A stretch of DNA of 64,000 bases. Source: Saccharopolyspora thermophila (GTDB lineage: Bacteria > Actinomycetota > Actinomycetes > Mycobacteriales > Pseudonocardiaceae). The stretch's first letter is position 1, and each line of letters begins with the position of its first letter. The notes below the pieces were generated by a model. It had not been told where the DNA came from, did no database searches, and saw nothing but the letters and a program-made list of their open reading frames with translations. This document shows positions 1-64,000 of this stretch, piece by piece. The stretch spans positions 1 through 64,000 of the forward strand of contig NZ_BMMT01000012.1 of the NCBI RefSeq assembly GCF_014646075.1, given 5' to 3'. Position numbers and translations under genes: made by a program.

Positions 1-105
1 GCCCGCCGACGCTGCGACGTCCTGTTCGCCATGCTCCGCAACAAGACCCTCTACCAGCCAACCCGCCCCACAACCCAACCCCCGGCACCCCCAGCCGCCG
101 CTTGA
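1..105 (+). CDS. IS110-family transposase, C-terminal end (partial)
   Basis: The window opens inside a reading frame that ends at TGA 103-105. Its 34 visible residues begin ARRRCDVLFAMLRNKTLYQP and finish in a Pro/Ala/Thr tail. The segment 'RCDVLFAMLRN.TLYQP' matches the usual C-terminus of IS110/IS116/IS902 transposases, which are DEDD-type recombinases. The catalytic DEDD and serine regions lie before the window, so activity cannot be judged. Family assignment rests on this short tail only. Confidence 0.75.
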   Translation, partial: ARRRCDVLFAMLRNKTLYQPTRPTTQPPAPPAAA

Positions 106-130
106 CAAAACCATAGGAACACCCCCCCCG
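1..130 (+). mobile_element. Right end of an IS110-family insertion sequence
   Basis: The transposase stop is followed by TTGACAAAACCATAGGAAC and a C-rich run, a layout seen at the right ends of IS110-type elements, which usually lack clear terminal inverted repeats. From about position 131 the sequence turns abruptly into the middle of a transglutaminase domain, so the element appears to have entered that gene. The exact end, somewhere between 120 and 131, cannot be fixed without the left end or an empty site. Confidence 0.6.
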
Positions 131-814
131 GACCGCGGGTCGGGCGGGAGCTACACCGTCCGCAACGGCGATGCGCTGGCGTGGCCGGAGGTGGCCGTCG
201 AAGGAGTGGGCTGGGTGCCGCTGGACCCGAGCGGCACGGTCACCGCGGCGGGCCCGGCCCCGGTTCGCGGGCTCGCCGCGGCAGCCGAGGAGGTACGCGC
301 GGCGCTACCACCTCCCGAACAGCTGCGTGACGCGCCGGTAGCACCGGAACCGGCCGCGTTGGTGTCTGGTGCCGCGGACGGCTGGTCGTTTCCGTTGTGG
401 ATCCTGCTCGTGGTGCCGCTGCTCGTGGTGCCGCTGTGGGCGGCGGGTGTGCCGCTCGCGAAGGCGTTGCGTGCGTGGCGGCGCAGGCGCAGGCCGGGCG
501 TGGGCGCCGTGGTCGGCGCCTGGGAGGAGGCACGTGACCGGCTGCGCGCCTACGGGATTCCGGTGTCCGCGGGTATGACGGTGCGGGACCTGGCGTCGGC
601 TGTCGCGGCCACCGACGGCGCTGTCGCGGAAGGTCTCCGGAATCTCGCCGCGACGGTGGACGTCGCGTTGTGGTCCGGAGCCGGACCGGAACCGGACAGC
701 GGCGAGCGCGCCTGGGCCGCGGTCGATGCGGTGCGCCGGGGCCTCGGGCGCCGCGGCGTGCAGGCCCGCATCCGCGCCGCGCTCAATCCGACACCCCTGC
801 GCGCCCCACGCTGA
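131..814 (+). pseudogene. Transglutaminase-like membrane protein (TgpA-type), 5'-truncated by the IS
   Basis: The frame opens directly after the IS end. It reads the last part of a transglutaminase core (GDALAWPEV, then GVGWVPLDPSG), a Pro/Ala linker, one membrane helix (about WILLVVPLLVVPLWAAG) and a basic cytoplasmic C-terminal domain resembling DUF4129. In this family the GW.P.DP block follows the catalytic His; here the expected His position of 'DAHAW' is Leu, which some actinobacterial homologues may also show. The N-terminal multi-helix region and the catalytic Cys are absent. An internal GTG at 191 could start a 207-residue remnant, but the enzyme cannot be intact. It sits beside the type VII secretion genes and ends just before the convergent kinase gene. 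Confidence 0.7.
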
Positions 815-828
815 CGTTTCACCTGGGT

Positions 829-2223
829 TCAGGTGGTGCAGGTGGCGTCTCGGATCGGTTTGGCCTGGCTTTCGTACACCCCGGCGCTGGAGGCGCCCTG
901 GATCTGGAAGCAGTATTGGAGGACCGGGTCGATCCGCAGCCGGAGCCGGGTGTCGCGCCGCACGAAGATCGTGTCGGAGGGCTGCCCTTCGGGCGCGACG
1001 ATCACCGCGTAGTCAAGCGGCTCGCTGCTACGCCACGACAGCTCGACATGGTCGCCCTTGTCCACCGGGTCATCGAGTTCGAGGCGAACGGGCGGTGGTG
1101 CGGGCTGCACGGGTGCGGGCCCGGCGACCGGCGCGGAAGCGACCGGCACGTCGAGCTTCGCGGGCTGGCTCACCAGCAGGGCGACCAACGCGACGGCCAG
1201 GACCGACAGCACGCCGACAGCGGCGATGACGATGCCCGCGCGCGGCTTTCCCCGGGCCTTGTCGTTCGGCCCGAACTGCACGAGCAGCTCACCCCTCGGC
1301 CGCGGCGGGACCGCGGTGGGGGGCCCAGCGGGTAACGCGGTCGGCTCGGCAGGCGGCTGCCGGACAGCGTTGCCGGGCACCGCACCACCGAAGTCGTCGA
1401 ACGCGGGTTGTGCCGGCACCGGCCCGATCATGGCGCCGAGCCGGGCGGCGACCGTCGCCGCGTCGAGCGGACGCGCGTCGGGGTTCTTCGCCAGCAGCGC
1501 CGAAACCAGCTGGGCGAGCCCGGCCGGCAGGTCGGCCCGCTCCAGCGCGGGCACCTCGCCGCTGAGCGCACGCAGCAGCCGCGCGTCCACCGGCTCGCCA
1601 GGACGTCCCTGGTGCGGCGACGAACCCGACAGCGCGAAGTACAGAACCGCGCCCAGCCCGTACAGATCGGTCCGCTCGGTGCGGGTGCCATCCCGCAGGG
1701 TTTCCGGCGCCAGAAAGTCGACACCAGCGGACACCTCGCCGGGGAAAGCACGGCGCAACGTGAGGCCGAAGTCGGCGAGCACCGGCTCCCCCGAAGGGCG
1801 GAACAGCACGTTGCCCGGGGTGACGGCGCCGTGCACGAGCCCGGCCGCATGTGCGGCCGCGAGCGCGGTCGCCAGCGCGCTGCCCAGAGCGAGCACGTCG
1901 GGAATGGTGAGCGGCCCGAACGAGGCGACGAGCTCCGGCATCGACTGGGCGCACAGCTCCATCCGCAGCGCGCAGCGGCCGTCGGGCAGTTCCTCGACGC
2001 GGTCGGCCACCACAACGCCCGCCCGCGCGCGCAGCTCGGCAAGCCTGCGCAGTTCGGTGTCGAGTTCGCTGCGTGTGCGCCGGTCGATCGGTCCCGGATA
2101 GATCTTCAGCGCGAACGCCGCACCGCCCTGCTCGTCGACGCTCGCGAACACCGTGGCAACCGGTCCCTCGCCGAGGGGAACGAGTTCGTCGTCTTCGGGG
2201 GATGTCGTCATCGCGGTGGTCAT
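829..2223 (-). CDS. Membrane Ser/Thr protein kinase homologue, probable pseudokinase
   Basis: A protein of 464 residues. Residues 14-265 read as a PknB-like kinase fold: Gly loop LGEGPVATVF, beta-3 Lys40 in FALKIY, and DFG at 151-153. The catalytic loop is HGAVTPGN (131-138) instead of HRDLKPEN, so both the catalytic Asp and the following Lys are missing (Ala133, Thr135). A Pro-rich linker precedes one membrane helix at 329-352, followed by an extracellular fibronectin-III-like domain with two Cys near the end. Loss of the HRD Asp predicts weak or no phosphotransfer and a binding or signalling role. It is divergent from eccD, with 136 bp between them, and probably senses or regulates the secretion system. 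The domain call is firm; inactivity is inferred. Confidence 0.85.
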   Translation of the reverse strand: MTTAMTTSPEDDELVPLGEGPVATVFASVDEQGGAAFALKIYPGPIDRRTRSELDTELRRLAELRARAGVVVADRVEELPDGRCALRMELCAQSMPELVASFGPLTIPDVLALGSALATALAAAHAAGLVHGAVTPGNVLFRPSGEPVLADFGLTLRRAFPGEVSAGVDFLAPETLRDGTRTERTDLYGLGAVLYFALSGSSPHQGRPGEPVDARLLRALSGEVPALERADLPAGLAQLVSALLAKNPDARPLDAATVAARLGAMIGPVPAQPAFDDFGGAVPGNAVRQPPAEPTALPAGPPTAVPPRPRGELLVQFGPNDKARGKPRAGIVIAAVGVLSVLAVALVALLVSQPAKLDVPVASAPVAGPAPVQPAPPPVRLELDDPVDKGDHVELSWRSSEPLDYAVIVAPEGQPSDTIFVRRDTRLRLRIDPVLQYCFQIQGASSAGVYESQAKPIRDATCTT

Positions 2224-2359
2224 TCTGGTGCCGTTCCGTCGTGTCCGGTAGCTGCCGTGGCCGTTTCGCTACCGCGCTGGCGCGCTCATCGTAGAGACCG
2301 ACGGTTCCACAGGGGGTTCGGCGGCAGCTTGCTGCCGCCCATCCAGAAGGGGCACGCGG

Positions 2360-3738
2360 ATGACGACGAACCTCGTCAGGGTGACCATCGACGCGCCGGC
2401 TCGCCGCATCGACCTCGCGTTGCCGGAGCGCTCGTCGGTGGCCGAAATCCTGCCGGGGCTGCTGCGCCGCGCGGGCGAGAGCCTGCCGGACGACGGCGTC
2501 ACCGACGGCGGCTGGCTGCTGCGCCGCACCGACGGCACCGAGCTCGACCTCGGCCGGACTCTCGGCACGCACGGGATCCGCGACGGCGAGATCCTGCACC
2601 TGGTGCCCCGGCGCCTGCACTGGCCCGAACTCGAGTACGACGATCTCGCCGACACCATCGCGCAGGGAGCCGGGCGCACCGGCCGCCTGTGGGGTCCTGC
2701 GCACACGCGCGCCGCGGGGCTGCTGGTCGGGTCATTGGCCGCCCTGCTGGCGCTGCTGGCGGTGGTGCGGGCCGGGCCTGCGTGGGGCACGGCGGCCTGG
2801 GTCGCTCTGGGGTTCTGCGCCGCGCTGCTCGCGGCGGGGACCGCGCTGGCCCGGGCGCTGGGAGACGCCGGTGCGGGCGCCGTCATCGCCGCGCTGGCGT
2901 TGCCGTTCGCCTTCACCGGCGGCGGGCTGCTCCTCGGCAGCGGGCCGCCGCCCGCCGCATTCGGCGCACCGCACGTGCTCGCCGGATGCTCGGCGCTCGT
3001 GGTCGCATCGGCACTCGGCTATGCCGGCGTGGTGGAACGCGCCGAGCTGTTCCTCGCGGGCATCACCGTTGGCCTGGTGGGTGCGCTCGCGTCGTGGCTG
3101 GCGACCACACAGGCACTGGACGGCGTGGACGGGGCGGCGGTGGCTGCCGTGGCAGTGCTGCTGTTCTCGCCGCTGTTCGGCCCGCTGACGATCCGGCTGG
3201 CCAGGGTCCCGATGCCGGTTCTCCCCCGCAGCACGGCCGATCTGGTGCGCGACGATCCGCAGCCACCGCGGCACGCGGTGTACGCCGCGGTGCTGCGCGC
3301 GGACCAGCTGCTGACCGGCATGATCGGTGGCGCGACGGTGGTCACCGTGCTGTGCGTGTTCGTCATCGCGCAGGAGGCGAGCACCTCGGTGATGGTGCTG
3401 CTGTCCGTGCTGTCGGCGGGTTTCTGCCTGCGCGCCCGTCTTTATCCGGCCCTGCGGCACCGGGCGCCGCTGCTGCTTGCGGGCGTGTCGAGCGGGGGTG
3501 CGCTCGCCGCCGGACCCGTCATGGCCGCTACGGGGGCCTGCTCGCCGTCACCGCACCGGCCCTGATCGCCGTGGGCGGCCTGGCCGTCCTGGCCGGGCTC
3601 ACCCACAGCAGGCGGCTGCCCAGCCCGTTTCTCGGCCGGTCCGCGGAACTGCTCGAGGTCGTGATCGTGCTCGCCTGCGTGCCCGTCCTGTGTGCCGTGC
3701 TGGGTCTGTACGGGCTCGTGCGCGGGCTTGGCGGGTGA
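2360..3738 (+). pseudogene. eccD: EccD, type VII secretion integral membrane channel protein (frameshifted as sequenced)
   Basis: EccD forms the multi-helix membrane core of ESX secretion. The first 85 residues form the ubiquitin-like cytoplasmic domain typical of EccD, then hydrophobic helices run to the end. As sequenced, the frame stops at 3565 after 401 codons, but the family C-terminus continues in the next frame from about 3537 to TGA 3738. Adding one G to the five-G run at 3532-3536 joins the frames (AATGGLLAVTAP) and gives 459 residues, a normal family length. The stop overlaps the GTG start of eccB. The break is therefore either a one-base sequencing loss or a recent inactivation. 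Confidence 0.88.
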
Positions 3739-5147
3739 CGGCGGTGGCTTCCAAACGGGATTTGCTGCAGGCGCACCAGTTCCTCGCCCAGCGGGTCATC
3801 TCGGCACTGGTGACGAGAGAACCGGACCCGGAGCAACCGCCGTTTCGCCGTCCCGGCAATGCCGCGATCGGCAGCATCGTGCTGGGCATCGTGGCGCTGG
3901 TCGCGGTCGGGGTGTACGGGCTGATCAACCCGGGCGGGAACACCGCCTGGCGGGACCGGCCCGCGGTGATCGTGGCGAAGGACACCGGGGCTCAGTACGT
4001 CTACCTGGACGATGTGCTGCATCCCGTGGAGAACTACGTGTCGGCGCTGCTGGCGCTGGGCCAGCACGCCGAGACGATGTCGGTGTCGAGCGAGTCGCTG
4101 ATGGGGGTGCCGCGCGGGCCGCGGATCGGCATCCATGACGCGCCGGACACGCTCGCGGCACCGGAGGAGCTGCTCACCGGAGGCTGGAGTCTGTGCTCCC
4201 GGCCCGTCCCGGACCCCAGTGGATCCACTGTGGACGAGTCGGTGCTGCTGGTCGGGACGGGAGCATCTGGGGGCGCCCCGCTGGGCGACGCCGCGCTGCT
4301 GGTCGAGGTTCCGGCCAGCGGTGACCAGTACCTGATCTGGAACGGCTACCGTCACCGGATCCGCCAGTCCGACACCGTCACCGTGGGGCTCGCGCTGCGG
4401 TCCGCACCGAAGGCCAGGACCGGCATGCCACTGGTGGACATCCTGCCCTCGGGCGCACCGATCGCACCGATCAGGCTGGCCGACGCGGGCGCACCGTCGT
4501 CAGCGGTACCCAGGCGCACGGACCTGCGCGCGGGACAACTGCTCGTCGTGGAGACGTCCGCAGGACGCGAGCACTACCTCGCCGAAGTCGACCGCCTCCG
4601 GCCGATCTCGCCGCTGCAGTACGACATCCAGCGTGCCGACCCGGACACCCGGCGCGCGTACGGGGGCGGGCAGCCCGTCGGCATCCCGCTCGACCCGGCC
4701 GAGGCCGCCGAAGCCCGCCGGGCGCCCGCCGCGGAAGCCGGCCCCGGCGCAGCACCCAGGGTGCGGCCCCGTTTCGTCGGCGGGAACACGATCTGCGCCA
4801 CCTACGAACCGGCCGCTGCCACGCCGACGGTGCACCTCGATCCCCGCATGCCCGACGTGGCGACGGTGGCCACCACGCGCACGACGGCTCACGGGATGCC
4901 GATGGCCGATCGCATCCACGTCGAGCCGGGCCGGGCCGCGCTGGTCGAGGTGATGCCGAGCGCCGAGGCGTACGCGGGGACCCTCGTGCTGGTCACCGAC
5001 CAGGGCCGGGCGTATCCGCTGGCTTCTCCGGCCGTGCTGGACATCCTCGGCTACGGCGGTGTGCGACCCGTTCGGCTGCCCGCGGGCATCGTCAGCCGGG
5101 TCCCGATGGGCAGCGGCCTCGACCCCGCCAACGTACGCAGCGGCTGA
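3735..5147 (+). CDS. eccB: EccB, type VII secretion membrane protein
   Basis: EccB is a core ESX component with a short cytoplasmic N-terminus, one membrane helix and a large extracytoplasmic domain. Residues 5-20 (ASKRDLLQAHQFLAQR) are the family signature, the helix is at about 43-64, and the external part has the repeat-like beta structure of the family with a Cys pair (WSLCSRP and NTICATYEP). The GTG at 3735 overlaps the eccD stop (GTGA). A second GTG at 3744 would give a start closer to the family's usual MASKRD. The length of 470 residues is normal. It is followed by a hairpin and the convergent mycP gene. Confidence 0.9.
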   Translation: MTAVASKRDLLQAHQFLAQRVISALVTREPDPEQPPFRRPGNAAIGSIVLGIVALVAVGVYGLINPGGNTAWRDRPAVIVAKDTGAQYVYLDDVLHPVENYVSALLALGQHAETMSVSSESLMGVPRGPRIGIHDAPDTLAAPEELLTGGWSLCSRPVPDPSGSTVDESVLLVGTGASGGAPLGDAALLVEVPASGDQYLIWNGYRHRIRQSDTVTVGLALRSAPKARTGMPLVDILPSGAPIAPIRLADAGAPSSAVPRRTDLRAGQLLVVETSAGREHYLAEVDRLRPISPLQYDIQRADPDTRRAYGGGQPVGIPLDPAEAAEARRAPAAEAGPGAAPRVRPRFVGGNTICATYEPAAATPTVHLDPRMPDVATVATTRTTAHGMPMADRIHVEPGRAALVEVMPSAEAYAGTLVLVTDQGRAYPLASPAVLDILGYGGVRPVRLPAGIVSRVPMGSGLDPANVRSG

Positions 5148-5163
5148 ATGCCCGCTGCCGAAA

Positions 5164-5187
5164 CCCGGCCGTGCGAGAACGGCCGGG
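5164..5187. terminator. Hairpin between convergent eccB and mycP
   Basis: CCCGGCCGT and ACGGCCGGG pair perfectly over 9 bp around a 6-base GCGAGA loop. The hairpin lies 16 bases after the eccB stop and 21 before the mycP stop. It lacks a strong U tract, as is common in high-GC actinomycetes, and could serve both directions. Confidence 0.6.
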
Positions 5188-5208
5188 CTCGGTGATTCCG
5201 GTGACCGG

Positions 5209-6492
5209 TCAGCTGTCCGCCGGTGGCGGCGGCACCAGGAACATCTCCTGCGGCAGGTCCTCGCGCGCCGGCTCGGCCGGCGGGAGGGCGGCGCGGCGGG
5301 GGTGCCAGCGCGTCCGCCGTCCCCGAACCACCACCAGCACCGCCACCCCGCCCAGCGCCACGCCCGCCCCGGTGAGGATCGCCGCGGTGCGGGCGTTCGA
5401 GGTGCTGGCGTCCCACCAGGCGGAGACGCGCAGCCGCGCCGCGTCCGGCACGGGATGCTGCACCGGTGGCAACGGTGCGGGCGCCGCATCGACGAGGCCG
5501 TCGGTCAGCGCTCGATACGGGTTGACCAGCCCGGCGCCATAGGCGGCGCTGTCCCGGCCGCCCGGCGCTGGGGTCGCGGTGGCGAGAATCCGCTCGACGA
5601 CCTCCTCGGCGGACAGCTCCGGCCAGGCCGACCGCACCAGCGCCGCGGTGGCCGACACGAACGCCGCGGCGAAGCTGGTCCCGTCCCGGTACTGGTGTCC
5701 GCCCGCCCGGGCCGCACTCAGCACACCTCCGCCCGGGGCCACCAGGTCCACCTGCGGCCCGATCTGCGAGCTCGGCAGCCGGGTACCGGACATGTCCACC
5801 GCACCGACACCGAGCACCCCGTCGTAGCCGGCGGGATAGGTCACGGGGCCTGGCGCCGTGCCCTGCTGCGCGTTGCCCACCGCTGCCACCACGACGATGT
5901 CCTTCTCGACCGCGTACCGGATCGCGTCGCGCACGTAGTGGTTGTCGAGTCCTCCCGCGACGGACAGGTTGATGACGTCAGCACCGTGATCGGCCGCGTA
6001 CCAGATGCCCCTGGCGAGCACCTCCGGGTCGATGGCCTGCGCGGCGCCGTCGGCCACGTCCCGCTCGCTGACGCGCACCGGCAGGATCGTGGCGTCCGGG
6101 GCCAAACCGGCGAACCCGATGCCGTCGACCGGGCTGGCGGCGATGATGCTGGCCACGGCCGTGCCGTGCGAGACGCAGTCGAAGTTGCCCGGCAGGTCCC
6201 CGACGAGGAAGAAGTCCTCGCCGCGCAGGACCTTTCCGGGTTGCCGTAGCTGCGGATGGTCGGCGTCCACTCCGGAGTCGATCACGGCGACCACCACCCC
6301 GACACCGGTGCCGTGCTGCCACACGGCCCGCGCGTCGAGCGTCTTCTGCGCCCAGGGCAGCTCGGTGACGGTGGGGCTTGCCGGATCGACGTCACCGCAC
6401 GCGCCGGGCGGTGGTGCGGCCCGTGCCACACCGGGGTTGACGAGGACGGCCGCCGCGAACGCGACGGCCGTCACCAGTCTACTGGTCCTCAT
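5209..6492 (-). CDS. mycP: MycP, type VII secretion-associated serine protease (mycosin)
   Basis: Subtilisin-like membrane-anchored protease needed for ESX function. The start at 6492 gives a signal peptide (MRTSRLVTAV.., cleaved near ARA-AP), then the S8 domain with Asp72 in VIDSGVD, His109 in SHGTAVAS, the oxyanion Asn region GNAQQ and Ser273 in GTSFAAAF. A Pro-rich stretch, a C-terminal membrane helix (about GVALGGVAVLVVV) and a short basic tail follow. All three catalytic residues are present. Its ATG overlaps the stop of the upstream EspC-like gene (ATGA), so the two are translationally coupled. A longer in-frame start at 6603 would put extra residues before the signal peptide and is unlikely. 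Confidence 0.93.
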   Translation of the reverse strand: MRTSRLVTAVAFAAAVLVNPGVARAAPPPGACGDVDPASPTVTELPWAQKTLDARAVWQHGTGVGVVVAVIDSGVDADHPQLRQPGKVLRGEDFFLVGDLPGNFDCVSHGTAVASIIAASPVDGIGFAGLAPDATILPVRVSERDVADGAAQAIDPEVLARGIWYAADHGADVINLSVAGGLDNHYVRDAIRYAVEKDIVVVAAVGNAQQGTAPGPVTYPAGYDGVLGVGAVDMSGTRLPSSQIGPQVDLVAPGGGVLSAARAGGHQYRDGTSFAAAFVSATAALVRSAWPELSAEEVVERILATATPAPGGRDSAAYGAGLVNPYRALTDGLVDAAPAPLPPVQHPVPDAARLRVSAWWDASTSNARTAAILTGAGVALGGVAVLVVVRGRRTRWHPRRAALPPAEPAREDLPQEMFLVPPPPADS

Positions 6493-6833
6493 CGCCACGT
6501 GGACGTTTCCTGGTCGTTTGTCCCGGTCAGCCTCCGGACCGAGCTGGTTCCCTGGTGCTCCGCCGCGAGGTAGTCCCGGACGCAGCCCAGCGCGTCGTCG
6601 CACAGTCTCCCGTACGAGGTGGGAATGGCATCGGCGTTGGCCATCAGCTTCTCGGCGAGCGGCTGGTACTTCTCCAGGAACGCCTGGGCGAGCCCGTCGT
6701 GGCCGAAGCCGGACTGGGCGGCCTGGATCGCCTTCTTACGGCTTTCCCATGCGCTGCCGAACGCCTCCCCGGCGGCCCGCAGCCGGTTGATGCTGCGCGT
6801 GACGGCGTCCGGGTCCATGTCGTAGTCCGCCAT
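6489..6833 (-). CDS. Small EspC/WXG100-like secretion-associated protein
   Basis: A protein of 114 residues, predicted entirely helical. The central part (SAWESRKKAIQAAQSGFG) sits where the WXG turn of the ESX helical-hairpin fold would be, and the sequence resembles EspC-like ESX secretion-associated proteins. It has no signal peptide. It lies between the YbaB-like gene (2 bases apart) and mycP (4-base overlap), so it is part of the ybaB-espC-mycP operon. It may be a secreted partner or a structural component. The exact family is uncertain. Confidence 0.7.
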   Translation of the reverse strand: MADYDMDPDAVTRSINRLRAAGEAFGSAWESRKKAIQAAQSGFGHDGLAQAFLEKYQPLAEKLMANADAIPTSYGRLCDDALGCVRDYLAAEHQGTSSVRRLTGTNDQETSTWR

Positions 6834-6835
6834 CG

Positions 6836-7210
6836 CTACGCCCCCTCGATCTTCTCGTTGAGATGGTGGAGGAACGGATCGGTGTGCACGTCGGTGTTCT
6901 CGAACTTCGCGTTGGGTGGCAGGTACTGGCGGGTGATCTCGAACAGCTGCTCCCGGGACTGCTCGACGGCGTCCCTGATCGTGTCCACAATGGAAGCGGC
7001 GAGGGCCTGGGAGTCCGTCGTCCGGTAGATCCGCGGATCGAGGTGCAGCTCGCTCACCTCGCCCCGGCCGACCACGGTGGCCCTGATCAGGCCGTCGGGG
7101 GACTCCGCGGTCGCCTCAATGTCGGCGATCCTCGTCCGGATGTCGAACAGGTCGTCGCGCAGTCGTTCGTAGTCCGCCCTTCGCCGGGCCACGTCGATCC
7201 TCGGTGCCAT
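6836..7210 (-). CDS. YbaB/EbfC-family protein
   Basis: A protein of 124 residues. A helical N-terminus (RRADYERLRDDLFDIRTRI) is followed by the short beta hairpin typical of the YbaB/EbfC fold (IRATVVGRGEVSELHLDPRIY) and a long C-terminal helix. YbaB proteins are small DNA-binding or nucleoid-associated proteins, and members are often encoded beside ESX genes in actinomycetes. The start at 7210 is supported by AAGGAG five bases upstream. It is the first gene of the operon leading to mycP and is divergent from the substrate-like gene at 7366. Confidence 0.75.
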   Translation of the reverse strand: MAPRIDVARRRADYERLRDDLFDIRTRIADIEATAESPDGLIRATVVGRGEVSELHLDPRIYRTTDSQALAASIVDTIRDAVEQSREQLFEITRQYLPPNAKFENTDVHTDPFLHHLNEKIEGA

Positions 7211-7365
7211 GGATTCTCCTTGGGGGAACGGGATTTCAGCGTCACACGCGACAACCCTGGCCGGACGGCTGCTGACCTCTTCCGGCCACCGGCCCCCACG
7301 CCGCCACCGCCGACACGACACTCGGGTGCGGCGTGAGATCGGTCGACGGTCGAGGGAGTGCTGAG

Positions 7366-8988
7366 ATGGCCGAGGCAGCGGGAGGCGGCGGCAACGCTGG
7401 CGGCGGGGGCGGTGCACCGGCTGGGTCCGGCGGTGGCGGCGGCCAGTCCGGCGGTGGCGGCGGGTCGGCTCCCGCCGAGTCCAAGCCCGCCGAGTCCAAG
7501 TCTGCGGACCCCAAGCCTGAGTCGAAATCCGCGGAATCCAAGCCTGCGGAGTCCACACCGGCGGACTCCAAGCCCGCCGAGTCGGCACCTGCCGAATCCA
7601 AGCCTGACGAGTCCAAAACCGCGGAGTCCAAGCCCTCAGGCGACCAGCCCCCGGGGTCAGAGGGGCAACGGACTTCCGAGGAACAGCCTGCCGGGCAGGG
7701 CAAAGGTGCCGACAACACGCAGGAGAAGGGCACCGGAACCCAGCAGCCTGGCAGCCACGAGTTCGATGACCGCGTGACGGCCGAGGCCCCGCTGCCGGAC
7801 TCGGATCCGGCCTCCATGCGTGCCGCGGCGGACAACCTTCGCGCGTCGGGGACTCGCGATGCTCCGGAAGCCGCCGACGAGGCCGACCGCGCGGCACGCG
7901 ACCTCGGGGAGAACTTCGGCGGAGAACCGGGAAAGCAACTCACCACGCAGGTGGCCAAGCAGGCCGAGCAGACCCGGGCGGTCGGCCAGGACAGCGGCAG
8001 GCTTGCCGACGACGTCGATCGCGCCGCCGACATCGTCGAGAAGACCACGCAGGAGCGCAAGGCCGACCTCGATCACGGCAGGTCCATCTACGCGATGGCC
8101 GACACCCTGCCGCCGGGCGAGGACATCGTGGCGAAAGAACGCACGGTGGCTGACGCCGTGCGTCGCGGTCACGACGTGATGGATCAGGCCCGCAGGGAGA
8201 TGCGGGACACCGTTGGCGGTTGGGCGGACGGCGCGCGAAACGCCGCCAACGCCGCTCCGCCGGCGGCACCGGGTGCGGGTCAGGCGACACCCGCAGCCGG
8301 AACCGCTCCGCCGGCGGCGTCGGCAGCGGCTGGCGCGCAGGGCACTGTCCGGCAGGCCGGCCAGAAGCTGGACGAGGCCCAGACCTCCCTGGCACAGGCC
8401 GGCGACTGGGACGACTTCATGGACCCCCGCACCGAGAACCCCGTCTACCGCGAGTTCCGTCGGCTGGTCAACGAAACCGGGGAGCGCGTGCGGGAGGCGG
8501 GCCGGTGGTTGCTGACGGTCGAGCCGGAAGGACCGGATGCCGACATCACCCCGAAGGGGCCCGGCCCCGGTGGCGGGGTCGCCAGCATCGAAGCGGAGGC
8601 CCTCGCCGACCACGGCAAGTGGCACGCCTTCGGTGGTGCGGTCAACGGCGAGTACTCGGCCGGGGCTTACGGGTCCGGCCAGCTGAACATGCCGGACTCG
8701 GAGGATCCCCTCCTCGAGGCCGACGTGCAGCTGGGCGCGAAGGCGAACCTCGACGAGATCAACGTGGTCGACGCCGGGCCGCTTTCGGTGTCCATCAAGC
8801 CGGAAGCCCGGGTCGGCCCCGGCGCGGGCCTGGAGCTCAACGTGCAGGAGGAGAACGGACAGCTGAGCCTCAAGGGTGAGGGCTCGGCGTCCCCGATCGT
8901 CGGCGGCGGACTCGGCCTGGACGTCAAGGTCGACCTGAACGAGCTCAACCAGAGCCTCGAGTCCATCCGGCGCTCCATCTTCGGCTGA
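7366..8988 (+). CDS. Large repeat-rich candidate type VII secretion substrate
   Basis: A protein of 540 residues with no signal peptide. Residues 1-35 are almost all Gly/Ala, and residues 36-90 are repeats of the AESKP type. Residues 145-295 are strongly helical and charged, like the helical domains of ESX substrates, with GGWADG near 284-289. After an Ala/Pro linker, a C-terminal region (about 390-540) is rich in Gly and alternates polar and hydrophobic residues, as in beta-rich secreted domains. The start at 7366 has GGGAG upstream. It lies inside the ESX locus with a small partner gene 11 bases downstream. Secretion and function are inferred from context; the C-terminal domain was not recognised. 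Confidence 0.6.
   Translation: MAEAAGGGGNAGGGGGAPAGSGGGGGQSGGGGGSAPAESKPAESKSADPKPESKSAESKPAESTPADSKPAESAPAESKPDESKTAESKPSGDQPPGSEGQRTSEEQPAGQGKGADNTQEKGTGTQQPGSHEFDDRVTAEAPLPDSDPASMRAAADNLRASGTRDAPEAADEADRAARDLGENFGGEPGKQLTTQVAKQAEQTRAVGQDSGRLADDVDRAADIVEKTTQERKADLDHGRSIYAMADTLPPGEDIVAKERTVADAVRRGHDVMDQARREMRDTVGGWADGARNAANAAPPAAPGAGQATPAAGTAPPAASAAAGAQGTVRQAGQKLDEAQTSLAQAGDWDDFMDPRTENPVYREFRRLVNETGERVREAGRWLLTVEPEGPDADITPKGPGPGGGVASIEAEALADHGKWHAFGGAVNGEYSAGAYGSGQLNMPDSEDPLLEADVQLGAKANLDEINVVDAGPLSVSIKPEARVGPGAGLELNVQEENGQLSLKGEGSASPIVGGGLGLDVKVDLNELNQSLESIRRSIFG
7471..7635 (+). repeat. AESKP-type short tandem repeats within a gene
   Basis: About eleven degenerate 4-6 residue units (AESKP, AESKS, ADPKP, AESTP, ADSKP, AESAP, DESKT) encoded by near-repeats of GCCGAGTCCAAGCCC. 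They probably form an extended charged linker between the Gly-rich head and the helical domain. Confidence 0.85.
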
Positions 8989-9002
8989 CCTGGGAGGAAC
9001 GC

Positions 9003-9524
9003 ATGGCAGCGCCGGGATCGATCGAGTTCCCGCTCCCCGCCCGGTGGCACCCCGTGTCACCGGGCGAACTGAACCTCGACGTCGCGTTTCTCGCGATCAG
9101 GCTCGACACCCACGGCTCGGGCTTCACCGCCACCGTGGTGATCGAGGGCATGACCCTGGAACCGGGCTCGTCGCTGACCGACCTGGCCGACCATGCCGCG
9201 GCGGCGCAGCCGACGGGAATCGTGATCAGCCGCTCGGCCTGGGAGGGCCCCCGCGGGCCGCGGCTGCGGCAGGTGCTGCGCCTGACCGACGGGGCCGGCC
9301 CGAGACTGCGGTGGTTGGTGCGGGTGGAGGAGTACGCCGTCCTCCAGGAGGGCGGTCTGCCCACCGGACTTCCCGTGCTCCGCGCGACGTCGACCGCCAC
9401 GCTCGAGCAGGCCGAGGCGATCGCGACCGACTTCGAGCTGATGGTGTCCGGCCTCGATTCGGACTCACCCACGGCCGACCGGACGGCCGTCCAGCGGCAC
9501 CACCACCCGGCGCACGGGACGTGA
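9003..9524 (+). CDS. Small LpqN/DUF1795-like protein, possible substrate chaperone
   Basis: A protein of 173 residues. It starts SIEFPLPARWHPV and shows an alternating beta pattern with one helix (GSSLTDLADHAAAA) and a C-terminal helix (LEQAEAIATDFELMV), resembling the Mog1/PsbP-like fold of the LpqN and DUF1795 families. It has no signal peptide or lipobox, unlike LpqN itself. The start has GGAGG five bases upstream, and the gene is 14 bases after the candidate substrate, so the two form an operon and may act as cargo and chaperone. The fold assignment is tentative. Confidence 0.5.
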   Translation: MAAPGSIEFPLPARWHPVSPGELNLDVAFLAIRLDTHGSGFTATVVIEGMTLEPGSSLTDLADHAAAAQPTGIVISRSAWEGPRGPRLRQVLRLTDGAGPRLRWLVRVEEYAVLQEGGLPTGLPVLRATSTATLEQAEAIATDFELMVSGLDSDSPTADRTAVQRHHHPAHGT

Positions 9525-9570
9525 GAGGTCGAGGAAGCGACAGCGGGAAACTCCCTCGGACAACGACAAA

Positions 9571-9606
9571 GCACGTCCCGGAGCGCTTCGGCGCACCGGG
9601 ACGTGC
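9571..9606. terminator. Strong bidirectional hairpin terminator
   Basis: GCACGTCCCGG pairs with CCGGGACGTGC over 11 bp. Inside lies an A/A mismatch, then GCGC-TTCG-GCGC, a four-base-pair extension closed by a stable TTCG loop. It sits between the convergent genes ending at 9524 and 9619. Confidence 0.8.
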
Positions 9607-9618
9607 CGATCAATGCCG

Positions 9619-9909
9619 TCAGGAACCCAGTCGGCTGCAGCAGCGCTGCACCGCGGCCATGTTCTGCTGGTTGCAGGTCTGGACACCCTGGTTCATGGCC
9701 TGCATCAGCTCCTGGCCAGCAGCCATGACCTGCTGGCAGGCCCTGCTGATCTCGGCGAACTGTCCGCCCGCCTGGTCGAGCCAGTCTGCCTCGCCCATCC
9801 CCGACACCTGGCGCCAGGAGTCAATCGACTGCTGAACGCCCTGGACGCAGCTGTTCATGTTCATCGACAGGGCGTCCAGCGCGCCGAACATCGCGAGTTT
9901 GCGAGTCAC
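9619..9909 (-). CDS. WXG100-like ESX protein
   Basis: A protein of 96 residues with the length and all-helical layout of WXG100 proteins. A Trp-containing turn (EADWLDQAGGQF) sits between two amphipathic helices; the residue after Trp-x is Asp, not Gly. It is unusually rich in Met, Gln and Cys, with a CC pair near the C-terminus. The GTG start at 9909 has AGGAG upstream. It is 39 bases downstream of the second WXG100-like gene on the same strand, so the two probably form an EsxA/EsxB-like pair divergent from eccC. Confidence 0.75.
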   Translation of the reverse strand: MTRKLAMFGALDALSMNMNSCVQGVQQSIDSWRQVSGMGEADWLDQAGGQFAEISRACQQVMAAGQELMQAMNQGVQTCNQQNMAAVQRCCSRLGS

Positions 9910-9948
9910 GGTTCACTCCTCTCCATCATGCGTGTTGTCATGCGGCGC

Positions 9949-10377
9949 TCACAGGGCGCGCAGCACCCCGGCGAACGCGTAGCTCTCACCGGAAGACCCC
10001 TTGTCGTCGTCGGAGTCACCGCCACCGTCGTGGTCGCCGCCACCGTGGGCGCCATCGAGGCCACCGTCGTCGATACCGCTGAAGCAGGAGGCACCCTGCT
10101 GGTCGACGTCGAGGTAGTCGTTCAAGGCGAAGTTGGTGTCGTTGCCCAGCTTCTCCAGCTTCTCGCACAGGTTCTTGATCGCCTTGTCCCACTTCCGGTG
10201 CGCGACGAGCAGCGCCCGGGACTGGTCCATGTTCCACTGGGCGGGGATGACGGAGTTCACCTCACCGTCCAGCTTGCTGCGATGGCCTTCGATTTCCTGC
10301 ACGACCACCGCCGCCATCTGCACCACTCGAGCGAGTGTTTCCGTATTGGCGTCCAGCAGACCGCCACCAGCATTCAC
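9949..10377 (-). CDS. WXG100-like ESX protein with acidic Gly-rich tail
   Basis: A protein of 142 residues. Residues 8-95 form the helical hairpin of the WXG100 type with the turn PAQWNMDQSRA (Met at the Gly position). The rest is a Gly/Asp/His-rich acidic tail (DDGGLDGAHGGG) ending in ESYAFAGVLRAL, where YAF could be part of a secretion signal. The GTG start at 10377 is chosen because AAGGAG lies just upstream, the same Shine-Dalgarno context as the YbaB-like gene. It pairs with the 96-residue protein downstream and is divergent from eccC, about 200 bp apart. Confidence 0.7.
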   Translation of the reverse strand: MNAGGGLLDANTETLARVVQMAAVVVQEIEGHRSKLDGEVNSVIPAQWNMDQSRALLVAHRKWDKAIKNLCEKLEKLGNDTNFALNDYLDVDQQGASCFSGIDDGGLDGAHGGGDHDGGGDSDDDKGSSGESYAFAGVLRAL

Positions 10378-10580
10378 CGGATTCTCCTTCCCTCCACACG
10401 GCTCACGCCGTCCACAGTGCTGCCGCGCGGAACCCGCGGCAGGGTGCGGGCACGATCGGACGCTAGCCGTGTCACCGCCGTCGGCAGGTGCGCACGGCAC
10501 GTTCCTGCCACGCACGCCGTTGGTCCACCAGGTCGCGATGACAATCGCTGGCATCAGTGCACGGGCAAGAAGGGATCGTC

Positions 10581-13500
10581 ATGGCCGCGGTCGTGGTGCG
10601 TAGGCCGGTTCGCCGGCCCGCTCCGGAGCAACCCTCCGGTGAGCTCGTCCTGGACCCGCCGCCCGAGATCCCGCAGCCGTCCGGCAGGCCGTGGACGCAG
10701 GTTTTCATGGTGATCCCGATGATCGCCATGATGGCCGCGATGGCGCTGATGTTCTCCGGAAACTTCGGGCAGGGCAACGGAGTTCTGCGGCTGGTGGTCC
10801 TCGGTCTCTTCGGCGTCGGCATGCTGGGCATGCTCGCGGTCACCCTGATCAACTCCTCCGGTCCCAGCAAGCGCGAGATGGGCCAGGAACGCCGGAGCTA
10901 TCTCCGTCACCTGGGACAGCACCGGCTGCGGCTGACCCGCGCGATCCACCAGCAACGCGACGCCATGGTGTACCTGCATCCGGAACCGGCGGCCCTGCTG
11001 TCCCTCGTCGCGAGCTACCGCCTGTGGGAACGCCGCCCGGTCGACGCCGACTTCGGGGTCGCCCGCATCGGCACCGGTGCACAGCGCCCGGCGATCACGC
11101 TCGTGCCACCGGAGGCCAAGCCGCTGGAGCGGTTGGAGCCGCTGTCCGCGCTCGCGCTGCGCCGGTTTCTCACCACGTACTCGGCCATTCCCGGGCTGCC
11201 GCTGGCCATGGCGGTCAACGGGTTCAACCGGATCTACGTCCACGGTGACCGGGACCGGTCGGCGGCGCTGGTCCGTGCGGTGCTCGCGCAGCTCGCGTCG
11301 TTGCACGCGCCGGACGATCTGCGGATCGCGGCCTGCCCGGGCGCTGACGCGCAGGCGCAGTGGGAATGGCTCAAGTGGCTGCCGCACGCCCTGCATCCGG
11401 AGCGGACGGACGCCGTGGGGCCGCTGCGGCTCGTGGCACCCTCGATCGTCTCGATCGAGGCGATGATCGACGACCTGCTGGGCAAGCGGACGAGGTTCGA
11501 CCCCGCGGTCGACAATCGGGAGGCGATGCCGCACGTCGTCGTGGTCCTGGACGGGGGTTCGACCGCCGGCTCGGACGCCCTCCTGGCGGACGGCGGGCTC
11601 GAAGGTGTCACCATCATCGACCTGCGCTCCCCGCCGCCCCGCGCTCTCGACCCGGCGACCATCGTGTTGCGGGTCGGGCAGGACGGCGCCCTCGCCAGCG
11701 AAACAATCGACGGCGCGGTCGATCTCGGCTGGGCCGACGCGCTGGATGTGCCGGCGGCGGAAGGCATCGCCCGCCAGCTGGCACCGCTGCGGACGACCGC
11801 GGGTCGGCTCGGCGAGCAACCGATGAACACCGACCTCGACCTCGCCGAGCTGCTCGGCATCGGCGACCCCCGCACGTTCGACCCCGCCGAAACGTGGGTG
11901 CGGCGACCGACCAGGGACACCCTGCGGATCCGGTTCGGCATCCGGCCCGACGGGACGCCGGTCGAACTGGACCTGAAAGAGTCCGCCCAGGACGGGATGG
12001 GGCCGCACGGCCTGCTGATCGGCGCCACCGGGTCCGGCAAGAGCGAACTGCTGCGAACCATCGTGCTGGCGCTGGCGGTGACCCACCCACCGAGCTCGCT
12101 GAACTTCGCGCTCGTCGACTTCAAGGGCGGTGCCACGTTCGCCACGCTCGACAAGCTCCCGCACACCAGCGCGGTCATCACCAACCTCGCCGACGAGCTG
12201 CCGCTCGTGGACAGGATGACCGAAGCGATCACCGGCGAGCTGCTGCGCAGGCAGGAACTACTGCGCGCGGCCGGCAACTTCACGTCGCTACGCGAGTACG
12301 AACGGGCTCGCGCCACCGGCGCTCCGCTGCCCGAGGTTCCCACCCTGCTGGTGATCTGCGACGAGTTCAGCGAACTGCTGTCCGCCAAGCCCGACTTCAT
12401 CGACATGTTCGTGCAGATCGGCCGGGTCGGACGGGCACTGGGCGTGCATCTGCTGCTGGCCAGCCAGCGTCTGGAGGAAGGCAGGCTCCGGGGTCTGGAA
12501 ACCCACCTGTCGTACCGGATCGGGTTGCGCACCTTCTCGGAAGTGGAGAGCCGCAACGTGCTCGGCGTCGGGGATGCCTTCAAGCTCCCGCGCGCACCGG
12601 GTCATGGATTCCTCAAAACCGACGACGGACCCATGATCCGGTTCCGCTCGGCGTACGTCTCGGGGGTGCACCGCGCGCCGGAGGTGAGCACCGGCGAGCC
12701 GGGCGACGACGGTGCTGGCGAGTTGCTCGAGTACTCCACGCAGTACCTGCCGCCCGCCGTCGACGCGGGCGAGGCGGCGGAGGCGCCGGATGACGAGGAC
12801 GCGGTCGGCGAAAGCCTGCTGGACATCATCGTCGAGCGGATGCGGGGTCGCGGCACGCCCGCGCATCAGGTCTGGCTGCCGCCCCTGGCCGAGTCGCCCA
12901 CGCTCGACCGGCTGCTGCCCGGCCTGGTCCGCGACGACGACCGCGGGTTCGGCTGCACGCACGAGGAGCTCGCGGGAGCCCTGCGCGCCGTCATCGGGAT
13001 CATCGACCGGCCGATGGAACAGCGCCGCGATCCACTGGTGCTGGATCTGTCCGGATCGGCGGGGCACGTGCTCGTGATCGGTGGGCCGCGGTCGGGCAAG
13101 AGCACCGCGCTGCGGTCGATCATCACCAGCCTCGCCCTGACCCACACACCGCGCGAGGTGCAGTTCTACTGCCTGGATTTCGGCGGCGGCACGCTGACCT
13201 CACTCCGCGGCCTGCCCCACGTCGGCGGCGTCGCGGGCCGGCAGAACGTCGGCGCGGTACGGCGGACGATCGCCGAGCTGCGGGCTTTGATCGCGCAGCG
13301 CGAGCGCACCTTCGCCGAAAACGAGATCGACGGAATGCAGTCCTGTCGTCGGCTGCTGCGCGCTGAAGGAACAGCCGTCGACGCCTGGGGTGACGTGTTC
13401 CTCGTCATCGACGGCTGGGCGACGCTGCGTACCGAGTTCGAGGACCTGGAGGCGGTCGTGGCCGACATCGCCGCGCGCGGCCTCGCCTACGGCGTCCACG

Positions 13501-14573
13501 TGATCGTGTCCGCTGCCCGCGTGTTCGACCTGCGCATGAACATCAGGGACCTGTTCGGCAGCAAGCTCGAGCTGCGCATCGGCGATCCGGTCGACAGCAT
13601 GGTCGACCGGGCGTCGGCGATCAAGGTTCCGGAGGGCGCGCCGGGCCGTGGTGTCACGATGCACAGGCACCAGATGCTGATCGCGCTGCCGCGGATCGAC
13701 GGCGTCGACGATCCGGCTGATCTCACGCGCGGGGTCCGCGAGCTGGTGGAGACGGTGTCCTCGGCCTGGCACGGCCCGCCCGCCCCCGCCGTGCGGCTGC
13801 TGCCCGCGACGGTGCCGTACGAGGAGCTGGTCGGCTCCCACGACGCCGCCGCGCACCGCCTGGCGGTGGGTATCGCCGAACACGACCTCGGCGCGGTGCA
13901 CCTGGACTTCGCCTCGGACGCCCACCTGGTGCTCCTCGGAGACACCGAAGCGGGTAAGACCACCTTCCTCCGTGCACTCACCCGAGCCATCGTGGACAGC
14001 TACGAACCCAGGCAAGCGCGCCTGATCGTCATCGACCACCGACGCGGCCTGCTCGGCGACGTCGAGTCCGAGCACCTCATCGGCTACGGCACGGATCGGG
14101 ACTCGACGTCCCGGCTGATGCGGCAGGTGGCCGGAGAAATGGCCGTGCGACTGCCGGGACCGGACGTCACACCGGAACAGCTGCGGGAACGCAGCTGGTG
14201 GCAGGGGCCCGAGCTGTTCATCCTGATCGACGACTACGACCTCGTGGTCAACCAGCTGGACAACCCGTTCCTGCCGCTTTTGGACTTCCTCCCCCAGGGC
14301 CGCGACATCGGGATGCACGTCGTGCTGGCCCGCCGCACGGGAGGCGCCAGCCGAGCGCTGTTCGAACCGTTCATCTCCCGGCTGCGCGACATCGGATCAC
14401 CGGGCCTGCTGATGTCCGGGGACAAGGACGAGGGCCCGCTCCTGGGAGGGCTGAAACCCGAACCGCTCCCGCCGGGCCGGGCGTGGCTGGTCGGCAGGCG
14501 GCATCCTGCGCGGCTCGTCCAACTCGCCTGGCTGCCCCAGGCCCAGCACCTGTCGCCGACCGAGAGCGGGTGA
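10581..14573 (+). CDS. eccC: EccC, type VII secretion FtsK/SpoIIIE-like triple ATPase
   Basis: The motor and substrate-recognition ATPase of ESX systems, here a single fused protein of 1,330 residues. Two membrane helices lie at about 40-59 and 69-90. Three FtsK/SpoIIIE domains carry Walker A motifs GATGSGKS (about 481), GGPRSGKS (834) and GDTEAGKT (1120). Walker B-type strands are LLVICDEF in domain 1, VFLVIDGW in domain 2 and LFILIDDYD in domain 3. All three P-loops keep Lys and Ser/Thr. The ATG at 10581 has AAGGGA upstream; an earlier GTG at 10557 is less likely. Mycobacterial ESX-1 splits this into EccCa and EccCb. The downstream genes nearly touch it, so it heads an operon. Confidence 0.95.
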   Translation: MAAVVVRRPVRRPAPEQPSGELVLDPPPEIPQPSGRPWTQVFMVIPMIAMMAAMALMFSGNFGQGNGVLRLVVLGLFGVGMLGMLAVTLINSSGPSKREMGQERRSYLRHLGQHRLRLTRAIHQQRDAMVYLHPEPAALLSLVASYRLWERRPVDADFGVARIGTGAQRPAITLVPPEAKPLERLEPLSALALRRFLTTYSAIPGLPLAMAVNGFNRIYVHGDRDRSAALVRAVLAQLASLHAPDDLRIAACPGADAQAQWEWLKWLPHALHPERTDAVGPLRLVAPSIVSIEAMIDDLLGKRTRFDPAVDNREAMPHVVVVLDGGSTAGSDALLADGGLEGVTIIDLRSPPPRALDPATIVLRVGQDGALASETIDGAVDLGWADALDVPAAEGIARQLAPLRTTAGRLGEQPMNTDLDLAELLGIGDPRTFDPAETWVRRPTRDTLRIRFGIRPDGTPVELDLKESAQDGMGPHGLLIGATGSGKSELLRTIVLALAVTHPPSSLNFALVDFKGGATFATLDKLPHTSAVITNLADELPLVDRMTEAITGELLRRQELLRAAGNFTSLREYERARATGAPLPEVPTLLVICDEFSELLSAKPDFIDMFVQIGRVGRALGVHLLLASQRLEEGRLRGLETHLSYRIGLRTFSEVESRNVLGVGDAFKLPRAPGHGFLKTDDGPMIRFRSAYVSGVHRAPEVSTGEPGDDGAGELLEYSTQYLPPAVDAGEAAEAPDDEDAVGESLLDIIVERMRGRGTPAHQVWLPPLAESPTLDRLLPGLVRDDDRGFGCTHEELAGALRAVIGIIDRPMEQRRDPLVLDLSGSAGHVLVIGGPRSGKSTALRSIITSLALTHTPREVQFYCLDFGGGTLTSLRGLPHVGGVAGRQNVGAVRRTIAELRALIAQRERTFAENEIDGMQSCRRLLRAEGTAVDAWGDVFLVIDGWATLRTEFEDLEAVVADIAARGLAYGVHVIVSAARVFDLRMNIRDLFGSKLELRIGDPVDSMVDRASAIKVPEGAPGRGVTMHRHQMLIALPRIDGVDDPADLTRGVRELVETVSSAWHGPPAPAVRLLPATVPYEELVGSHDAAAHRLAVGIAEHDLGAVHLDFASDAHLVLLGDTEAGKTTFLRALTRAIVDSYEPRQARLIVIDHRRGLLGDVESEHLIGYGTDRDSTSRLMRQVAGEMAVRLPGPDVTPEQLRERSWWQGPELFILIDDYDLVVNQLDNPFLPLLDFLPQGRDIGMHVVLARRTGGASRALFEPFISRLRDIGSPGLLMSGDKDEGPLLGGLKPEPLPPGRAWLVGRRHPARLVQLAWLPQAQHLSPTESG

Positions 14574-14584
14574 ACGGAGATTCC

Positions 14585-14902
14585 ATGTGCGAGTCACGCC
14601 AGGAAATGCACGGAGACCCGGAGGCGATGCGGCGTTTCGTCGAGCAGCTCGTCGACCTGGACACGGCAGCGGTCCTCGAGCCGCCTGGTGCGCCCTGCCC
14701 GGGCGGCATGCAGGCATGCGCGAGGTTCACCGCCGCTGATGTGGCCTCGACCCGGGCGCTCGCCAGCTTCCTCGCCGAGACCGGTGCCGCCATCGCGGCG
14801 CTGCGGGCGGCGGCGGCCGAAGCGGCGGAGGACTACCTGACCACGGACCGGGTGGGCGCGCACGCCGTGGTGGGCGCCGTGTTCGTTGTCGTGGAGGACT
14901 GA
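14585..14902 (+). CDS. Small helical protein of the ESX locus
   Basis: A protein of 105 residues. The first half contains three Cys (MCES, PCPGGMQACARF); the second half is a long Ala-rich helix region (about 58-90). It has no signal peptide and no recognised domain. ATG 14585 has GGAGA upstream and lies 11 bases after the eccC stop; the next gene starts one base after its stop. Position and size suggest an ESX-associated accessory or secreted protein of EspC type. Function unknown. Confidence 0.6.
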   Translation: MCESRQEMHGDPEAMRRFVEQLVDLDTAAVLEPPGAPCPGGMQACARFTAADVASTRALASFLAETGAAIAALRAAAAEAAEDYLTTDRVGAHAVVGAVFVVVED

Positions 14903-14903
14903 C

Positions 14904-16148
14904 GTGGACTACGCGCGGTTGCCGGCCATCGTCCAGTTCGCGCTGGTCGACGTGGAGGTCCACACCCATCTCGCGCGGGTCGAGCAGGCCAGCCGGATGT
15001 GGCGGACGATCGCGGCGGAGCTACGCGAGGTGTCCGACTCGCTGCGGCACGAGCTGGATCGTCTGCAGCAGCACTGGAAAGACGCGACGGGCGTCGAGTT
15101 CATCCGCCGAGCCGCGGGACGCAGGGCGGCGATCGATGAGCTGCTCGAGCGGATCGAGGAGCACCGACCGTGGCTGGCCCTCGATGATCTGGCCAGGCAA
15201 CTGGTGATCTGCCAGGCCAGGATCACCGGCGCGGTGGAGCGGTCCGCCGACGCGAGCCACCAGGAAGCGGCCGCTGACCTCGAGGAGCTCGATCGCTACT
15301 TCCATGCGGCCGCCGAGGCGGTGCTCGCCGCGGCCGGTGTCAGCCTCGCCGCGAACGGTCCGCTCGCCGACGGATGTTGTTCGGGACCCGGCGTGACGGG
15401 CCCCGTGCTCGCGGGCGGTCTCGGCCCGAACCTGGCACCGCACGTGGCTCTGGATTCCGGCAGCGGTTCCATGCTGCCGCCCGGCAGCGTCTCGATCCCG
15501 GGCCTGCTCGCCGTTCCGAGCTCGGCCGGCGGCCGGTACACCCCGCGCGGCGGGGCAGGCGGCAGCCCGGCGGAACCACGCTCCACGGCAGGCGCACCGA
15601 TCGACGCGAGCTCGTCCGGCCCGCGGACCACCGCGGGTGGCTCCCTGCCTGATGCGAGCAGCCCGGACATCCCAAGGAGGATCGAACAGGTCGCCAATCC
15701 CGTGCCGCTCACGGGACCACCCGCCGCGCCGGAGGCCCCTCAGCCTCCCGAACGGCCCACCGGGACGGCCCCGGGCACGAAGGCCGCCTCCGCAGGCATG
15801 GTCCCGCCCATGATGATGCCGCCGATGATTCCCGGGACCGGCGGACCGGCGACCGGTAGGCGGTCAGGCGCCACCCGCTCCCTCGACGGTGCACGACGGA
15901 CGAGGACCACCACCGCCGTGCCAGGTGTTCCATCACGGCTGCGGGGGAGATCGGCACTGGCCGACCCCGTCGGCAGCGGCTACCGACCGGTCGCCATGTC
16001 CGGCACCAGGAACACCGCGAACGAGCCCGCGCAGCAGGCCCTCGACCACGAGGTGTGGCAGGTCGCGAATCCAGGCGCCGCGTCCCCCGTGAAGCCCGAG
16101 GTGGTGCAGACCGAGCAGCCGCGCAGACTGCGCCGTCCGCGACACTGA
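14904..16148 (+). CDS. PPE-like helical protein with long Pro/Ala-rich tail
   Basis: A protein of 414 residues. Residues 1-145 are helical, with QQHWKDATGVEF in the position of the WXG turn of PPE/WXG100 folds, and the next helices carry RRAAGRRAAIDELLERIEEH. Residues 150-414 are low-complexity Pro, Ala, Gly and Ser with no clear domain. The GTG start at 14904 is preceded by GGAGG. It is the last gene of the run from eccC. It is likely a secreted or surface PPE-like substrate, or a structural partner; there is no signal peptide, as expected for ESX cargo. Confidence 0.65.
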   Translation: MDYARLPAIVQFALVDVEVHTHLARVEQASRMWRTIAAELREVSDSLRHELDRLQQHWKDATGVEFIRRAAGRRAAIDELLERIEEHRPWLALDDLARQLVICQARITGAVERSADASHQEAAADLEELDRYFHAAAEAVLAAAGVSLAANGPLADGCCSGPGVTGPVLAGGLGPNLAPHVALDSGSGSMLPPGSVSIPGLLAVPSSAGGRYTPRGGAGGSPAEPRSTAGAPIDASSSGPRTTAGGSLPDASSPDIPRRIEQVANPVPLTGPPAAPEAPQPPERPTGTAPGTKAASAGMVPPMMMPPMIPGTGGPATGRRSGATRSLDGARRTRTTTAVPGVPSRLRGRSALADPVGSGYRPVAMSGTRNTANEPAQQALDHEVWQVANPGAASPVKPEVVQTEQPRRLRRPRH

Positions 16149-16252
16149 CGGTGAACCAGCGATCACACCTACAATGCACTGCGGCCCCACCAGGGCCGCG
16201 CGCGGCGTGGTTCGGGGCGCGGGAGACCCGCTTCGTGACCGGGAGGTCCTGG

Positions 16253-16642
16253 ATGACCAGCAAGTTCACCGAGCTTGCCATCGACTGTGCCGATCCCCGC
16301 GGTCTCGCCCGGTTCTGGTGCGCCGTCCTCGGCTACGAGGTGCTGGACGAGGACGACGAGCTTGTCACGATCGGCTCCCCTCTGGTGCCGGAAGGCAGGA
16401 ACCGTCTCGGCCCGGTGCCACCGACGTTGACCTTCGCGCGCGTGCCCGAGGGCAAGACCGTCAAGAACAGGCTCCACATCGACGTCAACCCGACCGACAG
16501 GGAGCAGGACGACGAGGTGCGCCGCCTGCTCGACCTGGGTGCTCGACACGCCGACGTCGGCCAGACCGGCGAGGAGAGCTGGGTCTGCCTTGCCGACCCG
16601 GAGGGCAACGAGTTCTGCGTCCTCGCGGGCCGCCACCCCTGA
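16253..16642 (+). CDS. VOC-family (glyoxalase/bleomycin-resistance-like) protein
   Basis: A protein of 129 residues with the vicinal-oxygen-chelate pattern: ELAIDCADPRGLARFWCAVLGYEV at the start (ordinary in actinomycete glyoxalase-like domains), RLHIDVNPTDREQ in the middle and LADPEGNEFCVL at the end, which supplies the usual C-terminal Glu metal ligand. Substrate unknown. GGGAGG lies upstream of ATG 16253. It stands 104 bases after the ESX genes and does not look functionally linked to them. Confidence 0.85.
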   Translation: MTSKFTELAIDCADPRGLARFWCAVLGYEVLDEDDELVTIGSPLVPEGRNRLGPVPPTLTFARVPEGKTVKNRLHIDVNPTDREQDDEVRRLLDLGARHADVGQTGEESWVCLADPEGNEFCVLAGRHP

Positions 16643-16873
16643 TGGAGCCCGCACACCGCGCCGGACCCACGTCCTCGCCCGAGCCGGAGCACGATCGGAC
16701 TCGGCTGGGGGCGATCTGTCCACACTGGTCGACGCGAACTCCACCCCGCAGCCGATCATCCCCGCATCGCCGAACGCCAACTCCGACACGACCACGAACC
16801 ACGGCGAACAGACCAGCTCCGGCGTCCTGAACCTGCCAACCGCGGGACGCCTCCCCGATCCGACGAGTAGGAC

Positions 16874-17752
16874 ATGACCATGCGCAACCACGTGCGGCTC
16901 GGTACCGCAGCCCTGATCCTGTTCAGCCTCGCCGGTTGCGGCGCTCCGGAGGCGCCGTCGGCCAGTTCACCCTCGCCCGCGCCGAGCATCCCGGCGCCAC
17001 CGCCCACCCCGGACCAGGTGGAGTGGCTGAACACGTTCTGCCAGGCGACCGAGGTGTTCATCCAACCCCCGGAACCGCCAGCGGACCTCCACGACGAGTT
17101 CGTCGCGATGGACCTGTCGTCCTACCTGAGCTCGGTGAACACCGCGCTGGACGATGTGGAATTCCAGACCTTTAGTCTGGCTCCCGAGGCGTTCCCGCGC
17201 GGTGCGGAGCTGATCGACTCCTACTCCAGGGCGGCCGAGCGGGTGGGCGCCAAGGTCGACGGGTACGCGAGCCAGTACGACGCTGCCGAGGACATGCTGC
17301 GCGGATGGGTCGCCGAGACCTCCTCCGCGCTCGCGACGCTCAGGCCGGACGGGCTCGACCTGCCCACGTTGATGGCCGAGAACCGCACCGTCGCCCAAGC
17401 GCACCAACAGGCCGAGAGCTGCCATCCCGCGAAGGACGAGGGCACGCCCTCGGCCACGCCGGTCGAGCTGCCCCCGGCCCGGGACGGGGAGAACCTGGCC
17501 GCCTGCGCCGACGGGATGTGCGAGGTGCTGGTCACCCCCACGGCCGTGGTCGCGGCACCTCGGGCGTACGGGTTCACGCTGATGCGGGTGCGCAGGATCA
17601 CCGACGGCGTGATGGAGATCGGCGCGAAGTTCGAAGGCGGGTCGATCACGTCGCCGCTGCCAACCGGGCGGTCCACGATCATGAACGGCATCGAGATCAA
17701 AGCCGTGGCCGTGGGCGACGGCAGGGCCGTCCTGAGCCTCTCACCCGCCTGA
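16874..17752 (+). CDS. Lipoprotein of unknown function
   Basis: A protein of 292 residues. A basic N-terminus, a hydrophobic stretch (LGTAALILFSLAG) and the lipobox LAGC predict lipidation at Cys22. A Pro/Ser linker follows, then a helical region with a conserved-looking Trp and Cys (VEWLNTFCQATEVF), and a C-terminal beta-rich part with paired Cys (CADGMCEVLVTP). The 230 bases before it show no gene. The domain is not recognised. Its placement after the ESX block may be incidental. Confidence 0.75.
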   Translation: MTMRNHVRLGTAALILFSLAGCGAPEAPSASSPSPAPSIPAPPPTPDQVEWLNTFCQATEVFIQPPEPPADLHDEFVAMDLSSYLSSVNTALDDVEFQTFSLAPEAFPRGAELIDSYSRAAERVGAKVDGYASQYDAAEDMLRGWVAETSSALATLRPDGLDLPTLMAENRTVAQAHQQAESCHPAKDEGTPSATPVELPPARDGENLAACADGMCEVLVTPTAVVAAPRAYGFTLMRVRRITDGVMEIGAKFEGGSITSPLPTGRSTIMNGIEIKAVAVGDGRAVLSLSPA

Positions 17753-17854
17753 CCCGCCGGAACCCCGACGGACAACGACGGCGAGGGGGCCAGGCCCTCA
17801 TGAGCGCCTACGTGGCGCGCTGAGCAAGCCGCGAGGCAGTGGCCCGGCCGGTCG

Positions 17855-19083
17855 TCAGACGCGTTGCCGCTTGCGGCGGTACATGTCCTGGTCGGCGGCG
17901 TGGATCAGGTCCGCGCCACGAGTGGTCGGGTCGGCCGTGGCGGCGAGGCCGACGCTCGCGCGCATCTCCACCGCGTTGCCGAACACGACGACATCATGCC
18001 GCAGGGACTGCTGGAGGCGATCGCGGAACGCTTCCGCGGCCCGGCGATCGGGCACGTGCGCCAGGACGGCGAACTCATCGCCGCCGAAACGGGCCACGGT
18101 GGCCCCGGAACCAGCGGCGCGCAGCAGAGCGTCCGAGGCCGCCCGAAGCAGTTGATCGCCCGCAGCGTGCCCGAAGCAGTCGTTGACCCGTTTGAGTCCG
18201 TCGACGTCAACCATCAGCAGTGCCAGCGCTCCCCGGCCTCGACCAGCCTCGCGAGGCCGTGGTCGAGTCGATCGGTGAGCAGGACACGGTTGGCCAGCCC
18301 GGTCAGCGCGTCGTGCAGCGCGTGGTGCGCGAGGTGCTTGTTGCGCATGCGGCGGTCGCCGATCTCCTCGTACTGGCCGACCAGGTATGCCGGGCGGCCG
18401 TCCGGTCCCGGTACGGCGCTGACGCGGACGAACACCCACACTGGGTACCCGGCCTTGTGGCGGAAGCAGATCTCCACGCTCGCCGTGTCCCGCCGGGATT
18501 CGATCAGGTCCTGGAAAACCCCGCACCCCACGTCTCCGGGGTAGGTGAGCTCAGTGGGGTGTGTGTTGAGCACGTCGTCGCGCGAGTACCCGAGCAGTTC
18601 GCAGAACGCGGCATTGACCTCCGTCCACCGGCCCGTGGTGTCGAGCAGCGCGATCCCGATCGGCGCGCGGTCGAACGTCCGTTGCCATCGAAGCGCGGTT
18701 TCGTGGCGCTCCGTGGTTTCCTGGGCGTAGGTCGCGACATACAGCGGCCGCCCCTCGTCGTCTCGGATGACCGAGGCGTGCAGCAGGAGCCAGATGATCC
18801 TCCCGTCGGAACGGAGGCACCGGAACTCGCGAACCGCCTCGCCGCTGGGATCGGCGAGCACCTCGTCGAAAAGCGTGGCATCCGCGAGATCATCGGGATT
18901 GATGAAGTCGGTCCGGTGGTGGCGGACGAGGTCGGCGCGGTCGTACCCGAGCAACTCGCACAGCGCGTCGTTGACATAGCGGAAGCGTCCGTTCAGATCG
19001 AGAACGGTCGTCGGGCACGCGGACTGGTCGAAGATGCTCTGCCACAGGAACAAGTCACCACTTGTTATGCCCAGCGCCGACAT
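17855..19083 (-). pseudogene. PAS-PAS-GGDEF diguanylate cyclase (frameshifted as sequenced)
   Basis: Two PAS domains (FDQSACPTTVLDLNGRFRYVN and FDRAPIGIALLDTTGRWTEVN, each with a following PAC-type segment) precede a GGDEF domain with an intact active-site RFGGDEF and DVDGLKRVND. Such enzymes make cyclic di-GMP. As sequenced the PAS frame stops near 18214, while the GGDEF part continues in another frame to 17855. Adding one base to the four-C run at 18231-18234 (G on the coding strand) restores EAGGALALLMVDVDGLK and a 409-residue protein. The start at 19083 is chosen by the PAS alignment; 19137 is possible. No transmembrane helix is seen, so it is cytosolic. Confidence 0.82.
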
Positions 19084-19137
19084 AGCCACACGGTAGCCGC
19101 ACCTGACCAACCCAGAATTGCCCCGAATGGGCGACAT

Positions 19138-19564
19138 GTCGGCGTCACGTGGTCATCTTCCCGCGCGGTGCGGCACGGCGTCGTCGACGCCCGGCCCGGA
19201 TCACCGCGCCGGGGTGACGCGACAGCGCTGTGGTCCGGCCTCATGTGCATGTTGCTCAGCCACTCCGAGTACCTGCATCATGCGGCTGATCACCAGGCGC
19301 GGCGAACCACATTTCCTTTTCGGATCTCGCCGACCATCATGCCCCTCGGTCAACGCGGCGCCGACTGGAGCGGACGGGCGCCCACCGACCCGGTGTTCCA
19401 GCGACCGAAGGTTGTCCACACTGGATGTTCCCAGATCTGGGTAGATTCGGGATTCTTCGGGCGGGGTGCGTGGGGTGAGAACCTGGTCTGCGGCTCGCTG
19501 GTGTACCGCTACGATCCCCGCGTGACGGTGGCTTCGGCCGCGGTCGGCCGAAGCCCCGGTCCGC
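19138..19564. other. Intergenic region without a recognised gene
   Basis: About 430 bases between the GGDEF gene start and the cupredoxin stop. Open frames exist on both strands, but none has a recognisable domain, a convincing ribosome site or typical residue composition. The only local oddity is a lower-GC patch near 19305-19325. Confidence 0.4.
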
Positions 19565-19999
19565 TCAATTGACGTAGACGTCCAGTTGCATCCCCATCTG
19601 CCGGTGGTTGCCGACCGGGCACCAGAAGTCATAGATGCCGCGGGACAACGTCACGGTGAGGTCGGCGGAATCGCCGGGCTGCACCACGGGTGTGCGCGCG
19701 TTCGAGACCCCGGGACCGTTGATCTGCAGGGCGTGCGGCGCTCGCCCCATGTTGACGGCCCGGAACGTGAAGCGGCCCGGTGGGAACATCGCGGGCTGCT
19801 CCAGCCGGTAGTCGACCATCCTGACGATGACCACACCGCCGCCACCACCTGTTGGATGGACGCTCGGGGCCGGTTGCACCGCGGCGGCCGTACCTACGCT
19901 GACACAGAGGGCCGCCGCCAGTCCGAGAACGGCGACCAGGACCCCCAGAGCGGTCCGCTTGGTGGCACGGGACTTTCTGTCGAGAACCTCGGCGTGCAT
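19565..19999 (-). CDS. Secreted cupredoxin-domain copper protein
   Basis: A protein of 144 residues. A basic start, a hydrophobic segment (about 17-40) and Ala-rich cleavage region predict export. The mature part is a small cupredoxin with a type 1 copper set: His89 (APHALQING), Cys127 and His132 (DFWCPVGNHRQM), and Met135 or Met137. It is probably an electron carrier or copper-binding protein outside the membrane. The start at 19999 is chosen because the signal sequence then begins at the usual distance; the longer frame to 20083 adds non-family residues. It is transcribed alone. Confidence 0.85.
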   Translation of the reverse strand: MHAEVLDRKSRATKRTALGVLVAVLGLAAALCVSVGTAAAVQPAPSVHPTGGGGGVVIVRMVDYRLEQPAMFPPGRFTFRAVNMGRAPHALQINGPGVSNARTPVVQPGDSADLTVTLSRGIYDFWCPVGNHRQMGMQLDVYVN

Positions 20000-20227
20000 T
20001 GCTCCACCCCCCTGGAGTTCCTGCATCAAATGCCGTGGCCGGTCGGGAAAACCATTGCCCGTCCGGTGTTTCGACGCTGCCAAGCAGCAACCCCAGCGTA
20101 GGTCCGCCGCCCGCCGCGCGGGAACCGGACGCGCGGTTGCTGTGGTGGTTCGGCGCGGCAGAGGACATTCTTGCCGGAGAAGGGGATGGGGCTGGTGTGA
20201 CCGCCGGGCCTCGGCGGGGTTCCCGCG

Positions 20228-21196
20228 TCAGCCGGGGGTGAGGGCTGCGGTCCGCGAGAAGGTGCGCCGGTAGTCGCTGGGGGTGATGCCCACCGCGCGG
20301 CGGAAGTGGTGGCGCAGGAGCGCCGCGGTGCTGAACCCACACCGGCGTGCGATCTCGTCCATCGCCAGGTCGGTGTCCTCCAGCAGCCGCCGCGCGAGCA
20401 GCACCCGCTGGGTGACCAGCCACTGGTTCGGCGTCGTGCCCGTCTCGGCGACGAAGCGCCGCGCGAAGGTCCGCTGCGACATCCGCGCCCGGTCGGCGAG
20501 GTTGGCGACCGTGTGGTCGGCGTCCAGCGTCTCGCTCATCCAGCTCAGCACCGGTTGGAGGCTGTCGCCGGAGCACTCGGGGACGGGCAGGTCGATGAAC
20601 TGCCGCTGGCCACCGTCACGCTGCGGTGGCACCACCATGCGGCGGGCGATCGCCGTCGCCGCGGCGGCGCCGATCTCCCGGCGCACCAGATGCAGGCAGG
20701 CGTCGATGCCGGCCGCGGTGCCCGCGCTGGTCACCACGTTCCCGTCGTCGACGTACAGGACGTCCGGGTCGAGCCGGGCGGCCGGAAAGCGGCGGCGGAA
20801 TTCCGCCGCCATGTGCCAGTGCGTCGTGCACGGCCGCCCGTCGAGCAGCCCGGCGGCACCGATCACGAACGCCCCGCTGCACACCGACAGCAGGGTGGCA
20901 CCGCGGTCCGCGGCGCGGCGCAGGCGGTCGAGGACCTCCGCCGGGTACTCCTCCCGCACCCGGCAGGCGGGCACGGCGACGACGTCGACATCATCCAGCC
21001 CGTCCAAGCCGTGCTCGGGAACCAGGCTCATGCCCACGGACGTGGTCAGCGGCGCACCGGGCCGCGGCCCGCACACCCGGAACTCGATCGGCGGGACCCC
21101 GTCGGCCGTGCGGTCGAGGCCGAACACCTCGCACAGCACGCCGAGCTCGAACGGTGCGGCACCGTCGAGCACGACGGCCGCGACGCTTCTGAGCAC
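20228..21196 (-). CDS. GlxA-family AraC-type transcriptional regulator
   Basis: A protein of 322 residues. The N-terminal half is a DJ-1/PfpI-like domain (LDGAAPFELGVLCEVFGLDR; LLSVCSGAFVIGAAGLLDGR with the nucleophile-elbow Cys). Residues about 220-320 form the double helix-turn-helix AraC domain (MSQRTFARRF and IARRCGFSTAALLRHHFRR). Regulators of this type usually control a divergent gene. Here two TGGCAGGA copies lie between it and a small gene at 21283. The ligand is unknown. Confidence 0.93.
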   Translation of the reverse strand: MLRSVAAVVLDGAAPFELGVLCEVFGLDRTADGVPPIEFRVCGPRPGAPLTTSVGMSLVPEHGLDGLDDVDVVAVPACRVREEYPAEVLDRLRRAADRGATLLSVCSGAFVIGAAGLLDGRPCTTHWHMAAEFRRRFPAARLDPDVLYVDDGNVVTSAGTAAGIDACLHLVRREIGAAAATAIARRMVVPPQRDGGQRQFIDLPVPECSGDSLQPVLSWMSETLDADHTVANLADRARMSQRTFARRFVAETGTTPNQWLVTQRVLLARRLLEDTDLAMDEIARRCGFSTAALLRHHFRRAVGITPSDYRRTFSRTAALTPG

Positions 21197-21210
21197 ACCC
21201 CCACCCTACG

Positions 21211-21257
21211 TGGCAGGATTTTGCCGCACAACGGCACGGCTGCCACTGTTGGCAGGA
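21211..21257. promoter_or_regulatory. Direct TGGCAGGA repeats, putative GlxA-type operator
   Basis: TGGCAGGA occurs at 21211-21218 (followed by TTTTGCC) and at 21250-21257 (followed by AATGGCGCC), 39 bases apart. The second copy overlaps the inverted repeat TGCCACTGTTGGCA at 21241-21254. The sites sit between the regulator and the divergent small gene, where such regulators bind. Binding is inferred. Confidence 0.45.
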
Positions 21258-21282
21258 AATGGCGCCTCCCACACTGGGTGCC

Positions 21283-21477
21283 ATGAACACACCGCTGCAG
21301 GACAGACCCACCCGGAAGCGGCTCGACAGGGTCCGGCGGTACATCGCGGTCCAGAACTGGCTGTGGTCCCGCCACCTCGCGGCCCTGCAACCCTGGGAGC
21401 AGGACACCGAAATGTGCTGGGTGCGTAACCCGATCACGCGCCGCTGGGAACTGCGCGGCGGGCTCCTCCCGCGGTGA
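21283..21477 (+). CDS. Small hypothetical protein divergent from the GlxA-type regulator
   Basis: A protein of 64 residues, basic and rich in Trp and Arg (RRYIAVQNWLWSRHLAAL; WVRNPITRRWELRGG). It has no signal peptide, membrane helix or known domain. The ATG at 21283 lies 26 bases after the second TGGCAGGA site, so it is a plausible target of the regulator. It ends exactly at the stop of the convergent DUF2268 gene. The shortness leaves real doubt. Confidence 0.5.
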   Translation: MNTPLQDRPTRKRLDRVRRYIAVQNWLWSRHLAALQPWEQDTEMCWVRNPITRRWELRGGLLPR

Positions 21478-22364
21478 TCAGGCGTTGGTGGGCACCCCCG
21501 CGTTCGCGAGGATCTCCCGTGCCGACAGCGCGACGCTCTGGGCCGCGGACAGCCCGGAGACCGCGCAGTGAGCGTCCACAATGCGCAGTCCTGCCGCATA
21601 CCCCGCGAAGTCCGGCAGCCCCACGGGCTTTTGGCCCCACAGCCGTGCCGTGGCGTCGCCGTGCACGTAGGCGGTCAGGTTGTGCATCCCGTCACGTCGA
21701 TCCCGGCGACGACCTTCTCGTAGGCGGCTTGCAGTTCGGGGCCGCGCAGTTCGGTCGCCCAGTGTCCGAGCGCCTGCTCACCGAACAGCTCCCGCACGAA
21801 CGCCTCGGCCAACCCCTCGGCGACGACCTGCTCCCCGACCGTCACGGTCACCGGATTCCAGGTCACGTTGGCGTACCGCACGTTGTGGTGGAGTTCGTGC
21901 GCGGCGGCGTAGCCGATCTTCGCGAGACTCGTCGCGGTCGGCCACATCACCAGCAGCACCACGCCGGGGAACCCGCCCAGGCCGAAGTAGCCGCGGCTGC
22001 GGACGGTCAGGTGCTCGTCGTCGGGGTCGCCGAGCACCACGAGCACGTGCAGTTCGTCGGCGTGCCTGATGCCGGGCGCCGCGCTGCGCAACCGGTCCCA
22101 CCCCGCGGCGAGGCAGTCGCGGACCCGACTCCACACCCCGGCCTCGCGCATCTCCCGCAGCGCGGCCGGGTAGCGCGGATCGTCCCGGTCCAGCCGAAAA
22201 CCGGCGCCCTGCTGGTGCATGGCCACGACGTCCCCGCCGCCCACCGCGGACATCACGCGGTCGAGCGGGGCAAGCATCTCCCGCAACGCGTCAGGCCGCT
22301 TCGCCACCGGGAGGTCCAGCAGCGCGGCCATGGTGGATGCGGTGTCGTGCACAACGATCTCCAT
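21478..22364 (-). pseudogene. DUF2268 putative zinc-dependent protease (frameshifted as sequenced)
   Basis: DUF2268 proteins are predicted zinc metalloproteases. The zinc motif HELHH (156-160, an HExxH) is present, with a downstream Glu in VVAEGLAEAFVRELFGE as the likely third ligand. As sequenced the frame ends at 21675 with GIDVTGCTT, while the usual C-terminus (MHNLTAYVHGD, then GLPDFAGYAAGLRIV) continues in the next frame to 21478. One added base in the CCC at 21688-21690 rejoins them (VTGMHNLTAY) and gives 295 residues. The active site is intact, so the gene is probably functional if the break is a sequence error. Confidence 0.78.
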
Positions 22365-22421
22365 GACCGAGAAGCTAGGGCCTCACGTCGCGTGAGGGTC
22401 AAGGCGCGCGCAGTGCCGGGG

Positions 22422-24830
22422 TCACCTGGTGCGGCGGGTGGGGATTGCCGTCGTGGGGTCCTCCGGCCAGGGGTGCTTCGGGTAGCGACCGCGGAGTTCC
22501 GCCCGGACCTGCTGGTATCCGTTGCGCCAGAAGGAGGCCAGGTCGGACGTCACCGCCGCCGGGCGGCCCGCCGGGGACAGCAGGTGCAGCACCACCGGGA
22601 CCCTGCCGTCGGCGATGCGGGGCACATCACGCCAGCCGAACACCTCCTGCAGCTTCACCGGAAGGACCGGCCGGTCGGATTCGTAGTCCACCCGGATGCG
22701 CGACCCGGACGGGACCTCGATGCGGTCCGGGGCGAGTTCGTCCAGCCGCCCCACCGCCGACCAGGGAACCAGTCGCCGCAACGCCTCCTCCGCCGGGATG
22801 CGCAGGTCGGCGCGCCGCCGGGCGGCGGACAGCTCCGGCTCCAGCCAGTGGTCCACCGCGGACAGCAGGGATTCATCATCGGTGGCGGGCCACGGGTCGC
22901 CCAGAGTCGCGTGCAGGAAACCGAGGCGCCGCCGCAACCTCCGGGCGTCCTCGGTCCAGCGCAGCAGTTCCAGCCCCTCGGCGCGCAGGCCCGCCACCAG
23001 GGCGGCGCGGATCTCGGCCGGATCCGGGTCCGGGACCGGCCGCTGGCCGAGCGTGATCGCGCCGAGGCGTTCGACGCGGACCGCACGCACGTCGCCGTCG
23101 GACCAGCCCACCTCGTCGGTGGTCTCCAGCAGCGCGGGCGCGGCGCGGCGGGCCAGGTCCTCGTCGGCGGGAGCAGCGAGCCGGATCGTGCCGGACGCGC
23201 TGCCCGGCGAGCGGTCGGCGACGGCCACCGCCAGCCACTCCGATCCGCGCAGCGGTGAACCGGCGGGCAGTTCGACGGCCGTGCCGGAAGCCATCAGGTA
23301 CACCGCCGAATCCGCCGACCGGCGCCGGGCCAGGCGTTCGGGCTGCGCCAGCGCCACCACCAGCGCCGCGTCGCCCCGAGATTCGGTGCCGCGCACCGCG
23401 CCTCGCAGTCTGCGCACCTCGCGACGCCACCGGTCGGTGCCCGCGGTGCCGCGGCGCAGCCTCGCGAGGGCGGTGTCCACATCGGTCTCACTGGTCAGCT
23501 GGTCGTTGTCCAGCAGCGCCACGACTTCGGCCGCGATGTCCGCTCCGGCCAGGTCCGCGCCGTCGAGCAGCGCGCGGGCCAGCCGCGGATGCAGGCCCAG
23601 CTCGGCCATCCGGCGTCCCCGCTCGGTAACCGCACCGGATGCGTCCAGCGCGCCGAGGCTGCGCAGGACCTCACGCCCAGCGGCGAGCGCCCCGGCGGGC
23701 GGCTGGTCCCACCACGCCAACGCCGCCCCGTCCGGCGTTCCCCAGCACGCCAGTTCCAGGGCGAGGCGCGTCAGGTCGGCCGTGCGGATCTCCGGTTCCG
23801 GGAAGGCGGGCAACGTGCTGTGCTCGTGCTCCGGCCAGCAGCGGTACACCACGCCCGGGCCCTGTCGCCCGGCCCGGCCGGCGCGCTGCTCGGCGACCGC
23901 GGCCGACACGCGCACCGTGGCCAGCCCGGCCAACCCACGTCGTGTGTCCACTCTGGACACACGGGACAGGCCAGAGTCGACGACGGCGCGCACGCCCGGG
24001 ACGGTCAGGCTCGATTCCGCCACTGCCGTCGCCAGCACCACGCGACGGCGGTCGCCCTCCCGCAGCGCACGGTCCTGCTGCGCGTGGGGCAGCCGACCGT
24101 GCAACGGCAGAACGTCCACATCGGACTCGGCGGCGAGGTACCCGGAAACCCGGCGGATCTCGGCGGCTCCGGGCAGGAACGCCAGCACGTCACCGTCCTG
24201 CTCGGTCAGGGCCGTGCGCACCGCCCGCGCCACGCAGGACTCGATCCGCTCGCCGCGGCCCGGCGGCAGGTACCGGGTGCGCACCGGGTGGATCCGCGCG
24301 TGCGCCTCCAGCACCGGCGCACCGCCGAGCAGGTCCGCGACCCGGTCGACGGCCACCGTGGCCGACGTCGCCAGGACCCGCAGGTCCGGCCGCAGCCCCT
24401 CCCGGGCGTCCAGCAACAGCGCCAGCAGCAGGTCCGCGTCGAGGTGGCGTTCGTGGCACTCGTCGAGCACCACCACGTCGACGCCGCCCAGCTCGGGATC
24501 CGCCTGCAACCTGCGCACCAGCAGCCCGGAGGTCACCACCTCGACGACCGTGTCCCGGCCGCGCCGCCGCTCGCCGCGCACCGAGTAACCCACGCGCTGC
24601 CCCACGTCCTCGCCGATCAGGGCCGCCATGCGCTGCGCCGCGGCCCGGGTGGCCAACCGCCGCGGTTCGGCGACCACGACCCGCAGCCCCTCGGCGGCCA
24701 GCGACAACGGCACCAACGTGGTCTTGCCGGTACCGGGCGGGGCCACGAGCACCGCGGTGCCGTGGTCGGCGAGGGCGGTGGCGACGTCGTCGAGGACGGC
24801 GCGCACGGGCAGGTCGGGGAGGTCGAACAT
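22422..24830 (-). CDS. hrpB: ATP-dependent helicase HrpB
   Basis: A protein of 802 residues, close to the 810-850 of HrpB DEAH-box helicases. Motif I is PPGTGKTT (31-38), motif II DECH (123-126), motif III SAT (ATSAT) and motif VI QRAGRAGR. The helicase-associated and HrpB-specific C-terminal regions are present (LLSPAGRPAAVTSDLASFW and RYPKHPWPEDP at the end). HrpB is an RNA/DNA helicase of unclear physiological role. ATG 24830 fits the family N-terminus (FDLPDLPVRAVL). The 296 bases to the divergent PfpI gene hold nothing recognisable. Confidence 0.95.
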   Translation of the reverse strand: MFDLPDLPVRAVLDDVATALADHGTAVLVAPPGTGKTTLVPLSLAAEGLRVVVAEPRRLATRAAAQRMAALIGEDVGQRVGYSVRGERRRGRDTVVEVVTSGLLVRRLQADPELGGVDVVVLDECHERHLDADLLLALLLDAREGLRPDLRVLATSATVAVDRVADLLGGAPVLEAHARIHPVRTRYLPPGRGERIESCVARAVRTALTEQDGDVLAFLPGAAEIRRVSGYLAAESDVDVLPLHGRLPHAQQDRALREGDRRRVVLATAVAESSLTVPGVRAVVDSGLSRVSRVDTRRGLAGLATVRVSAAVAEQRAGRAGRQGPGVVYRCWPEHEHSTLPAFPEPEIRTADLTRLALELACWGTPDGAALAWWDQPPAGALAAGREVLRSLGALDASGAVTERGRRMAELGLHPRLARALLDGADLAGADIAAEVVALLDNDQLTSETDVDTALARLRRGTAGTDRWRREVRRLRGAVRGTESRGDAALVVALAQPERLARRRSADSAVYLMASGTAVELPAGSPLRGSEWLAVAVADRSPGSASGTIRLAAPADEDLARRAAPALLETTDEVGWSDGDVRAVRVERLGAITLGQRPVPDPDPAEIRAALVAGLRAEGLELLRWTEDARRLRRRLGFLHATLGDPWPATDDESLLSAVDHWLEPELSAARRRADLRIPAEEALRRLVPWSAVGRLDELAPDRIEVPSGSRIRVDYESDRPVLPVKLQEVFGWRDVPRIADGRVPVVLHLLSPAGRPAAVTSDLASFWRNGYQQVRAELRGRYPKHPWPEDPTTAIPTRRTR

Positions 24831-25126
24831 GGCGACCCCATCCTGCCATGCGACGGGTACCGCCCGAGCAGCCTCGTCGAGGTGTCGGTTCGCGGGACCA
24901 CCACGCCCCGCTGGCCGCAGGTCACCGAGGGCATCCACCCCACATTGGTCACATTGGACAGTCAACAGCCGTTGCGCCGCGCAGCGCGCACACCACCGCA
25001 CGCCGCGGGCCCGGCGCCCGCGGCCGGCCAGGCGCACCCGCGCACGACTCGCCGAGTTGCACCCGGCATCCGAGCGAGGACCCTGGGGCTCGTCGTACCT
25101 TCCACAGCTCGGAGAGGTGATCAGCG

Positions 25127-25690
25127 ATGGGAGACACACTGCGGGGTCGCCGGGTGGCGATGCTCGCCGCCGACGGCGTCGAACAGGTCGAGCTGGTGCA
25201 GCCGCGCGAGGCGGTGGAGAACGCCGGGGCTCGGGTGGAGCTGGTCTCGACGCACTCCGGCGAAATCCAGGCCATGAACCACGACATCAACCCCGGTGAC
25301 ACGTTCCCGGTGGACCGGGAGATCTCGCAGGTCTCCCCCGACGACTACGACGCGCTGATCCTGCCCGGCGGCACGATCAACCCGGACAACCTGCGCCGCG
25401 ACTCCCGCGCGGTGCAGTTCGTGCGGGACTTCGTGGCCTCCGGCAAACCGGTCGGCGCGATCTGCCACGGGCCCTGGACCCTGGTGGAGGCCGGCGTGGT
25501 GCGCGGGCGCCGGATGACCTCCTTCGCCAGCATCCGCACCGACCTGCGCAACGCCGGGGCCGAGGTCGTCGACGAGGAGGTCGTCACCGACCAGGGCCTG
25601 GTGACCAGTCGCGGGCCGCAGGACCTGCCGGCGTTCACCACCAAGATCGTCGAGGAGATCGCCGAGGGCAAGCACCCGGCGCGCACCTGA
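25127..25690 (+). CDS. PfpI/DJ-1-type protease or stress protein
   Basis: A protein of 187 residues of the type 1 glutamine-amidotransferase-like DJ-1/PfpI family, close to YhbO/PfpI. Cys113-His114 in AICHGPW is the nucleophile elbow, and the acidic partner is near ADGVEQVEL. Family members act as peptidases, glyoxalases or deglycases, and the exact activity here is open. ATG 25127 has GGAGAGG upstream. It stands alone between hrpB and the FAD oxidoreductase. Confidence 0.9.
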   Translation: MGDTLRGRRVAMLAADGVEQVELVQPREAVENAGARVELVSTHSGEIQAMNHDINPGDTFPVDREISQVSPDDYDALILPGGTINPDNLRRDSRAVQFVRDFVASGKPVGAICHGPWTLVEAGVVRGRRMTSFASIRTDLRNAGAEVVDEEVVTDQGLVTSRGPQDLPAFTTKIVEEIAEGKHPART

Positions 25691-25746
25691 CCGCTCCCCC
25701 GGCGCGGACGAGGTCCAGTTCGGCGCGTAGTAGCCGGCGGACCTCG

Positions 25747-26985
25747 TCAGGGGAGGCGGGCGTCCTGGGCGTTGAGCTCCGCTCGCACCGCCTCCGCGTC
25801 CACCGGTTCGCCGCGCGCCACCAGCGCCGCGGCGATGCCGGCCGCGTGGCCGGTCGCAAAAGCCGTTCCCATCACACGCAACGACGCTCCCGCTCCGCGG
25901 TCGCCGTCGACCGTGCGGCCCGCCGCGAAGAGGTTGTCCGTGTTACGGCTGTGCAGGACGCCGAGCGGAATCCCGTAGTAGCCCGACTTTCCGATGAACC
26001 GCCACTCCGACGGGATGCCCGCGCCCGGGTGGTACTCGATCGGCCAGGCCCCGATGGCGACCGCGTCGTCGGTCCGCCCCGGCGTCAGCACCTCCGTCTC
26101 GGTGAGCTGGTAGCGGCCCACCAGGTGGCGCGACTCCCGGGTGCCCATCTCCGGTCCGGTGCTGACGATGTACGCGCCCTCGCATCCGGGCAGGGACCGC
26201 AGCACCCCGAGGTACGCCTGGGCCTGGCGGCGGGCGCTGATCTCGGCTCGCGTGGTGTCCGCCGCGCTGCGCGCGTCGTAGCCCTCGTCGGCCAGGTAGG
26301 TGATCAGATCGCCGGAGATCGGCATGCGCGCGATCAGCCCGGTCTCCGCCGTCAGATGAACGGCTCCGGCCCGCTTCGCGGCGCGCACCGCCGCACCGAT
26401 CGCGTCCTTGGTTATCGCCACATCGGCCGGGATGCCGCCGAAGCGCACGCCGAGCGTCCCGTTCTGCACCCACCCGTCGTTGCCGTAGCGGACTTCCGCG
26501 CCGGCGTGGTGGGCGAGGTCGGCCTCGCCGGTGGCGTCGACGAACGCCGCTGCGGAGAACTCGTGGATGCCCGAGTGATCGGCAACGCGCACCGTGGTCA
26601 CGCGGTCCTGCTCCCGCCCGGCGCCGAGCACGTGCGTGTGCAGCAGCACCGCCACGCCCGCCCGCGCGCACAGCTCGTCGGAGGCCCGCTTCACGCTCTC
26701 CGGGTCGAAAACCGCCGCCACCGCGGTGAAGCGGGTGGGTTCGCTGATCGCGCCCATGGCGCGCAGCTCCGCCAGCATCTCCTCGGCGACGCCGAAGACC
26801 ACCTGTCGCCGGTCGTCCCGCGTGTAGAGGCCGCAGTAGGTCACCACGTTGCGCAGAGTGGCGGCGCCGCCCAGGCAGGGGCCGCGTTCGATCAGCAGGG
26901 TGCGCGCCCCGGCCCGGCTCGCACCGACCGCGGCGGCCACCCCGCCGGACCCGCCGCCGGCGACGATCACATCGTATTCGGTCAT
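25747..26985 (-). CDS. FAD-dependent oxidoreductase
   Basis: A protein of 412 residues. The N-terminal dinucleotide motif is VIVAGGGSGGVAAAVGASRAG with the acidic strand end LLIERG, then CLGGAATLRNV, typical of the FAD_oxidored (PF12831) group. FVDATGEADLAHHAG and the C-terminal NLFAAGRTVDGDRGAGASLRV motif complete FAD binding. The substrate is unknown. The gene lies downstream of the MFS permease on the same strand, about 80 bases apart, so uptake and oxidation of one compound is plausible. MTEYDVIV at 26985 is preferred over 27039 because it puts the FAD motif at residue 5. Confidence 0.88.
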   Translation of the reverse strand: MTEYDVIVAGGGSGGVAAAVGASRAGARTLLIERGPCLGGAATLRNVVTYCGLYTRDDRRQVVFGVAEEMLAELRAMGAISEPTRFTAVAAVFDPESVKRASDELCARAGVAVLLHTHVLGAGREQDRVTTVRVADHSGIHEFSAAAFVDATGEADLAHHAGAEVRYGNDGWVQNGTLGVRFGGIPADVAITKDAIGAAVRAAKRAGAVHLTAETGLIARMPISGDLITYLADEGYDARSAADTTRAEISARRQAQAYLGVLRSLPGCEGAYIVSTGPEMGTRESRHLVGRYQLTETEVLTPGRTDDAVAIGAWPIEYHPGAGIPSEWRFIGKSGYYGIPLGVLHSRNTDNLFAAGRTVDGDRGAGASLRVMGTAFATGHAAGIAAALVARGEPVDAEAVRAELNAQDARLP

Positions 26986-27023
26986 GCTGGTTTTCCTCAT
27001 CGGGCGAGGGCTTTCTCGTGCAT

Positions 27024-27125
27024 CTGGGAGCTCACCCACCGGAGGAAGGCTCCCAGGTTTGCCTAAACCTGGGAACTCGCCTCCGGAGGAAGGTTCCCAG
27101 GTGTGCCTGAAGTGGGGAGTTCGCC
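27024..27125. repeat. 44-bp tandem repeat at the 3' end of the MFS gene
   Basis: Two adjacent 44-base units, 27038-27081 and 27082-27125, agree at 35 of 44 positions. A partial third unit (14 bases, 27024-27037) matches the end of the others. Each contains CCGGAGGAAGG. The MFS frame reads through one unit and stops in the next, giving the C-terminus PGNLPPEASSQV. A local duplication, perhaps of a regulatory hairpin, is likely. Confidence 0.75.
27052..27073. terminator. Perfect 9-bp hairpin over the MFS stop codon
   Basis: CCCAGGTTT-GCCT-AAACCTGGG is a perfect stem with a four-base loop, and the TAG stop of the MFS gene overlaps the loop. The neighbouring repeat unit has lost this pairing. 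It could weaken transcription into the FAD oxidoreductase gene, or it may protect the upstream mRNA. Confidence 0.5.
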
Positions 27126-28342
27126 CTCGGCGTCCGCCGGGGCGGCGCGGTCCTCCCGGACGCCGAGCATGAGCACCATGCCGAGCAGCGGACCGGCCGC
27201 GAGCGTGGCGAAGGTGGCGAAGAACGAGTGCGTCGCGTCGAACACGATGCCCAGCACGACGGGCACGACCGTGCTGCCGAGCTGCCAGAACGCGTTGGTG
27301 GCCCCGGCCGCGGAACCGGCCAGCCGCACCCCGGACAGCTTCGGGATGAGCGCCACCATCAGCGGGCTGTAGACGTAGGCCGCGACCCCCAGGAACGGTG
27401 CCGTCCAGAGGAAAGCGGTGAGGCTGTCGGCGGTGCCGAACACCAGCAGCGCCACCACGAAGGCGCCGAGCACGGCGATCGTCAGCGCTTGCGGCGTCCG
27501 CCGATCAGGTCGCTGACCACGCCGATGAGCGGCTTGGCGACCACGGCCGCGACACCGAAGATCACCACGACCACGCCGGCCTGCACCGGGGACACGTGAC
27601 TTCCCTTGACCATCAGGGCGTTGGACCACGTGATGAAGCCGTAGGTTCCCCACAGCCCACCGAAACCCGCCAGCCCGAGCAGAAACAGGTCCCGGTTGCG
27701 CACCAGCGGGGCCAGGCCGGGCAGTTCCCGCCGGTCCGCGGTCCGGGGGGCGGAACCGTTGCGCAGCAAAAAGAAGCACAGGACCGCCACAACCATGGAG
27801 GCGACGCCGAACACGTGGTAGGAGGTGCGCCAGCCGGACGCCTCGATCAGGCCCGGCACGATCGCGTTGGCGATCACCGTGCCGAGCGAGGTGGCCGTCA
27901 TGAACACGCCCATCGCGAAACCGCGGTCCTCGGCCGGAAACCACCGGGAGATGAGCTTCACCCCGGCCGAGTAGTCGCAGCCAGCGAACACGCCGACGCC
28001 CGCCTGGAAGGCGATACCCAGTGCCACCGAGTCGGTCTCGCCGAAGAGCACCATGAACCCACCGGCCACGAACAGGGTGCTGGCGATGACCACCCGGCCG
28101 CCCAGCCAGTCGGTGAGAAAACCGCCGCAGGCGTTGGAGATCACGTACCCGACGTAGTACCCGGTGGCGAAGACACCCAGCCCGGCCAGCGCGACGCCGA
28201 GGTCCTCGCCGACGGCGACCGACGCCGGCCCCCAGGTGGAGCGGTCGACCGCGGTCATGGTGAACGCGCCCCAGCACAGCAGCAGCACCACCCACCGGTA
28301 CGGGTGCCGAACCGCGACGCCGTCGTTGTCATCGGGACTCAT
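27063..28342 (-). pseudogene. MFS transporter (frameshifted as sequenced)
   Basis: Major facilitator permease with about 12 membrane helices. The N-terminal half contains the MFS signature after helix 2 (GGFLTDWLGGRVVIAST) and an Asp/Arg-rich loop 4-5 region (WFPAEDRGFAMG). As sequenced the first frame stops near 27482 after VVSDLIGGRRKR, and the second half (ALTIAVLGAFVVALLVFG) continues one frame over to 27063. One added base near 27494 restores a 426-residue permease. The start at 28342 fits the family. Its substrate may be shared with the downstream FAD oxidoreductase. The C-terminus runs into a 44-bp tandem repeat. Confidence 0.8.
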
Positions 28343-28501
28343 CGTCGAGCGATCCCTTTCCCGAAGCCGTGTGGTCGATGCCCGCAGGGCAGTAGCCGCC
28401 AGTCCGGTCAGCTCCGCGCGTCCGGCCGCCACTACCGAGCGCAACCCACCTACCACGCCCCGGCACGGGTAGTACACCGGCTCGACGAGAAGGCGTCGAA
28501 T

Positions 28502-28511
28502 ACCACGTGGT
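28502..28511. promoter_or_regulatory. ACCACGTGGT palindrome in the MFS/LysR divergent region
   Basis: A perfect 10-base palindrome lies 160 bases before the MFS start and 48 bases before the LysR stub. LysR or other dimeric regulators bind such dyads. The position is suggestive only. Confidence 0.3.
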
Positions 28512-28559
28512 CAGATGGGTCATGCCCGGCAGACATGGCTGTGCCGAGAGGGAGTGGCG

Positions 28560-28604
28560 ATGGAGCTGCGCCACCTGCGGTATCTCGCCGCCGCGGCCGC
28601 TGTC
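28560..28604 (+). pseudogene. LysR-family regulator, N-terminal stub
   Basis: ATG 28560, with GGGAG upstream, opens MELRHLRYLAAAAA, the near-invariant start of LysR-type regulators (MELRHLRYFVAVAEE). After about 15 codons the similarity is lost, and the frame runs into the opposite-strand lipoprotein gene. The helix-turn-helix and ligand domains are missing. It stands divergent from the MFS gene, the usual place of a LysR regulator, so the permease has probably lost its regulator by deletion. Confidence 0.65.
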
Positions 28605-28643
28605 CCAGTGATCATGCTGGCGTGGGCGCTGCGGCTCCGGGGG

Positions 28644-30032
28644 TCAGCCGCCGCCGGTGGGTGCACCGCCTCCGGTGTCCGGCTGCTCTGGTTCGGGCTG
28701 TTCCGGTTGCTCGGGAACCTGCGGGCTCCGCTCCTGCTCGCCACCGCCGGTCTGCGTCGGTCGCTGCTCCGGGGCCGTCGTCTGGTCCCCCTGCTCCGTC
28801 GTCTCAGTGGACTTCTGCCGCTCCCCCGGGCGCGGCTGCGGGGTCGGGGTCGGCGCAGGCTTCGGCGTAGGCTTCGGCGCAGGTGGAGTCGGCGAGCACG
28901 TCGGCTTGCCGTTGCGGCAATCCGTGATCTGGGCGTTGATCTGCTCGGCTCGCTTCCTCTCCTGCTCAGCGGCCTTCTCCCTCCTCGTGGCGTCGTCGCC
29001 CAGGACAGCGGCGACCCCTTTGTCGTTGTTGGCCTTGGACTGGGCGTTGCGGAACTGGCCGTCCCTGGTGATGAAGTCGTTCCGCGCGGCCTGCGTACGG
29101 GGATCGTTCGGGCCGAACAACGCCACAAGACGCTGCCACTCCCGGAAGGACGAGTCCCGCGCGGCCCTCGCCCGGTCCGCGGCCTGCTGCGACTCCGCCG
29201 CGGTCCCCTTGGCGCCGTCGGCCTTCTTGCGGGCGTCCTGGGCGTCGAGCTGCGCCTTGGCGTACCGGTCCCACGCTTCCTTGCCGAGAGCGGCCAGCCA
29301 GGGCGGCACCCGGCCCGGGTTGGGTCCGCCGGGGGCCGTGGTGGGCTTGCCCGTGTTCACGTCGACCATCGAGAACGAACCGATCACGTTGCCGCTGGGC
29401 TGCACGGACGTGACGCCCTCGGGCTGGAAGTGCGCCCACCGCTGGCCCGCGAAGCCGCCCTGCGGCCGGGGATCGCCCTTGGTCAGCGGGTTGCCGTTGA
29501 AGCACTTCACCGTCGGCTGCCCGAAGCCGTCGACGAACACCGCGGTGCCCGCCTGCAGTACCGCCGGGTACGGCACGTAACGGCCGTCGTCGTACCCGTG
29601 GCTGGTGACCGAGGTGTCGGCACGCAGCACCACGGGATTCAGGCTCTCCACGAAGCGTGGAATGTCGCCGACCTGCACCCCCAGCACCTCGCCCCATGCC
29701 CTGGCCTTGGCCTCGTCGGCCTCGAGTTCGGTGACGAGCTGCTGCGCGTCGCATGGCGGGGTTTCGCCGGTACCGCCGAACAGCCCGGACGTGTCACCGG
29801 AGACCTCGCCCCCGACACCCTGCGGCGGGGTGAGGTCGGCCTGGTCCTGTCCGACCGGGGAGGTGAACGGGTTGCTCCCCGGTGACGAGACCGACTCCAG
29901 TCGCACTTCCCTGGTCGTCGTCTCCTGCTGCCCGCACGCAGCGCCGACGAGACCGGCGGCCACCGCAGCGGCCAGCGTGGCCGTGGTGAGCGTGAACTTC
30001 GCGGATCTACCGCGCTCGTTGTGCACGGACAC
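28644..30032 (-). CDS. Coiled-coil lipoprotein (DUF6777-like), paralogue 1
   Basis: A protein of 462 residues. The GTG start at 30032 has GAGGAA upstream and gives a lipoprotein signal with lipobox VGAAC. The globular part (about 40-235) shares with the next gene the blocks PFTSPVGQD, CDAQQLV, KCFNGNPLT and GGPNPGR. A helical coiled-coil stretch (about 240-370, KAQLDAQDARKKADGAKG) follows, with a Cys pair (DCRNGKPTC), then a long Pro/Thr/Gln tail resembling a wall-spanning stalk. The domain looks like DUF6777 as I recall it; function unknown. Likely surface-exposed in the cell envelope. Confidence 0.78.
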   Translation of the reverse strand: MSVHNERGRSAKFTLTTATLAAAVAAGLVGAACGQQETTTREVRLESVSSPGSNPFTSPVGQDQADLTPPQGVGGEVSGDTSGLFGGTGETPPCDAQQLVTELEADEAKARAWGEVLGVQVGDIPRFVESLNPVVLRADTSVTSHGYDDGRYVPYPAVLQAGTAVFVDGFGQPTVKCFNGNPLTKGDPRPQGGFAGQRWAHFQPEGVTSVQPSGNVIGSFSMVDVNTGKPTTAPGGPNPGRVPPWLAALGKEAWDRYAKAQLDAQDARKKADGAKGTAAESQQAADRARAARDSSFREWQRLVALFGPNDPRTQAARNDFITRDGQFRNAQSKANNDKGVAAVLGDDATRREKAAEQERKRAEQINAQITDCRNGKPTCSPTPPAPKPTPKPAPTPTPQPRPGERQKSTETTEQGDQTTAPEQRPTQTGGGEQERSPQVPEQPEQPEPEQPDTGGGAPTGGG

Positions 30033-30268
30033 GGTCGTTCCTCTCCTCGGCACCGGCTGCGATCGGTGTTCCGGCCCTTCCGCCGAGCCGTGTGGCGGAG
30101 ACGGGCAGCGCACCGCGGCGCAGTCGATGGGGTGCGGGTCGCGCCACCGCGTCCCCCGGATGCCGGTGGGGCTTTCCTTCGCACACCAGCGTGGCAGCTG
30201 TCCCGGGTGAATCGAGGGGTCACAAGTCCCTGGCCGCCGCGTCGTCAGGAAGGGGGCGGGCGAGCCGG

Positions 30269-31942
30269 TCAGCCGGTCGGGGTGGCCCGGCGGGTGTGCT
30301 GCGGGACCGTTCCCGGGGACTGCTCCCCGCCGCCGGTCTGCGTCTGCTGCGGACCGGTTCCGCGCGGCTGGGTCGTCGGCGCGCGCGTGACGGTGTGCTG
30401 CTGCGTCGGCTGCGGACGCTGCTGCGTGGTGTGCTGCTGCGTCGTCTGCCGCGGAGGCGGGGATTGCGTGGTCTGCGGCTGCTGCCTCGTCGTCTGCTGC
30501 TGTCCCGGCACGGAGGTTGTTTGCTGCCTGCCCTGCGTGGGCGGCGCACTCGTCGGCGGCCTTCCGGGAGCGGGAGCTGTCGTTCCGGTTCGGACGTCCG
30601 GTGTGGTCTTCCCCGGCGGCTGCGTGGTGGTCGGCTGCGGTTGCCGCGTGCCGGGCGGTCGTGGCTCCTGGGTACCGGTCGGTCGCTGCGTGCCTGGTGG
30701 CTGCGTGCCTGGCTGCTGCGGCGGCGGTGAACCCGTCTGCTGCGGGGTGCCGACCGGCGGCGCGGGCTGGGTCCCGGGCAAGTCCCCCTGGGCCGTATCC
30801 GGCCGCAGCTCCCCGGAGCAGGACCGGCCGTCGCGGCAGGCGTCGGTGTCCTGCTGGCGGACCTGGTAGTCGGCGGCCGAGTCGGCGGCGATCCTGACCT
30901 TGTCCTCCGCTGCGGCCCTGGCTTTCGCCGCGGCCTCCCGGTCCCGGTCGGCCTGGGCGCGCGCCGCGTCGTACTGTGCCCTTCTCGCCTCGAAGTCCCG
31001 CAGCGCCGCGACCGTCCGCGGGTCAGCGAGCCCGAAGCGCGCCAGGTTCTCCTGATACGCCGCCCAGGCCCGGTCGCTCGCGTCCTTCGCCAAGGCCGCC
31101 CGGTCCTGCGACACCGTCGCCTGCCGCTCGGCGGCGTCGGCGTTGCGGCGCGCCTCGTCGGCGTCCGCTCGCGCCCTGGCCGCCTCCTGCCTGGACTGGG
31201 CCACGAGAAAATCGAGATACGGGTCGGCCCGGCCCGGGTTGGGGCCGCCGGGGCGCGTGACCGGGGCGCCGCTGCGGGCGTCGACCAGCGAGAACTCGTA
31301 GACCACCGGGACGGCCGGGCGCACCGCGGTGATCTCGCCGGGTTGGAATCCGCTCCACCGGGGGCCGGTGAAGTCACCGTCGCCCACCTCGCCGGGGGTC
31401 AGCGGGTTGCCGTTGAAGCACTTGACCACCGGCTGGCCGTGCCCGTCGATGAACACCGCCGTGCCCACCTGCAGCACCGCGGGGTGCGCCTCGAACCGGC
31501 CGTTGGCGTAGTCGTGGCTGACGACGGCGGTGTCCGAGCGCAGCAAAACCGGGTTCAGGCTGGTCACGAACGGCTCGATGGCCGCAGGCTCGACGCCCAA
31601 GACCTGCGCCCACGCCCTCGACTTGGCCTCGTCGGAGGCCACCTGGGAGACCAGCGCCCGCGCGTCGCACGGCGGCGCGCCCCCGCTGTCGGCATAGAGC
31701 CCGGCGGTGTCGCCGGACACGTCGCCCCAGCCCTGCTCCACCGGTGTCAGGTCCGCCAGGTCCTGGCCGACCGGCGAGGTGAACGGCCTGGGACCGGAAT
31801 ACGAGACCGGTTCGAGTCGCACCTGCGCCGACGCCGGCTGCCCGCATGCGACGACGGCACCCGCCACAGCGGCCAGGGCCACCGCGGCGGCCCTGGCCCG
31901 CTCGGACCTGCCGCGCTTCGGCATCGCCCGCTCCCCGACCAC
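30269..31942 (-). CDS. Coiled-coil lipoprotein (DUF6777-like), paralogue 2
   Basis: A protein of 557 residues and the tandem paralogue of the gene downstream. The GTG at 31942 has AGGAGA upstream. Lipobox VVAC follows a hydrophobic stretch. Shared blocks are PFTSPVGQDLADLTP, CDARALV, KCFNGNPLT and GGPNPGR. The coiled coil (about 240-345) is Ala/Arg-rich, and the Cys pair reads ACRDGRSC. The C-terminal 180 residues are almost purely Pro/Thr/Gln/Gly, longer than in paralogue 1. Both copies keep their signal, globular core and Cys pair, so both are probably functional. The pair is 236 bases apart on one strand. Confidence 0.78.
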   Translation of the reverse strand: MVGERAMPKRGRSERARAAAVALAAVAGAVVACGQPASAQVRLEPVSYSGPRPFTSPVGQDLADLTPVEQGWGDVSGDTAGLYADSGGAPPCDARALVSQVASDEAKSRAWAQVLGVEPAAIEPFVTSLNPVLLRSDTAVVSHDYANGRFEAHPAVLQVGTAVFIDGHGQPVVKCFNGNPLTPGEVGDGDFTGPRWSGFQPGEITAVRPAVPVVYEFSLVDARSGAPVTRPGGPNPGRADPYLDFLVAQSRQEAARARADADEARRNADAAERQATVSQDRAALAKDASDRAWAAYQENLARFGLADPRTVAALRDFEARRAQYDAARAQADRDREAAAKARAAAEDKVRIAADSAADYQVRQQDTDACRDGRSCSGELRPDTAQGDLPGTQPAPPVGTPQQTGSPPPQQPGTQPPGTQRPTGTQEPRPPGTRQPQPTTTQPPGKTTPDVRTGTTAPAPGRPPTSAPPTQGRQQTTSVPGQQQTTRQQPQTTQSPPPRQTTQQHTTQQRPQPTQQHTVTRAPTTQPRGTGPQQTQTGGGEQSPGTVPQHTRRATPTG

Positions 31943-32008
31943 TGGCTTCTCCTGCCCCAGGGTGGCACCGACGCGGCCGGAGTCGAGGGTCGCAAGTCCT
32001 GGTCCGCG

Positions 32009-32833
32009 CTACTTCACCGCGCCCATGGACAGGCCCCGGACGAGGTGGTTCTGCGCCGCCCAGCCGACGACCACCACGGGCAGCGAGGCGAGCAGGGCCG
32101 CCGCGGACAGCTGCGCCCAGTACAGACCCTCGCTGGTGATGAAGCCGACCAGGAACACCGGCACCGTGCCCGCCTGGGCCGCGGTGAGGTTGACCGCGTA
32201 GAAGAACTCCGTCCAGGAGAAGATCACGCACACCAGCGCGGTGGCGGCGATGCCGGGGGCGACCACCGGCAGGACGACGCGGAACAGCAGGGTCGGCAGC
32301 GACGCGCCGTCGACGCGCCCCGCCTCCACGATCTCCTTGGGCACCTCCAGGAAGAACGAGCGCATCATCCAGATCGCCAGCGGCAGGTTCATGGCCGTGT
32401 AGAGCACGACCAGCGCCCAGACGTTGTCGAGCAGCTTCAGGTTCTGCGCGATCACGTAGAGCGGGATGATCGCCGCCACGATCGGCAGCATCTTGGTGGA
32501 CAGGAAGAACCCGAGCGCGTTGCGCGTTCCCGGGACCGCCGAGATCGACAGCGCGTACGCCGCCGGGACCGCCAAAAGCAGCACCAGCAGTGTGGACACC
32601 ACCGTGACGAACGCCGAGTTCGCCAGGTACGGCAGGAACCCGCGCTCCAGGATGCCGGCGAACTGCTCCAGCGTCGGGGTGAACACCAGGCGCGGCGGGT
32701 CGGTGTAGGCGTCGGCCTCCTGCTTGAACGCGGTGAGCACCATCCACAACAGCGGGAACACGAACAGGATCGCGACCAGCCAGGTGAAGGCGGTCAACGC
32801 CCACCGGCCGAGGGGGTTACCGGTCCGCATCAT
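32009..32833 (-). CDS. Carbohydrate ABC transporter permease (MalG/polyol type)
   Basis: A protein of 274 residues with six membrane helices. The inner-membrane EAA loop reads EIVEAGRVDGASLPTLLFRVVLP, the site that contacts the ATPase. It starts within the stop of the partner permease (ATGA overlap) and is the last gene of the operon dehydrogenase, binding protein, permease, permease. No ATPase gene is present, so a shared MsiK-type ATPase encoded elsewhere is likely, as in many actinomycete sugar transporters. Confidence 0.92.
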   Translation of the reverse strand: MMRTGNPLGRWALTAFTWLVAILFVFPLLWMVLTAFKQEADAYTDPPRLVFTPTLEQFAGILERGFLPYLANSAFVTVVSTLLVLLLAVPAAYALSISAVPGTRNALGFFLSTKMLPIVAAIIPLYVIAQNLKLLDNVWALVVLYTAMNLPLAIWMMRSFFLEVPKEIVEAGRVDGASLPTLLFRVVLPVVAPGIAATALVCVIFSWTEFFYAVNLTAAQAGTVPVFLVGFITSEGLYWAQLSAAALLASLPVVVVGWAAQNHLVRGLSMGAVK

Positions 32834-33759
32834 CGCACCTCGCTCACGCCGAAGGTCCGGAACATCAACCGCAGCGCGAAGGTCGCCACGATCAGCGTCA
32901 GCACCACCACGATCACGCCCATCGCCGAGGACTGGCCGACGTCAAAACCCTCGAACGCGCGCTGGTAGATGTAGTACGGCAGGTTCGTGCTGGCGGTGCC
33001 CGGTCCGCCCTGGGTCATCAGGAAGATCGCGTCGAAGCTGTTGACGACGTAGATCGCCCCCAGCAGGACGGCCAGCTGCAGGTAGCGGCTCAGCTGCGGC
33101 AGGGTGATCGAGACGAAGGTGCGCCACCGGCCCGCGCCGTCCACGGCCGCCGCCTCCAGCACCTCCTTCGACTGGGCCTGCAGCCCCGCCAGGATCAGCA
33201 GCATCATGAACGGCGTCCACTGCCAGATGATCTGCGCCATCACCGAGGCCAGCGGGTACTGCGACAGCCAGTCGACGTCCGTGCCGAACACGAAGCCCAG
33301 CAGCCCGAAGGTCGGGTGGAACATCGTCGTCTTCCACAGCAGCGCCCCCGCCGCCGGGAGGATCAGAAACGGCGTGATCAGCAGCGTCCGCACCACGCCC
33401 CGGCCCAGGAACTGGCGGTCCAGCAGCAGCGCCAGCCCCAGGCCGAGCAGCATCGCGACCAGCACGCAGACCACGGTCAGCACGACGGTGTTGAGCATCG
33501 CGCCGCGGAACTGGCTGTCAGCGAAGACGTCGACGTAGTTGCGCAGCCCGACGAAGTGCCGAGACCCGGGGCGCACCAGGTTCCAGGACTGGAACGAGTA
33601 GAACACCGTGAGCAGGAACGGAATCTGCGTCACCAGGATGGTGAACACCAGCGCGGGCATCAGCGGCGCCCGGCGCAGCCAGGCCGCCGACGACCATGCG
33701 CCGGTGGGTTTGCGCGCCGCGGCGGGTCTGGCCGGAGCCGGCGAAAGAGTCTGGGTCAT
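32830..33759 (-). CDS. Carbohydrate ABC transporter permease (MalF type)
   Basis: A protein of 309 residues with six membrane helices after a short Pro/Ala-rich start. The EAA loop is VLEAAAVDGAGRWRTFVSITLPQ. ATG 33759 overlaps the stop of the solute-binding protein gene (ATGA), and its own stop overlaps the next permease. It forms a heterodimer with the downstream permease by family rule. Polyol or sugar specificity is inferred from the adjacent dehydrogenase and SorC regulator. Confidence 0.92.
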   Translation of the reverse strand: MTQTLSPAPARPAAARKPTGAWSSAAWLRRAPLMPALVFTILVTQIPFLLTVFYSFQSWNLVRPGSRHFVGLRNYVDVFADSQFRGAMLNTVVLTVVCVLVAMLLGLGLALLLDRQFLGRGVVRTLLITPFLILPAAGALLWKTTMFHPTFGLLGFVFGTDVDWLSQYPLASVMAQIIWQWTPFMMLLILAGLQAQSKEVLEAAAVDGAGRWRTFVSITLPQLSRYLQLAVLLGAIYVVNSFDAIFLMTQGGPGTASTNLPYYIYQRAFEGFDVGQSSAMGVIVVVLTLIVATFALRLMFRTFGVSEVR

Positions 33760-35096
33760 CGCGTCTCCCGGTAGGACTGGCCGACCGACTCGGCGTACTC
33801 CTGGGACTGCCGCAGCGCTTCGTCGACGCTGATCTGCCCGGCAATGGCCGCGGACAACTGCTGGCTGACACGGGTGCCGAGGTCCTGGAACTCCGGGATT
33901 CCGACGAACTGGATCCCCGGGTAGGGCACCGGGTGCAGCATGGTGTTGCGCTGCTGCGCGCGGTCGATGCCCTCGAGCGTGGCCGCGGCGTAGGCATGCG
34001 CGGCCTGCTGGTACTCGGGGATGTCGTAGGTGGACCGGCGGCAGCCCGGCGGCACCCGGTTCCAGCCGAAGGTGGTGCCGACTTCGCGCACGAACTCCTT
34101 GCTGGTCATCCAGCGCATGAACCGCCACGCGGCGTCCTTGTGTTCGGTGACCTTGGGCATCGCCAGCGCCCAGGTGTAGAGCCAGCCGCTGCTCGGGGTC
34201 CGCTCCACCGGGGCGGCCACGTACCCGGACTTGCCGACGACCTTGCTGCTCGCCGGGTCCTCGTTGGTGCCGGCCATGACCGTCGCGTCATACCACATCG
34301 CGGCCTGGCCCTGGCCGTAGGCGGTGCCGCACTCGGAGAAGCCGGAGCTGGAGGCGCCGACCTCGCCGTGCTCGCGGACCAGGTTCACATAGAACTCCGC
34401 GGCGGCCCGGAACTCCGGCGAGGTGAGTTGCGCGTTCCAGTTCTCGTCGAACCAGCGCGCGCCGAAGGTGTTGGCGACGGTGTTGAACGGGGCGAGGCTC
34501 TCGCCCCACCCGGGCTTGCCGCGCAGGCAGATCCCGGCGATGCCCTTCTCGTCGTCGTCGAGCCGCGCGGCGAACTCGGCGATCTGCTGCCAGGTGGGGT
34601 GCTCGGGCATGGTCAGCCCGGCCTGCTCGAAGAGGTCCTTGCGGTAGGCCAGGAACGACGACTCGCCGTAGAACGGCACCGCGTACATCGAGCCCTGGTA
34701 GGACAGCGACTCGCGGATGCTGGGGATGAAGTCGTCAGCGTCGTAGGCGGGGTCGAGGTAGGGCTGCAGGTTTTCCAGCCAGCCGTTGGCCGCCCACTGC
34801 TTCGTCTCGTAGTTGCTGATCATCACCACGTCGAACTCGCCGCCCCCGGTGGCGGTGGAGGCGGTGATCTTCGCGCGCGCCTGGTTCTCCGGCAGCTGCA
34901 CGAACTTCAGCGAGATGCCGGGGTTGTCGCGCTCGAACTCGTGGGACAGCGCGATCGCGTCCTCCATCTGCGGGTTCGACACGATCGCGATGACCAGGGT
35001 CTGCTCGCCGGAGCCGAGGGTCCCGGCGCCCGCGCAGCCGGTGAGCGCCAGCAGCGCGGCGATCAGGAGCAACGCCAGCCGACTACGCATCGGCAC
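33756..35096 (-). CDS. Sugar/polyol ABC transporter solute-binding lipoprotein
   Basis: A protein of 446 residues. The signal peptide (LALLLIAALLALTGC) with lipobox LTGC anchors it outside the membrane. The fold is that of family 1 extracellular solute-binding proteins (ALSHEFERDNPGISLKFVQL near the start, VMISNYETKQWAANGWL, DAAWRFMRWMTS). It resembles binding proteins of polyol transporters of the SmoE/MtlE type. It overlaps the dehydrogenase gene by 14 bases and the next permease by 4, so the operon is tightly coupled. Confidence 0.9.
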   Translation of the reverse strand: MPMRSRLALLLIAALLALTGCAGAGTLGSGEQTLVIAIVSNPQMEDAIALSHEFERDNPGISLKFVQLPENQARAKITASTATGGGEFDVVMISNYETKQWAANGWLENLQPYLDPAYDADDFIPSIRESLSYQGSMYAVPFYGESSFLAYRKDLFEQAGLTMPEHPTWQQIAEFAARLDDDEKGIAGICLRGKPGWGESLAPFNTVANTFGARWFDENWNAQLTSPEFRAAAEFYVNLVREHGEVGASSSGFSECGTAYGQGQAAMWYDATVMAGTNEDPASSKVVGKSGYVAAPVERTPSSGWLYTWALAMPKVTEHKDAAWRFMRWMTSKEFVREVGTTFGWNRVPPGCRRSTYDIPEYQQAAHAYAAATLEGIDRAQQRNTMLHPVPYPGIQFVGIPEFQDLGTRVSQQLSAAIAGQISVDEALRQSQEYAESVGQSYRETR

Positions 35097-36084
35097 CTCC
35101 AGGAATGATCTGCACCTTCAGCCCGGTGCCGCGGCGCATCAGGTCCAGCGCGGCGGGGAACTCCTCCAGCGGGAGCGTGTCGGTGAGTAGCGCGTCGGGG
35201 TCGACGGCGCCGGTGGCGACCAGGTCGAGGGCGGCGCCGAAGCTGTGCAGCACGGCCATCGAACCGATGATCTTGATCTCGTCGTTGTAGATCCGGAACG
35301 GCGACAGCGACACGCGCGCCTCGGCCGGGGCGACGCCGAAGACCAGCAGGCGACCACCGCGGCGCAGGGAGTCGAACGCCGCCTCGATCGCCGGGGCGGC
35401 GCCGGTGCAGTCCACGGCCGCGTCGAAGCGCTCGTCGAGCTCGGTGACGGACGCGGCCACCGCGGCGGCGCCCAGCTGCTCGGCCCGGGGCAGCCGTGCG
35501 GTGTTGCGGTCCACCACCGAGACGTGCGCCCCGGCGCGCTGGAGCAGCTGCTGCATCAGCAGCCCCATCGTTCCCGCCCCCACCACGAGGAACCGCTCAC
35601 CGGCCTCGACGCCGATCTGCCGGACGCCGTGCACCGCGCAGGACACCGGCTCGACGAGGGCGCCCTGCTGCCAGGTCATCTCGTCGGGCATCCGGTAGCA
35701 GGTGGCCGCGGGGACGGCGACGTACTCGGCGAACGCACCGTTGACGGTGTCGCCGGTGGCGCCCCAGTTCGCGCACAGGTTGCCGTGGCCGGAGCGGCAG
35801 GGCGTGCAGTAGCCGCAGAACAGCGAGGGGTCGACGGCGACCCGGTCGCCGACCCGCCAGTCGCCGGGCACGTCGGGCCCCAGCTCGACGACCTCCCCGG
35901 CGAACTCGTGGCCGGGCACGATCGGGTAGGGCGTGGGTGGGAAGTGCCCGTCAGCGATGTGCAGGTCGGTGCCGCAGATGCCGCAGGCACCCACCCTGAT
36001 CAGCAACTGCCGGTCCCCCGGTTTCGGGTCCGGCACGTCACCGACCCGCACCGAGCCCGGCTGGTCCACGATTGCGGCGCGCAT
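35083..36084 (-). CDS. Zinc-dependent alcohol/polyol dehydrogenase
   Basis: A protein of 333 residues of the medium-chain dehydrogenase family. The catalytic zinc site is Cys37 (CGICGTDLH) with GHE at 58-60; the structural zinc site is Cys90, 93, 96 and 104 (CGYCTPCRSGHGNLC). The cofactor motif is VVGAGTMGLL with acidic VVDR, which favours NAD. It is the first gene of the operon and is closest to sorbitol or related polyol dehydrogenases. It probably oxidises the substrate taken up by the ABC transporter. The substrate is not fixed by sequence. Confidence 0.9.
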   Translation of the reverse strand: MRAAIVDQPGSVRVGDVPDPKPGDRQLLIRVGACGICGTDLHIADGHFPPTPYPIVPGHEFAGEVVELGPDVPGDWRVGDRVAVDPSLFCGYCTPCRSGHGNLCANWGATGDTVNGAFAEYVAVPAATCYRMPDEMTWQQGALVEPVSCAVHGVRQIGVEAGERFLVVGAGTMGLLMQQLLQRAGAHVSVVDRNTARLPRAEQLGAAAVAASVTELDERFDAAVDCTGAAPAIEAAFDSLRRGGRLLVFGVAPAEARVSLSPFRIYNDEIKIIGSMAVLHSFGAALDLVATGAVDPDALLTDTLPLEEFPAALDLMRRGTGLKVQIIPGGADA

Positions 36085-36101
36085 GACACCCCGTTCCAGT
36101 C

Positions 36102-36115
36102 TGCTCAGAAGAGCA
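36102..36115. promoter_or_regulatory. Operator palindrome 1 (TGCTCAGAAGAGCA)
   Basis: An inverted repeat TGCTC-AGAA-GAGCA 18 bases upstream of the dehydrogenase start. It matches the palindrome over the SorC start codon at 12 of 14 positions. It lies between the divergent operon and its regulator, so it is a likely SorC binding site controlling the transport operon. Confidence 0.6.
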
Positions 36116-36205
36116 CGTGCTTGATGACCACGTGCAGAACTTGCCGAGCATTGAAGGGGTTACCGCGCGGTTGCGTCAACTTTTCGGCCGAATCTCGCGC
36201 TAAAG

Positions 36206-36219
36206 TGCTCATATGAGCA
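36206..36219. promoter_or_regulatory. Operator palindrome 2 (TGCTCATATGAGCA) over the SorC start
   Basis: A perfect 14-base palindrome that contains the ATG of the SorC gene (36213). The match with palindrome 1 suggests one regulator binds both, repressing its own gene and the operon. CACGTG cores at 36114-36119 and 36129-36134 lie between them and could be promoter or other sites. Confidence 0.6.
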
Positions 36220-37184
36220 AGCAACCCCGCAGGGCGGGTCTCGCCGACACCATCACCTCGGCCGCCGTGGCACACCGTTTCTACGTCCAGGGCCGGTCGA
36301 AGCTGGAGATCGCCGAGGAGTTCGGCATCAGCCGGTTCAAGGTGGCCCGGATGTTGACATCAGCGCTGGAAAACGGCCTGGTGCGGATCGAGTTCGACCT
36401 GCCGTTCCCGGTCGACGTGGCGCTGTCGGAGGAGATCCGCGCGGCCTACGGCCTGCGCCGCGTGCTGGTGCTCAATCGAGCGCAGAGCAGGGCCGAGCGC
36501 CCGGAGCTACGCAAGCGGATCGGCGCCCTCGCCGCCCAGCTGCTCAGCGAGATCGCCGTCCCCGGTGACGTTATCGGCCTGGCGTGGGCACGGTCGGTGA
36601 ACGCGATAGCCGAATCGATCCGGTCGTTGCCACGCTGCCCGATCGTGCAGTTGTGCGGGGTGCAGGCGGGCATGGACATGCGCGACCGGTCGGTGGAGAC
36701 GGTCAGCCGGGTCGCCGACGCCACCGGCGGCACCGCCTACCCCATCTACGGTCCGCTGGTGCTGCCGGACCGGCGCACCACCGACATCCTGCGCCGCCAG
36801 CCGGGCATCGCCGAAACCTTCGACCAGTTCCAGCACCTGACCAAGGCGGTGGTCAGCATCGGCGCCTGGCAGCCGGGCGAGTCGACGGTCTACGACGCGC
36901 TGAGCCCGGCCGAACGCGAGGCGATCGGCCGCCGCGGTGCGGCGGCCGAGGTGGCGGCCCGTCTGTTCGACGCCGAGGGCAACGCGCTGTCCACCGGACT
37001 GGCGCACCACGTCCTGGCGATCCCGCACGACCTGCTCGCCCGCATTCCCGAGGTGATCGCCCTCGGCTACACCGAACCGAAAGCCCGGGCAATAGCGGCG
37101 GTCCTCCGCTCGGGCCTGGTGACAACCCTCATCACGGACGCGAAAGCAGCCGAAGCCCTCCTCGCCGAAAACCGACCGCACTGA
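36213..37184 (+). CDS. SorC-family sugar-responsive transcriptional regulator
   Basis: A protein of 323 residues. The N-terminal helix-turn-helix is KLEIAEEFGISRFKVARML (about 30-48), and the rest is the SorC/DeoR-type sugar-phosphate binding domain (GDVIGLAWARSVNAI, QLCGVQAGMDM, AEGNALSTGLAHHVLAIP). It is divergent from the polyol dehydrogenase/ABC operon, with 128 bases between. Two like palindromes in that gap predict that it controls the operon and itself. The inducer is probably the phosphorylated or free polyol. Confidence 0.92.
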   Translation: MSKQPRRAGLADTITSAAVAHRFYVQGRSKLEIAEEFGISRFKVARMLTSALENGLVRIEFDLPFPVDVALSEEIRAAYGLRRVLVLNRAQSRAERPELRKRIGALAAQLLSEIAVPGDVIGLAWARSVNAIAESIRSLPRCPIVQLCGVQAGMDMRDRSVETVSRVADATGGTAYPIYGPLVLPDRRTTDILRRQPGIAETFDQFQHLTKAVVSIGAWQPGESTVYDALSPAEREAIGRRGAAAEVAARLFDAEGNALSTGLAHHVLAIPHDLLARIPEVIALGYTEPKARAIAAVLRSGLVTTLITDAKAAEALLAENRPH

Positions 37185-37226
37185 CCGTTTCCCGTCGCCC
37201 AGCACAACAGGAAACAGGAAACCCCG

Positions 37227-37520
37227 CTATTCTTCGACCGCTGAATCGCGGATTCCGCCAGAATGCCTCGGCATGCGGCGCTCAACCACGTGGAGGAACA
37301 TTTCCCGCCACGCGTCGAAGGTGGCGAGGAAAGCGGCGGACAGCACCAGCGCCAGCGCGAACGACGCGGCGCCGGCGAGACCCGCACCAGCGAGAACGCC
37401 GCCCGCCCACACCTGCGCGGCGGTGAACAGAAGCGTGCGTAACACCCGACCGAACACGGAGTCGCCGGCCGGATTGCACTGTTCGGGTGCGGTTTCCCGA
37501 ACGGACTCGTCCTTGATCAT
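37227..37520 (-). CDS. Small two-helix membrane protein
   Basis: A protein of 97 residues with two adjacent hydrophobic helices (about 28-46 and 48-66) and charged ends (start MIKDESVRETAPEQ, end RHSGGIRDSAVEE). ATG 37520 has AGGAGA five bases upstream. No family is recognised. It is divergent from the XRE regulator of the TIR island, 139 bases apart, so it may be regulated with it. Confidence 0.6.
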   Translation of the reverse strand: MIKDESVRETAPEQCNPAGDSVFGRVLRTLLFTAAQVWAGGVLAGAGLAGAASFALALVLSAAFLATFDAWREMFLHVVERRMPRHSGGIRDSAVEE

Positions 37521-37659
37521 CTCTTCTCCTAGGGTCTGCCGGTGGTCCCCCGAGAATGCGGGAGGCCCTGTGCGTTTCACCCTGACCGAGAGCCGATCGG
37601 AACGAACAGCCGTTTCCCCGGGCCCGCTGAAGCGGGCAACGGGAAACCGGGAGGACGAT

Positions 37660-38937
37660 GTGGAACAACGGTCCACACTGTTCGGGGCGGAGCTCCGAAG
37701 ACTGCGCATTGCCGCTGGTCTCTCCCTGACCCGCATGGCGGGACTGGCGCATTACAGCAAGGGATATCTCAGCAAGATCGAAACCGGCCGGAAACAACCG
37801 ACACCGGATTTCGCCCGGCGCTGCGACGACGTGCTGGACGCCGGTGGCGAACTGGCCCGGCTGGTGCCCGCGCAGTCCTCGGATGCACCGCTGCCCGAAG
37901 CAGACGGCGACGGTGAGGTGTGGGTGATGGCTCTGGCATCCGACGGCAGGAGCTGGTTCCGACCGGTGGACCGCAGGCAGGTGTTGGCCGCGGGCGCGGC
38001 CTCGGTGCTCTCCTTCGGGATGGGCGGTGGGCACGCGGTCGCCGCGGAGGCGACCACCACCGCGGCGTTCCGGACCATGTTCGACCAGTTCCGGAGCCTC
38101 GGGCAAACCGCCAGCCCCGCGGTGGTGCTGCCCGGGCTCATCGCCCAGACGCACACGGTGCGCGAGCTGGCGGCCCGGGCGCGGCCTCGGGAACGCCAGG
38201 AACTGCTCGCGCTGGGCGCCCGGTATGCCGAGTTCGCGGGGTGGATGGCGCAGGAGTCGGGTGACGAGCGCGCCGCGCTGTGGTGGACCGACCGGGCGGT
38301 GGAGCTGGCCGACGCCGGGCAGGACCGCACGCTCGCGGCGTACTCGCTGGTGCGGCGCGCGCTGGTGACGCTGTATCGCGAGGACGCACGGCAGACGATC
38401 GACCTGGCGCGTCAGGCGCAGACCACCGCGACCACGGCCCGCATCCGCGGGTTGGCCGCGCAGCGCGAGGCGCAGGGCCACGCCCTGGCCGGGGAATACA
38501 ACGCCTGCATGCGCAGCCTGGACCGCGCCCGTGAACTGCTCAGCGCGGCAACCCCGGACAACGGACCGGTGCTCGGCACGGCGAACCTGGCCGACCCGGT
38601 CGCGATGGTCACCGGGTGGTGCCTGCACGACCTGGGCCGGGTGCGCGAAGCGACCGAGATCCTGGACCGCGAGATCCAACGCGTGCCACCGCACGCCCTC
38701 CGCTCCCAGGCGCGCTACGGCGTGCGCCGCGCACTCGCGCATGCGGCCGCCGGGAACGTCGATCACGCGTGTGCGCTGATCAGCGAGGTGCTCGGCGTCG
38801 TGGACGCGGTCAGCTCCGCCACGATCATCACCGACCTGCGCCGCCTCGCCCGCACCCTCTCCCGCTTCCACACAGCCAGGTCGGTGCGCGAACTCCAGCC
38901 GCGCCTCACGGCCTCCCTGCACCACGAGATCGCCTGA
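37660..38937 (+). CDS. XRE-family HTH regulator with TPR-like C-terminal domain
   Basis: A protein of 425 residues. GTG 37660 has GGAGG four bases upstream. The helix-turn-helix is at about 8-62 (LRIAAGLSLTRMAGLAHYSKGYLSKIETGRKQPTP). A motif RRQVLAAGAASVL at about 105 is common in actinomycete regulators of this type and is not evidence of export. The C-terminal 280 residues are helical repeats like tetratricopeptide units (AALWWTDRAVELADAGQDR). The TIR gene starts 36 bases downstream on the same strand, so it probably regulates that operon or is its first gene. Confidence 0.85.
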   Translation: MEQRSTLFGAELRRLRIAAGLSLTRMAGLAHYSKGYLSKIETGRKQPTPDFARRCDDVLDAGGELARLVPAQSSDAPLPEADGDGEVWVMALASDGRSWFRPVDRRQVLAAGAASVLSFGMGGGHAVAAEATTTAAFRTMFDQFRSLGQTASPAVVLPGLIAQTHTVRELAARARPRERQELLALGARYAEFAGWMAQESGDERAALWWTDRAVELADAGQDRTLAAYSLVRRALVTLYREDARQTIDLARQAQTTATTARIRGLAAQREAQGHALAGEYNACMRSLDRARELLSAATPDNGPVLGTANLADPVAMVTGWCLHDLGRVREATEILDREIQRVPPHALRSQARYGVRRALAHAAAGNVDHACALISEVLGVVDAVSSATIITDLRRLARTLSRFHTARSVRELQPRLTASLHHEIA

Positions 38938-38973
38938 CGAACCCCTCCCACCACCCGAAAGCGAGGTACCGCT

Positions 38974-39702
38974 GTGCCCGAAATCTTCATCAACTACCGC
39001 ACCGGCGACTGCGAGCAAGCGGCAGCGCACATTGAGCGCTACCTGTCGGACCGGTTCGGTGACCGATGCACGTTCCGCGCCAGCAAGTCGATCCGCCCCG
39101 GTGACAACTACAAACACCACCTGCAGAACGCTTCCTCCGGTTCCCGGGCGCTGCTCGCGCTGATCGGGCCGGGCTGGCTCGACGCAGCGGACCGCGACGG
39201 CAATCGAGCGCTGGAGAACAAGAACGACTGGACCCGCAGGGAAATTCTCAACGCCAGGCGATCAGGCGCACGCATCATCCCCATCCTGGTCGGGCGCAGG
39301 ACAGAGCGGTTGGACGCGAAGAAGCTTCCGAAGGCACTGGCGTTCCTCGCGGACCTGCAGTCCCTCGTCTACGACACCGGGAACGACCAAGCCAGCCTGA
39401 AGCAGATCGCCGAGGAACTCGTGGACCTGGTCCCCGGTCTGTCCGATCCGAAACCGGAGCAGGCCCCGACCACGAGCCCGGTCTACAACATCAACCATGG
39501 CCAGGTGAACGGCGACATGGTCCAAGCCGGCCAGATCAACGGCGGCTCTGTCGTCAACCAGTTCGGGCGAGTGAACGGCCCCGTGCACACCGGGTCGGGC
39601 AACCAGCAGGTCTTCACCGGTGACCGGACGAACTACATCGCCGGTCCGCAATTCGGCGGCATCCAGCAGAACGTCGGCACCGGACTGGAGGACGACCGGT
39701 GA
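38974..39702 (+). CDS. TIR-domain protein with Gly/Asn-rich signalling-like tail
   Basis: A protein of 242 residues. Residues 3-140 are a TIR domain (IFINYRTGD at the start; RALLALIGPGWL). Glu90 in NDWTRREILNA aligns by eye with the NADase Glu of SARM1-type TIRs, so NAD-cleaving activity is predicted. The tail (160-235) has two related segments, INHGQVNGDMVQAGQINGG and QFGRVNGPVHTGSGNQQVF, rich in Gly, Asn, Gln and Val. They resemble bacterial amyloid signalling motifs with a VQ-x-G core. The second segment is repeated in the next protein's N-terminus. The GTG start at 38974 follows GAGGT, and the stop overlaps the NTPase start (GTGA). A TIR effector in a conflict system is likely. Confidence 0.82.
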   Translation: MPEIFINYRTGDCEQAAAHIERYLSDRFGDRCTFRASKSIRPGDNYKHHLQNASSGSRALLALIGPGWLDAADRDGNRALENKNDWTRREILNARRSGARIIPILVGRRTERLDAKKLPKALAFLADLQSLVYDTGNDQASLKQIAEELVDLVPGLSDPKPEQAPTTSPVYNINHGQVNGDMVQAGQINGGSVVNQFGRVNGPVHTGSGNQQVFTGDRTNYIAGPQFGGIQQNVGTGLEDDR

Positions 39703-41678
39703 GCGAGACCCACAACGAGTTCCACGAAGTGCACGGACCGATCAACACGGGTCCGGGCGACCAGTACATCTACCTGAACACTCGTGAGAGCGTCAGGGAG
39801 CAGGCCCGCGGCCCTCGGTTGACGCTCAAGGGCGACCTGCTCTGGCTCAAGCGGCGGTTCGTCTCCCCGCCGAACCTCGGCAAGGCGTCGAACGTGCTGG
39901 ACACGACCCGCACCGTCCTGCTCACCGGACCGCCCGGTAGCGGACGTCGCACGGCGGCGAAGATCCTGTTACACAGGATCGCGGACGACCACACCCCCTT
40001 CACGGTCCTCGACGACGAAGCCGCGGGGCTCCAAGCGCTGGCTGATGTCAAAATCCTCAACCGGCACAAGCTGGTTCTCGACCTCACCGACAGCACGGAG
40101 GGCGTGTTCCGGGCCCGGCAGCGCGAGCTGAACCACTTCCGAACGAGGCTCCAGCAGGCGCAGGCCCATCTGGTCGTCGTGGTCCCCGACTCCCTCCAAC
40201 ACCACGTGGACTCGGAGCTGGCCAAACACATCGTGCGCATCGATCGGCCGGACGGCGGCGAGGTGCTTCGCGCGCACCTGAGCGCGGAGCAGATCGATCT
40301 GCCGATGCGGTTGCTGGCCGCGACCGACGTCAGGCGGCACCTCACCGCCTCCATGGCCGAGATCGCCGACCTGGCGAGGCTCGTGGTGGCCGCCAGCGAC
40401 GAGAGCCGGGACGGCAACGTCGAAACCTGGCTCAATGAGGCCATCTCCGTCCGTACGGAGCGCGGCGGTGAAGTGGCCGATCAGGTGCAGAAGCACTGGC
40501 GTGGAAGGCCGCGGACGGTGCTGCTGGCTGCGGGCATGTGCCGCGGTGCGTCCACTGACGCGGTGTTCTTCGCCTCCCACGATCTCGTGAAGATCCTGGC
40601 GCTCGACGAGGACGAGGACCCACGGCTGGAGCAGGACGGTTTCCGCGATCAGCTCCGCCAGATGCACATTGAGGTCGATGCCGACGACCGCGTCGAGTTC
40701 GGCAAGTTCCAGTACGACCAAGCGGTGCGGGAGTACTTCTGGGACAACTACCCCGACCTCCGCAGGCAGTTCTGCCAGTGGGTCGACCACATCATCCGCG
40801 ACGGGCTGTTCGCTCAGCGCGACCGGAAGAACATGGTGGACCGCGTCGTCGCGGAATCGCTGCGCACGAAGTGCCCGGGCCATGTGAGCTGGCTGGTCGA
40901 GAGATGGTTGTTTCCGGACCAGAACAGGCGTCCGAATCCGCTTTGGGACTTCGGTGTCCGGGCGCTCGTGCGGGGGCTCGAGGACGAGCGGCATGGGTCG
41001 TTCTTCCGGCGCCTGGTGTACGAGTGGTCGCGGCGTGACGACCTCTCCGCCGACGTCGGCCAGGTCCTCGTCGACGTCTGCACCGAGGTGATCGCGCCGA
41101 AGTACCCGTCGCAGGCGCTCGTCCGGCTGCACAACCGGGCCCGGCGGGAGGACGGCCTCGGCAACCCGTCCGCGCGTCAGGCCATCGCTGACCTCATCGC
41201 CAACAACCGGCTCCTGCTCCGGCTGCTACTGCAGAGGTTGGTGGAGGCATTCGACAGGGACGAGCAGTGGCCCGCCGACGTGCTCCTGTTCCTTGACCTG
41301 GCGGACCCTCGCCTGCTGTCGGACACCAACGGTCGGCGACCGCTGTTCGTTGACGGCACGGTCCGACCTCAGCTGGTGTTCTGCTGGCACACCGCGATGC
41401 TGGCCCGCCCTGACCTCGTCGGCCAGCGCGTGTGCGACTGGCTGGCGGCAGCCGGTCAGGTGGCCCCGTACGACGCGGTGTTGGGCATCCTCGTCGACGC
41501 AGCCCGACACCACCTGCACCTGCTCGGCTCGCTGCACGTGACCGCCCGCGACTGGAGCCATTGCGCGCAGGGGCGTCCCGAGGTCGCGGCGTGGCTGTCG
41601 CAGTTGATCGACAGGGCGCAGGGACTGCAGACAGACGACTACGTGTACCCCCGGACTCCCGAGGAGGTTGCTCGATGA
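39699..41678 (+). CDS. P-loop NTPase of a TIR-linked conflict system
   Basis: A protein of 659 residues. Residues 6-26 (NEFHEVHGPINTGPGDQYIY) match the second tail segment of the TIR protein. A P-loop NTPase follows: Walker A is GPPGSGRR at 77-84, with Arg at the usual Lys position, and a Walker B-like strand is KLVLDLTD at 124-131. The rest is helical, without clear WD, TPR or LRR repeats, and could be a sensor. The layout resembles STAND or NLR-like ATPases that gather effectors. Start and stop overlap the flanking genes by 4 bases each. ATP use is uncertain given the Walker A change. Confidence 0.7.
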   Translation: MSETHNEFHEVHGPINTGPGDQYIYLNTRESVREQARGPRLTLKGDLLWLKRRFVSPPNLGKASNVLDTTRTVLLTGPPGSGRRTAAKILLHRIADDHTPFTVLDDEAAGLQALADVKILNRHKLVLDLTDSTEGVFRARQRELNHFRTRLQQAQAHLVVVVPDSLQHHVDSELAKHIVRIDRPDGGEVLRAHLSAEQIDLPMRLLAATDVRRHLTASMAEIADLARLVVAASDESRDGNVETWLNEAISVRTERGGEVADQVQKHWRGRPRTVLLAAGMCRGASTDAVFFASHDLVKILALDEDEDPRLEQDGFRDQLRQMHIEVDADDRVEFGKFQYDQAVREYFWDNYPDLRRQFCQWVDHIIRDGLFAQRDRKNMVDRVVAESLRTKCPGHVSWLVERWLFPDQNRRPNPLWDFGVRALVRGLEDERHGSFFRRLVYEWSRRDDLSADVGQVLVDVCTEVIAPKYPSQALVRLHNRARREDGLGNPSARQAIADLIANNRLLLRLLLQRLVEAFDRDEQWPADVLLFLDLADPRLLSDTNGRRPLFVDGTVRPQLVFCWHTAMLARPDLVGQRVCDWLAAAGQVAPYDAVLGILVDAARHHLHLLGSLHVTARDWSHCAQGRPEVAAWLSQLIDRAQGLQTDDYVYPRTPEEVAR

Positions 41679-42004
41679 GTCAGGAGAACAGGACCCTCTA
41701 CACCGGACTCGCGATGGCCGCGCTGCTGCCGCTGCTACTGGGCCTGCTGCTGGAGTGGTCGGCGTGGGTGACGGTGCCGCTGTTCTTCGCGGTGCTCGCG
41801 GGCATCTACCAGAAGCTCATGCACGGCACCAAGACTCCCAGCGACCACGTGGGAATCCTGCTGGACAAGATCGGCCTCCACCGCGACAACCCCGTGCGGG
41901 ATCTGACTGCGAGCCGGTTCGCGAAGCTGATCGACGCGGCAGGGAACCCGAGCGTCGCCGAAGAGGTCCGCCAGCGGTTCGACAGCCCGAAACCCTTCGC
42001 CTGA
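41675..42004 (+). CDS. Two-helix membrane protein of the TIR operon
   Basis: A protein of 109 residues. ATG 41675 overlaps the NTPase stop (ATGA), with GAGGAGG upstream. Hydrophobic helices at about 10-27 and 30-46 (LYTGLAMAALLPLLLGLLL; VTVPLFFAVLAGIYQKL) precede a soluble charged C-terminus. No family is recognised. Its coupled translation makes it a probable component, such as a membrane anchor, sensor or pore-type effector. It lacks the Gly/Asn motif found in the other two proteins. Confidence 0.75.
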   Translation: MSQENRTLYTGLAMAALLPLLLGLLLEWSAWVTVPLFFAVLAGIYQKLMHGTKTPSDHVGILLDKIGLHRDNPVRDLTASRFAKLIDAAGNPSVAEEVRQRFDSPKPFA

Positions 42005-42142
42005 ACAGACGGTCATCGCGGAGCGAGCAGCACTCTTGCCCAACTGACCGGATCGACGGTGCCCTTCACCCGCCATTCCGGGGCGTAAACCCGCTTTCGG
42101 TGCCACCCTGGAGGTGCTGGGTGCGGGGCACCCTGTTACCGA

Positions 42143-43298
42143 GTGAGTTCCTTCATCCGGGATGACTTCGACCAGAGCGAGGTCCGCATCAGACAGCCTT
42201 GGTGCGTGCCAGCGATCTGGACATGCGATGAGAACGGGCGCTGGGGTTTTCTCACGCCGAGCGAATACCCTGCCGAACGCGTCCTGCACGACTTGGTGAA
42301 GCAGGCGCCGCAGATGCTTCCCCTCGCCGGCGCACCGAGGCTCACGGTCCTCGGCAGCGAGGTGCGTCTCGGGAACGGTTATGCCGACCTCATCGCAGTC
42401 GAATCGTCCGGACGACTGGTCATCATCGAGGTCAAGCTCGCCGACAACTCAGAAGCCCGGCGTGCCGTGGTGGCCCAGGTGCTCTCCTACGCCGCCCACC
42501 TACAGGGCCTCCTCCCTCGCCAACTGGAAGGCCAGATCCTTGACCGAGATCTCGCAGAACTGGGCTGCGAGACGGTCCTCAACGCCGTTGAGGAGGATCA
42601 GGAACACACCGTCGACGCACAAGCATTCAGCGATGGTCTCGCACACAGCCTGGCCGAAGGAAACTTGCGGCTCGTCATCGTGCTGGACGAAGCGCCAGAC
42701 GAACTCGTCCAGCTCACCGGTTATCTCCAGTCGGTTACGGACAAGCTCATCATCGACCTCATCACCGTCACCTCGTACCAGATCAACGGTCAACACATCG
42801 TCGTACCCCAGCGCGTCGAACCAGCTCCCCGATCCAGGGCACTCTCCGACGCCGAAGCACTCAACCGGCAGGCAGGAGAGTCCTCCACCCTGGCTCCACG
42901 GCCTTCCGTGCAGTCATCGCCGACGCGCCCGCCGCACAACACAAACTGCTGCACAGGCTCACCGATTGGGCAGAACAATTGGCCCGTGACGGTCTCACCA
43001 CCCTGTACACCTACCAGGGCAAGTCAAAACCACGCTACAACCCCGACTTGACGGGAAACATGGCCTCGTCACCGTCTATAAAGACATCAAGGTCTGCTAC
43101 ATCACGCTCTCGCGCAGTACGTTCGAGCGCCTCGCGCCAAACAGCATTCCCATCGTCGAGGCCCTGATCGGAACCACGATCCGCCAAGGCAGCACCGTCC
43201 ACGACGTCTCCGACGAACTCCTCGACGCGCTCTCGCAGGCGTACCGGGAAGCAGCATGCAACGCATCCGTCCCTGATGGACGAAGCATCTTGCCGTAG
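42143..43298 (+). pseudogene. PD-(D/E)XK nuclease-like protein (two frameshifts as sequenced)
   Basis: The first 250 residues include the nuclease core GNGYADLIAV...LVIIEVKLADN, where Asp, Glu and Lys match PD-(D/E)XK; the setting resembles NucS/DUF91-type nucleases. As sequenced the frame is lost near 42875-42890, resumes one frame over (AFRAVIADAPAAQHKLLHRL), is lost again near 43023, and finishes in the third frame (LVTVYKDIKVCYITLSRSTF) at TAG 43296. One base added at each point gives 385 residues. The GTG start at 42143 has a weak ribosome site. It lies 138 bases after the TIR operon and could belong to the same defence island. Confidence 0.68.
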
Positions 43299-43514
43299 CC
43301 AAAACAAAAAGTTCAGTACCTCCAGGTCTCGCGGGTTGTGTGCATCGCTCAGCGGTGCGCAGCGGTGTGGTCGGCAGCCGCTCGGATTCCCTTGTGGCTA
43401 TGTGCACGGTGCCGTCGGGGCCGGTCCAGCGGGGTGGTGACTGTTTCCTGCGCGGTGGCGGGTTCTCCGCGACGATTTCAGCGTGCATGCGCCGCCACGA
43501 GCGGTGCTGCCGGA
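43299..43514. other. Region without an assigned gene
   Basis: Open frames cross it on the minus strand (for example SWRRMHAEIVAENPPPRRKQ near 43480), but nothing recognisable is seen. It adjoins the M20 and LCP fragments and is probably debris. Confidence 0.35.
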
Positions 43515-43658
43515 TCACCAGCGGAGGCTGATTTCCAGCGGCAGGCCGTCCAGCGCCGCAAGAACCTTCTGCTGGGTGCGCGGCAGGCGCAGCCCGATCT
43601 CCGGCTCGGCGTGCAGGTCGCGCCGCAGCCGGACGCCCCGGTGTTGCAGGTCGTGCAT
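43515..43658 (-). pseudogene. M20-type amidohydrolase, N-terminal fragment
   Basis: About 40 residues, MHDLQHRGVRLRRDLHAEPEIG followed by LRLPRTQQKVLAALDGLPLEI, match the N-terminus of M20 aminoacylase/amidohydrolases ('LRRDLHAHPEIGLDLPRTQ'). The frame then meets a stop at 43515-43517, before any metal-binding residue. The rest of the enzyme is not downstream. Its start abuts an LCP fragment on the other strand. Confidence 0.6.
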
Positions 43659-43659
43659 C

Positions 43660-44099
43660 GACAACGGCAGCCTCCTCGTGCTGCCCGCCGGGTGCCAGCA
43701 GCTCACCGGCGCGCAGGCGCTCGGTTTCGTGCGCACCCGCGCCTTCGAACGCGGCGACCTGGAACGCGCCGAGCACCAGCGGCAGTTCCTGATCGCCCTG
43801 CTGAACCGGGCCACCAGCAGAGACGTGCTGGCCAACCCGCTGCGTTCGGTGCCGCTGGTGTGGCGGTCGACCGATTTGGTCACCGTGTCCGACCGCGACG
43901 GCCTGGCCGACCTGGGCTGCTCGGTTACCGGGCGGCCAGCGCGGGCCGGGGCCTGATGACCGCGACGGTGCCCACCCGCGACGGCGGGGACCTGCCCGGG
44001 ATCGGCACCGTCCTGCGCTGGGACGAACCGCGCTCCGCCGCGCTGTTCGCCGCGCTGGCGCAGGACCGCCCGATCCCGCCGGCGGTACTCAGCCCGTGA
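43660..44099 (+). pseudogene. LytR-CpsA-Psr (LCP) protein, C-terminal fragment with frameshift
   Basis: The frame carries LPAGCQQLTGAQALGFVRTR and EHQRQFLIALLNRAT, hallmark segments of the LCP phosphotransferase domain, which attaches glycopolymers to peptidoglycan. The first two thirds, with the signal anchor and most catalytic Arg/Asp residues, are absent. Near 43921-43926 the frame shifts; one added G (GG to GGG) continues it to GYRAASAGRGLMTATVPTR and TGA 44099. The fragment lies between M20 fragments on the opposite strand. Confidence 0.6.
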
Positions 44100-44185
44100 C
44101 CGCCAGGCGCCGCACGGCGAGTTCGGCGTACAGCGCGGCGCCGTCGGCCAGCACGCTGTCGTCGAACACCGCGTACGGCGTGCCC
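44089..44185 (-). pseudogene. Possible M20 amidohydrolase C-terminal fragment
   Basis: The last 30 codons read TPYAVFDDSVLADGAALYAE then LAVRRLAVTG, like the C-terminus of actinomycete M20 amidohydrolases ('HSPxAVFDDxVLxDGAALxAELAxRRL'). It ends convergently into the LCP fragment. Upstream the similarity stops near 44185. It cannot be joined with the N-terminal fragment in the right order. The call rests on one short stretch. Confidence 0.4.
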
Positions 44186-44356
44186 CGCCGAGACCGTCCC
44201 GGGACCCGCCGCGGCTCGCACCGCGCCGGTGCCAGGCACCGTCCGGACCTGCCGCTGGTCACCGTCCACACCGGACGCGGCAGACCGGTGCCCCGACCCG
44301 GTCGGCAGGTCCTCGCCGTCACCCCGGACCGCCGCGTCCGCCGCCTGCACCGGCCG

Positions 44357-44536
44357 GTGCGGCCGGTCTTCGTCGACACCAGCGGGCGCCGCCGACGCGC
44401 GCTGCGCGCCCTCGCCCTGGTCTCCACCGCCGTGCTGGCCTGCCTCGGGCTGCTGCTCGTCGCGGCCATGCTCGACTCCCGCGCGCCGGCACCGCCGCTG
44501 GCCCCCGTCCCGGATGCCACGTCCCCGAACCCCTGA
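44357..44536 (+). CDS. Small single-pass membrane protein upstream of the GT2 fusion
   Basis: About 59 residues from GTG 44357: VRPVFVDTSGRRRRALRALA, one membrane helix (VSTAVLACLGLLLVAAML) and a Pro-rich tail. The 'VFVDTSGRRRR' start occurs in small proteins next to bifunctional deacetylase/glycosyltransferases in actinomycetes, as I recall. The start is uncertain, since the frame is open further upstream. It overlaps the next gene. Confidence 0.5.
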   Translation: MRPVFVDTSGRRRRALRALALVSTAVLACLGLLLVAAMLDSRAPAPPLAPVPDATSPNP

Positions 44537-46649
44537 GCGAGGCAGGACCATAACCCGCCGCGCCCCCACCCCCCGAAGCCCCCGAGCGCACTGGCTGCTG
44601 CTCGGCACCGTGCTCGTCGTGCTGTGCGGCCTGCTCGGACTGGACGTCCTCATCACCGGCCCCCGCGACGGGGGAGACCGCCCCAGCGGGTCCCGCCAGT
44701 TCGTGCCTCCGGCGGCCTACGCCGGCGGGTCGATCATCGACCCGCGCGAGCCGACGGTGCGGCACCCGCCGCCGCGCACCCTGGCGCTGACCGTCGTCGA
44801 CGGCCCCGATCCCCAGTGGACGCCGCAGGTCCTGGACGTGCTGGCTAGGCACGGCGTGCGCGCCACGTTCTTCGTCTCCGGCGCCCGCGCCGCGCAACAC
44901 CCCGACCTGGTCCGGCGCATCCTCGACGCCGGGCACGAACTCGGCAACCGCACCACGTCGGGCATCGACCTGCGCGGGGTCGGGGACCGCCGCGTCCAGC
45001 TGGAGCTGCAGGCCACCGACCTGGCCCTGGCCGGGGCGGCCGGGGTCACCGCCAACCTCGTGCAACCGCCCTACACCTCCAGCGGCTCGCTCGACCACGA
45101 CGCGTGGAACGCGATCCTGCGCATCGGCAACCACGGGCGACAGGTGGTGCTGGCCGACCTCGATTCCCAGGGCTGGCGCCGTCCTGGCCTGGACGCGGTG
45201 CTGGCCAACTCGACACCGCACGACGACTGCGGCGCGGTGCTGCTGATGCACGACGCGGTCGGCCCGGACACCGCCGCGGCCCTGGACCGGCTGCTCCCGC
45301 AGCTGCAGCGCACCGGATGGCGGGTCGACTCGGTGGGCGGGGTGTTCCGGCTGCCCGCGACGATGAACCAGGCCCGCATCGTCGACCGGGTCGGCGGCGC
45401 GCTGTTCATCGCCGCCGTGCAGGTCTCCGGCTGGTTGGCGGGCGCGCTGCGGGTGCTGCTCGTGGTCGCGACCGCGCTGGCCGCGCTGCGGTTGCTCCTG
45501 GTGCTTATCGTCGCACCGCTGCACGCCCGCCGCGCCCGCCGGTGGACGGCGCCCTGGCAGATCAGCCAGCGGATCGGCGTGATCGTCCCGGCCTACAACG
45601 AGGAGGCCGGGATCGCGAACACGGTGCGCTCGATCCTGGCCTCCGACCACCCGGTCGAGGTAATCGTGGTGGACGACGGTTCCACCGACCGCACCGCCGA
45701 GATCGTCGAGCGGATGCAGCGGCGGTTCCCGCGCGTCCGGCTGGTCCGCCAACAGAACGCGGGCAAGGCCGCCGCGCTGAACACCGGGCTGGCCGCGGCG
45801 AACTCCGAGCTGGTGGTCATGGTCGACGGCGACACGGTGCTCGAACCCGAGGCGGTCGGCCGGCTGGTGGCGCACTTCACCGACGCCACGGTCGGCGCCG
45901 TCGCCGGCAACGTCAAGGTCGGCAACCGCGGTCGGCTGCTCGGGCGCTGGCAGCACGTGGAGTACGTAGTCGGGTTCAACCTCGACCGGCGGCTGTATGA
46001 CGTGCTGCACTGCACGCCGACGGTGCCCGGCGCGCTCGGCGCGTTCCGGCGGTCGGCGATCCAGCAGGCCGGTGGGGTCAGCGACGACACCCTCGCCGAG
46101 GACACCGACCTGACCATGGCCCTGGAGCGCGACGGGTGGCGGGTGGCCTACGAGGAGCGGGCCCTGTCCTGGACGGAGGCACCGGCCACCTTCGGGCAGC
46201 TGTGGAAGCAGCGGTACCGCTGGTGCTACGGGACGCTGCAGGCGGTGTGGAAGCACCGGCGGGCGGTGGTGGAGCGCGGTGCGGCCGGTCGACTGGGTCG
46301 GCGCGGGCTGCCCTACCTGCTGCTGTTCCAGGTGGGGCTGCAGGTGATCGCGCCGGTGGTGGACGTGACGGCGGTGTTCGCGCTGTTCGCCCAGGACGCG
46401 ACGACCGTCGCCGCCACCTGGCTCGGGTTCCTGTTGCTGCAGGCGGTGCCCGCGGTGATCGCGTTCCGGCTGGACGGCGAGCGGTTGCGCCCGCTGCTGT
46501 CGCTGCCGCTGCAACAGGTGGTGTACCGGCAGGTGATGTACCTGGTCGTGGTGCAGTCGGTGATCACCGCGCTGTCCGGGGCGCGCCTGCCATGGCAGAA
46601 GTTGCCGCGCCGCGGCCGGATCGCGCCGCTGCCGGTGGGGCGGCGCTGA
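44514..46649 (+). CDS. NodB-like (degenerate) and GT2 glycosyltransferase fusion, membrane-bound
   Basis: A protein of about 711 residues. One N-terminal helix, then a polysaccharide-deacetylase-like domain: LTVVDGPDP replaces the usual LTFDDGPDP, and GNRTTSGIDL replaces GNHTxxHxxL, so the catalytic Asp and both metal His are missing. After a helix pair comes a processive GT2 domain with VVDDGSTDRT, DGD, EDTDLT and QRYRW, as in chitin or hyaluronan-type synthases, then C-terminal helices. The GT2 part looks active and the deacetylase inactive. ATG 44514 is chosen; a conserved-looking start at ITRRAPTP has ATA in place of ATG. Confidence 0.82.
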   Translation: MPRPRTPERGRTITRRAPTPRSPRAHWLLLGTVLVVLCGLLGLDVLITGPRDGGDRPSGSRQFVPPAAYAGGSIIDPREPTVRHPPPRTLALTVVDGPDPQWTPQVLDVLARHGVRATFFVSGARAAQHPDLVRRILDAGHELGNRTTSGIDLRGVGDRRVQLELQATDLALAGAAGVTANLVQPPYTSSGSLDHDAWNAILRIGNHGRQVVLADLDSQGWRRPGLDAVLANSTPHDDCGAVLLMHDAVGPDTAAALDRLLPQLQRTGWRVDSVGGVFRLPATMNQARIVDRVGGALFIAAVQVSGWLAGALRVLLVVATALAALRLLLVLIVAPLHARRARRWTAPWQISQRIGVIVPAYNEEAGIANTVRSILASDHPVEVIVVDDGSTDRTAEIVERMQRRFPRVRLVRQQNAGKAAALNTGLAAANSELVVMVDGDTVLEPEAVGRLVAHFTDATVGAVAGNVKVGNRGRLLGRWQHVEYVVGFNLDRRLYDVLHCTPTVPGALGAFRRSAIQQAGGVSDDTLAEDTDLTMALERDGWRVAYEERALSWTEAPATFGQLWKQRYRWCYGTLQAVWKHRRAVVERGAAGRLGRRGLPYLLLFQVGLQVIAPVVDVTAVFALFAQDATTVAATWLGFLLLQAVPAVIAFRLDGERLRPLLSLPLQQVVYRQVMYLVVVQSVITALSGARLPWQKLPRRGRIAPLPVGRR

Positions 46650-46744
46650 CGCGGCTGCTCGTCGACGACCAACGACCGCAGCGTGGCGGCCGGTGCGCTG
46701 CCGGAGGGCTCGGGCTGCGGGATGATGGCCCTGGGGGAATGGTG

Positions 46745-48693
<1,949 letters not shown>

Positions 48694-48697
<4 letters not shown>

Positions 48698-50253
48698 GCG
48701 AGCTGTCCGCGGTCGAGCTGGAGGTCTTCCGGCACGCCCTGGCCGGGGTCGCCGACGAGATGGGCGTGGCGCTGCGCCGGGCCGCCTACTCGCCGAACAT
48801 CAAGGAACGCGCCGACTGCTCGGCCGCGGTGTTCGACGCCGACGGCGAGATGGTGGCGCAGGCCGAGCACATCCCGGTGCACCTGGGCGCGATGCCCGCC
48901 AGCGTCCGGGCCGTGCTGGACACGTTCGGCGAGCTGCGGCCCGGCGACCAGGTGTGCGTCAACGACCCGTACCTGGGCGGCACCCACCTGCCCGACCTGA
49001 CCATCGTGGCCGCGGTCGGCTACGGCGACCGGTTGCTGGGCTACGTCGCCAACCGGGCGCACCACGCCGACGTCGCCGGGGCCGCGCCGGGCTCGATGCC
49101 GGCCACCGCGACCGAGATCGCCATGGAGGGGGTGCGCATCCCGCCGGTGCTCGTCGCCGACGCCGACGGCGAGCGGGTCGACGTCGTGCGGCTGATCGCG
49201 GCGAACTCCCGCACCCCCGGGGAACGCCGCGGCGACCTGCGCGCCCAGTTCGCGGCCAACCACGTGGGGTCGGTGCGGTTGCGGGAACTGGCCCGGCGGA
49301 TGGGGTCGCAGCGGCTGCGGACGGCGATGGCCGCGGTGTGCGACTACTCCGACCGGCGGGTGCGCGCGGCCATCCGCGACATCCCCGACGGCTGCTACCG
49401 CTGCGAGGATTCGCTGGAGATCGGCGACGGGGTGCCGATCCGGGCGGCGGTGACCGTGACCGGTGACGAGGTGTCGGTGGACTTCGACGGCACCGCGGCG
49501 CAGGTGCCGGTGAACTGCAACGCGGTGTTCGCGGTGACGCTGTCGGCCTCGATGTTCGTGTTTCGCGTGCTCACCGACCCGGACGCGCCGCCCAACGCCG
49601 GGTGCTACCGGGCGCTGCACGTCACCGCCCCGGAGGGCACCGTGGTCAACCCGGTGTTCCCGGCACCGACCGCGGCCGGCAACGTGGAGACCAGCCAGCG
49701 CATCGTGGACGTGCTGCTCGGCGCCTTCGCCCAGGCCATCCCGGACCGCGTCCCGGCGGGTAGCCAGGGCACCATGAACAACCTGCTCATCGGCGGCAGC
49801 GAACCGGCGTTCAGCTACTACGAGACGCTCGGCGGCGGCGAGGGCGGCACGCCCGCCCGGCCCGGCATGTCCGGGGTGCACACGGGCATGACCAACACCC
49901 AGAACACCCCGGCCGAGGCGGTCGAGCTGGACTACCCGCTGCGCGTGTGGCGCTACGAGCTGCGGTCCGGCTCCGGTGGCGCGGGACGGCACCCCGGCGG
50001 GGAGGGCCTGGTGCGGGAGATCGAGGCCCTGACCGACTGCACGCTCACCATCCAGTCCGAACGGCGCACCCACGCTCCCCGCGGCGCGCGGGGCGGTGGG
50101 CCGGGGGCGACCGGGCGCAACGTCCTGGTGCACCCCGACGGCTCCGAGCAGACGCTGGCCGCCAAGGGCACCTGGCCGCTGCGCCGCTGCACCAGGGTCC
50201 GCATCGAAACCCCAGGTGGCGGTGGTTGGGGCGATGCGGACCAAGGCGGTTGA
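48694..50253 (+). CDS. hyuB: Hydantoinase/oxoprolinase subunit B
   Basis: A protein of 519 residues. It carries the family segments LRRAAYSPNIKERADCSAAVFD, CVNDPYLGGTHLPD, NRAHHADVAG and GGGGWGDA at the C-terminus. It works with subunit A. ATG 48694 overlaps the hyuA stop (ATGA). A hairpin follows at 50324-50350, and the Nramp-like gene converges. The substrate is not fixed by sequence. Confidence 0.93.
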
Positions 50254-50323
50254 GCGCTACCCTGGGGGTGCCGGCCGGGCGCTTCGCGCTGGCACGTGGA
50301 GCACAGCACCCCCGGTCCGGCGG

Positions 50324-50350
50324 AGCCTCCGACCCGCGCGGCCGGAGGCT
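50324..50350. terminator. Hairpin between hyuB and the Nramp-like gene
   Basis: AGCCTCCG and CGGAGGCT form a perfect 8-bp stem around an 11-base loop, followed by TCTCC. It lies 70 bases after hyuB and 58 before the convergent stop. Confidence 0.55.
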
Positions 50351-50407
50351 TCTCCGTCTCCGGCCCACCTCTCACGTGCCCAGCGCTCCCAACGGGCCCT
50401 TCCCGGC

Positions 50408-51844
50408 TCAGCCGAGGAGCTTGTCGAGCTGTTGGTACACCGTCAGGACCGCCATGATGCCGAACAGCAGGATCGACCAGACCAGGGCCACCAGGCGAAA
50501 ACCGCGGACCCGGATCTGCTCCGGCAGCATCCTGCGGTTGATCACGATCAGCAGGCCGGAGTACAGGAACATCATGGCGCCGCCGGTGCACGCCGCGATC
50601 GTCGCCAGCAGCAGCGGCTGGCCGAGCCCGGCGATGACGACGATCGTGCCGATGAGCACCAGGCCCCACACCAAGCCCGCGTAGATCTTGCTTTCCGAGG
50701 CGTTCGGGAAGTACGTCGTCTTCAGCACGTCGGCGGCCAGCCGGCTGGTGTAGTCGACGATGCCCAGCGCCGCGGTGAACATCGAGAACGCGCCCACGAT
50801 CCAGAAGAAGTAGCCGAACCACGTCCCGGCCTGCGCCATCATCCGCTCGCCCTCGACGCGCAGGAACGACACGTTGTTGGACAGGCCGCTGCTGCCGAAG
50901 ACCGTGGCGTAGGCCAGCAACGACATGAACACGATGGACAGGAACGTGATGAGCACGAACGTCACCAACTGCTCCTTGCTGGCGAAGCGCCACCACACCC
51001 GCCAGCGCGCCAGGTTCTCGTCGGTGGCCGGGAAGATGAACCCAGCCTGGCCACGGGCCTCCACCTCGCCGGTCAGCGGCGAGACGATCTTCGGCACGTA
51101 GCGGCCCATGCCGAAGCCCTTGTCACGGATCCAGTTGCTCTGCACCAGGTTCTGCCCACCGCCGGCACCGGCGAACGCCAGTGCCCCCATCAGAAGGGCG
51201 AAGCCCAGTTCGGCGGCCGGGAATCCCGGCTGCGTCACCACCTTCGGCAGACCCGCCCACGCGTCGGCGCCGATGACGAACAGCGCTGCGACCACGATGA
51301 GCAGCAGGACCGCCGCGACCTTGAGCATCTGCGCGCGCTCCAGCGCGGTGTAGACCGCGGGCGCCAGGGTCAGGATCAGCGCCACCACGACCAGGATCAC
51401 GACGCTGATCACCGGGACGCTGCCGCCGAACGCGTACGACGCCAGGGTCGCCGAACTGGTCGCCCAGGCCGGCCACAGGTTGGCGAAGTAGCACATGATC
51501 GCGAACACCAGGCCCCAGTGCTTCCACAGCCGGCTGAATCCGGTGACCGCGGTTTCCCCGGTCGCCAGCGTGTAGCGCTCGATCTCCATGTTCAGGAAGT
51601 ACTGCGTCACCAGACCGAGCAGCGCGGCCCAGACGAACGTCAGCCCGACCTGCGAGGTGATGTACGGGAACAGGATGAACTCACCGCTGGCCAGGCCGAC
51701 GCCCGCGGCGACGATGCCGGGGCCGATCAATCGCCATTGCCTGCTGGGTGGTTCGGGCAGGTCGGCGACCTGCGGGCGCGGGATGTGCTTGTCCGGGAAT
51801 GCTTCCGCCGGTCCGGTAAGGCTCGCTTCGTTGCGGTTGGCCAT
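50408..51844 (-). CDS. Nramp-related transporter without the DPGN motif
   Basis: A protein of 478 residues with about 11-12 helices of the Nramp/LeuT-like type. Helix 1 reads GPGIVAAGVGLASGEFILFP; canonical Nramp proteins have DPGN, which binds metal, so Asp and Asn are absent here. The helix 6 Met-containing MPH-type motif was also not found (ALLMGALAFAGAGGGQ stands nearby). It probably does not carry Mn or Fe. It is convergent with hyuAB, and a link with hydantoin uptake is possible but unproven. ATG 51844 has GAGGGG upstream. Confidence 0.75.
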   Translation of the reverse strand: MANRNEASLTGPAEAFPDKHIPRPQVADLPEPPSRQWRLIGPGIVAAGVGLASGEFILFPYITSQVGLTFVWAALLGLVTQYFLNMEIERYTLATGETAVTGFSRLWKHWGLVFAIMCYFANLWPAWATSSATLASYAFGGSVPVISVVILVVVALILTLAPAVYTALERAQMLKVAAVLLLIVVAALFVIGADAWAGLPKVVTQPGFPAAELGFALLMGALAFAGAGGGQNLVQSNWIRDKGFGMGRYVPKIVSPLTGEVEARGQAGFIFPATDENLARWRVWWRFASKEQLVTFVLITFLSIVFMSLLAYATVFGSSGLSNNVSFLRVEGERMMAQAGTWFGYFFWIVGAFSMFTAALGIVDYTSRLAADVLKTTYFPNASESKIYAGLVWGLVLIGTIVVIAGLGQPLLLATIAACTGGAMMFLYSGLLIVINRRMLPEQIRVRGFRLVALVWSILLFGIMAVLTVYQQLDKLLG

Positions 51845-51981
51845 GGGGACCCCTCGTTCGTCGCTGGCGGGTCGGACCGGTCCCCGCGGTGTTGCGTACC
51901 ACCACCTGGCGACCGGCGCGCACACGGTAAGTCACCGAACGCGCGGGTCGGAGAATCGTGACCTTTTCGTCGCAGACGCGG

Positions 51982-52893
51982 TCAGCGCTTGCGCACGTCG
52001 GCCCGCTTGAGCCGTTCCGCGACCGCTTCGCGGTCCCGCTGCGCGCGTTCTTGGCTCTGCCGCGCCGCTTTCGCCTGGCGTCGCAGTTCGCGCAGTTCGT
52101 CGTCCACCTGCTCGAGTTCCGCCCGCAGCCGCGCGCGGCGTTGCTCGGCTTCGCGCTGCGCGCGCTCGATCTTCTCGACCGCGTCCGCAGCCTCGCCGAG
52201 CTGCTGGTCGCTGCACTTCAGCCGCGTGCGGAGCTCCCGCACGACCGCGCTGCGCTCGTCCCGCTCGCGCTTTTCGTTGGCGCGCCGTTCCCGATCCCGC
52301 TGCACACGCCGTTCCCGCTCGGCGGTGCGGGCCCCGGCTTCCACCGTCGCGCGCCGGTCGCGTTCGGCTCGCGCGGGTGCTGTGGTCGCGCTGCGCCGGA
52401 CGGCGACCAAGGACAGTTCGTCGAGCCCGAACCCGCTGTATGTCAGGGGTTTCGCCAGGGTGCCCGCGCGCACCGCTTGTCCGGCTTCGGGTTCGGACAG
52501 GGCGGCGGTGAGGGTCTGCTCGACCTGGTCGCGCACCGCGTCGGCCAGCGGGTGGCCGCGTTCCCGCGCGAGATCCGCGGCCCGGTCGGTGAGTGCGCGC
52601 AGCAGCCGGGTGCGGTCGGCGGCCAGGGTGCGCAGTTCGTCGCCGCGCAGTTCGCGTTGCGCGGCGCGCATCCGGTCGCCGAGGTCGAGCAGCTCGTCGA
52701 GGCCGCGCGGTTCGTGCGCGGCGAGCAGGTTCACCGCCCACGCCGCGGTCGTGGGTTTGCGGAGCTTGCGGATCGAAGCGGCGAGTTCCTCGTCCCCGCT
52801 GTCGCGGGCGGCAGCGGCCTGCCGGTCCCGTTCGGAGACGAAGTCGGCCGGGTCGGTGCCGTACAGCTCGCGGGCCACGTCCTGCAACTCCAC
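51982..52893 (-). CDS. Coiled-coil protein of unknown function
   Basis: A protein of 303 residues. The first 95 residues are a small helical region (ELYGTDPADFVSERD; KLRKPTTAAWAVNLLA). From about 175 to the end it is a charged coiled coil of Arg, Glu, Gln and Ala. There is no signal or membrane segment. The GTG start at 52893 is the first codon of the conserved-looking part, but its ribosome site is weak. It is divergent from the EspR-like gene. Confidence 0.75.
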   Translation of the reverse strand: MELQDVARELYGTDPADFVSERDRQAAAARDSGDEELAASIRKLRKPTTAAWAVNLLAAHEPRGLDELLDLGDRMRAAQRELRGDELRTLAADRTRLLRALTDRAADLARERGHPLADAVRDQVEQTLTAALSEPEAGQAVRAGTLAKPLTYSGFGLDELSLVAVRRSATTAPARAERDRRATVEAGARTAERERRVQRDRERRANEKRERDERSAVVRELRTRLKCSDQQLGEAADAVEKIERAQREAEQRRARLRAELEQVDDELRELRRQAKAARQSQERAQRDREAVAERLKRADVRKR

Positions 52894-53036
52894 CGGCCCA
52901 ACGTGCCACGCGGTTCCGGTCGCCGCGAGGCGGCTCGGGGCTACCGGCACACCCCCACGTGCCGGTGCCCCCTCCGGCGCGCCGCATACAGCTGTTGACG
53001 GCGGGATCAGTACTGTAAACACACAGCCTACAACGC

Positions 53037-53054
53037 TGTCAACACCGGTTGACA
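53037..53054. promoter_or_regulatory. 18-bp inverted repeat TGTCAA-N6-TTGACA
   Basis: Perfect 6-base arms with a 6-base spacer (CACCGG) between the coiled-coil gene and the EspR-like gene. A further TTGACG lies at 52995-53000. The position suggests an autoregulatory operator or promoter elements. Confidence 0.4.
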
Positions 53055-53106
53055 CGTGGTAGGAATGGCCGATCCACCGTTGGCAGCTGCGTTTCGGGGG
53101 GCAGCC

Positions 53107-53529
53107 ATGGACGGACGTGACAGCAGAACCTTCGCCGAGCGCCTGCGGCATCTGATCAAAACCGTGCATCCGGCCGACCGCGGGCCCTACAGCTACCGGG
53201 AGGTCGAGGCCGGCATCAGGGACCACCCAGGGGCGGTGACCGCCGCCTACGTGCAGCAGCTCGCCTCCGGCAAGCAGCCGAACCCGCGCAAGCACACCAT
53301 CGAGGCCCTGGCGGCGTTCTTCGGGGTGCCCGTCGCCTACTTCTTCGACGACGCGGTGGCGCAGCGGGTCGACGCGCAGCTCAGCGAGCTGGTCGACTGG
53401 CGCAACACCGAGGCCGGGGAGCTGATGCAGCGCCTGACCCGGTTGAGCCCGGGGCACCGCGAGGCGGTGGCGGCGATGATCGATCACCTGGCGGCCTGCG
53501 AACGCCGGGCCGGGCGGCGCTGCGGCTGA
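53107..53529 (+). CDS. EspR-like HTH nucleoid/ESX regulator
   Basis: A protein of 140 residues. Residues 8-85 match the layout of mycobacterial EspR: FAERLRHLIKTVHPADRGPY, AYVQQLASGKQPNP and ALAAFFGVPVAYFFDD, followed by a C-terminal helical dimer region (LSPGHREAVAAMIDHL). EspR binds DNA as a dimer of dimers and controls the espACD locus in M. tuberculosis. Here it lies about 37 kb from the ESX genes. ATG 53107 aligns with the EspR start. Upstream GTG/ATG codons in the same frame are less likely. Confidence 0.8.
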   Translation: MDGRDSRTFAERLRHLIKTVHPADRGPYSYREVEAGIRDHPGAVTAAYVQQLASGKQPNPRKHTIEALAAFFGVPVAYFFDDAVAQRVDAQLSELVDWRNTEAGELMQRLTRLSPGHREAVAAMIDHLAACERRAGRRCG

Positions 53530-53591
53530 TCGTCGGCAGTCGCGCTCGTCACTGCCCGGAATCCCGCCGCGGGCCGGGCGTTGACCCAGAT

Positions 53592-54587
53592 GTGACTGCA
53601 CGGTTGTCGGTGCTGGACCGCTCGCACCTCTCCCAGGGTCGGAGCCCGCAGCAGGCGTTGCGCGACACCGTCCGGTTCGCGCAGGAGGTCGAGGCCCTCG
53701 GCTACCACCGGTTCTGGGTGGCCGAGCATCACGGCGTGCCCGGGGTCGCCGGGTCGGCGCCGACCGTGCTGGCCGCCGCTGTCGCCGCCGCGACCAGCCG
53801 CATCCGGGTCGGCACCGGGGGCGTGATGCTGCCCAACCACCAGCCGCTGGTGGTCGCCGAGCAGTTCGGGGTGCTGGGGTCGCTCTTCCCCGGCCGCATC
53901 GACGTCGGGCTCGGCCGCTCGGTCGGGTTCACCAGCGGTATCCGGCGGGCGCTCGGGCGGGACAAGGACGCCGCCGACGGGTTCGGTGACCAGCTGGCCG
54001 AACTGCTCGGTTACCTGGTGGGGCGGCCGGAGGCGCACCCCGGGGTGCACGCGGTCGCCGCCGAGGGCGTGCCACTGCCGGTGTTCGTGCTGGCCACCGG
54101 GTCGGGTGCGGACCTCGCCGCCGAGTTCGGCCTGCCCCTGGTGATCGCCGCGGTGCGCGGCGACGAGCGGATGGCGCGCACCATCGACGCCTACCGAGCG
54201 GGTTTCCGGCCCTCGGCGTGGGCTGACGAGCCGTACGTGATCGTCGCCAAGTCGGTCGCGGTGGCCGACACCGCGGAGCGGGCGCGGCGGCTGCTGGTGC
54301 CGGAGGCGTGGGCGCTGGCGCAGTCGCGGACACGCGGCGAGTTCCCGCCGCTGGAGCCGCCGGAGCAGGTGCTGGCGCGGGAGATGTCCGACCGCGAGCG
54401 CGCCGAGTTCGAACGCGCGTTGCAGGGCCACGTGTACGGCACCCCGCACGAGGTGGCGCTCGCGCTGAAGGCCCTGCATGATCGGACCGGCGCCGACGAG
54501 CTGCTGGTGACGACGACGGCCCACGACCCGCGGGACCGGCTGGCGTCCTACCGTGCCCTCGCCGAACTCACCGGGATCTCCGCCTGA
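53592..54587 (+). CDS. LLM-class flavin-dependent oxidoreductase
   Basis: A protein of 331 residues with the luciferase-like pattern: LSVLDRSHLSQGRSP at the N-terminus, RFWVAEHHG, TSRIRVGTGGVMLPNH, AEQFGVLGSLFPGRIDVGLGR and a C-terminal FMN-phosphate-binding region (HVYGTPHEVALALKAL). The MsnO8-like subclass is likely. Cofactor FMN or F420 and the substrate are unknown. The GTG start at 53592 is used because it precedes the conserved first strand. Confidence 0.9.
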   Translation: MTARLSVLDRSHLSQGRSPQQALRDTVRFAQEVEALGYHRFWVAEHHGVPGVAGSAPTVLAAAVAAATSRIRVGTGGVMLPNHQPLVVAEQFGVLGSLFPGRIDVGLGRSVGFTSGIRRALGRDKDAADGFGDQLAELLGYLVGRPEAHPGVHAVAAEGVPLPVFVLATGSGADLAAEFGLPLVIAAVRGDERMARTIDAYRAGFRPSAWADEPYVIVAKSVAVADTAERARRLLVPEAWALAQSRTRGEFPPLEPPEQVLAREMSDRERAEFERALQGHVYGTPHEVALALKALHDRTGADELLVTTTAHDPRDRLASYRALAELTGISA

Positions 54588-54653
54588 CCGCCGCGCAACC
54601 CCCACACCTCGACGACCCGCGCCGAGCTGGTGCGGGGTGCCTCGCCTCGGGAG

Positions 54654-55536
54654 TCACGGGGAGATGCCGCGACGAAGGTGGCCCGGAAGGTGGTGGCGGC
54701 GGTCCACGTCGCGGCGGCGGCTGGAATACAGTTGCCAGGGCACGCTGACCACCATCACGCCCGGTTCGAAGCGCAGCCGCCACGTCAGGCGCAGCGAGCT
54801 CTGGTTGTGCAGGAGGTTCTCCCACCAGCGGCCCACCACGTACTCCGGGATGTAGACGCACACCAGGTCGCGCGGGCTCTCCCGGCGGATCCGCTTGATG
54901 TGATCGACGACCGGCCGGGTGATCTCCCGGTACGGCGACTCGACGACCTTCAGCGGCACGTCGATGTCGTGGCGCTCCCACTCGGCGCGCAGCACGTGCG
55001 TGTCGGCGTCGTCGACGTTGACGGTCAGCGCGGTCAGGGTGTCCGGCCGGTTGGCCTTGGCGAACGCCAGCGCCCGCAGCGTCGGCTTGTGCACTGTGGA
55101 CACCAGGACCACCGCGTGCACCCGGCTGGGCAGGGTGATTCCGCCGTCCTCCAGCTCCAGTTCGCGGCGCACCTGCCCGTAGTGCCGGTGAATGCCGCGC
55201 ATCAGCAGGAACAGCAGCGGTATCGCGATCACCACCAGGTAGACGCCGTGGCTGAACTTGGTGGCCCGCACCACCACGAGCACGACTGCGGTCATGACCA
55301 CGCCGAAGGCGTTGACCAGCCGCCACCCACGGGGTCAGGTGCAGCACGGCGAGCCCGCCGAGGGAGAGGATCAGCAGGATCTCCTGCGTGGCGTAGGTGA
55401 CCGAGGACAGTGGGTCGCTGGCGAAGATCGGGAGCGCCAGCCGTTTCGGCAGCAGCGTCTGCCCGAGCCGGTCGCTGCGAATGGGCCGCCCCAGCACCCA
55501 CCGCTTGATCATCTGCCCGGCGGACGCCACTCCCAC
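54654..55536 (-). pseudogene. APC-family amino acid permease with large internal deletion
   Basis: The first 65 codons (KRWVLGRPIRSDRLGQTLLPKR; ASDPLSSVTYATQEILLILS) match the start of a roughly 650-residue APC permease. At about 55320-55340 the sequence jumps to the family's last membrane segments and C-terminal domain (NAFGVVMTAVVLVVVRATKF; RGIHRHYGQVRRELEL; HNQSSLRLTWRLRF), in another frame. About ten membrane helices are missing. It cannot transport. Deletion rather than sequence error is likely, because hundreds of residues are lost. Confidence 0.78.
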
Positions 55537-55589
55537 AGGCTAGGCGCGTTCCCGCGCGCGCACCCTGGGTCGCCGCGCGTCCGGCCGGA

Positions 55590-56183
55590 TCACCAGGCGT
55601 TCTCCCGCACGTACGGCCGGCTCCACAGCGCGACCTCCAGGGTGACCGCCTTGAGCCACGCCCGGTGCATGCGTTCGATGTCGTCCTGGCCGTGGCCCTT
55701 GCGCGCCAGGAACGGCCGGGTGGTTTCCGTGATCGGGAAGATGAAGGCGATGAGGTGGCGCAGCGGAACCTGGTCGACGGCGTCGACGTGGTCGGTCTGG
55801 TCCTTCTTCGCCTTCGTGTGGCGCAGTGCGATCTCCTGCTGGTAGTCCAGCCACGTCTGGTCGTGAGGCCGCCGGCAGGTGTCGAGGATCCACTGCTCGA
55901 ACCGCGGCCGGACCCGCTCCAGGTATGTCGGGTCCGGTGCACCGCCCGGTGGGGCGAAGTAGGCGGCCAGGTGCGGATGCGACGCGACGTAGTCGTACCA
56001 GGTGGCCACGACGTCACTGACCTGGTCGGCGAGAACGTCGCCGACCATGCGCAACGCCTCGTCGTCCTCCGCCGTCCACAGCAGCGTCTGCTTCAGCTCG
56101 TCGAGCTCGGCCATCGTGACCGGCGAGTGCGCCACCTGCGGCTCGCCGTAGGTGTACCCGGGGATGGTGCTTGCCGTGCTCAT
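55590..56183 (-). CDS. Protoglobin-domain protein
   Basis: A protein of 197 residues with the length and helical layout of single-domain protoglobins (GYTYGEPQVAHSPVT at the N-terminus, YDYVASHPHLAAYF in the middle). The proximal His is predicted in EIALRHTKAKK. It should bind heme and O2, CO or NO. No partner domain is fused. It is the last gene on the strand after the phosphoketolase-acetate kinase operon, with an 80-base gap. Confidence 0.88.
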   Translation of the reverse strand: MSTASTIPGYTYGEPQVAHSPVTMAELDELKQTLLWTAEDDEALRMVGDVLADQVSDVVATWYDYVASHPHLAAYFAPPGGAPDPTYLERVRPRFEQWILDTCRRPHDQTWLDYQQEIALRHTKAKKDQTDHVDAVDQVPLRHLIAFIFPITETTRPFLARKGHGQDDIERMHRAWLKAVTLEVALWSRPYVRENAW

Positions 56184-56262
56184 GGGAACTCCCCTGCTCG
56201 CGGTTCCGGAACGCTTTGGGCATACCCCGCGGCCGCGGCGTTCCCACCCGGCGCGCGGGCGC

Positions 56263-57354
56263 TCACCGCCCGCGGGTGAGCGCGGCGGTGGTCTGGCGGG
56301 CGATCTCCCGGTCCTCGCGGGCCTCGACGACGACCGTGCGCACCGTCGCGCCCGGGATGCTGATGTCGGCGTCCCCGGACGCCTGCGCGTTGCGCGTCGG
56401 GTCCACGGTCACACCAGCGAACTCCAGCGCCTCACCCACGGCGGCGCGCACCGGCGGTTGGTGCTCGCCGATCCCTCCGGTGAACACCAGCAGGTCCACG
56501 CCGCCGAGCACCGCGGCCATGGCCCCGGCGTGCCGGACGAGGCTGTGCCGGTACACGTCGAAGGCCACCGCCGCATCCGCATCACCGTTGTCGCGTGCCG
56601 CGAGCACATCCCGCAGATCACCGGAAACGCCGGACAAGCCGAGCAACCCGGAGCGCTTCGTCAATGTCTCGAACAGCTCCGGCGGCGCAACGGCCTTCGC
56701 GGTCAGCAACCAGCCGAGCAGCCCCGGGTCCACCGAGCCGCTGCGGGTGTTCATCACCAGCCCTTCCTCCGGGGTGAAGCCCATCGTGGTGTCCACGCAA
56801 CGGCCCTCCAGCACCGCCGCCATCGACGCGCCCGCGCCGAGGTGGCAGGACAGCACCCGGCCCCACCCCGGCGGCAGGCCCGCCACCTCGGCACCACGCA
56901 CCACCGCGTAGGAGTGCGACAACCCGTGGAATCCGTAGCGGCGCAACGACCACGCGCGGTTCCACTCCCGGGGCAGCGCGTAGGTCGACGCCCCGACGGG
57001 GAGCCGGGCGTGGAAGGCGGTGTCCACGCACGCCACCGAGGGCGTGCCCGGCGCGGCGGCGCGGGCCGCGCGCAGCCCGGCGAGCGCGCGGGGCTGGTGC
57101 AGCGGGGCCAGGTCGGTCAGCGACGCGAGGTAGTTCAGCACCGCGTCGTCGACGACCGTCGCGTCGACGACGCGGGGGCCGCCGTGCACCACCCGGTGCC
57201 CGATCGCGTCAGCCCCGTGCTCGTCGAGGAAGCGCCGGATCGGCTCGGCCGCGCCGTCCCACCGCTCCAGCACATCCGCGGCGACCGCCTCGCCGTCGTC
57301 GAGCAGCGACAGTTTCAGGCTGCTGGACCCGGCGTTGACCGCCAGCACCCTCAT
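56263..57354 (-). CDS. ackA: Acetate kinase
   Basis: A protein of 363 residues, somewhat shorter than the 390-400 of most acetate kinases. Motifs are NAGSSSLK at 7-14, [25 protein letters not shown] and FTGGIGEH. It makes ATP from acetyl phosphate. ATG 57354 overlaps the phosphoketolase stop, so the acetyl phosphate made by that enzyme would be used directly. Confidence 0.94.
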
Positions 57355-59768
57355 CGCGCCGACCAGACCCAGTCCCGGACCTGCGGCATGTCCTCGCCGT
57401 GGGTGGTCACGTACTCCCGGTGCTCGATCAGCTCGCTCCGCAACGCCTCCCGCGTGTAGGCGGCGCGCGGGCCCAGCCTCGGCACCCGGTCGATCACGTC
57501 AATGGCCAGGTTGAACCGGTCGATCTGGTTGAGCACGCACATGTCGAACGGCGTCGTGGTGGTGCCCTCCTCCTTGTAGCCGCGCACGTGGATGTTGCCG
57601 TGGTTGTGCCGCCGGTAGGTCAACCGGTGAATCAGTGACGGGTAGCCGTGGTAGGCGAAGATCACCGGGCGGTCGCGGGTGAACAGGCTGTCGAAGTCGG
57701 CGTCGGACAGCCCGTGCGGGTGCTCCCGCTCGTCCTGCAGCCGCATCAGGTCCACCACGTTCACCACCCGCATCCGCAGGTCCGGGAACTCCTGGCGGAG
57801 CCGGTCCACCGCGGCCAGCGTCTCCATCGTCGGCACGTCCCCGGCGCAGGCCAGCACCACGTCCGGGTCACCGTCCTGGTCGGTGCTGGCCCAGTCCCAG
57901 ATGCCGATCCCCTTGGTGCAGTGCACCACCGCCGCGTCCATGTCCAGGTACTGCGGCTCGGGCTGCTTGCCGGCCACCACGACGTTGATGTAGTCGCGGC
58001 TGCGCAGGCAGTGGTCGACCACCGACAGCAGCGTGTTCGCGTCCGGCGGCAGGTAGACCCGCACCAGCTCGGCCTTCTTGTTCACCACGTGGTCGATGAA
58101 TCCGGGATCCTGGTGGGAGAACCCGTTGTGGTCCTGCCGCCACACGTGCGAGGTCAGCAGGTAGTTCAGCGACGCGATCGGCGCCCGCCAGGACAACCGG
58201 TTGCTGACCTTCAGCCACTTCGCGTGCTGGTTGACCATCGAGTCCACGATGTGCGCGAATGCCTCGTAGCAGGAGAAGAAGCCGTGCCGGCCGGTCAGCA
58301 GGTAGCCCTCCAGCCAGCCCTGGCAGGTGTGCTCGGACAGGATCTCCATCACCCGCCCGCCGGGGGCCAGCGCGTCGTCGCCGGGCTCGGTGTCGGCGAC
58401 CCAGGCGCGCGGCGTGGCCTCCAGCACCGCGTTGAGCCGGTTGGAGTTGTTCTCGTCGGGGGCGAACACCCGGAAGTTGCGGGCCTCGGCGTTGCTCCGC
58501 AACACGTCCCGCAGGTACTCGCCGAGCACCCTGGTGGCTTCGGCCGTGATCACGCCCGGCTCGTCGACGGACACCGCGTAGTCGCGGAAGTCCGGCAGCC
58601 GCAGCGCCCGCAGGAGCAGACCGCCGTTGGCGTGCGGGTTGTCGCTCATCCGCCGGGTGCCCGTCGGGTTGTGGTCCCTGATGCGCTGCACCGGTGCGCC
58701 GTTGCCGTCGAACAGCGCCGACGGTTCGTAGCTGCGCAGCCAGGACTCCAGCAGCGCCAGGTGTTCCGGGTTGTGCCGGGGGTCGCTGATCGGGACCTGG
58801 TGGGACCGCCAGGAGCCCTCGACCTGCAGGCCGTCGACGACGGTGGGGCCGGTCCAGCCCTTCGGGGTGCGCAGCACGATCATCGGCCAGCGCGGGCGCG
58901 GCGCCAGGCCGTCGCGGCGGGCCCGCCGCTGGACCGCGTGAATCTCGTCCAGGCAGCGGTCCAGCGTGGCGGCGAACAGGTGGTGCATCGGCTCCGGTTC
59001 GGCACCCGACACCAGGTAGGGCTCGTAGCCGTAGCCGCGCAGCATGCTCATCAGCTCGTTCTCGGGGATGCGCGCGAGCACCGCCGGGTTGGCGATCTTG
59101 TAGCCGTTGAGGTGCAGAATCGGCAGCACCGCGCCGTCGGTGGCCGGGTCGAGGAACGTGGTGGAGTGCCAGCTGGTGGCCAGCGGTCCGGTCTCGGCCT
59201 CGCCGTCGCCGACCACGCACGCCACCACGAGGTCGGGGTTGTCGAAGGCGGCGCCGAACGCGTGCGAGAGCGAGTAGCCGAGTTCGCCGCCCTCGTGGAT
59301 CGAGCCGGGTGTCTCGGGCGCGACGTGGCTGGGGATGCCGCCGGGGAAGGAGAACTGGGTGACCAGGCGGCGCAGTCCCGCGTAGTCCTGCGCCACATCC
59401 GGGTAGACCTCGCTGTAGGTGCCCTCCAGCCAGGCCGCGGCCACCAGCCCGGGCCCGCCGTGGCCGGGCCCGATCACATACATCATGTCCAGGTCGCGTT
59501 CCCGGATGACCCGGTTGAGGTGGGCGTAGACGAAGGTCAGCCCCGGTGTGGTGCCCCAGTGGCCGAGCAGCCGCGGCTTGATGTGCTCGGGGCGCAGCGG
59601 TTCCCGCAGCAGCGGGTTGTCCATCAGGTAGATCTGCCCGACGGAGAGGTAGTTCGCGGCCCGCCACCACAGTTGCAGGCCGTCCAGTTCCGGTCGGCTC
59701 AGGTGCTCGGCGACCGCCGGGCCGGTGGTCCACGTGGTGTCCGCGGTGGTGCTGATGTCGCGCGTCAT
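57351..59768 (-). CDS. xfp: Phosphoketolase (Xfp)
   Basis: A protein of 805 residues, the normal length for xylulose-5-phosphate/fructose-6-phosphate phosphoketolase. [27 protein letters not shown], the thiamine diphosphate region [14 protein letters not shown] and [12 protein letters not shown]-like [14 protein letters not shown] are present. It splits xylulose 5-phosphate (and fructose 6-phosphate) to acetyl phosphate. Coupling with ackA gives the bifid-shunt type ATP yield. Its start faces the SepF-like gene across 162 bases. Confidence 0.95.
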
Positions 59769-59930
59769 CGGCCTCTCCCAAGCTCGTGGGCCCGTCCTTC
59801 AGCGTGGTGGGCACTGGCGACCGCGCAACTCGGCGGAACACCCCCTGCACCGGAACCGCAGCTACCGGTGCTGCCGGCGGGCCGGGTTCGCGCGAGTTGC
59901 CTTGCCGGCCCGGCCGGTCACACTGGAGCG

Positions 59931-60179
59931 GTGGTCAAGACACTGCACCCACGGGAGTACGCCGACGTCTACCACGTCGGCGACTACTACCGGCAGGGCA
60001 ACGCCGTTGTCATGGATCTGACGGGTATGTCCAGCGCCGAGGCGACGCAGATCGTCGACTTCGCCGCGGGGTTGGTCGTCGGCCGCGGCGGCGACATGGA
60101 CCGCATCGCGCCCCGGGTGTTCCTGCTGCTGCCACCCGGGATGCGGCGCCAGGACGTCAGATCAGACGCTCGACGGTGA
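59931..60179 (+). CDS. Short SepF-like protein
   Basis: A protein of 82 residues that matches the C-terminal domain of SepF (LHPREYADVYHVGDYYRQGN; GMSSAEATQIVDFAAGLV; IAPRVFLLLPP). The membrane-binding N-terminal helix and linker of SepF are missing, so this resembles SepF-like paralogues such as SflA/SflB of Streptomyces. A role in division or sporulation septation is possible. The GTG start at 59931 is the first codon of the conserved part. It ends 23 bases inside the convergent oxidoreductase gene. Confidence 0.8.
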   Translation: MVKTLHPREYADVYHVGDYYRQGNAVVMDLTGMSSAEATQIVDFAAGLVVGRGGDMDRIAPRVFLLLPPGMRRQDVRSDARR

Positions 60180-61212
60180 TCTCCGCCGCCGCGCGGCGGG
60201 CCGCCGCGATCACGTCGAGGGCCGCCACCGCGTCCGCCGGGTCCACCGGCGGCGGTGCCCCGTCCCGCAGGCAGGCCACCACGCCGTCGTAGAAGTCCTG
60301 GTAGGCGCCTGGTTCGCTGGGAATGCGGCGGGTGTCGGCACCGACGCCCAGTTCACCCCAGTCCTCCTCCGGCTCGCGACCCCAGCCCGCGTCGCGCGGC
60401 GTGCCGCCCGCGCGCAGGGCCGCCTCCTGCGGGTCGACGCCGTGCTTGGTGAACGTTGCGCGGTCGCCGAGCACCCGGAACCGCGGGCCCGACCGGGCCG
60501 CCAGTTTGCTCATCCACAGGTGCGACCGCACCCCGTTGGTGTGGGTGAGCGCGACGAACGTGTCGTCGTCCGCGCCCACCCCAGGGCGGCGGCAGTCGAT
60601 CTCGGCATAGACCGTCGCCACCGGTCCGAACAGCTGGAGAGCCTGGTCGATCAGGTGGCTGCCCAGGTCGTAGAGGATGCCCGCGACGTCCTCGGCGCCG
60701 CCGGAGTCACGCCAGGTCGGCTTCGGGGTCGGCGACCACCGCTCGAACCGCGACTCGAAGCGGTGCACCCGCCCCAGCTCACCGGAGTCCAGCAGCTTGC
60801 GCACGGTGCGGATGTCACTGTCCCACCGCCGGTTCTGGAACACCGTGAGCATCTGCCCGGCGCGGCGGGCGTGCTCGATCAACCGCCGCCCCTCGTGGGC
60901 CGTGGGCGTGAACGGCTTGTCGACCACCACCGGCAGACCCGCGTCCAGCGCGGCGGTCGCCAGCTCCACGTGGGTCCGGTTCGGACTGGCGACCACCACG
61001 ACGTCGAGTTCGCGGTGCAGCAGCGCGTCCATGTCGTCGACGACGGCGGCGCCTGGGTGATCGGCGCGCACCTGCTGCTGGCGCTCCGGGTTGGCGGTGA
61101 CCACGGCGGTCAGCTCCAACTGGGGATGCGCGGCGATGAGTGGCGCGTGGAAGATCGCGCCACCGACGCCGTAGCCGACCAGTCCGACACGCAGCGGGGC
61201 GGAAGAGTTCAT
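60157..61212 (-). CDS. Gfo/Idh/MocA-family oxidoreductase
   Basis: A protein of 351 residues. The N-terminal Rossmann motif is VGLVGYGVGGAIFHAPL, and VVDKPF is the conserved Lys site (EKP-type, here DKP). GGAEDVAGILYDLGSHLIDQ completes the active-site segment, with Asp/His. Such enzymes are NAD(P)-dependent sugar or polyol dehydrogenases. The substrate is unknown. The 3' end overlaps the SepF-like gene on the other strand. Confidence 0.92.
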   Translation of the reverse strand: MNSSAPLRVGLVGYGVGGAIFHAPLIAAHPQLELTAVVTANPERQQQVRADHPGAAVVDDMDALLHRELDVVVVASPNRTHVELATAALDAGLPVVVDKPFTPTAHEGRRLIEHARRAGQMLTVFQNRRWDSDIRTVRKLLDSGELGRVHRFESRFERWSPTPKPTWRDSGGAEDVAGILYDLGSHLIDQALQLFGPVATVYAEIDCRRPGVGADDDTFVALTHTNGVRSHLWMSKLAARSGPRFRVLGDRATFTKHGVDPQEAALRAGGTPRDAGWGREPEEDWGELGVGADTRRIPSEPGAYQDFYDGVVACLRDGAPPPVDPADAVAALDVIAAARRAAAEITVERLI

Positions 61213-61255
61213 GACCCCATTAGACCGCGGTGCCGTGATCGGCCTGCGGAACCGG

Positions 61256-61948
61256 TCAGGCCGAAGCGCGCCGCGGCCGGGCGTTTTCCTGGCCGGGGGA
61301 GATCAGACCGGTCTCATATGCCATGATCACCAGCTGGGTGCGCGAGCTGAGGTGCAGCTTCTGCATCACGTGGTAGAGGTGCGACTTGACGGTCAGCTCC
61401 GCCAACCCGAGGTTGCGGGCGATCTCGGCGTTCGACCCGCCGCGCGCCACCTCCAAAAGCACGTCCAGCTCCCGCTCGGTGAGCACGCTGAGTTCGCTGC
61501 GGGCATCGCGCACCCCGAGGGCGGCGAAGCGCTGTAACAGCCGCTTGGTCACCCGCGGCGCCAGCAGCGCCTCCCCCGCGGCGACCGTGTGCACCGCCTT
61601 GACCAGCTCCTCCGGGGTGGCGTCCTTGAGCAGGAACCCGCTGGCTCCCGCGCGCAGCGCGGCGTAGACGTACTCGTCGAGGTCGTGCACGGTGAGCATG
61701 ATCACCGCGGTTTCGCCGCCGGTCTCGGCGATGATCTCGTGGGTCGCGGTGATGCCGTCCTTGCCCGGCATGCGCACGTCCATCAGCACCACGTCGGGGC
61801 GTCGGCGGCGCACCGCGGCGACCGCCGCGTCGCCGTCTGCGGCTTCGGCGAGCACCCGCAGACCCGATTCGGCGGACAGCAGCGCCACCAGTCCCGCGCG
61901 AATCATCGCCTGATCGTCGGCTACCAGGACTGTCGTGTCCGTTCCCAA
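61256..61948 (-). CDS. NarL/FixJ-family response regulator
   Basis: A protein of 230 residues. The receiver domain has the acidic pair ADDQ, phospho-acceptor Asp in LMDVRMPGKDG, and Lys in LLKDA. The LuxR-type helix-turn-helix is LTERELDVLLEVARGGSNAE. The TTG start at 61948 is favoured by AAGGAGG 8 bases upstream; the frame stays open to 62029 without a ribosome site. It lies 37 bases downstream of the sensor kinase, forming a two-component pair. Confidence 0.92.
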   Translation of the reverse strand: MGTDTTVLVADDQAMIRAGLVALLSAESGLRVLAEAADGDAAVAAVRRRRPDVVLMDVRMPGKDGITATHEIIAETGGETAVIMLTVHDLDEYVYAALRAGASGFLLKDATPEELVKAVHTVAAGEALLAPRVTKRLLQRFAALGVRDARSELSVLTERELDVLLEVARGGSNAEIARNLGLAELTVKSHLYHVMQKLHLSSRTQLVIMAYETGLISPGQENARPRRASA

Positions 61949-61985
61949 GCCGGGCCTCCTTGGTCCGGGCGGCCCGAATTTCGGC

Positions 61986-63221
61986 TCAGGCCAGGTCCGA
62001 ATTGTCGCCGCACGGTAACACGGCTTCAAGATGAAATCCGTTCAGAATCGGGTGTGCCGTCAAGGTTCCGCCCAGCAGCGCAACGCGTTCCCGCAGGCCG
62101 ATCAGCCCGTGACCCGACTGTTGGGAGACCGGCCGCGCCGCCACTCCGCTGACCTGGTTGGTCACCTCGATCCGCAGCGCGGTGGGCCCGTAGTCCAGCA
62201 GCACCCGCGCCTGCCCGGCGCCGGCGTGCTTGAGCACGTTGGTCATCGCCTCCTGCACGATCCGGTAGGCGGTCATCTCCACGCCCGGGCCGAGCTCGCG
62301 CACCTGGCCGCGCCGGTCCAGCTGCCACGTCACCTGCCCGCCGCGCACCGAGTCGACCAGCGCGTCGACCCGGTCCAGGGTGGGCGTCGGCTGCCAGTCG
62401 TCCGGGTCGTCGCTCGCGGCGTTGCGGTCGCGCAGCGCGGCCAGCAGCTTGCGCATCTCGCCCAGCGCCCCGCGGGAGCTCTGCTCCAGCTCCTGCAACG
62501 TCTGCCGGGCGTGCTCGCGATCGCGGTCGATCAGCGCCCGCGCGACACCTGCGCGCAACGCCACCACGGACAGGTTGTGCGAGACGATGTCGTGGAACTC
62601 ACGGGCGATGCGGGCCCGCTCCACGGCGGCGGCGTCCGCGGCGAGCTGGTCCCGGGCCTGGTCCAGCAGCGCCATGGTCTGCTGGAGCTGCGCCGCGCGC
62701 AGCCGCCCCACCCGAATCGCGCGGCCCCACCCGACCACCATGACCAGGTTCACGATCGCGCCGGAGATCCGCAGCAGGCCCTCCACCGGCGTCATCTCGT
62801 AGACGATCAGCTCGCTGATCGGGTACGCCATGGCCACCGCCGCGGCGACCGCCGACGCGGTCAGCGAGCCGCGCACGCACACCGAGTAGATCGCGACCAG
62901 GATCACCAGGTTGAGCCCGCCGATGCTCAGCTTCAGCGCGGTCAACCCCACGGTGACGGCCAGCAGCGCGCACAGCACCACCCACGGCACGCGCCGCCGC
63001 AACAGCAGCAGCGCGGTGGCGGGCACGCTCACCAGCAGCGGCCACCACCACTGCATCCACGACGGGTGATCGTCGATCGACAGGTCGAAGCCGTGCAGCA
63101 CCGACAGCACGACCACGAAGGCGAGGTCGCCGAGGAACGCCCGGTGTGCGGTCGCCCAGACCAGCAGACCGGCCCGCGACTCCGGCGCAGCAGCGGCCCG
63201 GCCAAGTGCGTGATCGACCAT
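61986..63221 (-). CDS. HisKA_3-type membrane sensor histidine kinase
   Basis: A protein of 411 residues. The N-terminal half has about five or six membrane helices (FLGDLAFVVVLSVLHGF through AIVNLVMVVGWGRAI), then a coiled-coil linker. The dimerisation/phospho-acceptor motif is AREFHDIVSHNLSVV with the His. The ATP-binding domain has QEAMTNVLKHA (N-box) and GHGLIGLRERV (G-box). It partners the NarL-type regulator. The stimulus is unknown. The 250 bases before it hold no recognised gene. Confidence 0.92.
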   Translation of the reverse strand: MVDHALGRAAAAPESRAGLLVWATAHRAFLGDLAFVVVLSVLHGFDLSIDDHPSWMQWWWPLLVSVPATALLLLRRRVPWVVLCALLAVTVGLTALKLSIGGLNLVILVAIYSVCVRGSLTASAVAAAVAMAYPISELIVYEMTPVEGLLRISGAIVNLVMVVGWGRAIRVGRLRAAQLQQTMALLDQARDQLAADAAAVERARIAREFHDIVSHNLSVVALRAGVARALIDRDREHARQTLQELEQSSRGALGEMRKLLAALRDRNAASDDPDDWQPTPTLDRVDALVDSVRGGQVTWQLDRRGQVRELGPGVEMTAYRIVQEAMTNVLKHAGAGQARVLLDYGPTALRIEVTNQVSGVAARPVSQQSGHGLIGLRERVALLGGTLTAHPILNGFHLEAVLPCGDNSDLA

Positions 63222-63471
63222 CGAACCTGCCCTAGAAGAACGCTGCCGACGACCGCACCCCGCGATCCCCGGACATCATGCCCATCCGCGCCGCTGCCCC
63301 CGTGGTCGGGTGCTGCGGACGCCGTGCTTCGGGGATGGGCGACGTCCGCAGCACCCGCCCGCCACCGGATCCGCGCGCCGGCGGGGGCAACAAGATCGTG
63401 TCCCAGAACGCCGACGTCGATCATCCGGCGAAAGTCGTAGCGCCAGATCCGCCTTGTCGCCTGGAGGCGTT

Positions 63472-64000
63472 CTAGTAGCCGCGGGCGACCCACTCGTCGA
63501 ACTGGCCGCGGACCGCACCGATCGTGGTCGACTCGCCGTGGCCAGGCCGCACCTCGGTGTCCTCCGGCAGCGGCAGCAGCCGGTCCCGGATGGACGCCAC
63601 GATCACGTCGAAGTCCGAGAAGGACCGGCCGGTGGCACCCGGGCCCCCGGCGAACAGGGTGTCGCCGGTGAACACCACGCCCAGCTCGGGGACGTGCACG
63701 CAGACCGCGCCCGGCGCGTGGCCAGGCGTGTGCAGCACCCGCAGCTGCGCGCCGCCGACCTCGATGATCTGGCCGTCGGCGAGGTCCCGGTCCGGTGCGC
63801 GGTCGGGGTGCGTGAGGTCCCACAGCACCCGGTCGTCGGGGTGCAGCAGGATCGGCGCGCCGACCGCGTCCGCCAGCTCCGGGGCCGTGCGCACGTGGTC
63901 GTCGTGGGCGTGCGTGCACAGCACGGCGAGCACCCGGCGGTCTCCGACCAGCTCGCGGATGGCGGCCGCGTCGTGCGGCGCGTCGATCACCACGCACTCG
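63472..64000 (-). CDS. Metallo-beta-lactamase-fold hydrolase (partial)
   Basis: At least 176 residues are visible, and the frame is open to the window edge. The metal motif is THAHDDH, then TPGHAPGAVCVH with a second metal His, FTGDTLFAGGPGATG with the bridging Asp, and RPGHGEST at the C-terminus. The fold fits glyoxalase II-like hydrolases. Only the N-terminal residues before VVIDAPHD are missing. It is on the same strand as the sensor kinase, about 250 bases upstream of it. Confidence 0.88.
   Translation of the reverse strand, partial: ECVVIDAPHDAAAIRELVGDRRVLAVLCTHAHDDHVRTAPELADAVGAPILLHPDDRVLWDLTHPDRAPDRDLADGQIIEVGGAQLRVLHTPGHAPGAVCVHVPELGVVFTGDTLFAGGPGATGRSFSDFDVIVASIRDRLLPLPEDTEVRPGHGESTTIGAVRGQFDEWVARGY

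What the first reader, a model, noticed from the sequence alone, without database searches (positions are those of the whole stretch)
7366..9524. Candidate large ESX substrate with a small partner
The 540-residue protein combines a Gly-rich head, AESKP repeats, a helical ESX-like region and an unrecognised Gly-rich C-terminal domain. The next gene, 14 bases away, encodes a small LpqN/DUF1795-like protein and is followed by a strong terminator. Cargo plus chaperone is the simplest reading.
Basis: inference. Interest (0 to 1): 0.55.

Follow-up and report, generated by a model that had tools for sequence, protein, structure and literature searches.

The report
ESX cargo with a cytosolic partner
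Two neighbouring genes inside a bacterial protein-export locus look like a large exported protein and the small helper that goes with its tail domain, and the same pair recurs in many related soil bacteria.

Summary
In detail: P0001 (7366-8988, 540 aa) and P0002 (9003-9524, 173 aa) lie 14 bases apart inside an ESX core locus. P0001 has a Gly head, AESKP repeats, a WXG100-like hairpin with FGG at the turn, and a strictly alternating beta-meander C-terminal domain without a Pfam match. P0002 is predicted to have the PsbP/Mog1 fold of LpqN and of T6SS Eag chaperones.

New: the C-terminal domain and the partner travel as a pair. Of 133 places encoding the domain in 248 family genomes, 121 have the partner directly downstream, whatever the N-terminus. 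Of nine carriers with Sec-type or membrane N-termini, seven lack it. All nine P0001-type cargoes found lie in one ESX subtype, where sister cargoes carry other tails (NucB-like, DUF6973).

Best reading: a polymorphic-toxin-like ESX cargo plus a dedicated cytosolic chaperone for its beta domain. A neutralising (immunity) partner is the main rival. Secretion, binding and toxicity are untested. EccD of this genome is frame-shifted in the data, so its own ESX may not work.

The parts
7366..8988 (+). P0001, large ESX cargo candidate, 540 aa
   Evidence: 78% identical overall in G052 and 41% in G041 = Prauserella muralis contig by length and place
7366..7467 (+). Gly-rich head, residues 1-34
   Evidence: 59% Gly
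7468..7635 (+). AESKP-type repeats, residues 35-90; length and repeat letters are not conserved among relatives
7807..8100 (+). WXG100-like helical hairpin, residues 148-245, FGG (184-186) at the turn
   Evidence: AlphaFold2 model; W/F-x-G/D at this turn in the nine P0001-type proteins aligned; Pfam WXG100_2 above cut-off in four of them
8089..8103 (+). YAMAD (YxxxD), residues 242-246
   Evidence: of the nine P0001-type proteins only the window, L018 and L019 have a strict YxxxD in this region (read from the alignment)
8515..8934 (+). C-terminal beta-meander domain, residues 384-523
   Evidence: strands in the model, pLDDT 45-76; profile A8; lag-2 hydropathy autocorrelation 0.59 over 105 columns and 185 domain hits
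8935..8982 (+). C-terminal helix, residues 524-539
9003..9524 (+). P0002, partner with predicted PsbP/Mog1 fold, 173 aa, no signal peptide (9003 is the first possible start after the stop)
   Evidence: AlphaFold2 mean pLDDT 82; Foldseek and VIA-align 2
9571..9606 (.). GC-rich hairpin between convergent genes, no U-tract on the + strand
6836..7210 (-). YbaB-like gene; directly downstream of the partner in Prauserella muralis (L093)
   Evidence: Pfam PF02575 E 6.8e-13
6489..6833 (-). small helical gene of the ESX locus; no Pfam or NCBIfam match of its own
   Evidence: conserved in sister loci
5209..6603 (-). mycosin
   Evidence: TIGR03921 306 bits
3744..5147 (+). EccB
   Evidence: PF05108; start from the match to L018
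2360..3735 (+). EccD, split over two frames near 3.5 kb
   Evidence: PF19053; tblastn
9619..9909 (-). WXG100-like small gene, marker of this ESX subtype
   Evidence: 12 of 248 family genomes have a relative at 64% identity or more
9949..10554 (-). WXG100 gene (as the long ORF)
   Evidence: PF06013 28.9 bits, over its cut-off
10557..14573 (+). EccC
   Evidence: TIGR03924 and TIGR03925

Best explanation
P0001 is a resident cargo of its own ESX machine. Its disordered head and WXG100-like hairpin form the targeting part; its C-terminal beta-meander is the exported payload. P0002 is the dedicated cytosolic chaperone of that payload: made from the next gene, it binds the amphipathic beta domain, keeps it soluble and inactive, and is shed when EccC takes the hairpin. 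The YbaB-like gene may be a second helper, as EspH/EspL-type proteins are in mycobacterial ESX-1. Shown here: gene order, folds at model level, co-occurrence, location in the ESX locus, modular swaps of N-termini and tails. Inferred: secretion, binding, release, and any membrane activity of the payload.
For: Of 133 domain places in 248 family genomes 118 have the partner 59-290 bp downstream on the same strand, 121 after row cut-offs and a contig end were resolved; in genomes that gave no profile seed 86 of 94. In 346 phylum-wide genomes both profiles hit the same three, side by side. The pairing follows the C-terminal domain: the N-terminus may be T7SS_signal-like (85 of 88 with partner), a WXG hairpin, or EspA/EspE type (L135, E 1.9e-24). 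Carriers with a Sec signal peptide lack it: 0 of 7; against 2 with membrane-type N-termini that have it (Fisher 3e-7 against the T7SS_signal class, not corrected for ancestry). P0002 model: LpqN Z 14.0, EagT6 12.2, SciW 11.7; Foldseek LpqN 1.3e-5, SciW-Rhs1 9.4e-4. ESX link. In three loci of this ESX subtype without the cargo no full-length partner was found; one keeps a 100-codon partner remnant.
Against: No binding or secretion data. The fold also occurs in immunity protein Tsi3 (Z 9.0) and in lipoproteins (LpqN). Sister cargoes of the subtype carry a NucB-like tail and small genes with weak immunity-type similarity follow some tails, so P0002 could stand in an immunity slot. Three T7SS_signal carriers lack an adjacent partner (L109, L111, L112) and two carriers with membrane-type N-termini have one (L021, L057). 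32 of 150 listed partner rows had no domain hit next to them. Strict YxxxD is not conserved. EccD of this genome is frame-shifted. The Sec carriers fall into perhaps four lineages.
Confidence: 0.58

Rival explanations
1. Toxin and immunity. The beta domain is the toxic tip of a polymorphic ESX toxin (possibly membrane-active), and P0002 neutralises it in the producer.
For: In sister loci the same head and hairpin carry other tails: NucB-like (PDB 5omt, E 3.7e-11) and DUF6973 (E 2.8e-18 to 4.9e-19 or better); the NucB-like cargo is followed by a gene with weak DUF2625 similarity (E 7.6e-4, under cut-off) and another P0001-like cargo by one with weak SMI1/KNR4 similarity (E 0.019, under cut-off). 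Tsi3 has a similar fold (Z 9.0). In Mycobacterium abscessus prophages an LpqN-like lipoprotein was proposed as the immunity protein of a WXG-100 toxin (PMC8092301, passages).
Against: Seven Sec-exported carriers of the domain lack the partner. P0002 has no signal peptide, so it could not shield a membrane from outside. The domain is better conserved than the rest of P0001 (search identities 78% and 63% for the C-terminal 205 aa; 78% and 41% for the whole), unlike most polymorphic tips. The DUF6973 cargoes of L222 and L224 have no small gene directly downstream.
Confidence: 0.24
2. Envelope module. The beta domain is a non-toxic structural or lipid-binding envelope domain, and P0002 is an LpqN-like accessory for its assembly, perhaps co-exported.
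For: Sec-exported carriers join the domain to charged, pentapeptide or Gly-rich stretches. The fold is that of envelope proteins LpqN and MTC28.
Against: P0002 has no export signal; LpqN and Sec carriers differ in that respect. It does not explain why the P0001 group shares its N-terminal module with NucB-tailed cargoes.
Confidence: 0.12
3. Decaying locus. In this strain the ESX machine and its cargo are no longer used.
For: EccD lies in two frames near 3.5 kb.
Against: P0001, P0002, EccB, EccC and mycosin are open over the length matched in G052, 75-90% identical. A sequencing error in a 59-contig assembly is as likely.
Confidence: 0.06

Closest known systems
Eag (DUF1795) chaperones of T6SS effectors, e.g. 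SciW, EagT6 (PMC12881460, passages)
   Same: PsbP/Mog1 fold, gene next to the effector, cytosolic, proposed to hide a membrane-active segment
   Different: Eag proteins hold transmembrane helices of prePAAR effectors for VgrG loading; here the constant neighbour is a beta-meander domain in an ESX cargo; no Pfam DcrB match over cut-off
LpqN / MTC28 lipoprotein and antigen family of mycobacteria
   Same: closest solved folds, Z about 14
   Different: P0002 has no signal peptide or lipobox and no LpqN match over cut-off
WXG-100 polymorphic toxin with LpqN-like lipoprotein as proposed Imm, Mycobacterium abscessus prophages (PMC8092301, passages)
   Same: ESX-type cargo beside an LpqN-like gene
   Different: there a lipoprotein, in a prophage; here a cytosolic protein in a chromosomal ESX locus; homology not tested; tblastn of P0002 and of a relative's beta domain found nothing in the phage collection
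EspH / EspL / EspD YbaB-like chaperones of ESX-1 (PMC6107294, passages; PMC6319747, listing)
   Same: small cytosolic helper of one Esp cargo; the window locus also has a YbaB-like gene
   Different: another fold from P0002
EspG and EsaE chaperones (PMC11217815, passages; PMC10653861, abstract)
   Same: dedicated cytosolic chaperones of T7SS cargoes
   Different: EspG fold and binding to the helical bundle tip; here the partner follows the C-terminal domain
PF21725 T7SS_signal proteins
   Same: 13 of 20 relatives that carry the same C-terminal domain have it
   Different: P0001 itself does not

Membership tests
ESX (T7SSa) substrate | helical hairpin with WXG-type turn | tested here: met
   model hairpin with FGG at the break; WXG100_2 over cut-off in 4 of 6 P0001-type proteins scanned singly, not in P0001 itself. 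The top VIA rows include PPE4 (Z 11.2) and EspB (8.9) but arfaptin and SNX5 tie
ESX (T7SSa) substrate | YxxxD/E after the second helix | tested here: inconclusive
   YAMAD present in P0001; strict motif in 3 of 9 P0001-type proteins
ESX (T7SSa) substrate | encoded with ESX core genes | tested here: met
   EccB, EccC, EccD and mycosin in the window; 9 of 9 P0001-type loci
ESX (T7SSa) substrate | EccC-dependent export | not testable with these tools
   needs a mutant
T7SS_signal (PF21725) | match to the Pfam model | tested here: not met
   no match for P0001
Eag chaperone (PF08786 / DUF1795) | PsbP/Mog1 fold | tested here: met
   (model level)
Eag chaperone (PF08786 / DUF1795) | Pfam match over cut-off | tested here: not met
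Eag chaperone (PF08786 / DUF1795) | neighbour is a prePAAR effector of T6SS | tested here: not met
   neighbour P0001 has no such Pfam match and lies in an ESX locus
LpqN family (PF10738) | lipoprotein or secreted, Pfam match | tested here: not met
   no upstream start codon before 9003; no match over cut-off
Polymorphic toxin family | one N-terminal module with exchangeable tails | tested here: met
   hairpin profile hits on proteins with NucB-like and DUF6973 tails in sister loci
Polymorphic toxin family | tail is toxic and the next gene gives immunity | not testable with these tools
   needs expression

The most novel reading that the evidence does not exclude
ESX exports a whole class of amphipathic beta proteins that assemble into beta-barrel pores in an envelope or a target membrane, each kept soluble by an Eag-like PsbP-fold chaperone: the same chaperone fold recruited by T6SS and T7SS for membrane-inserting payloads.
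Probability: 0.15. Interest if true: 0.82.

Novelty: new variant of a known kind. Interest (0 to 1): 0.55.

Why it matters
ESX chaperones known to me or met in the papers seen here have EspG or YbaB-like folds and serve the helical part of the cargo. A PsbP-fold partner tied to the C-terminal payload would be a second principle, close to the Eag chaperones of T6SS, and gives a one-gene test of how ESX handles beta-rich, membrane-prone cargo. Eight literature searches listed no paper that, from listing or passages, describes such a pair in an ESX system; this covers open PMC papers only. The plasmid records inspected call these genes hypothetical protein.

Tried and rejected
Searches that led nowhere: PDB sequence search with P0001 (best E 0.099); PHROGs for four proteins; phage collection by tblastn with P0002 and with a relative's beta domain. 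Fold search of the beta domain gave nothing at E 0.001; in the second look only outer-membrane barrels at Z about 5-6 with rmsd 11-14 appear for that part, which I do not use as evidence for a barrel. The mycomembrane-porin idea is weakened because the cassette also occurs in Streptomyces, which have no mycolate layer (recalled).

Against my reading, told again: first gave 118 of 133 with 15 without; three of these were resolved (G161 and G146, where one search finds the partner; G056:C41, partner cut by the contig end). Twelve stay without: seven Sec-type, one with its 5' end at a contig edge (L022), three T7SS_signal-like, and one 3126-aa frame (G227:C11) that I did not resolve. The lists are capped and only the best first-look candidates were scored, so counts are lower bounds. 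The Sec call is my own rule (six) plus one by eye (L120); L021 and L057 were called membrane-type by eye. The T7SS_signal class is my own profile from 13 relatives, not Pfam. In one search the 'no signal peptide' test for relatives uses the nearest start codon, so it shows only that a short start exists (124 of 125 within 12 aa); for P0002 itself one search is firm. The Mantel value 0.81 is expected for linked genes.

Full report
1. Setting. The window holds an ESX core: protein kinase 829-2223 (-), EccD from 2360, EccB to 5147, mycosin 5209-6603 (-), a small gene 6489-6833 (-), a YbaB-like gene 6836-7210 (-), P0001, P0002, two WXG100-type genes (-), EccC 10557-14573. P0001 and P0002 have good ribosome-binding sequences and 14 bases between them.

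2. P0001. A Gly head and AESKP repeats precede a predicted hairpin (148-184, 186-245) with FGG at the break; then an Ala/Pro-rich linker, a short helical stretch, and a beta meander (384-523) ending in a helix (406-residue model, mean pLDDT 63.5; the beta part has only 45-76). The beta domain's profile shows strict alternation of hydrophobic and polar columns: autocorrelation -0.56, 0.59, -0.55, 0.41 at lags 1 to 4 over 105 columns, 185 domain hits; none of 5000 shuffles reached the lag-2 value. That fits amphipathic strands; it does not tell a membrane barrel from a soluble sheet.

3. P0002. The model (mean pLDDT 82) matches Jonesia 3lyd (Z 14.6), MTC28 (14.4), LpqN (14.0), Mog1 (13.1), PsbP (12.5), EagT6 (12.2), SciW (11.7), DcrB (11.3), and more weakly Tsi3 (9.0); Foldseek agrees. 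By sequence the link is weak.

4. The pair is widespread. Single-sequence searches found the C-terminal 205 residues in 8 of 249 family genomes and P0002 in 29 of 298 order genomes. Neighbourhoods showed that partner relatives mostly follow a protein ending in the same Gly-rich beta domain. Profiles A8 (domain) and A2 (partner) then hit 94 and 104 of 248 family genomes. Of 133 distinct domain places 118, and after resolving three 121, have the partner directly downstream. Because the profile seeds came from paired loci, I counted genomes that gave no seed: 86 of 94 places in 75 genomes. In 346 phylum-wide genomes each profile hit three, the same three and side by side. Named examples: Prauserella muralis, Saccharothrix deserti, Streptomyces bicolor.

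5. The partner follows the tail, not the head. Among 136 distinct carriers, 125 have the partner. Of 88 with a T7SS_signal-like N-terminus 85 have it; of seven with a Sec signal peptide none has it; of two with a membrane-type N-terminus both have it; one is truncated at a contig edge and lacks it; the other 38 have it. One carrier has an EspA/EspE-family N-terminus (L135). One has an Ntox28 domain upstream of the beta domain (L057). If the partner were needed against a toxic tail, Sec-exported copies should need it too; a cytosolic chaperone for ESX cargo explains their lack. This is the main reason why I prefer chaperone to immunity. The Sec carriers are few and partly related.

6. P0001 belongs to one ESX subtype. 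A hairpin profile collects nine P0001-type cargoes (window, L018, L019, L194, L197, L204, L205, L211, L215; more distant hits to other WXG-type cargoes also appear). All nine loci hold EccC (77-90% identical to the window's) and mycosin. By contrast 11 loci of the T7SS_signal type showed no relative of eight window ESX proteins within about 10 kb at E 1e-6. The subtype marker (gene 9619-9909) occurs at 64% identity or more in 12 of 248 family genomes; nine have the domain there. The other three (G020, G058, G111) lack the domain; G020 keeps a 100-codon partner remnant, and no partner hit is listed for the other two.

7. Exchangeable tails. In L222 the same head-plus-hairpin occurs in three tandem cargoes: one with the beta domain and partner, one with DUF6973, one with a NucB-like nuclease tail (PDB 5omt, E 3.7e-11) followed by a gene with weak DUF2625 similarity. 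L223 has the same arrangement by eye. L221 has a P0001-like cargo followed by a gene with weak SMI1/KNR4 similarity; L224 and L225 have DUF6973 cargoes. So P0001 is one member of a polymorphic-toxin-like set.

8. Mechanism. I commit to chaperone, 0.58; immunity 0.24; envelope module 0.12; decay 0.06. A chaperone that holds the beta domain would also neutralise it, so the first two may merge.

9. Prior work. T6SS operons with PsbP/MOG1 adaptors: PMC3482391 (passages). Eag chaperones: PMC12881460 (passages). LpqN-like lipoprotein proposed as Imm of a WXG-100 toxin: PMC8092301 (passages). YbaB-like chaperones EspH and EspL: PMC6107294 (passages). EspG, EspK and EsaE: PMC11217815 (passages). I saw no account of a PsbP-fold partner tied to the tail of an ESX cargo in the eight searches named above.

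10. Caution on this genome: relatives of EccD match the window in two frames that change near 3.5 kb, a real break or an assembly error.

Noticed in passing
window 2360-3735: EccD is split over two reading frames near 3.5 kb when compared with L018 and L224; either the strain's ESX is broken or the assembly has an error.
   Followed up: partly
L222 9258-15767, L223 9769-15562: Tandem ESX cargoes with one head-and-hairpin type and different tails (beta domain, DUF6973, NucB-like), with a small gene of weak DUF2625 similarity after the NucB-like one in L222.
   Followed up: partly
L098 7095-7805, L101 7097-7807, and 9 of 32 cassette loci: A gene of about 235-290 aa, in the cases read with an N-terminal transmembrane segment, often follows the cassette; possible immunity or accessory gene.
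   Followed up: no
L076 5353-6936, L130 3316-3606, L133 5380-6150: Lipoprotein-like relatives of the partner; those of L076 and L130 lie a short way upstream of a cassette.
   Followed up: no
L135 6173-7438: The beta domain is fused to an EspA/EspE-family N-terminus in a genome of another family of the order (G327), with the partner downstream.
   Followed up: partly
L217, L218, L219 (Streptomyces plasmids): Linear plasmids carry the partner gene, in two of three after a full-length hypothetical gene; that gene was not tested for the beta domain.
   Followed up: partly
L115 4457-8197: Very long Sec-exported carrier whose N-terminal half begins with a GDSY stretch like an SGNH hydrolase (recalled motif; Pfam gave nothing).
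   Followed up: no
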